This document shows, one piece after another, positions 1-64,000 of a stretch of 64,000 bases of DNA. Origin of the DNA: Prototheca cutis (lineage: Eukaryota > Chlorophyta > Trebouxiophyceae > Chlorellales > Chlorellaceae). The notes under the pieces are model-generated. The model saw only the letters and a list, made by a program, of their open reading frames with translations. It made no database searches and was not told the origin of the DNA. The position numbers were made by a program, and so were the translations under genes. Where the stretch lies: NCBI GenBank assembly GCA_002897115.2, contig BCIH01000005.1:9333-73332 (forward strand), given 5' to 3'. Position 1 is the stretch's first letter; each line of letters opens with the position of its first letter.

Positions 1-28
1 CCCCCCCCCCCCCAAAAAAAAAAAAAAA
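1..28. repeat. C13-A15 homopolymer pair at window edge
   Basis: Thirteen C then fifteen A occupy the window edge. Read on the minus strand this is a T-run followed by a G-run just downstream of the NUFIP1-like stop codon. The same T-run/G-run arrangement recurs inside several introns of this window. It may also mark an assembly boundary. Confidence 0.8.
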
Positions 29-34
29 CTTTGC

Positions 35-1088
35 TCACTTGCTCTCGGCGAGATCACCGCGTTCTTGCTGGGCCTTCTCCTCTGCCTCCTTGCGCGCAAG
101 GTTGCCGGCACTGGGGAAGTTGCGCTTGCGCTCCGCAATCCACCTGCATGCTTGGTGTGCGGAGGGTTTGGGTTTGCGAGTTTCCAGGACAAGGTGACGG
201 CCGTCCCTGGTGGGAGCACAGCCCCGGACTGCACTTATGCGTCAGCACAGTGAATAGAGTGGACCCAGCCATCCATACACTATCCCAGAACATGCCAGCT
301 CCACACGCACAGTGACACTTCCTCCTTCTCTGCTGCAGTCTGGGGCTCCCGCACTTTGGGGTCTTCCGTCATCTTCTCCAATGGCAGCACCTGTTGAGTG
401 AATGGTGTAAAGCATGTGTCGGCTGGTGCAGTCATCATGGCATTGCAGCACTGACAATAACATCGGGAGGTCTTCCCAGATACACTCTGTCACGCTCCCC
501 ACACAGGAATCCCAGCCAAACAGACTTCCAATTCAGGCTCCACGCGACAATGCATCTGGGTGCCCGAATAGAAACAACCACCAGTCAATCCCTTGCCTTA
601 TCCTTGGACTTCTTTTGCCGCTTGTTTGGAGGCATTGACGGGATGTGCTGCACGGGGCCTGCGGGCCGTTGCAGCCGACCTCTGCCCTGTGGCGGTGCCA
701 CACTGGATGGCGGCACTGGTGCCGCCTGCCATGGCATGGCCATCGGCATCATGCCTCCTGGCATCATCACCATGGGAGGCATACCTGGCATGAAGGCCGG
801 GCCGGGAATGGGTCCGCCGCCCCCGAAGACGTGCTGTGGCTGCGCCATGGCTGCAGGCGGCGGCGGTGGTGGCGGCGGCCGCGCTTGCTGCTGCTGCTGC
901 AGTGTTGGGCGTTGGTTCACAAACATGGCCACCTGCGCCGGGCTGGGCTGCATGGGCTGGAACTGCATGCCCGAGGGCATGATGTTCATGAGCCCGGGGG
1001 GGGGTGTCCAGGCCATGTGTGGGCCTGGCATCTGCAGGGGCATGCCATGCCCGGGAGGCTGCTGGGGAGGTCCGCCGCCCTGCTGCAT
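35..1088 (-). CDS. NUFIP1-domain protein (snoRNP assembly factor family)
   Basis: Exons read 1088-597, 390-311 and 143-35, giving about 226 aa in consistent phase. The C-terminal 36 residues carry the NUFIP1 signature, seen here as LWIAERKRNFPS followed by a Lys/Glu-rich helix. NUFIP1 proteins act in the nucleus in box C/D snoRNP assembly together with the R2TP complex. The first 150 residues are low-complexity: Met/Pro/Gln-rich with poly-Q and poly-P, ending in a basic KRQKKSKDK patch. Intron 1 appears to use a GC donor (AAG|GCAAGG). No other donor joins the exons in phase, and reading through hits a stop at 587-585. The C2H2 finger found in many homologues is not seen; it could lie in an upstream exon, because the frame stays open a little beyond Met 1088. 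The family call is firm; start and intron 1 are inferred. Confidence 0.8.
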
Positions 1089-1602
1089 GCCCACCGCGCC
1101 CGCTTTTTGATCCTGATAAGCTCAAATGCTATTTTCAATATGTATGGAACTATTGCATGCGGCTACGGCATGCGTCCTCTGCCAGTCTTGCAAGGCACGG
1201 CACCGCCGGCCGAGGTGTGCGACGGCCCTCGCCTGCGCTCCTCAAGCAACCAACTTCCAATTAATCAAATGGAGTAAATCAAATATATATTATATCGCCA
1301 AAGATTTCTGCGTGGATGAATGGCCACATGCTGTGGGTATGTTGCATGCGGAACCCATGACGGTTGGCAAGTGCTCTGGTCGGTGCCAAGGCCGAAACCA
1401 GCACCGTCGGTTCCATCAGTCTTCCGGCCCAGCTTCAAGAGCGCTCAGAATGGCAGCCCATCCGATCACGAAGTGGACTCCACTCGTCATCCACTTTTGT
1501 CGTATGCAGGATAACGCCTGGGCTTTGCAGCGGCGTCGTGCAGCAGCAGAGGTACATTGACTTGACACGACCCCCCCCCCTTTCGGCCCTGGTGTTTTTG
1601 GG
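1089..1602. promoter_or_regulatory. divergent intergenic region NUFIP1-like/ZMYND10-like
   Basis: This 514-bp spacer separates two divergently transcribed genes and should hold both promoters. It includes an AT-rich patch (about 1262-1300, with TATATAT) in otherwise GC-rich DNA. No specific element can be assigned. A C10 run lies 23 nt before the ZMYND10 start codon. Confidence 0.4.
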
Positions 1603-4074
1603 ATGAAGAGAGGAGAGGCTGAGGACCTGGTCACCAACTTGACGGTTTTCTGCCCCAGTGACGTGCGGAGGGAGTTTATTAATGTTTTCACGGCTTTAGA
1701 ATATCCGCACATGCCTCCGATCGCTTTGAGATCGCATGACTTGCGCCACCGGCCGTGCAGATTGGATCGGCGGCGTGGGCGGCGCAGCACGATGCCCTGC
1801 AGCGCTTGACCGCGATCGCCCAGACCCAGGCCCAGACCCAGAGCGAGGAATGGATCAAAGCCACGCTGTGTGAGGCGAACAAGCTGCTTCCCATTGTTTG
1901 GGAACTCTTCAGCATCGAGGTTGGAACCAGGGTCAATTCTTGAAGGTTGCCATGATTGGTGGCAACCCCCGCTCTCGGCAGAGTCAAGGATGCTCAAAGA
2001 TGGCACTCAAAACTCCCACGCCCTTGCCAGGCATGGAACCAGCATGTTGGAGTGGCTCTGGACAAGGAGGCGTTGTCCAGCTCTTGCGGAGGCCATCTTC
2101 TGCTGTACAGCCTACACCGACACGAGATGCTCGTCGCGTCCCTCCTTGAAGTCCTGAGCTACCACGAGGTATTTTGGGAGCTGACATTGTTCGGCATTCT
2201 TTTGATGAGTAGCATCACGTCGGCACTGTCCCCTATGGATGGCATCCAAGCCAAGCATGCGCTGCACATGCAAACCTTGGGTCACACGATCTCCATGCAT
2301 GGCAGGATGTGCTGGACAGCATTGAGGAAAGCCTGCTCTTTGCGCTTGGCAGCTGGGCCACCCGAAAGCTTGTGCACCTCCTCGGCAAGTGACGTGGGGG
2401 GTAGTGCTATGGACGGCCTGTGTAAACTGCCGCGCACGGGATTCATGATGGCAGGGGGCTCTGATTTTGATAGACCTGGCACTCATCAAAGTATGACCTC
2501 CATTTCCTCACGTGAGCAGAGGAGCCCAAGCGGGATGCAGACACCCTGTCCCTGGCTGCATGCGCCCTCACCATGTCCAGGTGCAGTGTCATAAAAAGGG
2601 ACACTGCGCTTGGCTCCATGGGCTGAGGCACCTGTCCCCGCCATCCCCACCCTCTGACCCCAGTCCATCACCCAAAGACCCATCATGAAGGCCTTGCAAT
2701 CCTGTCTATCTGCAGGTACTTGGCGGATTACGGTAGACGCAGCGCGCCGAGCTTGCTGGCGCACCTGGTAGGGACCCACGACGTCGTGCTCCTCGCGGCC
2801 CGGCTGGCCACTGCCGCGCCCTGGAGGCAAGCTGCGCCATCGAGAGCCCAGGAAGCCCAGATGGTCACGCGAGAGGTCGCCAGCGTGCAACACTCCCCTG
2901 AGCTCCAGGCCTGGCTGCTGATGCACGCAGCGCTGCAGGATGACGGCGTGCGCCAGCGGCTGGATCTCAGCCCTGGCCGGCGGACGATGCTGCTGGAGGC
3001 GGGCAGGGTACTAAGTGAGGGCCTGCTGGCGCACATCCCGTTCCTGCAGCCTCTGGCGACGTTCCTGGGTGCCCTGGAGGCGGGCTGGGAGCCAAATCAG
3101 GATCAAGCCCTGCCGGGGTCAACTCAGCACACCAAGTCGCTGGTCATGGTCTGTCCCCAGGAGCACCCGCTGTTGGGCACGCTGCGGTCGCAGGACTGGC
3201 CGGGCGTGCTGCGCTGCGCAAGGGCACACTTTGAACACCTGTCTTCTGGAGAGTCGGTGCGGAAGCGCCTGCCAGGCATGCTGGCAGCCCTGGAGCTGGT
3301 TTGCACGGCATCCCAGGGGCCTGATGAGGTAGGTAGGGCTTCTTGTTCGAAAGGATGGGTGGGCCGTGGGGATGAGAGCAAAGAGACAAGTCTTGGCATT
3401 GGAGGTGCATCATTCCATGCCATGCTATCTCCCTCCTTTCTTACCTCAGGCCTCAAAGGAGCAACCAACTGGGCTGAGCGTTACCGTGACGGTCTACAGG
3501 GCAGGCGCAAGGCAGGGCAGGTGGAGCATATGGGACGCGTTTGTGCTGCGCACCGCCTCTGGTGCCGGCGCCGCCGGTGAGCGTGTCGCCAGCGCCAGCG
3601 GTGTGACTGGGACCCGGCATGCCCTGAAACGATGCGAGCCAACAGAGAATGACACCAGCATGAGGGCGCTGCCCAGCAAGTGCAAGATGGTGGTGGCTCT
3701 GCATGGGGATGGCCGCCTCTCGCAGAAAGCACTGCTGGAGACTGAACTGAACCTTCCAAGCACCGAGACCAGGCAAGTAACCGAGGGCAATGCCCAGTCG
3801 ATCAATCAACTAGTGCTGCATGACTATTCCTTCCCCCAAATTCCTGCAATCTCAAGCTCTCTAACACATCTCCCCATGCAGAGACACCAGTACCCTTCCC
3901 CCGGCGCTCTGGGTCTCGGCGGGCCAGCTGGCGGCGACCAAGGCCGTGTTCCAAGTCCTGCTGCGCCGGTTGGACGCTCCAAGAGACCGAGACCTCGTGG
4001 CTGGATCATGGTATGCTTACGTCCCTGACAAGGCCGCACTGACTCTGGCAGTGGAAGATCAGGCAGCGCGATAA
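1603..4074 (+). CDS. ZMYND10-like axonemal dynein assembly factor, no MYND finger
   Basis: Seven exons (1603-1662, 1761-1919, 2031-2168, 2306-2388, 2716-3328, 3450-3772, 3882-4074) join in phase to about 522 aa. The order of conserved blocks follows animal ZMYND10. First comes GEAEDLVTNL, then AAWAAQHDALQRL, then KLLPIVWELFSIEAWNQH, then LLEVLSYHEDVLDSIEESL. A YLADYGRRSAPSLLAHL block (human YITDCVDSLSLSTLSRML) is followed by LAHIPFLQPLATFLGALE. ZMYND10 (DNAAF7) works in the cytoplasm with LRRC6 and HSP90 to pre-assemble outer and inner dynein arms, and is normally confined to ciliated organisms. The C-terminal Cys/His MYND zinc finger of animal homologues is absent; the last 170 residues (from the block GLSVTVTVYRAG) are unrelated to it. 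Intron 6 has a GC donor (AG|GCAAGT). The family call rests on recalled homology across the N-terminal 340 residues. Confidence 0.82.
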
Positions 4075-4368
4075 ACAGCAAGTCCCCTGCGTTTGGGGAG
4101 CATCTTGGACCTCCATTGCAAACATTCCCCCCTCAAGCCCACCACCCCCCGCACACCCACATCGATCGCCCTGGTGGAATTGCCCCGCTCATGGAGAAAC
4201 TTCCCATTCTTGCCGGCCAGACACCTGGTCCTCGCTGATGAAACATTAAGATATTTGCAATTTTACCCGTTGAAAGGGACTCGGATCAGCGGACTGGCGC
4301 GATTGTGATCCGGCGTGGGGGAAGTGATCCTGCGGCAGGGGCTCTGGTGTGGCTGAACGGAGGTCGCG

Positions 4369-4885
4369 ATGGCGCACGCCATCCCTTTAAAGGCAACAGT
4401 TCCAGCAGCTGGGGCTCCAGTGAAGGAGCATGCCTCATGGTCACCGTGAGTTCTTGGGGGGCAGTGAGGTGATCCCGACGCTCGGCTCATGTGGAAGTGG
4501 GCTTCTAAACCCCGATCCTCAGCGATCACACCCCACCCTCCCCTGCCCTCTCCCATGGTCAGTTACGATGACAACGGGGGCACCGTGGTGGCGGTGGCGG
4601 GCAATGACTACTGCATTGTGGCAGGCAGCAAGCGCCTATCCACCGGGTACTCCATTCTGACCAGGGACCAATCCAAGATCTTGCAACTGTGCGTCGATTG
4701 GTGGTGCATGGCGAAGGGGTTGTGCGTGCTCGGTCTGAGTGAGCATGGATGTCGATGGCCTGGCTTCAGCTGAGTTGATTCCTGCTTCAGGCGAGGTCCT
4801 TTCCGGTCCATGGCCTCGCCCTGTCTGGAGCGTTGCCTGCGGCATGTCCGCCTCCTCTATGCCCACATCTGGAGTGCTTCCTTGG

Positions 4886-4939
<54 letters not shown>

Positions 4940-5892
4940 CCCCCCCCCCCCCCCCCCCCCCCGCCCCCCCCCCCCCTCTCTCCCCCCCCCGCAAACCTCA
5001 GCTCCCCCAAGGTGGTGGTGGCCAGCGCAGGGATGCAGGCAGACCGCGACGCATTGCATCGCGTGCTTCGGACACGGCACGTGATGTACGCGTTCAACCA
5101 CCGCAAGCCCATGCCGTGCTCGGCGCTGGCGCAGCTGCTGAGCAACACGCTGTACTACAAGCGCTTTTTCCCCTACTACACCTTCAACTTGTGCGCGGGG
5201 CTGGACGAGGAGGGCCGTGGCGCGGTGTACACCTACGATGCCATCGGCTCCTACGAGCGCGTGGGCTACGGCTGCCAGGGCTCTGGCAAGGAGCTGATGC
5301 AGCCCGTGCTGGACAGCCAGCTCAACGCCGCCTCGCCCCTCCTGCTGCCGCCGCAGGTAGTTCTCCTTTCTTTTTTTTGGGGGGGGGTAGTGGCATGTGG
5401 ATACTGCGAGCATTGCAGGCACGGGCTCCTTCGCGAACCGGGCATGAAACCTATCTGCTCGCTGCACTGATTTCACACAATTACCCTGAACAATCCGATG
5501 CATGCACCCCCTCTTCCATGCACAGCCGTGGCTGAGCTCTCTGCCACTGGAGGAGGCCATCGACCTGGTCAAGTCTGCTTTCACCTCTGCCGGCGAGCGC
5601 GACATCTACACGGTGCGAGACCTTCTGGTGTTGCGGGTTATGGGCTATGGGGGGTGGGAGAATGGCCATGGAATAGGGGGATGTGCCTGATTGATTGCTC
5701 GCCATCCTGCGCTTGCGGGCGCCAAGCACAAGCTGACACTCGACGCTCAATCGTCGAAGGCTTGTGTGTTGCGCATGGTTCCACCATGCGAATCGTCCCT
5801 CCATTTCACTGCCGCAGGGAGATGACGTCGAGATTCTCGTCATCACCAAGGACGGTATCCAGGCCCATATTTTGGAGCTCAAAAAGGACTGA
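4369..5892 (+). CDS. PBF1: 20S proteasome beta subunit PBF1 (beta-6 position, PSMB1/PRE7 type)
   Basis: Exons 4369-4445, 4563-4688, 5002-5356, 5526-5612 and 5818-5892 join to 239 aa, the usual length. Met 4369 is chosen because it gives the N-terminal HASWSPYDDNGG typical of this subunit. The body is highly conserved: DYCIVAGSKRLSTGYSI, SNTLYYKRFFPYYTFN, GLDEEGRGAVYTYDAIGSYE, ending LELKKD. PBF1 is a non-catalytic subunit of the inner ring of the 20S core, so lack of a processed N-terminal Thr active site is expected. Intron 2 contains an 87-nt C homopolymer and intron 3 a T8-G9 tract just after the donor. Confidence 0.96.
4889..4975. repeat. near-pure poly-C tract in PBF1 intron 2
   Basis: About 87 nt of C interrupted only by two G. 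It lies 26 nt upstream of the exon 3 acceptor, so it may act as an extreme pyrimidine tract. Long C/G runs elsewhere in this sequence coincide with N gaps, so its true length is doubtful. Confidence 0.9.
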
Positions 5893-6220
5893 GACCCGTC
5901 GGGCGCCTGGCATGCTCCCTTGCTTGTTACAGGGAATTCAGGGGGCGCAGTACAGAGGATGCAAAAGGACAGCGTGCTGCATTGCCAGGACAGGGGGAGG
6001 CACTGCTCAGCCAGTCAGCTTGGGGAGCAGCACTGGACCAGGCTAGCAGGCCACTCACCCCGAGGAGGAGCCTCGACCCGAACGCCCACCCAGGTCATTC
6101 GATCGGTGGCCGACCCGGCGGGATCTGCCGCAATGCTCCATCAGGTGTCCTACAGATTCTTCTGGGATGGCTGGCCCCTTCCGCAGCCCGTCCAGCGGGG
6201 GCCCAGGCCAGGCCCGGAGC
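5893..6220. other. intergenic, convergent PBF1/NDUFB3
   Basis: Spacer between the 3' ends of two convergent genes. I see no coding exon, RNA gene or clear polyadenylation signal. Confidence 0.5.
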
Positions 6221-6382
6221 TCAGTGGTGGCCAGCCTTCTTGCCGCCGGTGAGCTTGTCAAACGCCACGTACACCGCGAAAGCCGCAAGTCCAATGCCAA
6301 AGCCGGGGAGCATCACCCGCTGGTTGTTGGTCAGCAGCGGGTGTTGCCTCCATTGCTCGGCCTTCCTCCAGTCGAACGCCAT
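6221..6382 (-). CDS. NADH dehydrogenase (complex I) B12/NDUFB3-like subunit
   Basis: A single-exon 53-aa protein. The block DWRKAEQWRQHPLLTNNQR precedes one hydrophobic span (LPGFGIGLAAFAVYVAF) and a short basic, His-rich tail. This matches the plant NDUFB3 (B12) pattern of RxxEWRKHPMLTNQ, a TM helix and a short tail. NDUFB3 is an accessory single-pass subunit of the membrane arm of mitochondrial complex I. The start Met is the one giving MAFDW; the frame is open further upstream, so a slightly longer N-terminus is possible. Complete despite its size. Confidence 0.85.
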   Translation of the reverse strand: MAFDWRKAEQWRQHPLLTNNQRVMLPGFGIGLAAFAVYVAFDKLTGGKKAGHH

Positions 6383-7524
6383 GGCAACCTGCTGCTCCTC
6401 CGCAAGTTCTGCTCCCGAACAAAGGTGCCGCTCTGTGCGCACCCTAATCACCGTAGATTGGACACACCGAGCAGGGAAGCTGCGTACGGGTCTTGCGGTT
6501 TAAGGCGAGCTGCCGTGAGTGAACGGGATTTGTCATAAAAAAATCCACCCCACCGGTGTGAAATGCAGGACGATCAAGGGGATCCCACGCATTGATGGGT
6601 GATGTCTCCCACATTCCTTACGCCATCGCTCCTGGCACTGCACCAATTGGTCGGTAATGGCATGCAGCAGTCCAGCCCGAACATGCTGCACTTGTATTCA
6701 TTGAGAGTTTGGGCCGGCGAGTGGCCATGCTCCTTGCCGTGTCCCTGCAATCCCGGGTTCCTGGATTGGCCTGACAGTTCGCAAAGCGTGCACCAATGAA
6801 GAAATGGCAATAGCATCATGGGAGACGTGGGCAGGTCAAGTTCTGTTAATGAGGCCATCTCAACAGCATCACCCAACGATGGTCATGGGCGAGTGCATCT
6901 GTGCACCATGCTTCTGCAGCGTCAAACAGAACCTCAGCGACCTTCATGGTTGTGGATGGAAACCCATTGTTCCGTTTCATGAATGTCGGGGATCTGCCAC
7001 GACCAGAATGATGCTCTGCATGTCCATGGGCCCAATGCCGCCACTACCCAAGGAGGGTGGTTGCCAAAGCCAGTTTTCGTACATTCCACCAAACGTATGC
7101 ATCCGTCCGCGAGTTCCTCACAAGACCCTATGCATGCATGAAGCCTGTCATTTCTACCGAGAGTCCCACATCTTCCATGAGCCGGCCGTGATGCAGGGGC
7201 ATGGTTACAGGCACTGCTGCTGATGGCAAATGCCCGAGGTCATCCACCCTCTCCTGCACCAGCCGCAGGTCCTCACAGTAGAACAGTTCAACCAAGGGTC
7301 GACATGAGTATAGTGTTGTTCTGTCAGGAAAGATCTCCCAAATGCATTGGATGGTCCCAGTGCTTCATTGATGCACCTGAAAGAGGGCGAACCAGGCTTT
7401 CCCGCCATTTCGCCGCAGCAGCAAACCTGCTGTGCCAGGCTGCGCTGGCGTCCAGCAGGGCACACGGGCGCACACATTCCCTGGTACCGGCCATGCTCTC
7501 CCTCTTTCCAGAAAGCTTGACACC
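6383..7524. other. intergenic region upstream of NDUFB3-like gene and RACK1
   Basis: This 1.1-kb stretch lies between two divergent genes and should carry both promoters. None of its open frames resembles a protein or joins to neighbouring exons. A CT-rich stretch ends 17 nt before the RACK1 ATG. Confidence 0.45.
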
Positions 7525-8702
7525 ATGGCTGAGTCTCTGACCCTGCGCGGTGAGCTCCGTGGCCACAAGGGCTGGGTGACGGCCATCGCGCCTCCCCTGG
7601 ACCCCGAGTCCGACCTGCTGGTGACCAGCTCCCGGTAAGCGGCGTTGAAAGGGACAGTACTTGCCATGGATGGCATTGGCTGCATCGGCGCGTGTGCCAC
7701 CGGGCTGGTGGGATTGGCTGGGTGTGGGCCCAGTGGCGGGAGGGTGGCGCCGACCCCCGAGGTGTGGGCGTTGTCGGCCCGTCATGCACGGCTCGACTGA
7801 CGGCGATGCGAGTTCTCCTTTCGATGCGACTTGTACCTTCCCCCTCCCCATTCTACAGCGACAAGTCGGTGATCCAGTGGACCCTGACCCGCGGCGAGAA
7901 GGAGGACTACGGCTACGCCCGCCGTGCCCTGCGCGGTCACTCCCACTACGTCCAGGACGTGGTGCTGAGCTCCGACTGCCAGTTTGCCCTGTCCGGCTCC
8001 TGGGACGGCACCCTGCGCCTGTGGGACCTGAAGACCGGCAACACCGTGCACCGCTTTGTGGGCCACAGCAAGGATGTCCTGTCGGTTGCCTTCTCCCTGG
8101 ACAACCGCCAGATCCTGTCTGGCTCCCGCGACAAGAGCATCAAGCTGTGGAACACCCTGGCCGAGTGCAAGTTCACGCTGGCCGGCCCCCACGCCCACAG
8201 CGAGTGGGTGTCCTGCGTGCGCCTGAGCCCGCTGTCCACCCCTCCCCTGATTGTCTCTGGCTCGTGGGACAAGACCGTCAAGGTCTGGAGCCTGCAGGAC
8301 TGCAAGCTCAAGGACACGCTGACGGGCCACCGCGGCTACATCAACACGGTCACCATCTCCCCTGACGGCTCGCTCTGCGCGTCTGGCGGCAAGGACGGCG
8401 TTGCCATGCTGTGGGACCTGTCCGTCGGCAAGCACCTCTACTCTCTGGACGCCGGCAACGTCATCAACGCCCTGGTCTTCTCCCCCAACCGCTACTGGCT
8501 CTGCGCCGCCACCGACCGGGGCATCAAGATCTGGGACCTGGAGTACAAGTCGGTCGTCGACGACCTGGATGCCCCCGTCGAGGGCGTCGAGCTGTCCAAG
8601 CAGCCCAAGCCCGTCTCCCTGGCCTGGTCCGCCGATGGCTCCACCCTGTACTCGGGCTACACCGATGGCGTCGTCCGTGTCTGGGCCGTCGGCCGCCGGT
8701 GA
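7525..8702 (+). CDS. RACK1: RACK1, WD40 scaffold of the 40S ribosomal subunit
   Basis: Exons 7525-7634 and 7859-8702 encode 317 aa, the canonical length. Seven WD repeats are visible, with GH and WD-type signatures at [80 protein letters not shown] and [17 protein letters not shown]1 (Cblp in Chlamydomonas) sits on the head of the 40S subunit near the mRNA exit and links translation to kinase signalling. Codon use is strongly C-biased in the third position and there is a single intron, both consistent with a highly expressed gene. Confidence 0.98.
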
Positions 8703-9550
8703 ATGGGGGAGTGCTAGGCACTCCGGCGAGGCATTCGCACGAGGCACTCGCATGCGTTGTCGACCCAAATCACCACCCCCCGTTGCCCGGCGGGCCCGGC
8801 CAGGACTTGTGCATGCGTGCAGGGCCAGGTTTTCTCCCATGCACGCTGCGCTGAGACGCTTGGCCGGCGCTGTGTAATGCGGAAACACATCCATGGTCAT
8901 TGTTATTCCGCAGAAGGGTGGTGGGCAGGGGATGGGGCTTGGCAGGACTGGTGGTGGTGGATGGGGGGGAAATGGGTGGGCAAGACTGCTGCGCATTGGG
9001 TGGATCATGAAGATCTAGGGAACCAGAAGGTGTGGTCAGTCTTCAAGAGTTGCTCAACTTCATTCTACGGCTGACATTATAGGAGGAACAGCCCTATAGT
9101 CGCTGAACATACTTGCTACAAAGTGGACACTGTGAAAAAAGCGGCGTGGCCCGCTGCCCGAACCGCTGCAAAAAATTATTGCCTGCTGGCGATGACCTGA
9201 TCCTTGAGGGGGTGCCATCCAGGACGCTGCCGCTGGCACGCATTTTTGCATGGGTGGCCAGTCAAGGAGAGATACAGCGTAAAACTGACACCTTCCCAGC
9301 GCATAAATTTCCCTGGTGGATGCGTTTCCTTGGTATTCAGGGAGCCCGGTCTAGATTCTGACTGCCTGTGCGCAGCCGGACCAAGTGGCGGCCCGAGGTG
9401 GTTCAACGGGGGCCCCGAAGGCAGGACTTGAGGCAGGCGAGGCACGGCGCGCGGCCAGTGCGACAGCCAACAAATTTTTGGCGTTCTCTTTCAGGTCCAG
9501 TGGCGGTGTTTGGGTCACGCTTGGTCCCCCTGGCATCCGCCCCGCCAGGC
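8703..9550. other. intergenic RACK1/mitochondrial carrier
   Basis: 848 bp holding the RACK1 3' UTR and the promoter or 5' UTR of the carrier gene. The frame is open for about 180 nt upstream of the carrier Met at 9551 without another ATG, so the 5' end of that gene could extend here. Nothing else recognised. Confidence 0.4.
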
Positions 9551-10088
9551 ATGGCGCTGCAGTCAGGACACAAGTGGGTGACGGCAACCCTGGACGACAC
9601 GGTGCTCACTGGAAATGAAGGGGCGGAGGCGGATGTGGAGCGGGCACTGGTTGTGGAGGAGGAGAATCGGCTGGGAGTGAGCGCAGAGGAGGAGGTGGAG
9701 GTGGACGCTGAAGAGCTGGTGGGGCCCTCCAGCCGTGAAGACATGGCTGAAGTATGCAAACTCCTGGTGTCTGGAGGCATCGCAGGGGCCGTGTCGAAAA
9801 CAGCAACCGCACCCCTGGCCCGACTGACAATTCTGTACCAGGTGAGGTTCCCTTTTTTTGGGGGGGGGGGGACTGCATGGGGTGATACGTGGTTGCAAGC
9901 CGGACATGCCCGGTGACACTGACCTGTCATTGCCTGGTTGTTAAATATCCTCGGTGATGCTATGCAGGTCAAGGGCTTGAATGCCGCAACATTCCAGCAT
10001 GGACCTCCCAAGGGTGGTGTCTGGACTGTCCTGCGACAGATGGCCCGGTACGTTGCTGCTGCTGCTTTGATGGCACGCAAGAGAGAGG

Positions 10089-10161
<73 letters not shown>

Positions 10162-11181
10162 GGGGAATGAGGACCAAGAGTCTTGTCTTGTTGGCATTGA
10201 AGTGGCTTTACCAGTGCTCAAGGATCTCATGAGCGGCGGCCAACCGCACCCAAACCCCCACCCCTCTCAGGCGGGAGGGACTGCGTTCGCTGTGGCGGGG
10301 CAATGGCGTTACCATCATCCACCGTCTTCCATATTCCGCGGCGAATTTCTGGCTGTATGAGCAGCTGAACGAGCATTGGAAGCGCTGGATCCCGGCGCAG
10401 GGGTCCCTGGCCGTGGGGGACGTCGCCCGCCGCTTTGTCTCCGGCGGCCTCGCCGGCCTCGGCGCCTGCACCCTGGTGCGCGGTGCATGCGTCATTCGTT
10501 GTGTGTTGCGACAATGTTCCACATGTTCATCTGCCAAGGCCTCACACACGTGCATGCAAAGCTCACCACCATCTCCCCGCATTCCGAACAAATAAGGCAT
10601 ATCCGTTGGATCTGGTTCGGACGCGGCTGGCGGCGCAGACGGGGCAGCAGCTGGCGTACCACGGCATCGGCCAGACCCTGGGTGCCATCGTCCGTGAGGA
10701 AGGTGTGCATGGCCTGTACCGGGGCCTGGGCGCCACGCTCGCCCAAGTGGCGCCCTCGCTCGCCATTAACTACGCGGCGTACGAGACCCTGCGCTCCGCC
10801 TGGCTGGGGAGGCAGGGGAATGGAGGGCAGCTGAACGCAACGAGTGACGACGGTTCCGACGAGGGACCACCAGTCAACCCCAGCGTGGTGGCCACGCTGG
10901 CCTGTGGCTCTCTTGCCGGGCTGATTTCTTCCACCGCCACCTTTCCCCTGGACGTCGTGCGGCGACGGCTGCAGCTGCAGGGCGCGCACGGCTCACGAGA
11001 GGTCTACGGCTCCTACGCCGGCGCGTTTCGGGTGATTGCCCGCGCCGAGGGCCTGCGCGGGTTTTACTCGGGAATCCTTCCAGAGTACTACAAGGTCGTC
11101 CCGGGGGTGGCCATCGCCTTTTGCAGCTACGAACTCATGAAACGCACGCTCGGTGTTCAGACAAACGCCACAGGACGCTAG
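9551..11181 (+). CDS. SLC25 mitochondrial substrate carrier (plant At3g53940-like)
   Basis: Exons 9551-9841, 9968-10047, 10271-10475 and 10597-11181 join to 386 aa. Three carrier repeats are present with signature motifs at KTATAPLARLTI, YPLDLVRTRL and FPLDVVRRRL, followed by GLYRGLGATL and GILPEYYKVVPGVAIAF. The order and sequence closely follow the Arabidopsis carrier with PLARLTI in repeat 1 and EYYKVVPGVGIAF near the end; related proteins move nucleotides or cofactors, but the substrate cannot be read from sequence. The first 75 residues form an acidic leader (EEE- and D/E-rich) before repeat 1, longer than in simple carriers. Intron 2 holds a 67-nt GT repeat. Met 9551 is the only ATG in the open frame. 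Confidence 0.92.
10091..10157. repeat. (GT)n microsatellite in carrier intron 2
   Basis: An uninterrupted dinucleotide tract of about 33 units, 43 nt after the 5' splice site at 10048, preceded by a GA-rich stretch. Confidence 0.98.
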
Positions 11182-12053
11182 TGTGGAGACACCCATGTCC
11201 CAGCGCCCTGGGACCAGGGATTCCAGCGGATTCCACTGGCCACAACTGCGCCGGCGGGTGACGCACCTGTACCTACCGGTGAACTTGACGACTGAACCCG
11301 GCGTGGGAGATGGATGGCTGGCCGCTCAAGTGACTGGAATGTACACGTCGCTTGACCACCTTGTCTTGCCGTACTCGCGCACTGTTTCAACGCACCCCAC
11401 CTCATGCCCGGAAGGCCTCGCCTTGCAACCTCACTCTCTTGTGACCACAGCTGGAGCCCTGGTGCACCCTGCAACTCGCACTGCCACTCCTGTCCGCACG
11501 ACTGTGCTGCTGCTGCTTCTGCCTTTTTGCCTTGGCACCTGCATGGCAGCAATGTCACGCCGCGGGCAGCGCCGCACTGGAGACACTGACACAGACCTTG
11601 ATGTTTGCGTGAAGCCCCGCGAAAGCAGACGCTTTACAGGCCCTTCTTTTGTTTTCCAATACCTTGCTGCAAGCCGTGTGCTTTCCCATTTCATTGCCTT
11701 CGTTTGTTTGACGCCCATCTGCAAGAACAAAGCCTCCAGTGACGATTGATCAAGCAGCTGGCGTGCTGAGCACAGATGACACACCAACGATGGCCCTGGG
11801 CACTGGCCCTGGGCCCTGAGTTGGAAGAATAGCAGACCCAGCGTGTCTCTCAAGTCCCAAGAGGGTAAGTGGCTTGACGGCAGCAACGTCATCCGTTGGT
11901 TACCCACGCTCGGCATGTGGAAACATCAGGATGTCTTGCCCTGCTGCTTTCGCCGCTTGCTCCTCGCGTCAATGGTGAGGAGTCCTGCACGGCGTGCATG
12001 GGTGTGGGGGCCAGCCAGTCAAGAGAAAATCTGCTGGTTCAGCACCACACAGA
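11182..12053. other. intergenic, convergent carrier/UDP-sugar transporter
   Basis: 872 bp between two convergent 3' ends. Several open frames exist on both strands but none shows a family signature or in-phase splice partners. Probably 3' UTRs and spacer. Confidence 0.4.
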
Positions 12054-13431
12054 CTATGCACCGTGTGTCTGCTTGAAGTAAAACCCAAACCCCTCTCCCG
12101 GACGAGCAAGCTGCAAGGCCCGCCCACCCACCCAAAGCACTTCCCCCCGGGTTTCCCTACCAAACAGGGCTGCAGCGGCAAAAATCTGCAGGATGGTGAG
12201 CCTCGGCCCAAACACCAGGGAGGAAAGGAGGAGCGAGAGCGCCTGGCGTATGGTCATAGTCAGAGCCAGGGTCAGCGCGCCATGCCTTCTGATGGTCTGC
12301 ACAATGCACAGCTGTCCGCACGTGGCGGCCGCGGACAAGGCTAGAGCAGCCGCCAGCGCCCGGGGCTGGCGTGCAAAAACGACCGCTGCGGCTGGCAGCT
12401 GGCCCGTGCCTATCAACCCCGCCAGTGACAACAACAGAGACGCGGCGGCGACGTGCAGGGACTGTGCGGCGGCCGGCATTGTGTGCCGCTGGAACAGCTG
12501 TGCCTGGAAAGCCGGCGTGAAACCGTCTGCAACCAAGTACCCCAGCATTGCTACGAGGCCCAGCGCAGTGCTGGGGATGGACCCACCAGAGCCGGCTGTG
12601 CCGAGACTGGATCCGCCACCAGAGCCGGCAGGAGTGGACCCTCCAGGCCTGGTCCCCACCGTCCCGGCCAGGATGAAGGCAGAGCAGGCGATGCCCACAC
12701 CCAGCGCTCGGGCATAGTCAACGCCCGCATAGTGCTTGCCGCCGATGAGCGCTCCCCAGAGCATGACGGGCAGGGCCTTGGCACTCTTGGACAGTGTCTG
12801 CAGTGCAAAGCTGATGTGTCGCAGAGCCTCGTACTGACAATAGGTGGCCGCCGTGTTGGACAGCGCCACCATTGCGTATGCCAGCAGCGGGGCGCTCGGG
12901 CGGAGCGGGTGGCCTTGCCTCTGTGTATTGGGAGGGATGGATGGCGAAATTCTGGGTGCCAAGTCCGAGAGCTCCACGGGACCTCTCATGCGGGGGCCAG
13001 GGTGGCTGCATCGCCCTGGCGACCACAGTGGGCCAGCGCTGACATGCTGCCCTAGGGAACCCGTTGCCTGCGCTCAGCATGGCCCCACCCCACCGGAACC
13101 AGACATAGGCACCTTGCACAGCACGCCAGCCACGCAGCATGTGACGGTGCGGTTCAGGAAAACGAGCACCAGGGTGTACCGGAACACCTCTCCATCAAAC
13201 GGTCGCTTCATGATCCGCTCCTGGTTAGAGGGGCGGTAGGAATGTTGCCCATGAGGGGGGCTCAGCGATACATCAATGTCCCTTCAACTCCTATGCATGC
13301 CGTGATGTATCCTGGAACGCCAAAAAACACGGTCTCACCTGGAGGACGCCGTAGAGCACCAGGCTGGCCAGCACCCCAGCGACACACCAGTACTGGCGAC
13401 ACAGCTGTCTCACCCGAGGGAGCACCGCCAT
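12054..13431 (-). CDS. nucleotide-sugar transporter, UDP-Gal/UDP-Glc transporter 5 (SLC35B) type
   Basis: Exons 13431-13339, 13220-13113 and 12920-12054 join in phase to about 355 aa. Exon 1 begins MAVLPRVRQLCRQYWCV and ends LYGVLQ, which joins to ERIMKRPFDGEVFRYTL, matching the LQEKIM block of plant UTR5 proteins. Exon 3 has YEALRHISFALQTLSKSAK then ALPVMLWGALIGGKHY, a block DGFTPAFQAQLF, and an IRRHGALTLALTMTIRQ helix. These multi-helix proteins import UDP-galactose or UDP-glucose into ER or Golgi. A Ser/Gly-rich loop (about residues 150-175) is an addition. The last 40 residues diverge from the family; an unrecognised intron with a GTAGGG donor after the ALFG block could give a different C-terminus. 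Confidence 0.85.
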
Positions 13432-13856
13432 CGCGACACTGCACAAGAATTAGATCAGCTGCTGGAGGCCGCGTTCATCGGAAACTCCATTCCCAGCTGT
13501 ACCGGTGCTTGTGTGTCGGATCAGACAGGGCAGCAACGCCGGGGCGATTGCCGGAGCGCACCATCACTCTCAACGCAACGTCGGGTCATGGTGAGAGAAG
13601 TACCATCGCCATGAAACCATCGTTGGTGTTGTTTTGCAGCAGTGGACCTGCCATGCACACCCTTTTGGGCGCAGGCCATCTGCGAGTTCGCGCCGTACTT
13701 CTGGATTGGCTGGATCGGTTCCGATGCCCCAGACAGCAACGCGCGGAAACTTGTTTTCGAGACCTGCTGCACCCGGGCATGCATCTTCTCATACCCTCTG
13801 CCAAGTTGGGATACGCGCAGAGTGCGACCATCCCTTTCACTCAACAACTCCCCAAG
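13432..13856. promoter_or_regulatory. divergent intergenic region UDP-sugar transporter/small basic protein
   Basis: 425 bp between divergent start codons, so it should contain both promoters. No defined element recognised. Confidence 0.35.
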
Positions 13857-14235
13857 ATGGGTATGAAGCTTGTGAAATCTCAGCTGAAGAGCGTTCTCGC
13901 CCAGCGCCAAGCCGTGCACGCGCCAAAGACCGAGCAAGCGAAGAAGCGCAAGCCAAAGAAGCGGTCGCAACAGGCCAAGCCCGCCATGGATGCCAGCTCT
14001 GCAGCGAATGAAGCACTCAAGTACTACACGCGCACTTCAAACAGCGATGTGCTGACCCCGGAACTCGTGGCGCAGGTGTGTGTTTCTGTCAGTAGTGAAC
14101 AGGAAATGTGCGGGGTAGGGACAGGAAATGTGCAGCATATGCTTATCAGCATATGCATTTGGGTGCCCAATGGCGACCAGGCCCACCAATGCCCGTTGTG
14201 CGCCCATGCCGCAGGTGATGAAGCAGCGCAAGTGA
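13857..14235 (+). CDS. small basic nuclear-type protein, possibly AROS/RPS19BP1-like
   Basis: Exons 13857-14075 and 14215-14235 encode 79 aa. The middle is very basic (KKRKPKKRSQQAK), a likely nuclear or nucleolar signal. The C-terminal block ALKYYTRTSNSDVLTPELVAQ, ending VMKQRK, resembles by eye the LKFLTRTRSTVAESVSQQIL region of animal AROS (RPS19-binding protein 1), a small-subunit ribosome-biogenesis protein. That resemblance is weak and short, so treat it as a lead. The final exon codes for only six residues plus stop. The intron carries a short direct repeat (ACAGGAAATGTGC, twice within 40 nt). Confidence 0.55.
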
Positions 14236-14269
14236 GCATCACGTAACAATTTCCCTTCTAGGACCAGTG

Positions 14270-15579
14270 ATGGGGCCCCGGGGGGAGGTCAGGGGACCAC
14301 GTGCCACCCTGCTTGGTGGCTCGATGCCTCTGGCGCGTGCCCAGGGACGGCACGTGAGTGGCAGGTGGAAGCGCTGCGCTCCCTGCAATGCCCAATATCA
14401 TGCCAGGTACCGAAGGAGCATCTGCAAGGCGGCGCCGGGTGTTCCAGCGGGCGGCGGAAACTCAACTGGAATGAATGCTATGCGAGGAGCCGGGCTGGAA
14501 TTGCATGATGTTTCTTATCATCCCTCAGGTAAATGCATAGTGGTCGGTGGGGGAGATTCGGAGCAAGTTGAGATGCAATGTCGGGGGCACTGGAATGACG
14601 CACGATCAGCGGGTGCCCGGTTCAGCCGAACGCGATCGTGCCTCCATCCCCTGGTGCAGGCGCCCCATGTCCCTTGCTCACGGGGGTCAGCCTGTCTGTC
14701 CCTTCCAACGGTCTTGGCGTGCTGTGTGGGCCAAGTGGGGCGGGAAAGACCACGCTGCTGCACCTGATAGCAGGACTAGCGGAGCAGACATCTGGCACCA
14801 TCAAGCTCGCTGACAGGGTGGGAGTTGGACAGGCTGTGCCGGCAGCAGCACGCCTACGAGCCAGTGCAGCGGTGTTTCAGTTTCCTGAGCTTCATTTCCT
14901 GGGGAGCACACTGGCGGAAGAGCTGACGCTCGGGTGGCCGCAGTCGGGCACCCGCCGGCTTGGCCTGGCCATGGCTGCACGACAGGCTTTGTCCGACACC
15001 GGCCTGCACGACCTGTCACTCGACACCCCGCTGTACACGCTCAGCACTGGATACCAGCGGTGAGAAAAGTGCACATTTGGGGAAGTTGAATGGCGTTTTG
15101 TCATGAACATCTGACGGGGACGTGTCCGAGTCGGAACGGAACGGGCTGGCAGGGCTGGTTCGAAGCCATGACAACGCCCGAATTTTGCTGACTGTACGGC
15201 GAGGATCTGCTGGCATCGGAGCTCGTGTTCTGCCATCCTGGATGTGACCGCACCTTCACCATCCCCGTAACGTGCCAGGAGGGTGGCGCTGGCAGTGCAG
15301 CTGGTGAGGAGGCCGCAGCTGCTGTTGCTGGACGAACCACTGGCGGGACTGGATTGGGTCGCCCGGGCCAACGTCATCAGGATCTTAATTAAGCTGCGAT
15401 CGAGTTGTACAATGCTTGTCGTGGCTCATGACATCGACGATCTTGTGCCGGCTGCTGATGTGCTGTGGCGCTTGCGTGATGGCGGACTGGGCGCTTGGGC
15501 GTTAACGCAACCCCGGGACGCCCGCCAGGATGCCCCCCCCTCTGCTGTACAACTGCATGATCCGCTCGCGCCTCCCTAG
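14270..15579 (+). CDS. ABC transporter ATP-binding protein, ABCI11/NAP14-like, plastid
   Basis: Exons 14270-14528, 14660-15059 and 15279-15579 join to about 319 aa. ATPase motifs are complete: Walker A GPSGAGKTT, Q-loop FQFPE, signature LSTGYQRR, Walker B LLLLDEPLAGLD and H-loop VVAHD. The signature LSxGYxRR and DEPLAGLDW are typical of plant ABCI11, a soluble ATPase proposed to power metal or lipid import at the chloroplast envelope. There are no membrane helices, so it must pair with a separate permease. The Arg/Ala-rich N-terminal 65 residues fit a transit peptide. A splice-acceptor-like TTCTAG lies just upstream of Met 14270, so an extra 5' exon is possible. Confidence 0.88.
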
Positions 15580-15886
15580 ACGCCAACCAACCTTGCATTC
15601 CATGGTTGTAATGATGTTTGTTATTTTGATGTGTTGCAGGCGACGGGTGCACCACTGTGTGGGCACGGCAGTCCTGCTTCCCCGTCAGCAACTGGTCTGT
15701 CACGTGGAGATGGGGTTTACGGTAGATCGGGTCATCAGCGTTGCGGGACGGGTCGGTCCCATTACAAACGACCAACAAACACCAATTGTCAGCGCAAATA
15801 AAACTAATTTCGGACTACTTGATGGCGTCGTAAAAACGTCGAGCGAAGTGAATTCTTTAATGTTCGGATGAACACCTTGTTCGACT
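15580..15886. other. intergenic ABCI11-like/orphan gene
   Basis: 307 bp; AT content rises towards the downstream start codon (about 15775-15870). No RNA gene or element recognised; presumed promoter of the next gene. Confidence 0.35.
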
Positions 15887-17063
15887 ATGCCTACCGAGGT
15901 CGCTTGCTACCCAACCCCCGTGCGCACCAGGGTCTCGCCGAAAACCCCGATGCGCATCGTGGGATTTGATACGTCGCCAACCTCTGTGACTGAGACGAGC
16001 TGGAGAGATGAATCGCTGCCGACCCCGCACACGGCAGAGTCCTTTCTGGCGCGGGAGCTCAGCAGGGACCGGCGCAACCCGCAGCTGTCGGTCGTGTGCC
16101 CCTCCCGGCGGGGCTCCGCGGGGATGAAGAAGTGCCAGTCCAGCATTGAGTTGTGTCGATTGCAAAATACCTTCGAGCCTCTGAGCTACCGACAGACGGC
16201 TGCATCTCTTGCGGGCTCCCCGCCCGAATCCCAGCCCAGCAGCTGTGGGTCCCAGCCCATCAGGATCCCTTGCAGGTGAGACCCGCGGCACGGCACTGGC
16301 CGTCGGCCGCTGCCTCATTGGGGGATGTGGTTGTGCCATGTTTGCTTTTGGGACTCCCTCGGCTGCGTTTGCCATTGCGACGGGCGAACCCCGTGGCGAG
16401 TCCCTCCCCTGAGTTCCCGGCGAGTCCCTGGATCGCTTGAGAGCTTCCGCCCAGGTTCACTTGCCTGGACGATACAAGAACCACCTTTCCATGTGTCAAC
16501 CCCCCTTCCTTGCACTGCAGTCCTTTTGGCATGCGACGACGACAAAGCATGCGCAGCATGCAAGCCGATACTTACAACAGCTATGTGGACCAGACATTAC
16601 CATCTTCTGGGCAGCTTCCTGCGCACCCTTGCCCCGAAGACCAGGAGCTGGCCGATTGCCCGCCCACCTGCATGGCCTCGGTGACCCATTTTTTGCCCAG
16701 CAGCGGTTCCGCACTGGTGAGCGAGTGTGACTGGAGGGACGGTATGGTTTTGACCCGGGACCTCCATGCCAGCCCCGAGTAACAGCCAAGCAGCTGCCAG
16801 GGCTCAGGCGGTGGCCGCTCATTTGTTCGCACGCATGACCATTTGTCGTCATTTCTGTGTGCCCTCAGGCTCTGTGTCTCAACCGTGCTCCTGCTTCTCC
16901 TCCCCGTTGCTCGCAGACGTACCAGGCGCCTCAGCTCCCTCAGATTTACGAGGCCGGGCAGGACGCTGAAGACTGGAATGCCTCCGACGAGTATGATTTC
17001 GGTGTGCCGCCGACAATGCTGGCGTCCAAGCCGGTGTGGCCTGTCCCCCGCCCCCACAACTGA
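15887..17063 (+). CDS. hypothetical Ser/Pro-rich protein
   Basis: Exons 15887-16275, 16521-16716 and 16917-17063 join in phase to 243 aa. I do not recognise the family. The protein is rich in Ser, Pro, Thr and Arg with no hydrophobic span, so it is probably soluble and largely disordered. Two short motifs stand out: SPFGMRRRQSMRSM at the exon 1/2 junction, with RRRQS and RSMQ as possible kinase sites, and an acidic patch YEAGQDAEDWNASDEYDF near the C-terminus. Clean GT-AG introns, matching phases and C-rich third positions support a real gene. Confidence 0.65.
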
Positions 17064-18204
17064 ACTGCCCTGATGGGCGGCCGAAACCGTGTTTCTTGAC
17101 AGTCGAGGCCTCGCCGCTTGTAGTGCATTTTCCGCTGGGGTACATGGGCCCTGTACCCCCTGCACCACACAACCTTACCCCCCTCCGATTTTGAACCTGC
17201 CGTCCCTGTATGCCTTGTGTAGACCTGCGCCCGAGCACCCCGTTTGATTCGCTGCTCACTGCTATTGTCGTCCAAATGTCGTCTCGCTTGCCCCCCCCCC
17301 CCCCCCCCCCCCCCCCGGCACAGCGCTTTTTCTTCCTTTCAGTTTTTGCGTTTGAATGAGAGATTCCCTTTCGTGTAGCATTGACTTATGCTGTGCATGC
17401 AGAATTCGTGTCTGGGCATGCTCATGTCTGGAGCATGCTTTCCTGGACAATGTAAACCTACGAATGAAGACATGGAAGGAGCCTCTGGGGGCCGCAGGCA
17501 AGCAAGCATTCAATAGGAAGTGGGCTTGTGACCTGAACTCAATGAGATACTCGCCGTCTATCCAGCGTGGCGAGCTGCTCTCAAATGTTGGAATGCCATG
17601 CGGCGGCGAGACTGACTGGCCCTCGCATTCGCATGTCTGCCGGAGCCGGTGTTGATGACGTGGCTGGAGGCCAGCCAATGCAAAATTCCTGCTTTCCTCG
17701 CGGGACCCGCATCCTGGTTAGGGCCGATTCCCACACCTTACCGGCATGCTGCTCGGCGCAAGGCGTGTAAACAGCAGGCTTCGGTTCAGGGAACGGAACG
17801 AGGGTCATCTGACGTCGCGCCAGTTGATCTGCGGAGCAGGAGTGGCAGGTCTTCGGTCTCGGCCAGCCCGGCTACAGCGAGAGCAGCTCCATGGACCAAT
17901 GACATCCTAGACATGCGAGCAGAGTGTCATTCTTATGCTTCATGTGCCAGCTTGCATGGTAAGTCCGGAATTCTGTCCGACGCTCCTCTGCCCTGCGCGG
18001 GCACGTACGGCACGTAATGCCCGCTGTATGAATGGATCGGTTCGGGACGCCGGGCATGTACTGCCCCGGAGCCATGACCTTGGCCGCTCTCTGCCTTGGA
18101 TGCGCAGGGGTGGGACATCTGAGTATTTGACAAGGACTGGCCGGTCACCAAAGGCCGCTGGCCTAGGGTCTGTCACGGGGGGCGACCTTTGAGTGCAGAC
18201 AGAG
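17064..18204. other. intergenic region upstream of SBP-box gene
   Basis: 1.14 kb with no recognisable coding exon. It includes a 26-nt pure C run at 17291-17316, 228 nt after the preceding stop codon. Probably the orphan gene's 3' UTR and the SBP gene's promoter and 5' UTR. An acceptor-like GTGCAG sits just before Met 18205, so a 5' UTR intron is possible. Confidence 0.4.
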
Positions 18205-20911
18205 ATGGAGGAGGTCCCCGCGATTGCTGCCGCCAGCAGCCCCTCCACCTCCACTGCCAGCATGGGACGGTGGACCAAGGCCCATGCGCCCACGCCTGTG
18301 GAGGGCGGGAGCGCCATGTCCCTCGGCCAGACGTGCGAAACGGCAACGAGGCTCAGCGCGCTGAGCGGGCCCGACGTCGGCAGTGGCGCTGGTGGCGGCG
18401 GTGGTGGGGAGAATGGCGGGGAGGAAGCACACGACAACGGTACAGATCCCGACCTGCCGGCGGTGGAGCTGGAGAGCGGCCTGGCTGCGGCAGGGCCAGA
18501 AGGCAGGCCTGCCAGTGGGGGCCGGGCCGAGCAGGTTGTATCGGGAGATGCCCCTGGCGAGGGCCGCTGTGCTGCCGCCGACACCACTGCTGTCGCCAAA
18601 CCATTTGAGAGTGCTGAGGCCGAGCCAAACTCCAACGGCGACGACGGCAGCCCTGCAGCTGCTGCTGCCACCGCTGCCATGCCACCGCCCGTGGCGGGGG
18701 AGGAGGGGGAGCGGCTTGAGACGGAGTACCCTGTGCTCCCCGACATCGGCCGGCTGCGAGAGTCGCGGAAGGACATCCCGCTGACGTGCCAGGTGATTGG
18801 CTGCGGTGAGAGCCTGGTGGGGCACGCCGACTACTACCAACGCTACCGTGTGTGCAAACGCCACCTCAAGGGGCCGGCACTCGTGGTGGAAGGCGTGCTA
18901 CAGCGGTTTTGCCAGCAGTGCGGCCGGTTCCACCCGCTGACAGCCTTTGACGGTGAAAAGCGAAACTGCCGCGCGCGGCTGGAGCAGCACAACTCCCGCC
19001 GGCGCAAGGTCGTTGCGTCCAGCTCGACGCCGCGCCGAAGCTCTGGCACGCGCGGCAGCAGCAACGGCGGCAGCGCCGACGTGCCCGTGCACCTCCGTGC
19101 TGCGGCGGCGGCGGCCGCGGCCGCGGCCGCGGCCTCGGGCTCCGGTACGGACCTGCCGGGACCGGGGGTGCCGCCGGGTGTGGGCCTGGTGCTGCCCATG
19201 CCTTGTGGCCCCATGTCCATGCACGCGGGGCATGACCAGCACCACCAGCAGCAGCTGGCGGCGGCCCAGGCAGCGGCGGCAGCGCAGCGCGCGCCCCAGT
19301 TCCCATTGGCAGATGTGCTGCTCCGGTCTCTGGCGACGGTGCCGTCGCAGGGCCTGGGCTCGCCGCAATCGTCCCTGGGGGGACTGCTGGAACGATTTTT
19401 CTCCGAGCCCGTCCGCGGCGCCTACGGCTGGAGACCTGCGGGGACGCCACTGGAAGAAAGCATGAGCCGGCGCTCGTCCTATGCCGGCATCCACCCGCAA
19501 GAATCCTCGGGGCTCTACCCCAGCGGAGGGCACCCACTCCTGGGCAACTGGGTGGGTGACGTTTGCTCGTTTGGATGGACGAATGGATGGATGCGGTGAT
19601 GTCGCCAATGCGTGTGTGTCGGGCGTGCATTTGCGAGAGCACTGTGCATGCGACTATGAACACCCTTTCTTACTCCCGATGACGTAACAACATCCCCTCA
19701 TCTCACCTGCACGACTGCAGTCGCAGCTGGAGGGCCTGACTTCTGTGGAGCTGAGTCGCATGCTGTCGTCCACGGCCAGCCACCAGCTGTCCAACCTTGT
19801 GAGTGGTGGGGCTGGTCTGGGTCCCGGCGGCGCCCTGGGTAGCAGCACAGGTCACGACCCGACACGGCCATCGCCCATGTCCAGCATCCAGCTGGGATCG
19901 CTCGACCCCGGCAACATCCAGATGGGCCCACTCGACGCGCGGGTGGCCGCACGGGGCGGGACGCCGCTGTCGCCGTTTCTCGAGACGGCCGCTGCTGCAG
20001 CGGCTGCGGCGGCCGGTGGCGGCTACGACCCTGGTCCCCGACACCTCGTGCCCACCGTGCCTCGGATGGGTTTGACTCCGACGGCGTCGCAGGACTGGGA
20101 TGCGCCCCCGGCCGGGAGCGCGCCCAGCGGCAGCCTGTCGGGCGGATCGCGGCAGAGCTGGGAGAGCGGCAACCCCTTTGCCCACGCGGGCCGCACGGGG
20201 CACGATGGCGCGCCGGCCGCCAAACGTGCTGCTCTTTCTCGGGGTGCTGTCTTTGGCGGGCCCGGTGGATCCGGGGGTCCGCCCGCCTCTGTCGCCGCGC
20301 AGGCTCAGGCCCTCATGGCACGTCAGGCTGCACTGGCTGACGAATATCTTGCCAACCGTCAGCGGCAGGTCGCCATCGCTGCATCCATCCTGCAACAGCA
20401 ACAGCAGGGCGGAGGTGCAGGCGATGCAGGAGAGCTGCCCGGCAACGGCGACCGCGGCTACACGGCCTCCCTGCTGCCTCCTCCGGGCCAGCCGGGCCGG
20501 CATGGGGCCCCTGGAATGCCGCTGGGTGCCAAGCCCGAAGCCGACGTGCAAAGGCTCGGCGGCTCGGGTCTGGGGGGCCCTCCCGTGCCGGCCGGCGCGC
20601 CGCCGCCCGTGCTGGATGTCGGCTCCGCAAGCCAGGACCTGTCTAGCCTGCTGCACAGCGTGCTCAGTGCGCGCACCGGCGACGTCGGGCCCGGCGGCGG
20701 GTTGAGCGCGCAGCAGCTGTTGTTGGCTTCCCTGCTGCTGCAGAGCGGCGGCGACCGGGGCCAGCAGCAGGGGCCCACGAGCGCGCCTGCTGCAAGCGCC
20801 GGCGGTGCATCCAGAGGTCTAGCGCCCGAGTGGCTTCACCTGCTGCAGACATCACTGGGTGTGCCATCCGACCAGGACCCCGTGAACCGGACCCGGGGGC
20901 CCATGCAATAA
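18205..20911 (+). CDS. SBP-box (squamosa promoter-binding-like) transcription factor
   Basis: Exons 18205-19551 and 19721-20911 encode about 845 aa. The SBP domain lies at roughly residues 195-270. All zinc ligands are visible: C-x4-C in CQVIGC, GHADYY, then RVCKRHLK (first finger), and RFCQQCGRFHPLTAFD with the downstream Cys in KRNCRARL (second finger). It ends in the bipartite nuclear signal RLEQHNSRRRK. SBP proteins are green-lineage regulators binding GTAC cores; CRR1 in Chlamydomonas senses copper. Outside the domain the protein is low-complexity: a Gly/Ala/Glu-rich N-terminus, poly-Ala runs near residues 305 and 600, and Gln/Gly-rich stretches. The ankyrin repeats of CRR1 are not seen, so the target pathway cannot be inferred. 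Confidence 0.95.
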
Positions 20912-22145
20912 CAAACCCAGGGGTCCGTCCGATGTGATGCAAGGCTTGCAGGGGCGTTGCCCCTCCCAAGCTTCACTCCCGTACTTGTCGCATCCCAGGC
21001 GCACACGAGGATTCCTCCCCCAGTTTTATTCCCTGCACAAGGGGCCCACGCTGACAAGAATACCACCCCCCTTTCCGTTCCCACCCCCTTCCAAAGCATT
21101 ATTACCTCCCTTGCTCTCACCCGTTCGTGAGCCATGCATAGACCTGCCCGGCCGCCTCCCTAGCAGCCGCCTCTGAAGTGTACCCACGTTTGCAATCAAC
21201 CCCGTGCCCTCCACGTGCCGCCATGCACCTCCTTATCATGCTCGCAAGTGCTCCTTGCCCAAGCTACCCCCCCGTCGGGCAGTCCCTATTTTTTCCCCAA
21301 ACGACGGTGCTTCTGCTTGGCTGCAGCGCCCTCATGTACGTTCATCTTGCTCTGCGCTCCGGCCCAGCACGGTACGATGCGCGCGAGCCCCGTCGCCCCT
21401 GCCCTTGAATGCTTGAGCACCAACTGCTGGTCACCTTGCCGGGGGTCGGAAACCCTCCTCCTGTTCGGTCTGCACCCTCAAAATCCACAGGCTCTCTCTC
21501 TCAACCTGGGACATGCACCTTGAGCGCCTGCAACACGCATGTCTAATACTGATCACGACTGTGGATCTCCCTTTTTCCCTGGACATTCTATCGATACTGT
21601 GAAGCGTGCATTGTCCTTGTAGTGTAACACAACCCGGTGTGTGTGTGTTCTGTTCTAAATCCAGGCGAGTTACGTAATGACAGCGGGGGCACCTTCCGCC
21701 TCGGAGCAAAAAAACCCAAAAGCTCTCGACCTAGAAACAGCAATGCAAAGCGTGTGCCGCATCGTGGCAAACCGTGCAATTTGCAGAGATAAAACAATGT
21801 GTATTCTGGCGATTCACCCATACTAGAATGTTGCGGGCGTTGACTCGAGCCCAGGCGTGCCCGATCCCAGTACAGCTCGCATGTCTCCGGGCCGGGCAGA
21901 TCAAGACAGCGACCAGCCCCCCCGAACGGTGCCAAATCTCCATGGTGTTGATGATTATTATTCGATAATGGATATTGCATGGGGGTTTGCCTCCATGTTC
22001 CACCTGGTATCAGCATGTGGACTGGCGCGGCTGTGGGCTGAGGTGCTGATCGGTGGGGCAGGTCACCACTGGAGAGGAACGATCATACCATGTTTATTAT
22101 TTCGATGTATGGCACGGATTCCTGGCGTGAACCAGTTCATGAATT
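20912..22145. other. intergenic SBP-box gene/lipase gene
   Basis: 1.23 kb without a convincing exon. A short open stretch at about 21994-22060 (MFHLVSACGLARLWAEV) ends at a possible donor and could be an extra 5' exon of the lipase gene, but nothing confirms it. Confidence 0.35.
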
Positions 22146-26139
<3,994 letters not shown>

Positions 26140-26723
26140 GCAGCTGCCACAAAGGGTGGTGTACGTCTGCATGCCCTCTTCTCGTAGTTTTCCCACCGAT
26201 TTCATTTCCAATCTAGCCCACTTGTTCGGCACTGCACTCTGTTCGCCTCATGTGATCCCGATAGGCCGTGCTATTCTGCCAGCGCTAGGGAACACTCTTG
26301 CCGTGCGCACTGCGACCAATGCATGGTCCCTGGTAACATCCCCGCGAAAGCGGGCTGGTGATGGGCCCGTCGACAGTGTGGAAGCTCAGAGACGGGAAGG
26401 CAGTCTGGAGAGAAGGGAGGACAGGCTGGAGCAAGGGCGCAGATGAGAGAGGGTACATGACTCATCAGAGAGACATGGGTACATGCCATTCGAACCACAG
26501 GACTAGGACAGGACAAGCGCAGCTGGACGACGGGTCCCCACGGTGAATCATGAATCTTCTCGGGCCGGCAGCAGTGCAGTGCTCATTGGAAAGCAAGCGA
26601 CATCATGGGACGACATCTGGTCACCCAGTCAAGGTCGTCGTCGAGGTGGCCAGTCGATGGCCGCAATCGAGGTACCCGGACAGCTGCCCCTATCCAGACA
26701 GCTGTTTGCCCGACCAGCAGCCC
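26140..26723. other. intergenic, convergent lipase/aspartate kinase
   Basis: 584 bp between two 3' ends. No coding signal or RNA gene recognised. Confidence 0.45.
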
Positions 26724-28757
26724 CTACTCGAAAAACTCGGCGTGGAGGGCCTTGACTGCCCGCTGGGCTTCGGCGTCTCGCACGATGAGGCTGATATTGG
26801 TCTTGGAAGCGCCCTGGCTCATCATCTGTACATTCACTTTTTCCCGGCCCAGCACATTGAACACCTGTCCGGCGGGTGGGGGGTGGTTGGTTCGGGGTTG
26901 GCCGGTTGGTCAGGGGCCGGTTGGCAGTGGCTGGCTTTCTTTTTTGTCTGACAGGGATGGTTTACAGTCCCGGGAGAAACAAGCAAATGAACAAGCAAAA
27001 CAATGTCTCACCCGTTCTAGGATGGTGGAGGTCTTTTCGACGTTGCAGATGAGGCAGATGATGGACATCCCCCGGCGGTAGGACGCCTTGGCGATGCCCG
27101 AGAACGCGGCCATGAGCGACTCGAGCTCGTCCTCGATCAAGTCGCGCTCCCACAGCGTGCGCGCCGGGTCGAGGGTGAGGGAGACACTGATTTCGCTGGT
27201 TGCCACGACGTCCACCGAGATCTTTTGCCGTGCAAACACGTCAAACACGCGGGCCAGGAACCCGTACTGGCCCAGCATGCGCGTGGAAGAGATGTCCACC
27301 ATCGTGACAGCCGACTTGAGAACGATCGCGGTTACCAGGGCATCGCTCATGTCGCGCTGCGCCGTGATCAGCGTCCCCGGCGCGGAGCGGTTGTAACTGT
27401 TCTTGACACGGACGCCCATCCCGGGGACTTCTTGCGCGGGCTGCATGGCCTGTGGGTGCAGCACCGTTGCGCCGAAGAAAGCAAGCTCGGTCGCCTCTTC
27501 AAATGTCAACTCTGCGACTGGCCTGGCGGCAGCCACGGCGCGTGGATCAGAGGTTAGGACACCGTCCACGTCCTTCCACACCTGGACCTCTGGCAGGCCC
27601 AACGCAGCGCCCAGCAGCGTGCACGTGAGATCAGACCCACCGCGTCCCAGCGTCGTGATGGCGCCAGACTTCTCGCCCCGGCCCAGGAAACCTGTCACTA
27701 TCGGCAGCGGCCGGCATGGCTGTTGACCGGTTGTCGATCCACCGGCGGTAGAGCAGCTCTGGTCGTCGCCGGCCACGGCCGCCTGGAGGGATTCGCGCAG
27801 GACGGGCAGCGATGCCTCGTAGTTGACGTCGGCGGAGGTAAAGGTGTCGGAAGTGATCACGCCGATGTCAAACGCATCGAGCTGCACGGCGGGGACGCCC
27901 TGGGCACGGAGGTAGGCAGCAAACAGCCGCGTGCTGAGGCGCTCGCCGAACGAAACCAGGGAATCGCGAGCCCTATGTGTCAAGTCTTGCATGATGGAGA
28001 TGCCGACCAGCAGCTGCTCCAATTGTGTCAGCAGGACCTCCACCTCGGCCACCGCCGCAGCGTCCACACCCAGCTCGGCCGCCGTCCGAAGGTGGAGCTC
28101 GCGGATGGCCCGCAGTGGGGCAAGGCCCGAGATCTGCCCCGCACGGTGGTGCAGCGCCTCCTCACCCGCAGCCAGCAACAGGTTGGTCGTCTTGCCCATG
28201 GCAGACAGCACCACGCAGGGGAGCTGCTCGGGGAAGCTGCAGACAATCCGAGCAACTTCACGCAGCCTCTCTGCGCTGGCGACCGAAGAACCCCCAAACT
28301 TCATCACCACCGTCACCTGCCATGATTTGCGTGTGGTTTTTGAGGTGGGGTGGAGACAGGAAGGTCGGCTTGCATGTTGCCTGGCTGGGTTACATGACAA
28401 CAAACACCACTGGCCGTTGCAGCATGCATCACCACTGAAGCGACACAGCCAGCCGCCGGCATGCACATGCAATCCCACCCTGCTGCGGCTGACCTGGTCA
28501 AGGTGCTGGCCAGGGGCTTGGAGGCCGTCGTTCTCCTGGGGAGCGTCCAGGGGCACGGTGGGGCGCACGTGCTCCTCCACACTCAGGGTCCTAGCCCCAT
28601 CCATGACCTTCGGGGGAGAGGCCAGGGAACTGGCATGTGCCAGGCGCAGCCCCCTCCTGCCCAGGAACGGGCCCTGCCTCGCGCATTGCGGCCTGGTCAT
28701 GGCACATGCAGGCGTGGCCAGCGCCTGACACGCCCGGGATCCCGCCAGAAGCGCCAT
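26724..28757 (-). CDS. monofunctional aspartate kinase, plastid
   Basis: Exons 28757-28494, 28316-27012 and 26864-26724 encode about 569 aa. The kinase domain starts with VMKFGGSSVASAERL and contains LSAMGKTTNLLL, the TLGRGGSDLT loop and VWKDVDGVLTSDPR. Two C-terminal ACT modules follow (TMVDISSTRMLGQYGFLARV, and the last exon VFNVLGREKVNVQMMSQGAS). The enzyme phosphorylates aspartate, the entry step to Lys, Thr, Met and Ile. No homoserine dehydrogenase domain is fused, so this is the lysine-sensitive monofunctional plant type; effector sensitivity is inferred from family. Residues 1-60 (MALLAGSRACQALATPA then Arg/Ser-rich) fit a chloroplast transit peptide. Confidence 0.96.
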
Positions 28758-29303
28758 GACAGCCGGGTGGCCGAGCCGACAGCCGCACTGGTCCCTTGCC
28801 TGATACGGCACAAAAGAACAACAGCGAGGCCTAAGGCAGAAAATCGATCAATTGAATATTTTGCAAAATTGTGCACAAAAGTATCCTTTCTATTGAGCTG
28901 GGAAACGCGCGGCAGATTGCACTGTGCCTCCTGGCGCTGCCGCCCACGCCGTCCGCCTCTATTTTTCCGTGGGAGGTTTCTCCAGCCAGTCACTTTCAGA
29001 TCAGTCACCCTCTGTCACCTCGCGGCAGTGCATTGCGGGGGTGCCAGAAAGTATGTCTTACAGTGCTGTCGGTCTGATGTGGTGGGGCCCGATGGAAAGG
29101 CACAGAAAGCTACGGAAGTAAAGCACAGAAAATTACCTCGGGCAGCCTGTTCACGGCCTTATGACAGACAATTCCCTTGGTGGGCACGGGAAGAGTCGGA
29201 TGTGAGTGCGGGATCGGCCAGCAGCTACATTTGCAGAGAAACAGAGTCAAGGGTTGGTGTCGGCAGCCGGCCCCACGGAGTCAACCTGACCAGAGAACCT
29301 GCA
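28758..29303. promoter_or_regulatory. aspartate kinase upstream region / ATG4 3' flank
   Basis: 546 bp holding the aspartate kinase promoter and the ATG4 3' UTR, both on the minus strand. A slightly AT-rich stretch lies at 28835-28890. No specific element assigned. Confidence 0.35.
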
Positions 29304-31864
29304 TTACAACACCTCCCAGCCGGAACGTGCTGACGACAGGGGCCTCGAGCTCCGCCTTTCCAGCTGCGTCGCGGGCTCTTCTGGCGGCGTGATCGCCTCA
29401 AACCCTCCAATGATGGACGGCTGGGACGCCAGCGAGTCATCCACTGGGGTCTGCGCCTCGGGGGCGGCGGAGGCCTCGGCTTCCACGAGCTCAGGCGCCG
29501 TCTCGGGGGGGCCATCACATTCCAGTGCTTCTTGGGTATCGTTGCCACCGTCGGCAGCGCCGCTTGTCTCGCTGCTTGTCTCGCTGTCGCCTAGTTCATC
29601 CGGCTCCCAGAGGTCTGACAGGGACTCGTGATGTGTCAGTTGTTCCGTGTGCGTGATGCAGATGAGAGGTGCACCGCCCGACATGGCCTCCAGGTGCTCC
29701 AGTCGCTCGCAAAGATCCTCGTACTCCTCTGCAGGTGGGCGTGCGCACGTGTGTGTGGTGGGTGGGTCATATTGGAAAGCACGCACGACTGCGTCTGGGG
29801 TTGTTTTTAAAGGTCAGACTGCGCCAGAAAGGGACCCAATCGCGGCACGTACCTAGGCTGCCCACGCAAAAGCCTAGGGCCAGCGACGGGTCCATCGCCC
29901 CAAAGGGCAGCGTGCGCAGCGTGGTGCCGCAGTGTGTCCGCCAGTGACAGCTGTCCACTGACGCCTGTGGCGGCGTCAGTTCGGGAGAAGCGTCTGGGTC
30001 CGAGGTGCGCGCATGTCGGCAATAACGAGCCACTAGAAATAATACCCTCTTGGCTCCAAAAAACGCACCTCCTGGATCTCGTGAGGATCCAGGTACAGCA
30101 GCAGGTCTTGCTGCGTCCCCACGAAATACAGGGACGAACTGGGCCGGCCCCCCACGATGCCAATGCTCTGCGGCAAGTTGAGCACCGCTTGCAGCTGTGG
30201 GATGTACCGCGGGTTCAACTGCGGTGTGTCGTTGGATGTGGAGGGTGTTCTAGGAAGCAAGAACCCGCGCCCATGTCACGAGGCGATACACTGTTTCAAT
30301 GCCCCAGTCCACCGGCCAGCAGCAGCGCCCATCGCCCCTCCAATCGAGGCAACCTCTGATGCTCCTCTGCATGCCCCGCTCACCTTGCCCAGGCCGAGTA
30401 CAAGGGGTACGAGGAGGACAAGGAACGGTTTTTGACAGCTGTCCCCGCTCGTGGGCTCGTCCCAGAGCGCCACAAACCTGCCGAGACACCTTGGCGAGAG
30501 GAGTTCAGTTGATGGTTTGCCCTAAATTCGGATCCTTTTGGCCTAAGCCTTCCCCTGTGACCAAGTAGCAGCATCAGCTGAGTCGCACACCCCTCTCAGC
30601 GAAAATCACAAAAAGGCTACAACTGCCATCCAATTATGCCCTCTCTCCCGGAGTCAGTCACACAAAGGTGCCCACCGACCCTCAATTACCTGCCGACAAA
30701 GAGCTGCGGCACGGCGCCGCCCGGCTCATCGAGCACCGCAAGTCGCAGGCCAAGAGCCTCCAGCTCCGGACTGGCGGCGGCCGCCGCTTCGAATGCTTTG
30801 GCCATCGTCCATGGACCCAGCCACCGCCCAGCCTGCACCCTGCATGGTTTTGGGGGTTTGCAGTGGGCAGTCGTCGGCGTCGTGGCAACGTGCAAGCCCG
30901 GCGTGTCTTGGCAACCGGGATTTTGACCAAGCACGACGCCAAATTGAAGCCCGTTGGACACCAAAGCCCAGCGATGGATCTCTAGGGCCATCCTGGGGCC
31001 CCCCCTCTCACCCGCATCGTCTTCCTCGAGCACACAGCGCATGAATGGAGAGCGGTGCATCAGGGTCGTCATAGAAGAAAGAGAGAATCCGAACGAGTTC
31101 AGCGGGCGGGTGGGCCTCGGTCTCCTCGGGCCACAGCCAGTCGGGGCCCAGCAACCGCCGCCGGAGCCCCTGGGCGACGGCCATTTGACCCGAACGCAGG
31201 GTGCAGCCCCAGCCAGCATCAGTCCGCAGCAAGGACTCCCCCACAGCTGCATGGAATTTGAAGGTCGTTCTCCCTCAATGCACTGGCTGCGTGCCCATCT
31301 GGAAGGCCAGCCACATGACCGTATTTGCAGCACAAAGCGTGACGCCGCAATCAGAGACTCGCCACTCGGCCCAAACCCACAGCTGCAGCAAATCTCATGC
31401 ACAGACCTATGGGTGTAAAGGCCGAGCGGTACGTCATCCATATGATGGACTGGAAAGCGGACACGAGCTCCCGCAGGACCTGCAAGGGGCAGGGATCGCG
31501 TGTGTGAGCAGCCATAGTGCGGCAGTCTTATCGTGTCACTGTCAACAGACATGGCCTCCCCTCCCGTCCCCGCCGTCATCCTCGCACCACGGCTCGTGTC
31601 CCTTCCCTGACAGGCTGCCAAGTCACCATCCCCGCCACCCCATGGGCATGTCGATCGCACCGATTCCTGCTCCTCATGGCTCAGCTCCGGACTTGCAGCA
31701 TATTCCTTTCCCAACAGCCAGATGGGTGCATCCGGCGCGAGAGCCGACTGAGTCAGCAGGTCCCGCAGGCGATTCAACTTGAGGGCTCTCCGGAGGGTGT
31801 AGTAGCTGGACGACAGGGTCAGCCGGATCTGGTCGTAGGTGCTCAGGGCGTCCTGGTCACCCAT
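29304..31864 (-). CDS. ATG4: ATG4 cysteine protease (autophagy)
   Basis: Eight exons (31864-31661, 31479-31407, 31246-31012, 30839-30690, 30477-30384, 30218-30069, 29964-29853, 29728-29304) give about 480 aa. Conserved blocks run in family order: PIWLLGKEY, IIWMTYRSAFTPI, TDAGWGCTLRSGQMAVAQGL with the catalytic Cys near residue 107, GRWLGPWTMAKAF, LVPLVLGLGKLNPRYIPQL, PQSIGIVGGRPSSSLYFVG and LYLDPHEIQ, whose Asp and His complete the triad near residues 296 and 298. Then comes FGAMDPSLALGFCVGS. ATG4 trims pro-ATG8 and later releases ATG8 from phosphatidylethanolamine. A 140-residue C-terminal tail is very acidic (EDLCERLEHL then Glu/Thr/Ser-rich) and longer than in animals. Met 31864 has an AAAAATGG context; the frame is open to Met 32050, a possible alternative. 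The intron between exons 6 and 7 was placed by phase. Confidence 0.92.
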
Positions 31865-32258
31865 TTTTGAATGAGCAAGTCCAGTAAAGCGGTAGCCATC
31901 TCCCATAAACGTTGCGCAGTGGAGCTGTGGCATGCCGCGCGGGGCTGCATGAACTGAAATCTGGATCACTTCCCCGAGGAGAGAGCGGGCGGGGGGAGAG
32001 GTGATCTGTGCTACACTTGCGACCCAATTCCGGCCAAACGACTTTCGCATTTCGACCAGTGCTCCGTGCACATAACGGAAGAGAGGGATCAATTGTTTCT
32101 AGGTAAACCTATCGAGTCCTGGGCCTTTTGCAGTGCTGAGGCCGACTGGCCACATGGCATGACAAGGCTGTCGACCAGAGGCCGCTTGACGCCAGAGACC
32201 GCGGTGGATCTCGTTGACGCTTGCCTGGGAACGTGTTGCAAACACACTTGTCTCGCTA
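31865..32258. promoter_or_regulatory. divergent promoter region ATG4/ARM-like gene
   Basis: 394 bp between divergent start codons; both promoters must lie here unless the ATG4 N-terminus extends to Met 32050. No defined motif recognised. Confidence 0.4.
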
Positions 32259-33678
32259 ATGGAGGTGTTGGATCCGCTGGTCGCGAGCGACCCTCTTCTG
32301 AGTTCCCTCATGAGGTTAGTCCAGGCCGTGCTTGAAGAATTGCGGCTCGTGTGCACGTGAACAATCCTCCCCCCGATATGTTGCCATCTCGTCAAAGTCA
32401 GGATTTCGCATACAAACTCGAATGCCAGGGAGGAGGCTCAGGCAAAGCAGGCGGCGCAGCTGCGAAGGGCCTTTAACGACGGTGCGCATGACTCCGTGCA
32501 TGATGTGTTACTCCATCTCAGGAATGTGAATCAGTCTTGTTGGGAGCGCCATGATGCACCGGGGTCGAAGCGTCGCGGCATGTGACAAACGGAAATGATC
32601 CAGTTGGTGGGGATACCAGGAACGCTGGCGACACTGATTGGTGCAGGTCTTGATTCCTCGACTTGCCCCACCCATGACCCTGTCCACCTGTCACCCCTCT
32701 TCCACCAAGAAGAATATGAACTGCCCCACCTTGCAGCCGCGAGCCCGCTGTCAATTGTGAGGCAGGACGCCTACTTCCGGGTGGCCCTGCTCGTAGATCA
32801 AGGCCTGTCCATGGGGGCCCCTGCTTCGGGAGCCACGCTGGCGGCGCTGGCCGCGCACGGCCGTGAGATTGTTTCGGCGGCTGCGGCGGCCCTGGCCGCA
32901 CCCGCGTCCACCGCACCCACGCAGCGCGACACCTCGGAGCCCGAGCTGGTGGCCCTGCTGACCGTGTTGCAGGCGGCCTGTCTGTTTCAATCCGATACAC
33001 AGCGCCAATGCTGCGAAGCCGGCATCATCGAGGTTGGCTCCGCGCGCTTGGGGTTATGAAGCATGGAGACAATCTGGCGCCATGCAGGCAACATAGCTCT
33101 GCTCTGCAACAAACACTACACCTCTGTCCTGTAACTAGCACTCAACAGACAAACCCACCCCTGCCCCTGCAGCTGCTCTTGCAACGGCTGGCTGCGGCAT
33201 CGCCGGTCCTGGTCTGCACCTGCTTCGACACGCTGATGGCGCTGATGAATGAACAGCCCGAGGCGCTGACGCTCTTCATTCAGCAACAGGGCGTGGAGCA
33301 GGTGACGAAGCACGCAATGTTGGTGCTGATGCTGCATGGTCGCGTGTCTGTCCCCTCCGAGCGTGATACTACATTAAGAACGACTCCCCTCACCCCCTCT
33401 CCCGACACACACAGGTCTGTGAGGTGCTGCGCGCGGGAGGCGACCGCGTGCGCGCGCACGCGGCGCGGTTCTTGAACCTGGTGCTGACGCATTTGGCGCC
33501 GGCGCTGGTGCGGGGCGGCGCAGGTCCCGACGGCGCCGCGGCGGCCGCGCAGCGGGTGCAGGCCGTGCTGGGCCGGGAGGCGGCAGCCATGCTGGGTCGG
33601 CGCGTGGACTTGGGCGACCCGCAGGCCGAGGGAAAGCTCTCGCAGCTGGCCAACGCGCTCCAGTTTTTCATGGGGTGA
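32259..33678 (+). CDS. ARM/HEAT-like helical protein of unknown function
   Basis: Exons 32259-32356, 32429-32481, 32620-32640, 32737-33032, 33173-33301 and 33415-33678 join in phase to 286 aa. I do not recognise a named family. The protein is almost all amphipathic helix with ARM-like repeats: LALLTVLQ-type Leu/Ala-rich helices, CCEAGIIELLLQRLAAAS, FI-QQQGVEQVCEVLRAGG and ARFLNLVLTHLAPALV. No membrane span, no signal peptide, no catalytic motif. Exon 3 is a 21-nt microexon encoding TLATLI; without it the flanking exons do not join sensibly. The exon 1/2 junction has two possible in-phase placements. Confidence 0.7.
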
Positions 33679-33864
33679 TGCTGGGCGTTGGAGCCCAGGC
33701 TTTCGCACGCATGGCAGATGCATCCTACCTTTGCTAGCGCAAAAAGGCAAAATGATGCTCTCGCAATGTCTAGAAGCACAAGTGAGACACTTTTGAAGAG
33801 GCTAGCGGTGCAAGGGCAAAAAAGAAATCGCAGAAAGAAGTGAAAAAAATCCTAAAAATGCAAA

Positions 33865-33984
33865 ACAGTTCGTCACGGGGACTTCCCGCGTGGTCACCCA
33901 CCGCAGTACTATTCCCGCCCAATCCAGCTTAATTGCCGAGGTCTAATGGGATCGGATGCTTTCTGGATGGTATGAACGAACCAT
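33865..33984 (-). rRNA. 5S ribosomal RNA
   Basis: A 120-nt gene on the minus strand. The 5' end ATGGTTCGT pairs perfectly (allowing G-U) with the 3' end ACGAACTGT. Inside are the conserved GATCCCAT, ATTAAGC, TTGGGCGGG, AGTACT and GGGTGACC blocks of eukaryotic 5S rRNA, including the internal Pol III control region. A T-run follows the 3' end on the minus strand (33862-33865, then a second T5 tract), fitting Pol III termination. Only one copy is present here, in the 555-bp spacer between the ARM-like gene and importin-11. The rest of that spacer (33679-33864, 33985-34233) shows nothing else. Confidence 0.95.
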
Positions 33985-34233
33985 GTTGAAGTTGAAGGGG
34001 ATGCACTAGTTAAAGCCCATTCTCGGACCCCACCTTCCAACACCTCGCCTGCACAGCAGTGGAGTCCATGCAATGGTTTCATTTTGCCCTAAAATCCGGA
34101 TACTGTCCCGCTGGCTTTACACGCACGCACGCGCGCAGAGTTGTACGGTGCATGCACCTGTCGCTCCTGACGCCGTTGATCCTCTGAGCATCCATCCAGT
34201 GCTGACATGCACGAGAGAGGACAACATTTGCAG

Positions 34234-37200
34234 TCAGCCATGGCCCTGGGTCATGCGTTGGAGCTGTTCGCGCAGCGTGGGGTCCATGGCCGCCAGCGCC
34301 AATCCGAGCGCCTGTGTGCCATGTACCCCAGCGGCGGCTTCGAGCTGCGCGGCGACGAACCCTCCCAGGCGAGTTGTCCGAACCGGGTCGACGGCCCACA
34401 GGGCGTCCCTCCGCCGCCCTTCGCCATCGGCCTCTTCGCTGTCGACGATCGCGCCATCGTCATGCGCTGAGCTGGTGGGCAAAAAATCGAGGCGCAGGTG
34501 CTCGCGCCCACCCGCGCCGCTTTCTTCAGTTTCAAACCACACAGCCGTAAGGTGCGCGGCCGCGGGCTCCAGCGCCGCCTCCAGCAGCCCGGGCACGGGC
34601 AGCGCTAGCAGGCTCGCCAGGCCCATCGCGGCTAGCACGCGCATGCCAGGCCGGCCGATGGCGTCAAACCGCGAAATCCAGGTCTCGGCCAGCCGCCGTG
34701 CCGAGCCGGGGTCCTCCAGCGCCGCATGCAGAGCGGCTGCTGGGCCCAGCGCCAGCATCGCCCGGCTCAGCGCGCACAGTGCGGGTGCCGCGCCCAGCGC
34801 TCCCAACGCGCCCGGGGAACCCTCGTCGGCCAACAGCCGTGAGCTCAGTGCGCGCAACGCGGACGCCAAGGTCGCCGCACTGGTCGCCATTGCTCCTGCC
34901 GTTGTTGATGGGCCGCCACCCGCGGAACCCACGCCATTGACGGCTGTCCCATCACCTTCAGGCCGCAGCTGCGTGGCAATGGCGACAACAGCACTGGCGG
35001 CGGCCACGCCTCGGTCGTTGGTGTCGCGGAGCCAGGAGCTCAGCGTGCACAGCAGGGCCGTGCCCTGCTCCGACAGCAGGAAAGCGTGCCCGCCAAGCAA
35101 CAGGCCAGACGCCGCAATGTTGCTGCCCACTGCCACATGCTCTGTGCTGGCCCCAAGCACGGGGGTCCAGGCCCCGTACCACAGCTCTCCCAGGAGCGGC
35201 GAGCTCGAATCTGGGCATGAACGAAGGGGGGGTTGATCGATTGTTTGTTTCCTTGTTTCTTTTTACAGCTGCTCCCTCAAAACAAAACAAAAAAATAACA
35301 ACATAAAATAAAATAAAACAGGGCACACCTGTGCAGAGGGCGCCATGGCCTGGGGCGCAGCGCAGCGCGACCAGCCAGGTCTGGAGGGCGTCTTCCACCA
35401 GTCCCGGGTCCCCCGCCGACACGAGCGCCGACCGTAGCGCGGGCACGAGCAGTGGGTACGCCGCAGGCGAGCCTGAGCCCAGGGCAAACACGAGTCTCGT
35501 CAGCGTTCCCAGCACCTGCATGCCCAACAGGGGGGCGCTGGTGCTGGCCTTGGCCCACAGCCCCGGCAACAGTGTTAGTAATCCTGGTGCAAAGGGTGCT
35601 GCCCCGTCGGCCAGACGGTCAATCACTGAGTTCAACAGATGGAACGCCTACAAGAGGGGGGTTGTGGGTGCAGGGGATGGGGATGTTGAGACAGGCCTCT
35701 CAGAGAGCAGCGGAGACGTGTTTGAGGGAGTTTGGAAAAGCCAATCCAGTTAAAGTGTACCCCACCAATTCAACCACGGCACACCTGAAGTTGGCTGTCC
35801 AGTTCGGTGACGTCCTGGAGAAGGCCCGCCAGCGCGTCAAAGCAGGCCGGCACAAACGGAAGGAACGGCGCCTCCTCAAAGCCCCTGCAGCAGATGTCGT
35901 GCGATGCAAGGCATGCGAGGTGCAGATGATTGCAAGATAAATTTACAACTCCACAGGGACTGTCTAACCCCCCTTCTTCCCCACCAACCAAACCAACAGT
36001 CTCTCTCTCTCTCTCACCAGTCTTCTACCAGGGCTGTGAGGGTGACGAGCGCCGCAAGCCGGATTGCCAGGTCAGCATCCCGTCCCAGCGCGCAGAGCAT
36101 GGCCTCGTACAGCGGCGGCCGGTCCTCGGGCCGCAGCACGCCCAGCCAGTAGCTGGGCAGCAGCAGTGCCTGGCGCCGCACGGCGTCCGGGGACGAAACC
36201 GCCGTGGGCCCGCCCCGGGCTTCGACCAGCAGCGTCGAGTGCAGCCAGCCCCGAAAGTCAACAGCACCATGGAGTTGGTCGGCTGCAACCGCCGCCAGCC
36301 GGTACACGGCCTCCTTGTGCAGCAGGTCCATGCCAGGCTGGCAAGCAGTTGCCAGCAGTTCCGAGGCGATAGGCGCCAACTCCTCGCGGTGACCCTGTTG
36401 GGTGAGTAATTGGTGGAGCCGTGGGTTGACCGCGGTGAGATGGGTGCACATACCACCACCACTGCTAGCAAAGCCTGCGTTGCCCCCTTCCCTTGCTCCC
36501 CACACACAACTCCAAATACCTCGAACAGAGCGACGGCGAGGTTTTCTGCGCAGCCGTGCGTGCTTTCCTCCCAGGCCGTGGTCATCATCTCATGGTGAAA
36601 GGCCTCCGGTGCGGCGGACCAGTCGGCCAGCTCCTCCCGCGACAGTGGGAACCGATCGGCGACGAGCGCACGGAGCAGTGCCCCCCGCCGCCCGCCCTGC
36701 GCCCACCATCCCTCCAGCCCTGCGCGGACCTGCGCGGCCATGTCGGCCTGCTGCCCGACCTGCCGCCGCGCGGCCAGGTTGAGCGACAATGCCGCGCTGA
36801 CCCCCGCATACGAAGGGCAGCACAGCACCTGGTGCGTCAGCGCCAGCGCCCGCCGGGTCAATAGTGCTTGAAGTTCAGAGTCGTCCTCGGCACAGATGGT
36901 CTCACCCCGGTTGACGATGAACCCCGTCATCCACTCCAACAATGGCAACAGCGTTCCGGACGGCCAGAAACTCCTTCGTTGACGAACAGCGAGTGGTATG
37001 GCTGTTTTTGTGCGTGTTTTTGTAAGTTTTGAAGAGCAAAGGTAGCGACAAGGGGCAAATTCCATGCATGCACACCATAAACCTCCAGTGCAATCGATTG
37101 CCGTAATCCCCCCTCACCGCGCACACACACCACAGTCCCAGCAACCAGCCATTGGCGTACCAAGGGTGCACCTCTTGCAGCCGACGCAGCGTCTTGAGCA

Positions 37201-38691
37201 GGCGTCCAGTGGCTTGCGCCGCTGACTCGGCACGCAGCGTGCTCAGCGTGCGCAACGCGGCCAGCAGCGCGGGCAGCGCGTTCACGACGGGCGCAGGGCA
37301 AGCCAGCGTCCGGGCGTCTGAAGGTGAGCCATGGCTCAGCAGTCGGCCCAGGCACTTGAGCAGCAGCTGCCAGCGTTCACCCGCTGCATGTGCTTCGGGC
37401 GGCGACCCGGCCGCCGCGGCCGCTAGCTCAGCCGTGGCGGGGCCGAGCTTGGGTGCCAGCGCGGGGAGCACCAGGGCCGCGGCCTCTTCAAAGGCCCGAA
37501 CGTCCGACTGCAGCCGCTTGGAAGCCAGTTCCTTTAACACGACATGCAGTGCCAGCATCCATCGCTGCTCTGCATTTCGGAGGTGGGGACATTGGCAGGG
37601 GCTGTTGTAGAGGTCTGTGCTGGCAATTTCACCTGCGCTTCGATGCCACGGCAATCCCACCGCACCCTGGTGCGCACACCTGCGAGGGACGACCCCGCAC
37701 CGAGCAGCCTCGACAGCACTGTCGGAAACAGGTCTTGCCATTGCTTGGGGTAGTCGGCCCGCGCCACTTTAGCAATGCTCACGCACACTTGCACTGCGAG
37801 CTGCAGGGCCATTGGTTGGTGGAAAAGTGTATGTCAATGGCATGTATCCTATGTCCCGGAGGACGCAGCCACCATGCATTCACTGCGGCCTTCCGCATCT
37901 CGCATCCCAGGTTCTGTGGGCAGAGCGCAGAGTGTGTGCCCCTTGTCCCGGCGATCATGACAACAGCAGCAGCCGCTCAAACACACTGGCACCTGTCTAT
38001 CAGGGACGGGCACGAGGTCCAGCAGCCTGGCCCGCAGGTGAGCCTTCTCCTCTGTAGACACAGCCCTGTGTGTAGAGATGTGCGAGGCAGCGCGCGTTTG
38101 GAGTGCACGTCAATGACAAACATCTCATGGATCATGCACCGCCAGCACTGTGCGCTGAAAGGAACAGCGAAGGCTCACACTAGTGGCAGCTCCCATCCAC
38201 AGGAAGCGACACCAGAAAACAACCCCAGCCCGGTGCGACACCATCAAAGCACAAACGGCGCACCCCGGCTGCGTGGTGCGCCAGTGCCGTATGATTGTGT
38301 TCTTCAGCTGCAGCACAGCAATCCATCGGCAGGAAGGGTCTGCCTCCTGAGAAGCGACAATCTCCTGCCACCACCAGGGGAGCACCAGGATGCATGGCGA
38401 CGTATTGAGGGGGTTATTGCAGTGACAAGCTGTCCCCAGAGCCTGCCACCGCAAGCATGATGGGGCATCCCCAAACTCTGCCCATCCTGGCTCCCAATGC
38501 TCTGGGCATCAAGCACCAGACCAGGCAGCCCTCGGGCGGGGACGCACCGCAAGGCAGGAGCAGTAGGCTGGTCTTGTGGCCAGGGCTCCCAGCTCCCCTT
38601 CAGCTGCCTTCTGGATCGCAGGGTCGGGGCTGATGGCTGCGAGGAGGACCTGCTGCAGGCCAGGGATGTCTGCTGGCGTCAGCCCCGCCAT
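34234..38691 (-). CDS. IPO11: importin-11 (IPO11/KAP120-type karyopherin-beta)
   Basis: Ten exons (38691-38548, 38364-38264, 38065-37993, 37800-37680, 37569-37146, 36970-36520, 36394-36018, 35884-35785, 35647-35329, 35210-34234) join in phase to about 1028 aa, close to the animal length of about 975. The importin-beta N-terminal region is seen as MAGLTPADIPGLQQVLLAA, then CRWIAVLQLKNTIIRHWR, then STEEKAHLRARLLDLV. Importin-11 hallmarks follow: VARADYPKQWQDLFPTVL, LHVVLKELASKRLQSD, KEAVYRLAAVAADQL, VDFRGWLHSTLL, RPPLYEAMLCALGRD, and the LLQDVTELDSQLQ block. The protein carries ubiquitin-conjugating enzymes and ribosomal proteins into the nucleus in a Ran-dependent way. The exon 5/6 junction (donor GTTGCT) is the least certain. 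A GA repeat begins right at the intron 7 donor. Confidence 0.92.
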
Positions 38692-39083
38692 GCTTCAGGG
38701 AGGCCTTCCCTGGGGCCCCCCCAAGTCGTGCCTCCCGGCTTGCAGACGTTGCCGGTCAAGGTCTGGATCAATGTCAGGCAATCATGATTTCGATGTAGAT
38801 ATTGCATTGATACTCAGTGTGTGTGCTCCACGAGGTCAATGCATGCCCATGGCCAGGGCAGGGGCCCCACCGCCGCTGAGATCAGTTCTGCCGGCCGGCA
38901 GAGCCACGACCGGCATCCGTGGGTGGCGGAGGCGCGAACCCATTCAAGCTCGGTGCACGGCGGGTCTCAGCCGAGAAGGGCGCCCATTTCCTGCTGTACA
39001 CCCGACATTTATTCATAATCAGGAGAGAATAAAGACGCTTGGGAAGCGCGCCGTCTCGCCGTCCCTGCTGCCATCACCGCAGC
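38692..39083. promoter_or_regulatory. divergent promoter region importin-11/eIF3i
   Basis: 392 bp between divergent start codons. An AT-rich stretch (about 38772-38820) with ATGATTTCGATGTAGATATTGC may be the core. No factor site can be named. Confidence 0.4.
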
Positions 39084-40480
39084 ATGCGGCCGTACGTGCT
39101 TCAGGGCCACTCGCGGCCGCTGAATCAAGTCAAGTACGTGTCGATTGAGGGCATATTGAGCGATGGATTCCTGATGCGCGCGTGGCCATGCGGGACAGTG
39201 GTTGTCCTCGCGAATGCCGTGATGGTCGGGGTGCCGTCATGGGGATGAGAGGCCTTCCACTCAGCGCTGGTCGTCTGGTGATCCATGGTGCAGGTACAAC
39301 AGGGAGGGAGATCTGCTGATCACCTGTGGAAAGGTGCGGAAAAGCTCTGTTGAGAGCGAACGGCTGCACAGCCTGGGCAGCAGTGGATGCTGTTTGCAAC
39401 GAGGATGGGGCAGATGGCCGCCCACCAGGCAGGCACGGATGACTCAACTCACGCCCGCCTCGCTTCCTCCCTACAGGACAAGGTCGTGAACTTGTGGTGG
39501 ACAGAGGATGGCCAGCGTGCCGGCACATTCAATGGCCACACTGGTGCCGTGTGGACGACAGATATCTCCTGTGAGTATGAATGGGCGGGCAGGGGTTGGG
39601 CAGAGGGCACCCTTTGGGGGGGGATCATTCTGGAAATCTCAATCTCTCTGCCCATGACTTTGTTGTGCCTCCAACTCACAAACCCACAGACGACAGCAGC
39701 CGGCTGTTGACGGGCGGAGCTGACAGCCAGGTGATTCTGTGGGACGCTTCAAACGGCACGGAAGAGTTCCGGTTCCGGTTCCAGGAGCCCTGCCGCGCGG
39801 TGAAGTTTAGCGTGGGCGAGCAGTTTGCGGCCGCGAGCAGCGACCCGTTCATGCAGTCTGTCTCCGCGGTCCGCATCCTCCGCATCGCGGCCGACCCTGC
39901 GGAGCAGAGCGCCGAGCCCGTGGCAACGCTGACCGGCCCCCGTGGCCGTATCTCCCGCGTGGAGTGGACCGACGCCAACCGCACGTTGCTCACGGCCAGT
40001 GAGGACGGCTGCTTGCGGCGCTGGGATGTGGAGACGGGCAAGGAGCTGGCCTGCGAGAAGATCCACGACAAGAACATCCAGGACATGCAGCTGTCGGCCG
40101 ACGGCACGCACGGCGTCACTGCGTCCGTCGACTGCTCCGCAAAGCTGTTTGATGTGCAGACCCTGCAGGTCATGAAGACGTACCAGAGCACCGTCCCCGT
40201 CAACTCGGCCGCGCTGTCCCCGCTCTACGACCACATCCTCATGGGCGGAGGCCAAGACGCCTCCCAGGTGACCACGACCTCCTCGCGGGCCGGCAGGTTT
40301 GAGGCACGCTTCTTCCACAAGGTGTTTGCCGAGGAGTTTGGCAACGTGCGTGGCCATTTCGGACCCATCAATGCCGTCGCGTTCTCCCCCGACGGCACTG
40401 GGTTTGTTTCGGGAGGAGAGGAGGGCTACGTCCGCCTCCACCACTTTGACGCCGACTACTTCACCACCAAGTTCTTCTGA
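39084..40480 (+). CDS. TIF34: translation initiation factor eIF3 subunit i (TIF34)
   Basis: Exons 39084-39133, 39294-39333, 39477-39570 and 39690-40480 encode 324 aa, the usual length. It starts MRPYVLQGHSRPLNQVKYN as eIF3i proteins do. WD repeats follow at DLLITCGKDKVVNLWW, LLTGGADSQVILWD, LLTASEDGCLRRWDVETG and VTASVDCSAKLFD, and the C-terminal FSPDGTGFVSGGEEGYVRLH block is diagnostic. The protein is a seven-bladed propeller in the b-g-i module of eIF3, needed for scanning. Exons 1 and 2 are very short (50 and 40 nt). Confidence 0.97.
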
Positions 40481-41128
40481 GCTGGATGGATTGGCGGAAT
40501 ACGGGGAGCAGGGTGCCGAGGTCGTGCCGGCTGATGTGGGAGTGCTCGCCGCCTCTGCTGCCTGAACAGCTCACGCATGGCGTGACCCCTGGAGAGAGTC
40601 CTTGGGGAGCCCTCGCCCGAGGCCGGACAGGGAGTCCCAGCCTGAGCCCGATGCAGCACAGCATTCAACGCCCAGGAAATGGATCCTCCCGCAATCCCTT
40701 TGGAAAGGTTGCAGGACCAATCACCCCCCCGGCATGCGCACCCATAGCCTCATACGTGGGCCATGGTCCTTGCAAGGACAAGATGATGATGACGACAATG
40801 GAGTGTGGTGCAGACTTGCATGAGATGCGCTTGGCTGCTGTAAGAATCGTTCCTCAGCTTACAATTCAGGCAGTCTGGGGGGAATTGATGGCCGGAGCAC
40901 AGATTCACAGCGAGGGTAGCCATGGTTGATGGTTGATAGGGGACGGGGCTGTGCCAAACCCACCCACCCGATACCTTGCATGCCACAGTATCGGCACATG
41001 CTTGGCAGTCGAACCACCCAACAAGATTTTCTCCACGTATTTCCACCTGTTTGATGAAAGGAATTGGTTGCAGCATGGTGATTGCCTAGGAAGGCAAGCG
41101 CAGCAGGAGCCATTGTTACCGTGCAGTC
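40481..41128. other. intergenic eIF3i/THUMP gene
   Basis: 648 bp with no convincing exon: eIF3i 3' UTR and the upstream region of the next gene. Confidence 0.45.
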
Positions 41129-42419
41129 ATGGCGACAGACCAATCGCTGACGGACGCCGGTCTAGAGAGGGACGAGGGTCGGCGCGATGGCGAGGTGCAC
41201 ATCGATGGGGCCCTCCGGCGCGCTGCCGAAATGGAGATGCGCCGGAGCGCACAGCCCAAGGCCAAGCGGCAGAAACGGGGGGATGTCGGCCGCTTCAACT
41301 ACGCCGCCACCGCCGAGCTGCGGACGGGGATGGTTGGATTCCTACTCACTTCCATCATGGAGAGGTAGGAGGGCTGGAAGGCATACTGCACGATGCATCG
41401 TATATGGGCCGATGTAGTGAATGCATGTGCTTGGGACCTGTCAGTGCTCGCCCACCGAGCAAACGTTGAGGGTCCCTCCCAGCCTCCACCATCCATCCAG
41501 GGAGAAGAGTGCGTTGCAGGAGGGGGTGGTGCTGCTGGAAGCGACTCTCCAGCGCGTTAACCCGCCCACACTCACAAGCCTGGAGGGCCTGTCCAGCATC
41601 AAGCTTGCGGCACGAGGTTTGTCTGGGTTGGCAGTCACCCACGACGCGGAGCTGTCTGTGGTGTGCCCGAGCCAAGGCCGCTTGCCGGCGCTCCAGTCCC
41701 TCGTCACTCGGCTGGCGCTGGCAGCTCTGGACGGCGCCGACCCCAGGCCTCGCTTTTTGCAACGCATCGCACCCGTCCAGACAACCTGCCCACCTGCCGC
41801 AGGTGCAGTTGAAGAAAGCGCGGCGCAGCTGGCGCAGGAGGCGGCGGGCTGGGACTGGCTGCGCACAGCAGTGGCCGGCTCGGCGGGCCAAGGACCTCTG
41901 CGCTTTGCCGTGGCCTACAAGCCCCGCGGCAGCGAAGCGGAACGTGCAGCTGCTGCAGCGGTGAAGGGGCCGTCATTAACTGTGGGAGAGACCCGCCAAG
42001 GGAACGACAGTGATGCGGCTACACCTGCCAATGGTGCGCAGTCGTCCGGGCTCAGCGCAGAGTCCCTGGTCCCCGCCCCGTCGTCGACCGACGGCAACAA
42101 TGCAGAGCAAGTTGGAGGGGAAGAGAATGTGCCGACAGCAGGAGCAGCAACTCCGCAGGCCAAACCGTCAGCACCACTGGCAACCGACCGTGCACAGCTG
42201 ACGACAGCGGCCGCTAGGGGCCTCGAGCGAGGTCTGCAGCCCTGGTTGTCACCGGGACAGGAGCTGCGGGTGGACCTCAAGGCACCAGACCTGGTGCTGC
42301 TAGTGGATCTGCTTCCTGTGCATGGCGGCGGGAAGTCAGCCATTGGCCTGGCCCTGGTCCCGGGCAGGGCCTGCAGCACCAAGCCCCGACTGGCCATCAA
42401 GAACGTGGGCAAGAGCTGA
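41129..42419 (+). CDS. THUMP-domain protein, TAN1/THUMPD1-like
   Basis: Exons 41129-41364 and 41501-42419 encode about 384 aa. The N-terminus is charged (AKRQKRGDVGRFNY), then GFLLTSIMEREKSALQEGVV matches the GFLxT..REK start of TAN1 proteins. The THUMP end is seen as LRVDLKAPDLVLLVDLLPV, then IGLALVPG and KPRLAIKN. THUMPD1/Tan1 binds tRNA and is the adaptor for Kre33/NAT10, which makes ac4C12 in Ser and Leu tRNAs. A poorly conserved 90-residue Ser/Ala/Asn-rich insert splits the domain (about residues 240-330). No methyltransferase domain is attached, which separates it from THUMPD2/3. Confidence 0.85.
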
Positions 42420-42860
42420 GCGCGCTTGTGCGTGTGGGGGGCGTTTGCTTGTGCCTTCCAATGGATGGCAGGCCTGCACACATTTCACTGAACACCTATG
42501 CCTTGGACCTGAGTCTGGCAGAGAAAAGACATGGTGATTCCGGACAGTAAGGGTGATGCATGGTGTGGTTATCAAAAGGAAAACCCGTGCGCTCGTGGAG
42601 AGCGCGGCGACACGGGAAGAGGGAAAAACACCAGGAAGGACACGCAAGCAAATTCCCACGCCATGCCACGACAATCCAAGTCTCATGGCGTGCATGCATT
42701 GGGTGCAATGTTTCTTTCTAGACCGTATGTGTAATTTGCGTATCGAAGCATCGCTCAACGGCTTACCACAAGCCAGAGTCTGATCACCTGTGCTCGTGTC
42801 GGGCCTGCCAAAGTTCAACTGGGTCGGGGGAACGGGTTGGCCGCAGTATCGCGCTCCGCC
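42420..42860. other. intergenic THUMP gene/HBS1-like gene
   Basis: 441 bp; UTR and promoter presumed. Nothing specific recognised. Confidence 0.4.
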
Positions 42861-45523
42861 ATGCGCAAGGGAACCAAGTTTTATGAGGAGGACTATGATG
42901 ATGGATGGGACGATGACTACGATGAGGAGGAGGAGGAGGCGCAGTGGTATGCCCAGGAAGAGACCAAGCACGCGGCCCCCCCGGCCAGGCCTCAGGGCCC
43001 TGCTGCCATGACCAAGGGCCCAGCCCGACCGTCGGGCCCATCCGCCCTGGCCAAAGGCCTGAGCATGCCCCAGCAAGCCCCAGCCAACAAAGGAGCCGGT
43101 ACGGTGGATGTTGGATGGGGGGGTTGCCGCGTGTCGGCCGGCAGAAAGCCAGCTCGCCCATACGCCCTCATGCGCCAATGCCCTCCCCTGCTTCACCCCC
43201 ACCACTGCAGCGACCAAGGTTGCTGCCCAGGCAAAGATGGCTCAGCCTGGGGCAAAGTTTGCGTTTGACACGCCATCGCCCGATGACCTGGCGCTCCAGC
43301 GGCTCAAGGCTGGCGGGGCCAAGGCTGCTGCCAAGACGGCGAGCGACAAGCCGGCTCCAGCGCCTGCTGTCGAGGGCATCACCACGGCCCTGCAGCAGAA
43401 GCTGAGTCTGGGTGGCAGGGGTGGCGGAGCGGGCGGGGAGCCGGCTGAGACCAGCGCCGGAGCGGGCGGGCAAGCTGCCGAGAAACCAGTGACGAACCCT
43501 GCCCCTGTTAGGGAAGCAGTGGCGGTGCCTCGTCGACCGATGGCCGAGTACCGCCCATCCGCGGAGCTGGCCCGGGCGTGCTCGGCGGCAGTGGCTGCGG
43601 AGCGAAAGGCAGGCGCCAAGCCGAAACTGCACCTGGCCGTGCTTGGGCATGTCGATGCGGGAAAATCAACGCTCATGGGTCGCTTCCTGTTCGAGCTTGG
43701 ACTCGTCAACCAGCGGACAGTGCACAAGACGCAGGCACGTGTTGGGAGGCGGCTTGTCGGGAGGCTGCGTGTGGGGGGGGCCATAGTCACACCATGCACA
43801 CCATTCCAAATTTCTAATGAGTCCGGTGACGACGTTCCTTCGTACATTCCACCGCCCATCCTGGCTACTATCTCTCATTTCCCTCCCTCTCCGGCCCATC
43901 CCTTACAACAGAAGGAGGCAGCTGCGGCTGGCAAGGCGTCCTTTGCCTGGGCCTGGATGCTGGACGAACGCCCCGAAGAGCGCGCTCGCGGCATCACCGT
44001 GGACGTCGCCATGACCAGGTCGGTAGGGAGAAATTATTTGTGTCATGGGTGGGGGTGCGCTGCAGGGGTGAATGTGAATGACAGCGCATCCACACCGCAC
44101 ATCACCAGATAGGTATCCTGATGTGTCAAATGGCCTCCCCCAATCTGGCAGATTTGAGACAGCAGGGCGGCAGGTCACGCTGCTTGATGCCCCGGGGCAC
44201 CGCGACTTTGTGCCTGCCATGATTGCAGGTGCAGCGCAAGCAGACGCAGCGCTGCTGGTCGTCGACTGCTCACCAGGTGCGTAGGGTGTGTGAGAGAGCG
44301 TGCCTCTTGGCCACGTCGCAAGCAGGCCTTCTTCCTTAATAACAGCAGCCGTCGACACACTCACATGTCCAGGCGGGTTTGAGGCTGGCTTTTCGCCCCC
44401 TGCCGGCCCGGGGTCAATCGGGGGCCAGACGCGGGAGCATGCGCAGCTGGCTCGGGCGCTGGGCATCTCGCAGCTGGCCGTGGTCGGGACCAAGCTGGAC
44501 GTGCTGGGTGACGCTGCAGCACAGCAAGCGCGGTTTGAAGACGTCCGCGCCCAGTTAGGGGCATTTCTCAAGACCGTCGGCTTCCCACCGGCTTCCGTCC
44601 AGTGGCTGCCGGCCACGGGGCCCACTGGAGACAACTTGCGGGCCCGGGGGCCTGATTCAACACTGGCGGCCTGGTGGCGGGGACCGACGCTGGAGGAAGC
44701 CATCGACCGGTTCCCACCCGCCGCAGGCACCCAAGATACGGGGACAGGGACGGAACCCGTTGATCAGAGGAGCACCAGTGGTAGTGATTTGTCCCCGGCA
44801 GCGCAGTTGCCGTTGCGGCTGGTGGTATCAGAGGCAGCACCCAGCAGGGCTGGCGTGGCTCTCAGCGGCCGCATCATGTCCGGTGCAGCCATGCCTGGCG
44901 CTGCCGTACTGGTGCAGCCCTCTGGGCAACGTGGCACAATAAAATCTGTAGACGGTGGTGCCACCGGCGCGGTGGCCCTGCCGGGCAGCACAGTCGAGGT
45001 GGTGGTGGCAGGGCTGGATGACCCAGGCGTCGTGGGACCGGGGACTGTGCTGTGCGATCCTGGGTTCCCCTGCCCAGCTGTCGCCGCCTTCCGGGCACGG
45101 GTACTCATGCTGGACTGCCCGGGGCCCATCTTGCCTGGCCAGCACGTGCGTTCAGCGGTGGATGGCCTGTTGCATGCTTGTTGGGTAAATAAAGTGGGGG
45201 TGACGGGCGCGTTATTGGTGAGGACTTGCTTGCCTTGCATCTGATTCGTTTGCTAACAGCCTCGTCCTTGCCACTCCATGTAGGTGTCAGTGCACTGTCA
45301 CACGTCACGGGAGGGGGGGACGGTCCGGCGGCTGCAGGTGGAGGGGCCCTCGGGCCTTCGCGCCGCACGGTTCCTCCTGGCTGGGCAGCGTGCTGTCGTG
45401 GAAGTCGCCCTGACGCGACCGCTGGCCATGGATGCCGCGGCTGATGTGCCGGCGCTGGGCAGGGTGGTCCTGCGGGACGGCGGGCGCACCCTTGCCGCGG
45501 GGCTCGTGCTCGAGTGCTTGTGA
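42861..45523 (+). CDS. HBS1-like translational GTPase (no-go decay, EF-1alpha family)
   Basis: Exons 42861-43098, 43211-43734, 43912-44018, 44152-44276, 44373-45145 and 45284-45523 encode about 668 aa. The acidic N-terminus ([20 protein letters not shown]) resembles the HBS1 N-terminal domain. A Pro/Ala linker leads to the G domain: [26 protein letters not shown] and [13 protein letters not shown]. The nucleotide-specificity loop reads GTKLDVLG instead of the NKxD usual in this family. Two beta-barrel domains follow, with the PGPILPGQ block. HBS1 with Dom34/Pelota rescues stalled ribosomes. Intron 2 needs a GC donor (CAG|GCACGT) to keep phase. Assignment to HBS1 rather than eEF1A or eRF3 rests on the N-terminus and on divergence from eEF1A. 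Confidence 0.88.
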
Positions 45524-45934
45524 TGGGTTGGCTTTTGCCTGTTCTACACGCACAGGAATTGTGCGAATTGCAATATATTCGGTGAAAAGGCTGCAAGACG
45601 GAGCGCGGGTAGCCGGACAGACATTGTGTGTGCGAAGACACCTTGGGCCTATTCCAACATGCCGGCTGGATGGCAGGCCGGTCGGCACATTCCGCCGGGC
45701 ACAGACCGGGGGGCGGCATGGGCCGAAACGAAATAGGCGATTCCTTAATGGTCCCATGAGAATGCGACATCGTTTTTGAACGCATTAAGAAGCTGTATGA
45801 ATTCCGTAGAAACGTTTCCAATGGGGAGTCACAGCACCCACCACCAGGACATGTGAACATCGAGCTTGGTTGCCCAGTTCGGGGCCGGCACGCCTCCCCC
45901 TTCATAGGGACCTCTGTGAGCTCCCAGAGATACA
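45524..45934. other. intergenic HBS1-like/CD36-like
   Basis: 411 bp: HBS1-like 3' UTR and the upstream region of the CD36-like gene. Nothing else recognised. Confidence 0.4.
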
Positions 45935-48020
45935 ATGATAAGTTCATGGATCCCGAAATCTTGGTTCAAGCGGTTCCCTCGCTGGCGGCGACTCGAATCC
46001 GCCGTGAATCCCGGCGGCGAGCGGGCGGCCGAGGAACCCACGGGCGCTTGCGTCCGAATCCATCCCGAACTGGGCGATGACTCGGCATCCATTGCCAAAC
46101 AAGTCACCAGGTGCTCTTGGGTGTGCTGAGAGCCCGTACTGGGACCTGGGTAGGGGCGTCGCTCATGCAGGCGCAAAACCCTCGCGGGTGTCGAGATCAG
46201 ATCCGAGTCTCTTGGAAGATTTCCCCCAATGTGCGACGCTGTTGCCTGAACCTTCGACGATCACCAGCCCTGCTCCCCCGCTGCCTGCCACCCCGCAGCT
46301 CCTATCTGTATGGCAACGAGTCGCAGAGCTACAGGCGCTATTGGCTGCTGTTTGGTCTTGTGGTGGGTTCTGTCATGTGGTGGCTGGGCCCTCTGCTGGG
46401 CATTTTCCTCCTCGACCCTTACATCCAACTCCTGCTGGACCAGAGCCAGGTGTGCTTGGGCGGGCATGTGTGAGTGTGCCCGGCGGGGGTTGGGTGGGAT
46501 CTCATCAGCATGCATCAGCAGGCATGGGTCAACTCCACTGACCTTGAATGAATGGGACATGGGGTAACCCACCCACCAGAAAATCGCGGGAGGAACCCAT
46601 CCCCATCCCCACACCAATTGCCACCAGGTGATAACACCTGAAGTGGACTGTTATGACCACCGGAAGACGTACCAGGAATGCGACACTGACACATTTGTCG
46701 ATTACTATTTCTTCAACATCACAAATGCGGATCAGGTCAGTGGATGGGCTAGTGAAATGATTTTTATTTTTATTTTTTATTTTTATTTATTTATTTATTT
46801 ATTTATTTATTTTTTTTTTTTTTTGGGGGGGGGGGGGGGGATAGATAGGTATGGGCATGCCGTCTCCTGTTGCGATTGGCTGCACTGCAGGCAAAGGCAA
46901 GGGGTGTGCAACTTGTTTGCTGCGCCTCTATGGAGTGCAGACAGCCGCACTGGCAGTTGTTTTGGCCCGACGAGCAACTTGCCACACCAAAGCCGATCCG
47001 TGCCCCATCACCCCTTGATGTCCAAGCTCCCTTCTGCAGTGGCTGAGCGGGGCAGAGGCTCCCACGTACCAGGAGGTGGGACCCTACACCTTCAAGGTCA
47101 TCGAGGCACGCACACACATGGGCTACACGGCTGACTGGAGTTCTGTGAATTACACCTACTACCAGTTTCAGCAATTGGACGCCGACAAGAGCTGTGCCAG
47201 CTGCACAATGGGAGACAGAGTCATCGGCGTCAACAGGTCTTAGCTTGTTTCTTTTCTTGAAGGTTGCATCATTGGACGATTCTATCTGTCCCTTGTTTTA
47301 TATACCCAATGGGCATTATTCTCGCAGGGCGTACCAACAACTGCTGGCATCGGGCACCGCGACCATGGATGCGGAGACGAGCATGATTTACAGCATGCTC
47401 CCCAGTGTCTTTTATGTGGTCACACAGTCCATCCGAGGAGCGGTGGCTCCCGGCGTGACAATGCAGCTGGCGGGGTACGGCATCACCGACACTGCAGTGG
47501 TGGCCGCCGCCGTGGACAGTGCTGTGACGCTGCAGTGGTCGACGTGTGGCGTGATGATGGCGGCGATGGCCGACCCATCCAGCGGCGTCACTTCGCCCTT
47601 TTTAGCAGATGCCTCGCCGCTGTTCCCTTATGCACCCGAGTTTTGCGCATTTGTCCCTGGAGCCATGCTGCCGTATGTTGGATTCACCATCACGCCAGCC
47701 CAGTTTTCGGTCTTTGGCGTGGAATTGGATCAAACCGCAGCGGGTGCATTTTTGGCGGCTGCCGTTGGCACCACCACTGCTACCACCATGGACGCTTCGG
47801 CTGCTGCGTTTCTGTTAGGGTTCCTGACCACCACCCGCGCCGCGATGCTGGCAGGCCTGGCTGCGGACACTGCCACCGCCGCGCTTTCTTCGGCGCTGAG
47901 CGTCATCACCGAGACGCAGTGGGCTCTGCTGCAGGGCTACACTGCGTCCCTGGTGTCCACCTGGGGTGGGCTGGTGTACAAAGGGTTTTTGACATCATTT
48001 CCCAATGGCGCGGGACTGGT

Positions 48021-48105
<85 letters not shown>

Positions 48106-51100
48106 NNNNNNNNNNNNNNNNNNNNNNNNNNNNNNNNNNNNNNNNNNNNNNNNNNNNNNNNNNNNNNNNNNNNNNNNNNNNNNNNNNNNNNNNNNNNNNN
48201 NNNNNNNNNNNNNNNNNNNNNNNNNNNNNNNNNNNNNNNNNNNNNNNNNNNNNNNNNNNNNNNNNNNNNNNNNNNNNNNNNNNNNNNNNNNNNNNNNNNN
48301 NNNNNCCCCCCCCCCCCCATGGCAGGGTATGTGGACCCGTTGTTGGCAATGGCGGCCCAGACAATGTACCCCACGGCCTGGCAGTTGATGCCCTGGATTT
48401 ACACGCCGCAACTGGCCATGGCATTCCCCAACCAGTCCGCGCCCATGGACACCTTTGAGAGCATCACGGGGCAGCCCATGCAGGCCACGCAGCTGAGTTA
48501 TCAAAGTACCGACATCGGTGCCTACCTTCCCATGGTTCAGCAAAAGGCTATGAACACGGGGATCGCGGCCGACAGCACCGTGCAGTGGGTGCGCACGGGG
48601 GGATTGGCGCTGTGACGGGGCACGCGTGATTGGTCACTGTTGCTGAATGTATTTGGAAAGAACCTGATGTGATGGTTGTTCGGCACCCTGTTATCCATCC
48701 ATCCATCAACCGCCTCATTCACTGGAAAATACCTGTGTGCAGGTGACACAGTACCGGGGGGTTCCGTTTGTGCCCTATGCCTATGGCCTGCTCAACATGA
48801 CGGGCATCAACGAGGGGTTGGTCATCCAGGATGCAAACAACATCGACACACAGCCCTTTATCTTTGAGTCGGGCCTCATGACTCCAGTCAAGACCCGCCA
48901 GCGCGGTGCGTCTGTGAGATGTGTTGTGGATGAGGTCCATCTCAGCAAGGCATGTCCTTGCTGTTCTGGCAGCAAGCCCTTGGCACCGCTGGTTCCACCT
49001 TCAGCCGCTTGTTCAAACCCATTCTACCACTGTTGCACCCCAGGGTCAAAGAGTGAGGTCCGAGGCATTGCCACCGTACAGTTTACGTTGGACCCGGAGA
49101 CACAGAGTCCTTGCGACGAGGCCTACTACGCCTCCTGGGCGGCCACCACCGGCTTCTCGACAGCTTCCTACCTGGCAGCCATGGGAACGCTGACGACATC
49201 TGCCGAGTACTGGGACCTCATGGGCAACGCCACAGCCCTGACCGAGTTCATGCAAACACAGGCCATCGGCGACCTAGGCCAATACTTTGGGAAACCAGAC
49301 GCACGGCTGTACCGGTGAGCCTGGTGGTGGTTGCAGGAGCAGTGGTGATCCTTTTTTATGTCCAAGCTCAACACAGAGAATGTTTCTGCGCTGCTATTGT
49401 CAAACACTCGGATATTTTTAACCACTGTCCATTACCAATTCACAAACACAGGTGCATGCTGCCAGAGGGGTATGCGGGTATCTTTGACATGACCAAGATG
49501 TACAGCTGTCCAACGCTGTTCACTTTTCCTCACTTCTACCAGGCCGATGACCGTATCGTCAACACCACCGGTACGCGACGCTATCTGTTCTTCTTTTCTT
49601 TGGTTGTCTAGTGGAACGAACAAGGACCAGGAGGGAAGGGAGGGGATTGGAAACGAACCAGCATCTGGGTGGATCATTGTCAAACCGGGGTTGGACAACT
49701 CTACACACCCGTGACACGCTCTCGCTTTCCAAGTCTCCGGCAGGCACTGATTGGACACAGGATGCTGTCAAGGACGGCTGGTACTTTGATGTCGAGCCCT
49801 TCACCAGCTTTACCGTGGGTGCCCACAAGGCTCTGCAAGTGAACAACATGGTGTCCCGCACCGCGCACGCGTACAGCAACTTGTGGGTGGCTGCTGGCAG
49901 TGCAGCGGCCACCGATAGGGACGCCGACTTTGTCACCGGTGCGAGGCCGTCCGCAGAGGGATTGGGAGGAGTGGTGGTGGGAGTTGCACTGGAAAGCTCA
50001 TTTGCGAGTCCACACAGCGGTGCGGAGCTGATGCTGTTGCAGGTGTGCCACCGAGGTTTCCACAAGGTTGTGACACATTTGCCCGTGGACCACACCCGTT
50101 TCCCGAGCGCAGTGCCAGGCTACTGGATGAACATGTGGTGGCAACCGACGGCCTCGGGGGCACTGGCCATCCGTGGATTAGTCATGGTATGCCAAGTGAT
50201 TGACTTTTGGGGGTGCATAGTCTCATTCCTCTGCCATGGAGCCCGACGGACGTGCCAGGGTTTTGGATACACAGTCAGCGCATGCTGCATACACAAGCCC
50301 GTTCACAAGCCCACTCCAAACGACGTCAGGCCCAGAATGTGCTGTACTACATGCTGGTGGTAGCCTTCCCAGCCATTGGATGGCTGGTGCTCATCGCCAG
50401 TGCCCTCATGCTCCTCGCAACAAAGTGCATGCAGTTGTGTGGAGGAGTGGGGTTGAGGCTATTGCCTGCTTGCCGGTCGCATCGGCTTGGGGTCTCATTT
50501 TCCGATCGATATCATTGAAATGCCACGTATGCATTGCCAGGTCTGCCAAGGCGCGTCGTTGGGCGGTGGCCCAGCTTCAGGCCTCGCGGGCACGAAAGCC
50601 ACGCCTGGCCACCAGGGAAATCAACATGGTCGAGGCTCTCGTGCGGGTAAGCCTGCGGGTCCACCGATGTGCATGGATCGCATGAGTGGAGACCAGAACA
50701 AGCTTGAAGCATTGTCCCTGATCGACAGGAGATGCATGATGTGCCTTGCAAGGGTCAACCCACCCATGAAACACGACACCGCATTCACAGGTTGCGAGGG
50801 GCAGCTTCCACGTTGTGATCCCCATCGAGGGTACGGAGGACAGCGAGGACAGGCAAGGGCTCAGAGGCGGCAACGGCCAGGTCGAGGGCTGGGCGGAGGA
50901 GGAGCCTGTCGAGATGCGACTGGATGGAGGGAAGAAGCAGCAGGCACATCCAGAATCCCCTGATGCAGGGGACGCACTGGCAGCGCTGGCAGCTGCAAAG
51001 GAGTCACGGCGGCGGTCGCAGGAGGCAGCGCCTTTGCCGCCGCCTGCCGCTGGCCTCGACCAAGGGCTCATCCCCGCAGGCAGGGTGCAGCAGCTTCTGG

Positions 51101-51330
51101 CAACTGCTGAGCCTGTACAGGACGCTTTAACCAGCCAAGTCCCGAACCCAGCACCAGCGGCAGTCCCACCACAACCGGCATTGACACCAGTGGCAGTACC
51201 ACCACCACCATCGTCAGTACCACTGCAACCGCGGTCAGGTCGGTCGACGCCACGCTCTGTGGCGAGGGCGGCTCCCGTCGGGCAAGCATCGAGGCACGGC
51301 ACTGCAAGGTCCACTGGGCCCCGCAAGTGA
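45935..51330 (+). CDS. CD36/LIMP-2/SR-B family membrane protein (contains assembly gap)
   Basis: Thirteen exons or exon blocks: 45935-46110, 46299-46449, 46628-46735, 47040-47236, 47328 to the gap, after the gap to about 48588, then 48743-48905, 49044-49314, 49452-49570, 49744-49938, 50056-50186, 50330-50436, 50541-50646, 50791-51330. Topology matches CD36: a cytosolic N-terminus, TM1 YWLLFGLVVGSVMWWLGPLL near residue 75, a large luminal or extracellular domain and a C-terminal TM (VLYYMLVVAFPAIGWLVLIA). CD36 hallmarks are DYYFFNITNADQWLSGAEAP and YQEVGPYTF early on, and ALQVNNMV with a PGYWMNMWW block late. Cys-rich and NxS/T sites suit a glycosylated ectodomain. Family members bind lipids or lipoproteins or act in lysosomes. 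A 210-residue basic, then Pro-rich cytosolic tail is unusual. The poly-G/N/poly-C gap at 48022-48318 probably hides an intron. Confidence 0.85.
46770..46840. repeat. (ATTT)n then T14-G16 tract in CD36-like intron 3
   Basis: An AT-rich tetranucleotide repeat, then a T-run, then a G-run, starting 34 nt after the donor at 46736. Confidence 0.95.
48022..48318. other. assembly gap: G84, 200 N, C13
   Basis: The CD36-like reading frame runs into 84 G, then exactly 200 N (a conventional unknown-size gap), then 13 C. The frame stays open through it only because poly-G encodes Gly and poly-C encodes Pro. The poly-G side directly follows a GTCGGG that could be a splice donor. Confidence 0.97.
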
Positions 51331-51982
51331 CCCAAACTGGCTGCCGCGCACATGGACTGGCTGTGTGCATCATGAGGCAACACGCTGCCACGACGACATT
51401 GGCATGGATGACAGGGGAATTGAATTGACTGGACTTTCCGCCCTCCCTCCCCGACAGCTCCGTTCATGGCCCATCTCTCATTGCATGCATAAACCTGGTC
51501 CAAAACTTCCAAACAAAACCGTGCCCACCATGTCCAATTCATACCCTGTCTTCGTGTGCCGTCCCAGGAAATCCACTCCATCAGTTCTTAGGGGAATTTT
51601 GCCTTTCTCTGTTGTCCCGCCATAGCCTTCTGTTGGCTGGCATGGCCTGCAACATCGCCAGTTCAATGCAGAGATTGTCAGCCAGGCTTGGGGCTGTCAG
51701 GGAGTTCATTCATGGGCCGGGTCCTTTATTCCATTCTGGCACGCCACAACAGCCACGCTGCTACTAGACCAGTGCTGCGTTACACCGATGCCGGGGTGCT
51801 TCATCAAAAAAGCTGGCATGGATGGCTGTCAACAGGCAAGATGAGCTCCATGGAGGGAAAAGCGTCCGCACATGCGCAATGCAACAAAGATAGATTCTCC
51901 GGTTCGAGTGGGTCTTAGACTTCTCACACCATCGACGGGTGGCCCCGAATTTTCATCCGAGCCTGCTGGCCGTCACCCTCAT
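51331..51982. other. intergenic, convergent CD36-like/threonine synthase
   Basis: 652 bp between 3' ends. No coding signal recognised. Confidence 0.45.
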
Positions 51983-53811
<1,829 letters not shown>

Positions 53812-54352
53812 GGCTGCGGGAGCCTGCTGCGGTCCGGGTCTCGCGGGCACTCAGCTCACTGCCACACTGCCAGGGAACTCGCCGAGGTGCTGCTCGTGCG
53901 GATGCTCGAGGGGCTCCTCTTTCGAGTTCGATCCAGCACTATGATTCACTGTGGCTGTGAGGGTCGGATGCAATGCATGCAGCGCAATGCACCCGCTGTA
54001 ATACGCGGAGTGGAACAACCCCACTGGCCATGCACGTGGTGTCGGGCATTAGCTTGATCGGGCGCCCTGCAGGCGCGAGCATGGAATAGTCGACACCCGC
54101 TGGCCACCAATCTGGCAGCACGATTTCTGTCCCATAGAGGTCCCTGAGTGATACCCAGTTCAATGTACGATACAAGCATGAATTTCTGAAAAGCGTGGCG
54201 TGAGGTTTGGAGGCCTGATCCGCCGAGCGCTGTGCGGGACACCCGGATCATTCTTTCACCCCCGACGACCCGCTGGTTGACAACCGAACACGCCAGCGTG
54301 CGATCGAGAGCTCACTGATTCCTTGTCGCATTGCCTGATTGTGGAGTCTGGC
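53812..54352. promoter_or_regulatory. divergent promoter region threonine synthase/lipoyl synthase
   Basis: 541 bp between divergent start codons. Contains CT- and AC-rich patches but no assignable element. Confidence 0.4.
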
Positions 54353-55582
54353 ATGTCGAGCTTGGCCAGCGTGAGCCATGCAGCGAGCTGCATGCGGCCT
54401 TTCACGGCTGTCAGCACCCCCAGGCCCAGGCAACCCATGGTGTCCAGGCAGCAGTGGAACGCCCCATCTGCCCAGGACAGGAGCGTCCCACGGGCAGTGA
54501 GCGAACCCGCTGCGAAAGATGGCGTCAGTGCCTATGATCAGCTGGTGTCCATGGCCCTGGAGAAGGACCCTACACTGCGGGCTCCGGCGGTGAAGCCACA
54601 GCGTCCACTGCGACCCCGCAAGCGCCCGCCCGCAGAGCCCAAAGTCCCCTGGCTGCGACAGCGCGCGCCGCAGGGCGAGCGCTACGAGTTCCTGGTGAAT
54701 CAACTGAGCGGGCTGAAACTCGCTACCGTGTGCCAGGAGGCGCAGTGCCCCAACATCGGGGAGTGCTGGAACGGTGGGGATGACGGCGTGGGCACCGCCA
54801 CCATCATGGTCATGGGCGACACCTGCACCCGTGGGTGCCGATTCTGTGCGGTCAAGACGTCGCGAGCCCCCGCACCGCTGGACCCCGATGAGCCCGAAGC
54901 CACCGCCCAGGCTGTGGCTTCCTGGGGCATTGATTATGTCGTGCTGACCTCGGTGGATCGTGATGACGTCCCCGACGGCGGCGCTGACCACTTTGCACGG
55001 ACGGTGCAGGCCATCAAAGCCCTGAGACCCGACATGCTCATCGAATGCTTGACTCCGGACTTCAGGGGTGACCAGGAAGCCATCCTGCATCTGGCCCGCT
55101 CCGGGCTGGACGTCTTTGCCCATAACATCGAGACGGTGGAGTCGCTGCAGCGGCGTGTCCGTGACCATCGGGCCGGGTACTACCAGAGCATGGAAGTGCT
55201 GCGGCTTGCCAAGTCGGCAGGCGTGCACACCAAGTCCTCCATCATGCTTGGCCTGGGCGAGAGTGACGAAGAAATCATCGACACCATGCTGGATCTGCGT
55301 GACGCGGGCGTGGACATTTTGACGCTGGGGCAGTACCTGCAGCCCACACCCAACCACCTCCCCGTCAAGGAGATGGTCACACCGGAGAAATTTGAGTACT
55401 GGCGGCGCTACGGTGAGGAAACGGTGGGATTCCGCTACGTCGCCTCGGGGCCACTGGTCAGGTCTTCGTACCGCGCAGGCGAATTCTACGTTGCGGCCAT
55501 GCTTCGTGAAGATCGGGCGCAGCAGCGGGAGCCGACAGTGACCCTGGCCGACGGCTCGGAGCTCGCGCTGCCCCAGTTTTGA
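54353..55582 (+). CDS. lipoyl synthase, plastid type (LIP1P/LipA)
   Basis: An intronless gene of 409 aa from Met 54353. The N-terminal about 60 residues ([17 protein letters not shown], then Ser/Arg/Pro-rich) suit a chloroplast transit peptide. Both Fe-S clusters are covered: the auxiliary [14 protein letters not shown] motif and the radical-[11 protein letters not shown] motif. Further blocks are [64 protein letters not shown] and the [10 protein letters not shown] end that supplies the conserved Ser. It inserts two sulphurs into octanoylated carrier protein to make lipoyl groups for plastid pyruvate dehydrogenase. It is one of only two intronless genes here. Confidence 0.96.
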
Positions 55583-56034
55583 ACGAATGTGACACCGGAC
55601 TGCATTCTCAAGCACTGAAGCAGGCTCTGCCGTGGCCTCTCACCCCGTTTTTGTATTGTCCAATGAGAATGAAGAACAACTTGTCAGGGGTGCCCTCACA
55701 TGCTGCTGGCCCTCCCAAACGAGAAGCAACTGAAATTCCCATCCCATTCCCAGTAAATCTGTTCCGTGTCTGTGTCGCAATGCCGTTGCCGCAAAGTGCA
55801 TTTCGCAGCTGATATTCACCTCCCTTTTGTGCTCAGTGCTCGCCGTCATGCGTAACCACCAAGAAACAATGCGTGCACCGCAGCCAATGCTGGCATTGCA
55901 GAGAAGACCAGCCGCAGTCTGAGCTGCATTGTGTAGCTGGCTGTGACCGACCCAGGCATTTCCATCAGCCACAAACCAGCCAGAAGGATGCAGCACGCGT
56001 CATCCTAGCAAGCAAAAACAGTCAGGCGGCCATT
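55583..56034. other. intergenic, convergent lipoyl synthase/homoserine kinase
   Basis: 452 bp between 3' ends; nothing recognised. Confidence 0.45.
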
Positions 56035-57680
56035 CTACAGCAGGCGTGCGCCGTGCTTGTTGAGTTGGACGACCTGGGAGGAGTTGGTCTCCAGCCCTCC
56101 GGCACTCTTGAACGCTGCGGAAATGGCGGCCGCCACCCGCCGCCCCGTCTCCGGGTCTGACACAATGGCCACTGCCGTCGGGCCGGCGCCGCTGATAGTG
56201 CACCCAAACGCACCTGGAGGTGGGGGTGGAAGCGTTGTTGTTTGGAGGGGGGGATGTCAATGGACGCAGAAGCGCAGCATCATGGGACCAAGACAGGTGC
56301 CGACGACAGCGCCAAAACAGGGCCCCAACACACACACGCACGCACGCACGAGAAACCAAGCTAAACAAACCAAAAAAAAAAGCAGACCATCCCACATACC
56401 TGCGGCGCAGGCCGCTTCCTTGGCGGCAGTAAACCCTGGGATCAGCGGCCCTCGGACAGGTTCCACCACGACATCCGAGTTGAGGCTGGAGCCGACTTGG
56501 CGGACATCGCCTCGGAGGATGCCAGATATCAGACTCGCCCCCGCAGCACAGTTGCGCGTCAGCTCTCCCATGGGCACCTCCTTGCGCAGCGCCGCACGCA
56601 TCGCCGCGGTTGGAGCCTCAAACAGCGGGTTGACCAGCACAAACCACAGGTTGTCCGCGGGGAACACCAACGATTCCAGATCCAGCGGCTCACAACTCCT
56701 GCACTTGTTTTGGGGCTTTTTTGTCTTCTCGTATGCTCTTTTATCTACCTGCTTCTGTTCTTGTTTCCTTGCACGCTTGAATGTGCACAAAACGGTGCTC
56801 GTAGAGCGAGCAAACAATGCCATTCCATTCGAAAACCCAGCGAGCAGGGACACCGACCAAGCAACCCCCCTCACTGTACTCGCCTAATAAGGACAAAGCC
56901 GCCCAGCAGGGCAGGTGCGATGTTGTCGGCATGGTATCCCGACACCGTGGCCTCCGATTCCAGGCCGGCCGGGATCAGCTCCGCGGCAGACAGCGGCGAG
57001 CCAAACAGGCCATTGACCGCCGTGGCGGCGGCAGCTGCGGAGGCCGCGCTGGATCCCAGGCCGCTGCCCAGGGGCAGGCCCTTGTGCAGGGTCAGGCCCA
57101 CGCCGCAGGTCACAGGGGCACCCAGCGAACGCAGCGTGGCGGCCGCTGCGATGCCGACGCAGTTTTGAGTCGGGTCCAGCGATAGCCGCCCGCCTTCGCC
57201 GGTGATGCGCTGGATGATCACCTCACCAGGCTTTGCATCGGGCAGTGGCATCGCGACCACCGTGTCCCCGGGGCCCTGTAATAGATGGCTGGATTGCATT
57301 GTGGATCGCCGTGGGGAACACTCGGTCCTTTCATTCTTCAAGCATGGCGGCGCAGAAACCATGCAGTCGCCACACGAGGGTTAGTCCATGTCCCCTCTCC
57401 CCAGCACACATGTTGTCTCGCCCACCTCGACTGCGCAGCCTAGCCAATCAAATCCAGGGCCAAGATTCGCCACAGTGGCCGGAGCTGAGGCAGCCACTTC
57501 ACTGGCCACGGGCTGTAGGGCCCCTGCGTTCACCTGTACGGCCTGGGCAGCAGCCGGCCTCAACTGGCACCTGATACATTGTTGGTTAGTCGAGAATGGA
57601 CGCCTGCAGGACGTCGTGCCATACACGCGCGTCCTCTGGATCGGTACCGGCCCGGCGTGGAGGGCAGTGGCACTCGCCAT
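56035..57680 (-). CDS. homoserine kinase (GHMP kinase), plastid
   Basis: Exons 57680-57426, 57275-56884, 56698-56400 and 56213-56035 encode about 374 aa. A transit-peptide-like leader precedes the GHMP start VASAPATVANLGPGFDWLG. The ATP loop is seen as LHKGLPLGSGLGSSAASA. Later blocks are VSGYHADNIAPALLGGFVLI, LWFVLVNPLFEAPT and GCTISGAGPTAVAI. The enzyme phosphorylates homoserine, committing it to threonine or methionine synthesis. Intron 2 keeps the frame only with a GC donor (AG|GCGAGT), giving FVLIRSCEPLDLE as in homologues. Intron 3 has a T10-GG tract close to its donor. Confidence 0.96.
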
Positions 57681-58286
57681 GGCCTAGCGATGGCAACCCC
57701 CAAGCCCAACTCCGGACGGCTCGGCGGCACGGCACGACGCAAGGCTTATTTCGATATGATAATATTCAATCCGCTTGATATGATTGTGTCAAGCCCTGTC
57801 TAGTAACGAGCAACCCCCCGGGCCTGTGCTTGCTGATACTAGTGCATGTGCATGTGCTGTACCATGCAGGGCAAAAATAATGCAACCAGCTCAGCCAGCA
57901 TCAGTGATGCCCAGCAACCCCCGGGGTGATGTGATGCTGTTGCTGGCTGAGCTGGTTGCATTATTTTTGCCCTGCATGGTACCGTGGAGCGATCGACATG
58001 GGCCCACACGGGGGCCAACAGAGGAAGGGGGTTGGCAAAAGCAGGTGCTCTTTGGGAACAGGTCCTGCCACGCAATGAACGGCAACAACATGAAAGGCAC
58101 GACAAAAGGACACGCAGGCATGGTTTCAGCTCCTTGCAAAGAATGGGGGCCAATCCACATGGCAGCAAGAGGGCCGGCGCTGGGGGCCCCGCCGGCCGAC
58201 TGGGAACACACAGAGGCTGAACCGCTGGCTGCAGAGCTCAGAGAGTAGGGCCCGAGCAGGCTTGGCATTGGACGAAGGCACCGGCC
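57681..58286. other. intergenic homoserine kinase upstream / MRS2 3' flank
   Basis: 606 bp with no coding exon. It includes the homoserine kinase promoter, an AT-rich patch at 57745-57790, and the long inverted repeat listed separately. Confidence 0.5.
57859..57982. repeat. perfect 42-bp inverted repeat, 40-nt loop
   Basis: The left arm 57859-57900 (starting GTACCATGCAGGGCAAAAAT) is the exact reverse complement of 57941-57982. The 40-nt centre can pair further in part. Either strand would fold into a long near-perfect hairpin. It lies 179 nt upstream of the homoserine kinase start codon and 305 nt beyond the MRS2 stop. It could be a miRNA or siRNA precursor, a small non-autonomous element, or a recent inverted duplication. 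Confidence 0.95.
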
Positions 58287-60813
58287 TTAGATCAGCCGGC
58301 GGTAGCGCATGTACCTGATGAAGAGGCCAAATGACATCAGGCAGAGCACGGCCGCCACTGCATTGAGCGACCAGAACCGGCCGACGTCCTTTGTGAGGAA
58401 CGTTGGAATGACCAAGTTCTCACCCAAAATGCCGGCCATCAGATTGAAGGGCGCGATGAAGAAAGCCGCGGCCGTCAGAATGATGTCCAGCCGGATCAGC
58501 TTGTTCCGACTGGCGTCCAGCTCAATATTGATATACTCTTCCGTGTCCTGCCACACCAAAGCAGGAGCATTTGAGATGCGTTGCATGCAGTGTGGGCTTT
58601 TTGTCGTTCTCGCAGGTGTGACGTGTGAGTGGGTGTGATGCGCAGTTGGATGTGGTGTGAGGGGTGCCCACCCAAGGGCTAGGAACGGCATTCTCCCGTA
58701 TCAACCTTCCTTTGTTTCAAAAACAACCAAGCAACCCCGCAAGCTCGCCTTGATGTACTCGTCGAGGGAGACGACTTTATCGTAGAGCCCATCGATCTGC
58801 ATGTAGTACGATTCGAGCAGGTTCTCGACAACTTCCATGTCGGCGACCAGATCGTCCTCGGTGAGCGGCGCGGCCGGCTGGTGCAGGGTTTCCATGGCCA
58901 GCGCCGCGCTGAGCCCCGGGCTGCCAAGGGGGTGGGCCATGGGCGGCGACCCTGCCGCCGTGGCCATGCCCCGAGCAAAGGGCGACCGCCGCGACAGCGA
59001 GCCGTTGCCGCCGTGGTGGTGCGGGTACGAACCCGCCCGGCCGAGGGATGGCGTGCCGGTCAGCGACTCGGGGTGCCGGGGACTAGACTGTTCGAGTTCC
59101 CGCCTTCGGGTCAGGCACATCTTCATCATGTCGTCGTCGTCACCCAGAAACCGCTCCATCTCATCCCGCAACGTCTCACACCGGATCAGCAGCCGCTGGT
59201 GCCGCGTCTTGACCTTGCGCACACGCTCCAGTGTCGCAGAGTTGATCTGGCAGTAGCAGAACGCGTTGAGGTGTGAAGTGGGTGGGTGAGTGGAGAACAG
59301 TGAGGTAAGCAACCGCTCTGACCCCAAGTGCGGCGACGCATGCATGCACGCTCCAGGGCCCCACGTGATACCCTCCCCTCCTGTCTGGTCCATGGAAACA
59401 ATGTCCAGAAGCGCGCACGCACCCTGCGTGTCAGCGCATCCATGGCCGGCAGCGCCACGCTTTCCAGCTCGTTTACTTGCAGAGTCGTGGCAGCCACCAC
59501 CTCCTTCAGTGCCACTTCCAGCACGACCAGCTCGAACGGCAGCATCTCGTAGTCGTGCCGCCACCCGCCACTCCCTGAAGAGGAATTGAGTGTTGGAGAT
59601 CGCGCATGGCATTTTTGCTGATCTGAGAAGGAATGGGCAGCATGCTGTTGACACACACCCATACGCATGATGGCTGGTTGGGCACTGGGCAGATTCTACT
59701 GCCCCAGACACACCCCCATCACAAACACAGCTTTCCCACCTTCTTCTTCATCTGAGTGCCGGCTGGCATCGCCTCTTGTCGGCGAATCCTCTGGGGGCAC
59801 AGGCATCGCCATGTCCAGCTGGCACCGGTGCCACTCCTGGATTGCCTCCTCCAGCACATCCACATACCTGCAATTGTCAAAAATGAATGCGGTCATAGAG
59901 AAAAAGGAATTTGGGCGAGGTCCACCCCACGTGCTACGCTGGGAGGGCACTGAGCCAAACGCACCCATCCCCGGACACACATCACACCCCCCGAAACAAC
60001 ACCGCACCTGCTGCTGAAGGGGTGGTGCTCGTAGCCTTCCCGCGGGATGATGACCTTGTTTGCTGTGATGATGAGCCGGACATGCTCGATGGTGAAGATG
60101 ATGGCGTTGTCTCTGACCAGGATCTTGCCCGAGGTGAACAGGTTGAAATCCAGCAGGCGCATGTCACGGATGGGGATATTCAGAGACAGGCCCTGGATCA
60201 CGGCGCGCTTGTCGGCATGCAGGAAGGAACGGTTGCCCTCAGAGTCGATGCAGATCCAGCCCGTCCGCCTGCAGGGGGTTGGGATGCGAAGCGTTTCAGA
60301 GGGTGAGTCACAGCAGGGGTGGGGTCTGGCCGGGCGGCGACCAGCCAGCCATCTGAGTCGCCGCCCACTCGCCGCCTGCCTGTTTGTAGCATGGGGTATG
60401 GCTCTGGATGGCCCCCGCTGGGATGGCCAAATACCACGAGGTAGCGGCAACCAGACTGCGGATGGATGGCAGCACTGGCAGCGGTCCGTTCCAGGTTCCA
60501 ACCCCCCCCCGGCCGCCGCTCTTGCCAAGACCGGCAGGTCTCCCATGCCAAGGCCCAGGGACATGGGTGCGCATCACCTACACCTGCCATCTCACCTTGC
60601 TCTGTTGGGAAGATTTGCAGGGCGCGCGGGCATGCGGGAGGCGGCCCTCGACGCTCCAGGACTGGCTTCTGAAAAAGTGACCATGCCCTTGGTCTTCACT
60701 GGCCGCGTGGGATGCTCCTGGCCCACATGGGCCATGCCACCTCGCAAGCTCACATCCATGTCGGACTCATTGCCCAGTAGGGGCGAGCTCTCCTCCCTGC
60801 CACCCTGCGACAT
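58287..60813 (-). CDS. MRS2/MGT-type (CorA) magnesium transporter with altered GMN motif
   Basis: Exons 60813-60596, 60268-60008, 59867-59740, 59574-59423, 59246-58749 and 58547-58287 encode about 505 aa. The CorA/MRS2 soluble domain is seen as LLDFNLFTSGKILVRDNAII, then RYVDVLEEAIQEW, LPFELVVLEVALKEVV, TLRDEMERFLGDDDDM, and a Pro/Ser/His-rich insert. The stalk VENLLESYYMQIDGL leads to EEYINIELDASRNKLIRLD. Two TM helices follow, with a loop reading AGILGENLVIP where GMN is expected. Family members form pentameric Mg2+ channels in plastid, mitochondrial or vacuolar membranes; no clear transit peptide is seen, and the N-terminal 70 residues are acidic and Gly-rich. Intron 5 needs a GC donor (AAG|GCGAGC). 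Confidence 0.88.
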
Positions 60814-61157
60814 GGCCGGCACTGCCTCGCCGCGGCTGCAGGCCTTCGCCGCGGTGGCTATGCCCCAGGGAACACCGCTGCCAAGGACGACGACACTGGT
60901 CTACTGCCAATTATTTTGATTGGAGCATTTAAACCCCAATATGAGCATTGTGCATGCTGGCCACATGCACTGCTACGCGCTCATTGCGCAAGCCCCGACC
61001 GATTGCCGGTAGGGCATGGCGACACATTTCTTGAGAAAGCAAGCAGAGGTCGGCTTCCCTCCCTCGCGGCATTTTCGCTATTGTCCAAGTCGAACACTCT
61101 GATCCATTCGTACTTGATTTGAAAAAAATTAGTTCAACGTTGGAGATCACTCCCGCC
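60814..61157. promoter_or_regulatory. divergent promoter region MRS2/polyprenol reductase
   Basis: 344 bp between divergent start codons, with an AT-rich stretch near 61075-61140 next to the polyprenol reductase start. No named element. Confidence 0.4.
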
Positions 61158-63004
61158 ATGCTGGCGGGGCTGTCCACGGGGGTAGAGACCCTGCTGTCGG
61201 CACTGCCGGTCCTCCTCCAGGCGTACTGGGTTCTCTGCTCGTCAGCCGCTGCCCTCGCATTGATCCCGCTCCCAGCGCTCTCATGGTTTAGGTAAATGTT
61301 CATGTCGTCTTTTGTATACCCAGAAGAGGCCACTGGGGGTGGCATTGTTCATGTGATCACGCATTTCCGCATGGCATCGGGCCAGGCGGCAGCCTGCCTG
61401 GAGCCCTCACCTCACCCGTCGGGCGTCGGTGGCCTCCCGTAGACTCTCTCAAACATACCAATCCTGGACAGATCTGCGGTCATCCTGTCGGCCTGCCGCG
61501 GCAAGCTCATCGATTTCAAGCCCCCCAATGCTCTGGGACCCCTCTCTGTGCGTACAATATCTCTGCAGGGTCAAAGTGACCACTGCAATGCGGTTGGCAG
61601 CATGCAATGTGCACGCCCCCGGTGCAAGTTGCTCACACATAGTTCATGCTGGTCCCGTTTTCTTTGCAGAACTGGACCGTGCCACAAAAGTGGTTCTGGC
61701 ACTTTTATGCTGTTGGCGCGGTCTGGAACCCGGTCCTCATGTACGTCACGGCCCAACAGAGCGCCGGAAGCGATACCTCCAAGGTGGGGTGCTGGCAAGG
61801 GTCGAGGGTGCTTTTGCGGGTTTTGGGGGGCCAAATGGGGTAGGATCACATTGTTAGGCAGCTGTTTCTCATGCACTGCATTGGGAAAGATGGTTTGCAA
61901 GTTGCACGCTGTGACATCCGGCCATGTGCTCCATTAAGGGGACCCCAATATCCCCCCGTCTGACAGGTCGCGCTGTGCGCTCTGTGCCTGTTTGAGGTGC
62001 ACCTCGTGCGGCGGCTCCTGGAGACGGTGTTACTCATGCACTACCCCGCACATGCACGCATGCATGGCATTGCCTACCTCTACGGCCTCAGGTGATTGTT
62101 CAGGAAAAGGGAGTTGGGACGAGGACTCCAATGCATTGCAAATGCACCATCACAGTCGTCCGCTCTCTAACACAAACATCTACAGCTACTACATCGTCGT
62201 CCCCGCCACGATTGCGCCGCCAGCGTTCACCCGCTGGCTGCTGACGGGCAGCTGGAAGCACTGGCAGACGACTGCAGCGACGCTGCCGTCCATGGTGTCA
62301 GCGGGTTTCAGCAGCCTCACTGCCCTGCAGTACCTGGTGAGCGTGTGCTGCCAGGACTGGGCTGGAGAGGAAACAGGGCACAGTGGCCCACTTGAAGAGC
62401 TGGAGAGTATGAATGCAGCATCGCTTGAGCCTGCCTCTTACCTTGTTTCTTCAGGGTGTGGCCGTGTTCCTTGCCGGGAACCTGCTGCAGCTGCAGAGTC
62501 ACGTGCTGCTGTCACGACTGGGCGGGCGCCGCCAGGGCACCACTTACTTCATCCCGAGGGGCGGCGCATTTGAGCTGGTGTCCTGCCCGCACTACCTGGC
62601 AGAGGTCACGATATACTGCGGTCTGGCCATGATTTCGGCGCCTCATAGACCGCTGGTGGTCCTCATCCTGGTCTGGGTGGTGAGCTCTTGTTGCAAAGGG
62701 TGATGGGAGCCGGGTTGAGAAGGGTGATCGATTTGGGTCCTCGTGGGGCGGGCACGGCCCATGCCCGCCAAGGGCGATGCTTGAAGAATGCCACGTCAGA
62801 ACCCTCACCACCATGCATGGCCCAGCAGAGGTTTTGACCGGTGTCGTTGATGCAATCTCCCCTCCCCAAACCTCCCTTTCTCCACCCCACCCACTCCAGC
62901 TGCTCAACCTTATACTTGCGGCTGGAATGACACAGCAGTGGTATCACAAGAAGTTTTCCACCTATCCAAAGTCCAGGCGGGCACTCATCCCCTGGGTCTA
63001 TTGA
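61158..63004 (+). CDS. polyprenol reductase (steroid 5-alpha-reductase 3 / DFG10-like)
   Basis: Exons 61158-61291, 61443-61547, 61670-61783, 61967-62091, 62186-62336, 62455-62679 and 62900-63004 give about 319 aa with several membrane helices. Family blocks: ACRGKLIDFKPP, VPQKWFWHFYAVGAVWN, LFEVHLVRRLLETVLL and MHGIAYLYGLSYY. The C-terminal reductase region has TYFIPRGGAFELVSCPHYLA then EVTIYCGL, and ends HKKFSTYPKSRRALIPWVY. It reduces the alpha-isoprene unit of polyprenol to give dolichol for ER N-glycosylation. Exon 1 ends in phase 2 but exon 2 reads sensibly only from phase 0, so the first junction is unresolved; a missed microexon or a sequence error is likely. Confidence 0.9.
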
Positions 63005-63292
63005 GTTGATAGACGAACCTTCTGTGGACCATGAGCCAGACCTCCATCCAGCTAGTCCGGTAGACCAAGCAGCAATTTTTTCAGGTGCTTGCACCGTGCA
63101 AACAGTGCTGCGCTGCAGTGCGCAACGCACTTGTGTGGGGCTCCGAACATCCCAAGGTTCCAATGTTATAATGCAGCAATGGAGATGAGAAATACAGGTG
63201 TCAATATCGAGGGCAGCACCTTGGGCAATCTGAGCAAGCCAATGCTCCTCTGCATTGAATTGTAGTTGCACACGCCAACTCATCCAAGAGGC

Positions 63293-63839
63293 CTAGTATG
63301 GGGCCAGCTGCCTGCCAGTTGCTTCCGCCTCCAATTTCTCGAGTTTGCACGCCAGGTTGTCCCGGGCGAGCAAGCTTTCTGCCAGGAGCAGTTTAATCCC
63401 CCGATCACGCAGGCAGGTGTCCACCACCGCCGCGCCATGCGCAGCCTGCAGCCGCCGGTGCATGTCCAGTGCACCTGTGAGCTCCTGCAGGGCCATGCGC
63501 TGATATCGTGCCTCGTAATACGCACGTGGTTGCCGAGCAGCGGGATCCGTCTCCAGCATGAGTTGTTCCTGCGGCCAGTGGGGTTGAATGTCACCAGAGG
63601 GCGCGTGTCGGATGACGCAGGCACGCCGTGGGATCGCACATTGCCCCCCGGATCAAGACGATCCATGCGAGCGGGGTTACCGAGGACTGCGTTATATACG
63701 AGCACGATTCAAGCCCCATGCTGAGTCTTCGCTCCAGTGTCGTGATGTCTTCTGCTGGCACCGCGGGTGCTCGTGCGCTGCCAGTCCATGTCCGAAACCC
63801 CAATGGTCGCAACACCCCTGATCGCAACAGGATGCGCAT
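63293..63839 (-). CDS. small hypothetical protein, possibly mitochondrial
   Basis: Exons 63839-63681 and 63568-63293 join in phase to 144 aa. I do not recognise the family. The N-terminus MRILLRSGVLRPLGFRTW is Arg-rich, amphipathic and free of acidic residues, typical of a mitochondrial presequence. The rest is helical and charged: EARYQRMALQELTGALDMH, then RGIKLLLAESLLARDN, then CKLEKLEAEATGRQ, possibly a short coiled coil. No membrane span. It could be a lineage-specific respiratory or ribosomal accessory subunit, but nothing shown here decides that. Confidence 0.6.
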
Positions 63840-64000
63840 GACCGTCTGGAATTAAACGGAGTTGTTAGCCATAAACAGGGAAGAAAAACGAGCCCTGTGG
63901 TCGCAAAAGCGAGCGCTTCAATGGGCTCTTGGTGCAGGGCACAAATTCATGTTTTTTTCCTTCGGGTTGCAGGCGCCACTTGGGCACACTTGGGCCCCCA

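Follow-up and report, generated by a model that had tools for sequence, protein, structure and literature searches.

A predicted MYND-less homologue of the dynein assembly factor ZMYND10 in Prototheca cutis, in a genome with outer-arm dynein genes

Ciliary genes in algae without observed cilia

ZMYND10 (DNAAF7) is a primary ciliary dyskinesia protein, and its partner LRRC6 is also named DNAAF11. In animals, ZMYND10 has been proposed to direct FKBP8-HSP90 to dynein heavy chains (PMC6044906), and a study cited in PMC12633730 has it stabilising intermediate chains; the literature is divided on whether heavy or intermediate chains are the client.

The closest described systems are algae with reduced ciliary gene sets and a centric diatom. 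Genes for outer-arm components occur in Chlorella variabilis and Coccomyxa, which are without most IFT proteins and have not been observed with cilia (PMC6529398). Ciliated gametes have been suggested for Auxenochlorella, where a reduced CiliaCut is accompanied by HAP2 and GEX1 (PMC12636532), and also for C. vulgaris (PMC6972661). Gene targeting through homologous recombination is said to work readily in Auxenochlorella (PMC12636532). HEATR2 has been reported in C. variabilis, and the motile sperm of Thalassiosira has a 9+0 arrangement with outer arms only (both PMC4168999). Elsewhere, dynein heavy chains and motility proteins are treated as largely missing from non-flagellate algae (PMC7455551, PMC6652019), and non-flagellate species are said to lack heavy chains DHC1-7 (PMC7455551). 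In the Coccomyxa genome paper (PMC3446292), the main text mentions neither flagella, dynein, the outer arm nor the word intraflagellar.

Ciliary genes in trebouxiophytes without observed cilia are thus already on record (PMC6529398, PMC12636532, PMC6972661), and the idea of a cryptic flagellate stage, which the sequence-only reading of our locus had put forward, belongs to this published pattern. A search of the literature, mostly without subscription papers and supplements, returned no report of ZMYND10 in a trebouxiophyte, and the main text of the Auxenochlorella article (PMC12636532) does not mention the protein. What appears to be new here is a MYND-less ZMYND10 homologue, along with a motor set that seems to consist of outer-arm dynein only, in a host where light-harvesting (LHC) proteins were not detected.

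Gene structure, missing finger and alternative ends

The window, meaning the whole stretch of DNA that was analysed (64,000 nucleotides), corresponds to positions 9333-73332 of contig BCIH01000005.1 of Prototheca cutis, called C5 below. An ATG at 1603 on the forward strand opens a gene whose first six exons (1603-3328), all with GT-AG borders, join in phase into 365 residues with 0 stops. The borders were picked so as to keep the frame open, and the absence of stops is therefore partly by construction; the weakest border of the gene lies between exons 4 and 5 and is a choice among weak sites. The features are listed below in window coordinates. The human ZMYND10 query behind the alignments and shuffle counts was supplied without reference to a database record.

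1603-1662, + strand: exon 1, with the ATG at 1603; contains GEAEDLV; donor GTGCGG; aligns with human ZMYND10 10-22 (4 of 500 shuffles reach the score)
1761-1919, + strand: exon 2; aligns with human ZMYND10 27-79 (0 of 500 shuffles); best coding frame
2031-2168, + strand: exon 3; top local match human ZMYND10 103-124 (2 of 500 shuffles)
2306-2371, + strand: exon 4, 3' border uncertain; top local match human ZMYND10 125-145, colinear (110 of 500 shuffles reach the score)
2522-2580, + strand: exon 5, with its acceptor after AGAG and an uncertain 5' border; codon use ranks this frame first; top local match human ZMYND10 199-211, overlapping that of exon 6 (172 of 500 shuffles)
2716-3328, + strand: exon 6; aligns with human ZMYND10 193-317 (0 of 500 shuffles); predicted mostly helical
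3329-3338, + strand: tandem 5' splice sites GTAGGTAGGG; donor 3329 (GTAGGT) leads to a 172-residue end, donor 3333 (GTAGGG) to a 44-residue end
3450-3775, + strand: exon 7 in the long-end frame, start of the 172-residue segment; coding-like from 3510; no Pfam match
3450-3580, + strand: exon 7 in the shifted frame, alternative end; contains NWAERYRDGLQG, with weak likeness to human WAETYR; stop at 3578-3580
3882-4074, + strand: exon 8 in the long-end frame; stop TAA; coding-like codon scores

Codon use supports the joined frame. With codon log-odds trained on 2018 codons from dynein exons of the same genome, this frame ranked first among the six frames in each of exons 1-6. Against a first-order Markov null of 2000 draws, applied to exons 2, 3, 4 and 6 of the conserved part, exons 2 and 6 were reached 0 times, exon 3 at a frequency of 0.020 and exon 4 at 0.0255. 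The gene at 1603 is real and has an open frame. Seven exons joined in phase had been proposed for it earlier, with no borders given; the in-phase join without a stop is borne out, and our model counts eight exons when the 172-residue end is included.

Compared with this human ZMYND10 query, the product reached a Smith-Waterman score of 215, where 300 shuffles gave 38±5.6 with a maximum of 80. Residues 4-281 align with human residues 10-317 (79 of 275 identical, 28.7%), and exons 1, 2, 3 and 6 are each significant on their own, whereas exons 4 and 5 are not. Past residue ~281 no alignment to human ZMYND10 was found, so the likeness first described over about 340 residues holds as homology over an alignable stretch of about 280. 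Two unrelated helical-repeat controls, supplied in the same way, stayed at the level of shuffles: SPAG6 (ARM) scored 39 and a piece of HEATR2 (HEAT) 41. With the scores of these two controls and no Pfam match, a non-ciliary helical-repeat family was rejected as the source of the N-terminal part. A single-sequence AlphaFold2 model of exon 6 has 12 helices at a mean pLDDT of only 47.4.

No Pfam family matched the gene product. Searches with the 409-residue short-end model returned no homologue at E <= 0.001 among 7998 protein candidates scored, and none in the PDB. Because Pfam, PDB and the protein search were all empty, the family assignment rests on this human query sequence. On this alignment, we take the gene to encode a MYND-less homologue of ZMYND10. 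It resembles the animal protein in the colinear, predicted-helical N-terminal part over human residues 10-317 and in being accompanied by outer-arm dynein genes in the P. cutis genome; it differs in that no MYND finger was found in it and no LRRC6 gene was found in the genome.

The absence of the finger, noted at first sight of the sequence, agrees with our searches. A genome profile search for zf-MYND, which reads exon by exon and which an intron-split finger could escape, found none on C5; scanning the + frames over 1500-4300 by eye revealed no MYND-like Cys/His pattern; and neither of the alternative C-terminal ends has a Pfam match. The genome does hold two zf-MYND matches, at C10:891907-892005 and C7:800129-800209. 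As these are on other contigs than C5, neither was accepted as the finger of the ZMYND10-like gene. Since the C-terminal finger was not found, we file the protein as a MYND-less homologue and not as a full member of ZMYND10/DNAAF7.

The finger had been assumed to be the contact for LRRC6. This premise is not supported by the account of the animal protein in PMC6044906: C-terminal ZMYND10 mutations leave LRRC6 binding unaffected, and FKBP8 binding is abolished by a point mutation in the MYND finger and by another just before it. The same text cites ZMYND10 deletion mutations in medaka as capable of functional rescue. Therefore, by analogy with these mutation and rescue data, a ZMYND10 homologue without a MYND finger could still be functional.

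The tandem donors at 3329 and 3333 allow two ends, neither of which contains a MYND finger. We regard the 172-residue end as somewhat more likely, judging by codon use. From 3510 onward its frame scores 8.1, against -22.4 and -16.3, and in exon 8 it scores 8.3, against -23.2 and -9.6. Markov draws (2000) reached these long-end scores at frequencies of 0.0000 for the whole of exon 7, 0.0005 from 3510 and 0.0010 for exon 8. Compared with human ZMYND10, this end scores 31 (shuffles 31.7), which amounts to no match. A single-sequence model of its exon 7 part (3450-3773, 108 residues) is beta-rich and poor, with a pLDDT of 46.5.

It is also possible, though we lean against it, that the short product from donor 3333 is the genuine one, the 172-residue end having entered the splice model by mistake because a GC-rich frame happens to be open there. 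The adjacent GTAGGT and GTAGGG donors fit this alternative, as does a slight lead of the shifted frame over 3450-3540 (+1.1 against -4.0). The 44-residue end, a weak match only, carries NWAERYR, which resembles WAETYR, found before the MYND finger in the human sequence. Against the alternative, 70 of 1000 shuffles reach this match alone, and the codon scores from 3510 and in exon 8 prefer the long-end frame; with the preceding 100 residues added, 111 of 1000 shuffles reach the match, and those 100 residues on their own are reached by 859 of 1000. The short end would be compatible with all of the functional readings discussed below. The sequence-only reading had the finger replaced by an unrelated segment of about 170 residues, possibly through a domain swap. 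A coding-like 172-residue frame without a human counterpart agrees with this, but with the 44-residue end reached from donor 3333 the C-terminus can also be read in a second way.

Dynein, assembly and gamete genes in the genome

The genome surveyed comprises 19.9 Mb in 23 contigs. The survey reads genes exon by exon with queries that were partly human sequences supplied without a database record, and only top candidates were scored. Two dynein heavy-chain Pfam models gave three matches each, all of them at C11:809-815 kb and C16:21-27 kb. Among the best 60 of 90 PDB matches, the joined C11 pieces were closest to the outer-arm gamma chain (871.5 bits; next DNAH5, 688.8); among the best 60 of 91, the joined C16 pieces were closest to the outer-arm beta chain (1336 bits; next DNAH9, 937.9). 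Thus, two heavy-chain loci were found among the top candidates scored, both outer-arm-like, and further heavy chains may exist. A DNAI2 gene is present on C8 (PDB best match the 70 kDa outer-arm intermediate chain, 200.5 bits) and a DNAI1 gene on C5 (PDB match to DNAI1, an animal chain, 166.4 bits, against 160.3 for the 78 kDa outer-arm chain), completing three of three kinds of outer-arm subunit (heavy chains, DNAI1 and DNAI2).

Three of six assembly factors besides ZMYND10 were recovered: (i) DNAAF1 on C6, (ii) CFAP298 on C14 (Pfam PF11069, 39.1 bits with a cut-off of 27) and (iii) one PIH1 domain on C1. The doublet-microtubule protein PACRG, on C1, matches PACRG chains of solved axonemes (PDB best, PACRG of 6u42). 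The gamete fusogen HAP2 (HAP2-GCS1) is encoded at C11:44667-47590 (PDB best, Hapless 2 of 6dbs). The PDB entries that came out best for the heavy-chain, DNAI2, HAP2 and PACRG pieces (7kzm, 8glv, 6dbs, 6u42) are Chlamydomonas entries, and a chlorophyte host is accordingly the most likely one. Several matched stretches in these companion genes contain stops, which we took as introns, and it is their presence rather than their intactness that is established. Left out of the counts were C8:520446 (33%, another WD40 protein), C1:990950 (27% identity) and C4:1569655 (a leucine-rich-repeat match, 35%).

The earlier reading had named LRRC6, DNAAF genes and dynein heavy chains as genes to look for in the same genome. 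The heavy chains and DNAAF1 are there; LRRC6 was not found with a human query of this kind in genome searches that did recover DNAI2 and DNAAF1, nor were DNAAF3 and DNAAF5 with human queries of their own. Genome searches likewise returned none of four IFT proteins (IFT57, IFT46, IFT88, IFT52), a weak negative in which the IFT46 controls were silent, and no RSP3, the one spoke protein sought, again with silent controls. SPAG6 gave no convincing match: five ARM matches at 26-33% identity, over query positions 1229-1441, were taken as other ARM proteins. All these negatives are weak because of the partly human queries, the exon-by-exon reading, the restriction to top candidates and the silent controls for RSP3 and IFT46.

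The host had been presumed to be a coccoid trebouxiophyte. A genome profile search found no LHC domain (among 14 control genomes, Synechococcus matched); the host therefore appears to be related to that group but colourless, and not one of its green members. The other ciliary genes and HAP2 in the same genome lend support to the cryptic flagellate stage proposed for it: HAP2 would fit a cryptic sexual flagellate stage, and the dynein set together with this gamete-fusion gene is a hint of a motile sexual cell that has escaped observation. The literature searched yielded no account of a flagellate stage in Prototheca, nor did it describe sexual reproduction or motile cells in the colourless Prototheca-like algae, which include animal pathogens; the main texts of the Prototheca genome papers examined and of the Helicosporidium genome paper leave flagella, dynein and meiosis unmentioned.

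In its gene content, P. cutis resembles C. variabilis and Coccomyxa, which have outer-arm components and are missing most IFT proteins (PMC6529398), with none of four found here. It shares HAP2 with C. vulgaris and Auxenochlorella (PMC12636532, PMC6972661). It differs from C. variabilis, which is reported to have kept inner-arm proteins too (PMC12636532), in that only outer-arm-like heavy-chain loci were found, and from the Chlorella, Coccomyxa and Auxenochlorella set in that no LHC proteins were found in its genome. The nearest natural parallel is the sperm of Thalassiosira pseudonana, whose outer-arms-only axoneme (PMC4168999) would match the P. cutis motor set; unlike that sperm, the P. cutis parallel is known from gene content alone, and no flagellum has been seen.

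Proposed role and neighbouring genes

We think it probable, with considerable room for doubt, that the MYND-less ZMYND10 still serves as a co-chaperone for the outer-arm dynein of a short-lived gamete flagellum. The helical N-terminal part would aid the cytoplasmic folding of heavy and/or intermediate outer-arm chains, and in P. cutis it would have as clients DNAI1, DNAI2 and both of the outer-arm heavy chains, one β-like and one γ-like. The motor would drive a transient motile flagellum, probably of a HAP2-bearing gamete, that may be assembled with little or no IFT. The result would be an assembly pathway pared down to a single type of motor, in which the candidate clients were kept and the finger, and possibly LRRC6, were lost. 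We infer the expression of the gene, the chaperone activity of its product and the flagellate gamete, and also that the C-terminus either takes the place of the MYND contact or makes do without it. A stricter form of the proposal, in which two-headed outer-arm dynein alone drives an IFT-less flagellum in a sexual stage, ZMYND10 acts with neither a MYND finger nor LRRC6, and the co-chaperone contact has passed to a new C-terminal segment that may be beta-rich, is tentative and in our view rather doubtful.

The ciliary genes, ZMYND10 included, could instead have been retained for work outside the cilium: ZMYND10 might, for example, fold an outer-arm-like dynein whose task is to move cargo or nuclei in the cytoplasm. 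The failure to find IFT88, IFT52, IFT46, IFT57, RSP3 or a convincing SPAG6 would suit such a role, as would the C. variabilis and Coccomyxa gene sets described above, and repurposing has been considered for the one inner-arm dynein that Ostreococcus has (PMC6529398). PACRG and HAP2 fit a gamete flagellum better, however, and both axonemal intermediate chains (DNAI1 and DNAI2) have been retained; we consider the non-ciliary role unlikely. Least probable of all is that the gene is a decaying relic in an outer-arm set that is being lost, with the lack of a MYND finger, a ZMYND10-like WAERYR readable only in the other frame of exon 7, and the failure to find LRRC6, DNAAF3 and DNAAF5 as stages of decay, since 365 codons are free of stops with the joined frame scoring best in all six exons, exons 7 and 8 score as coding in the long-end frame, and the companion genes remain recognisable across the genome.

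The gamete-flagellum proposal, which we continue to prefer, has two consequences. With an outer-arm dynein set and HAP2 kept side by side, the idea of a cryptic gamete can be put to the test. A naturally MYND-less ZMYND10, perhaps lacking LRRC6 as well, would reveal which part of the protein is the irreducible core for dynein folding.

The remaining features concern other parts of the window. A WD40 gene at 7554-8699 (+) was rejected as a ciliary gene: it is RACK1, residues 102-379 of its frame matching ribosomal RACK1 chains at ~430 bits. Just downstream of the ZMYND10-like gene, a gene at 4560-5890 (+) looks by eye like a proteasome beta subunit, and Pfam on its exon at 5029-5355 gave no family; a run of ~90 bases, almost pure C, at 4889-4976 is possibly assembly-sensitive. 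Further along are an SBP-domain protein (18193-19596, +), an amino acid kinase with an ACT domain (26913-28847, -) and a radical SAM protein with a lipoyl synthase N-terminal domain (54281-55579, +).
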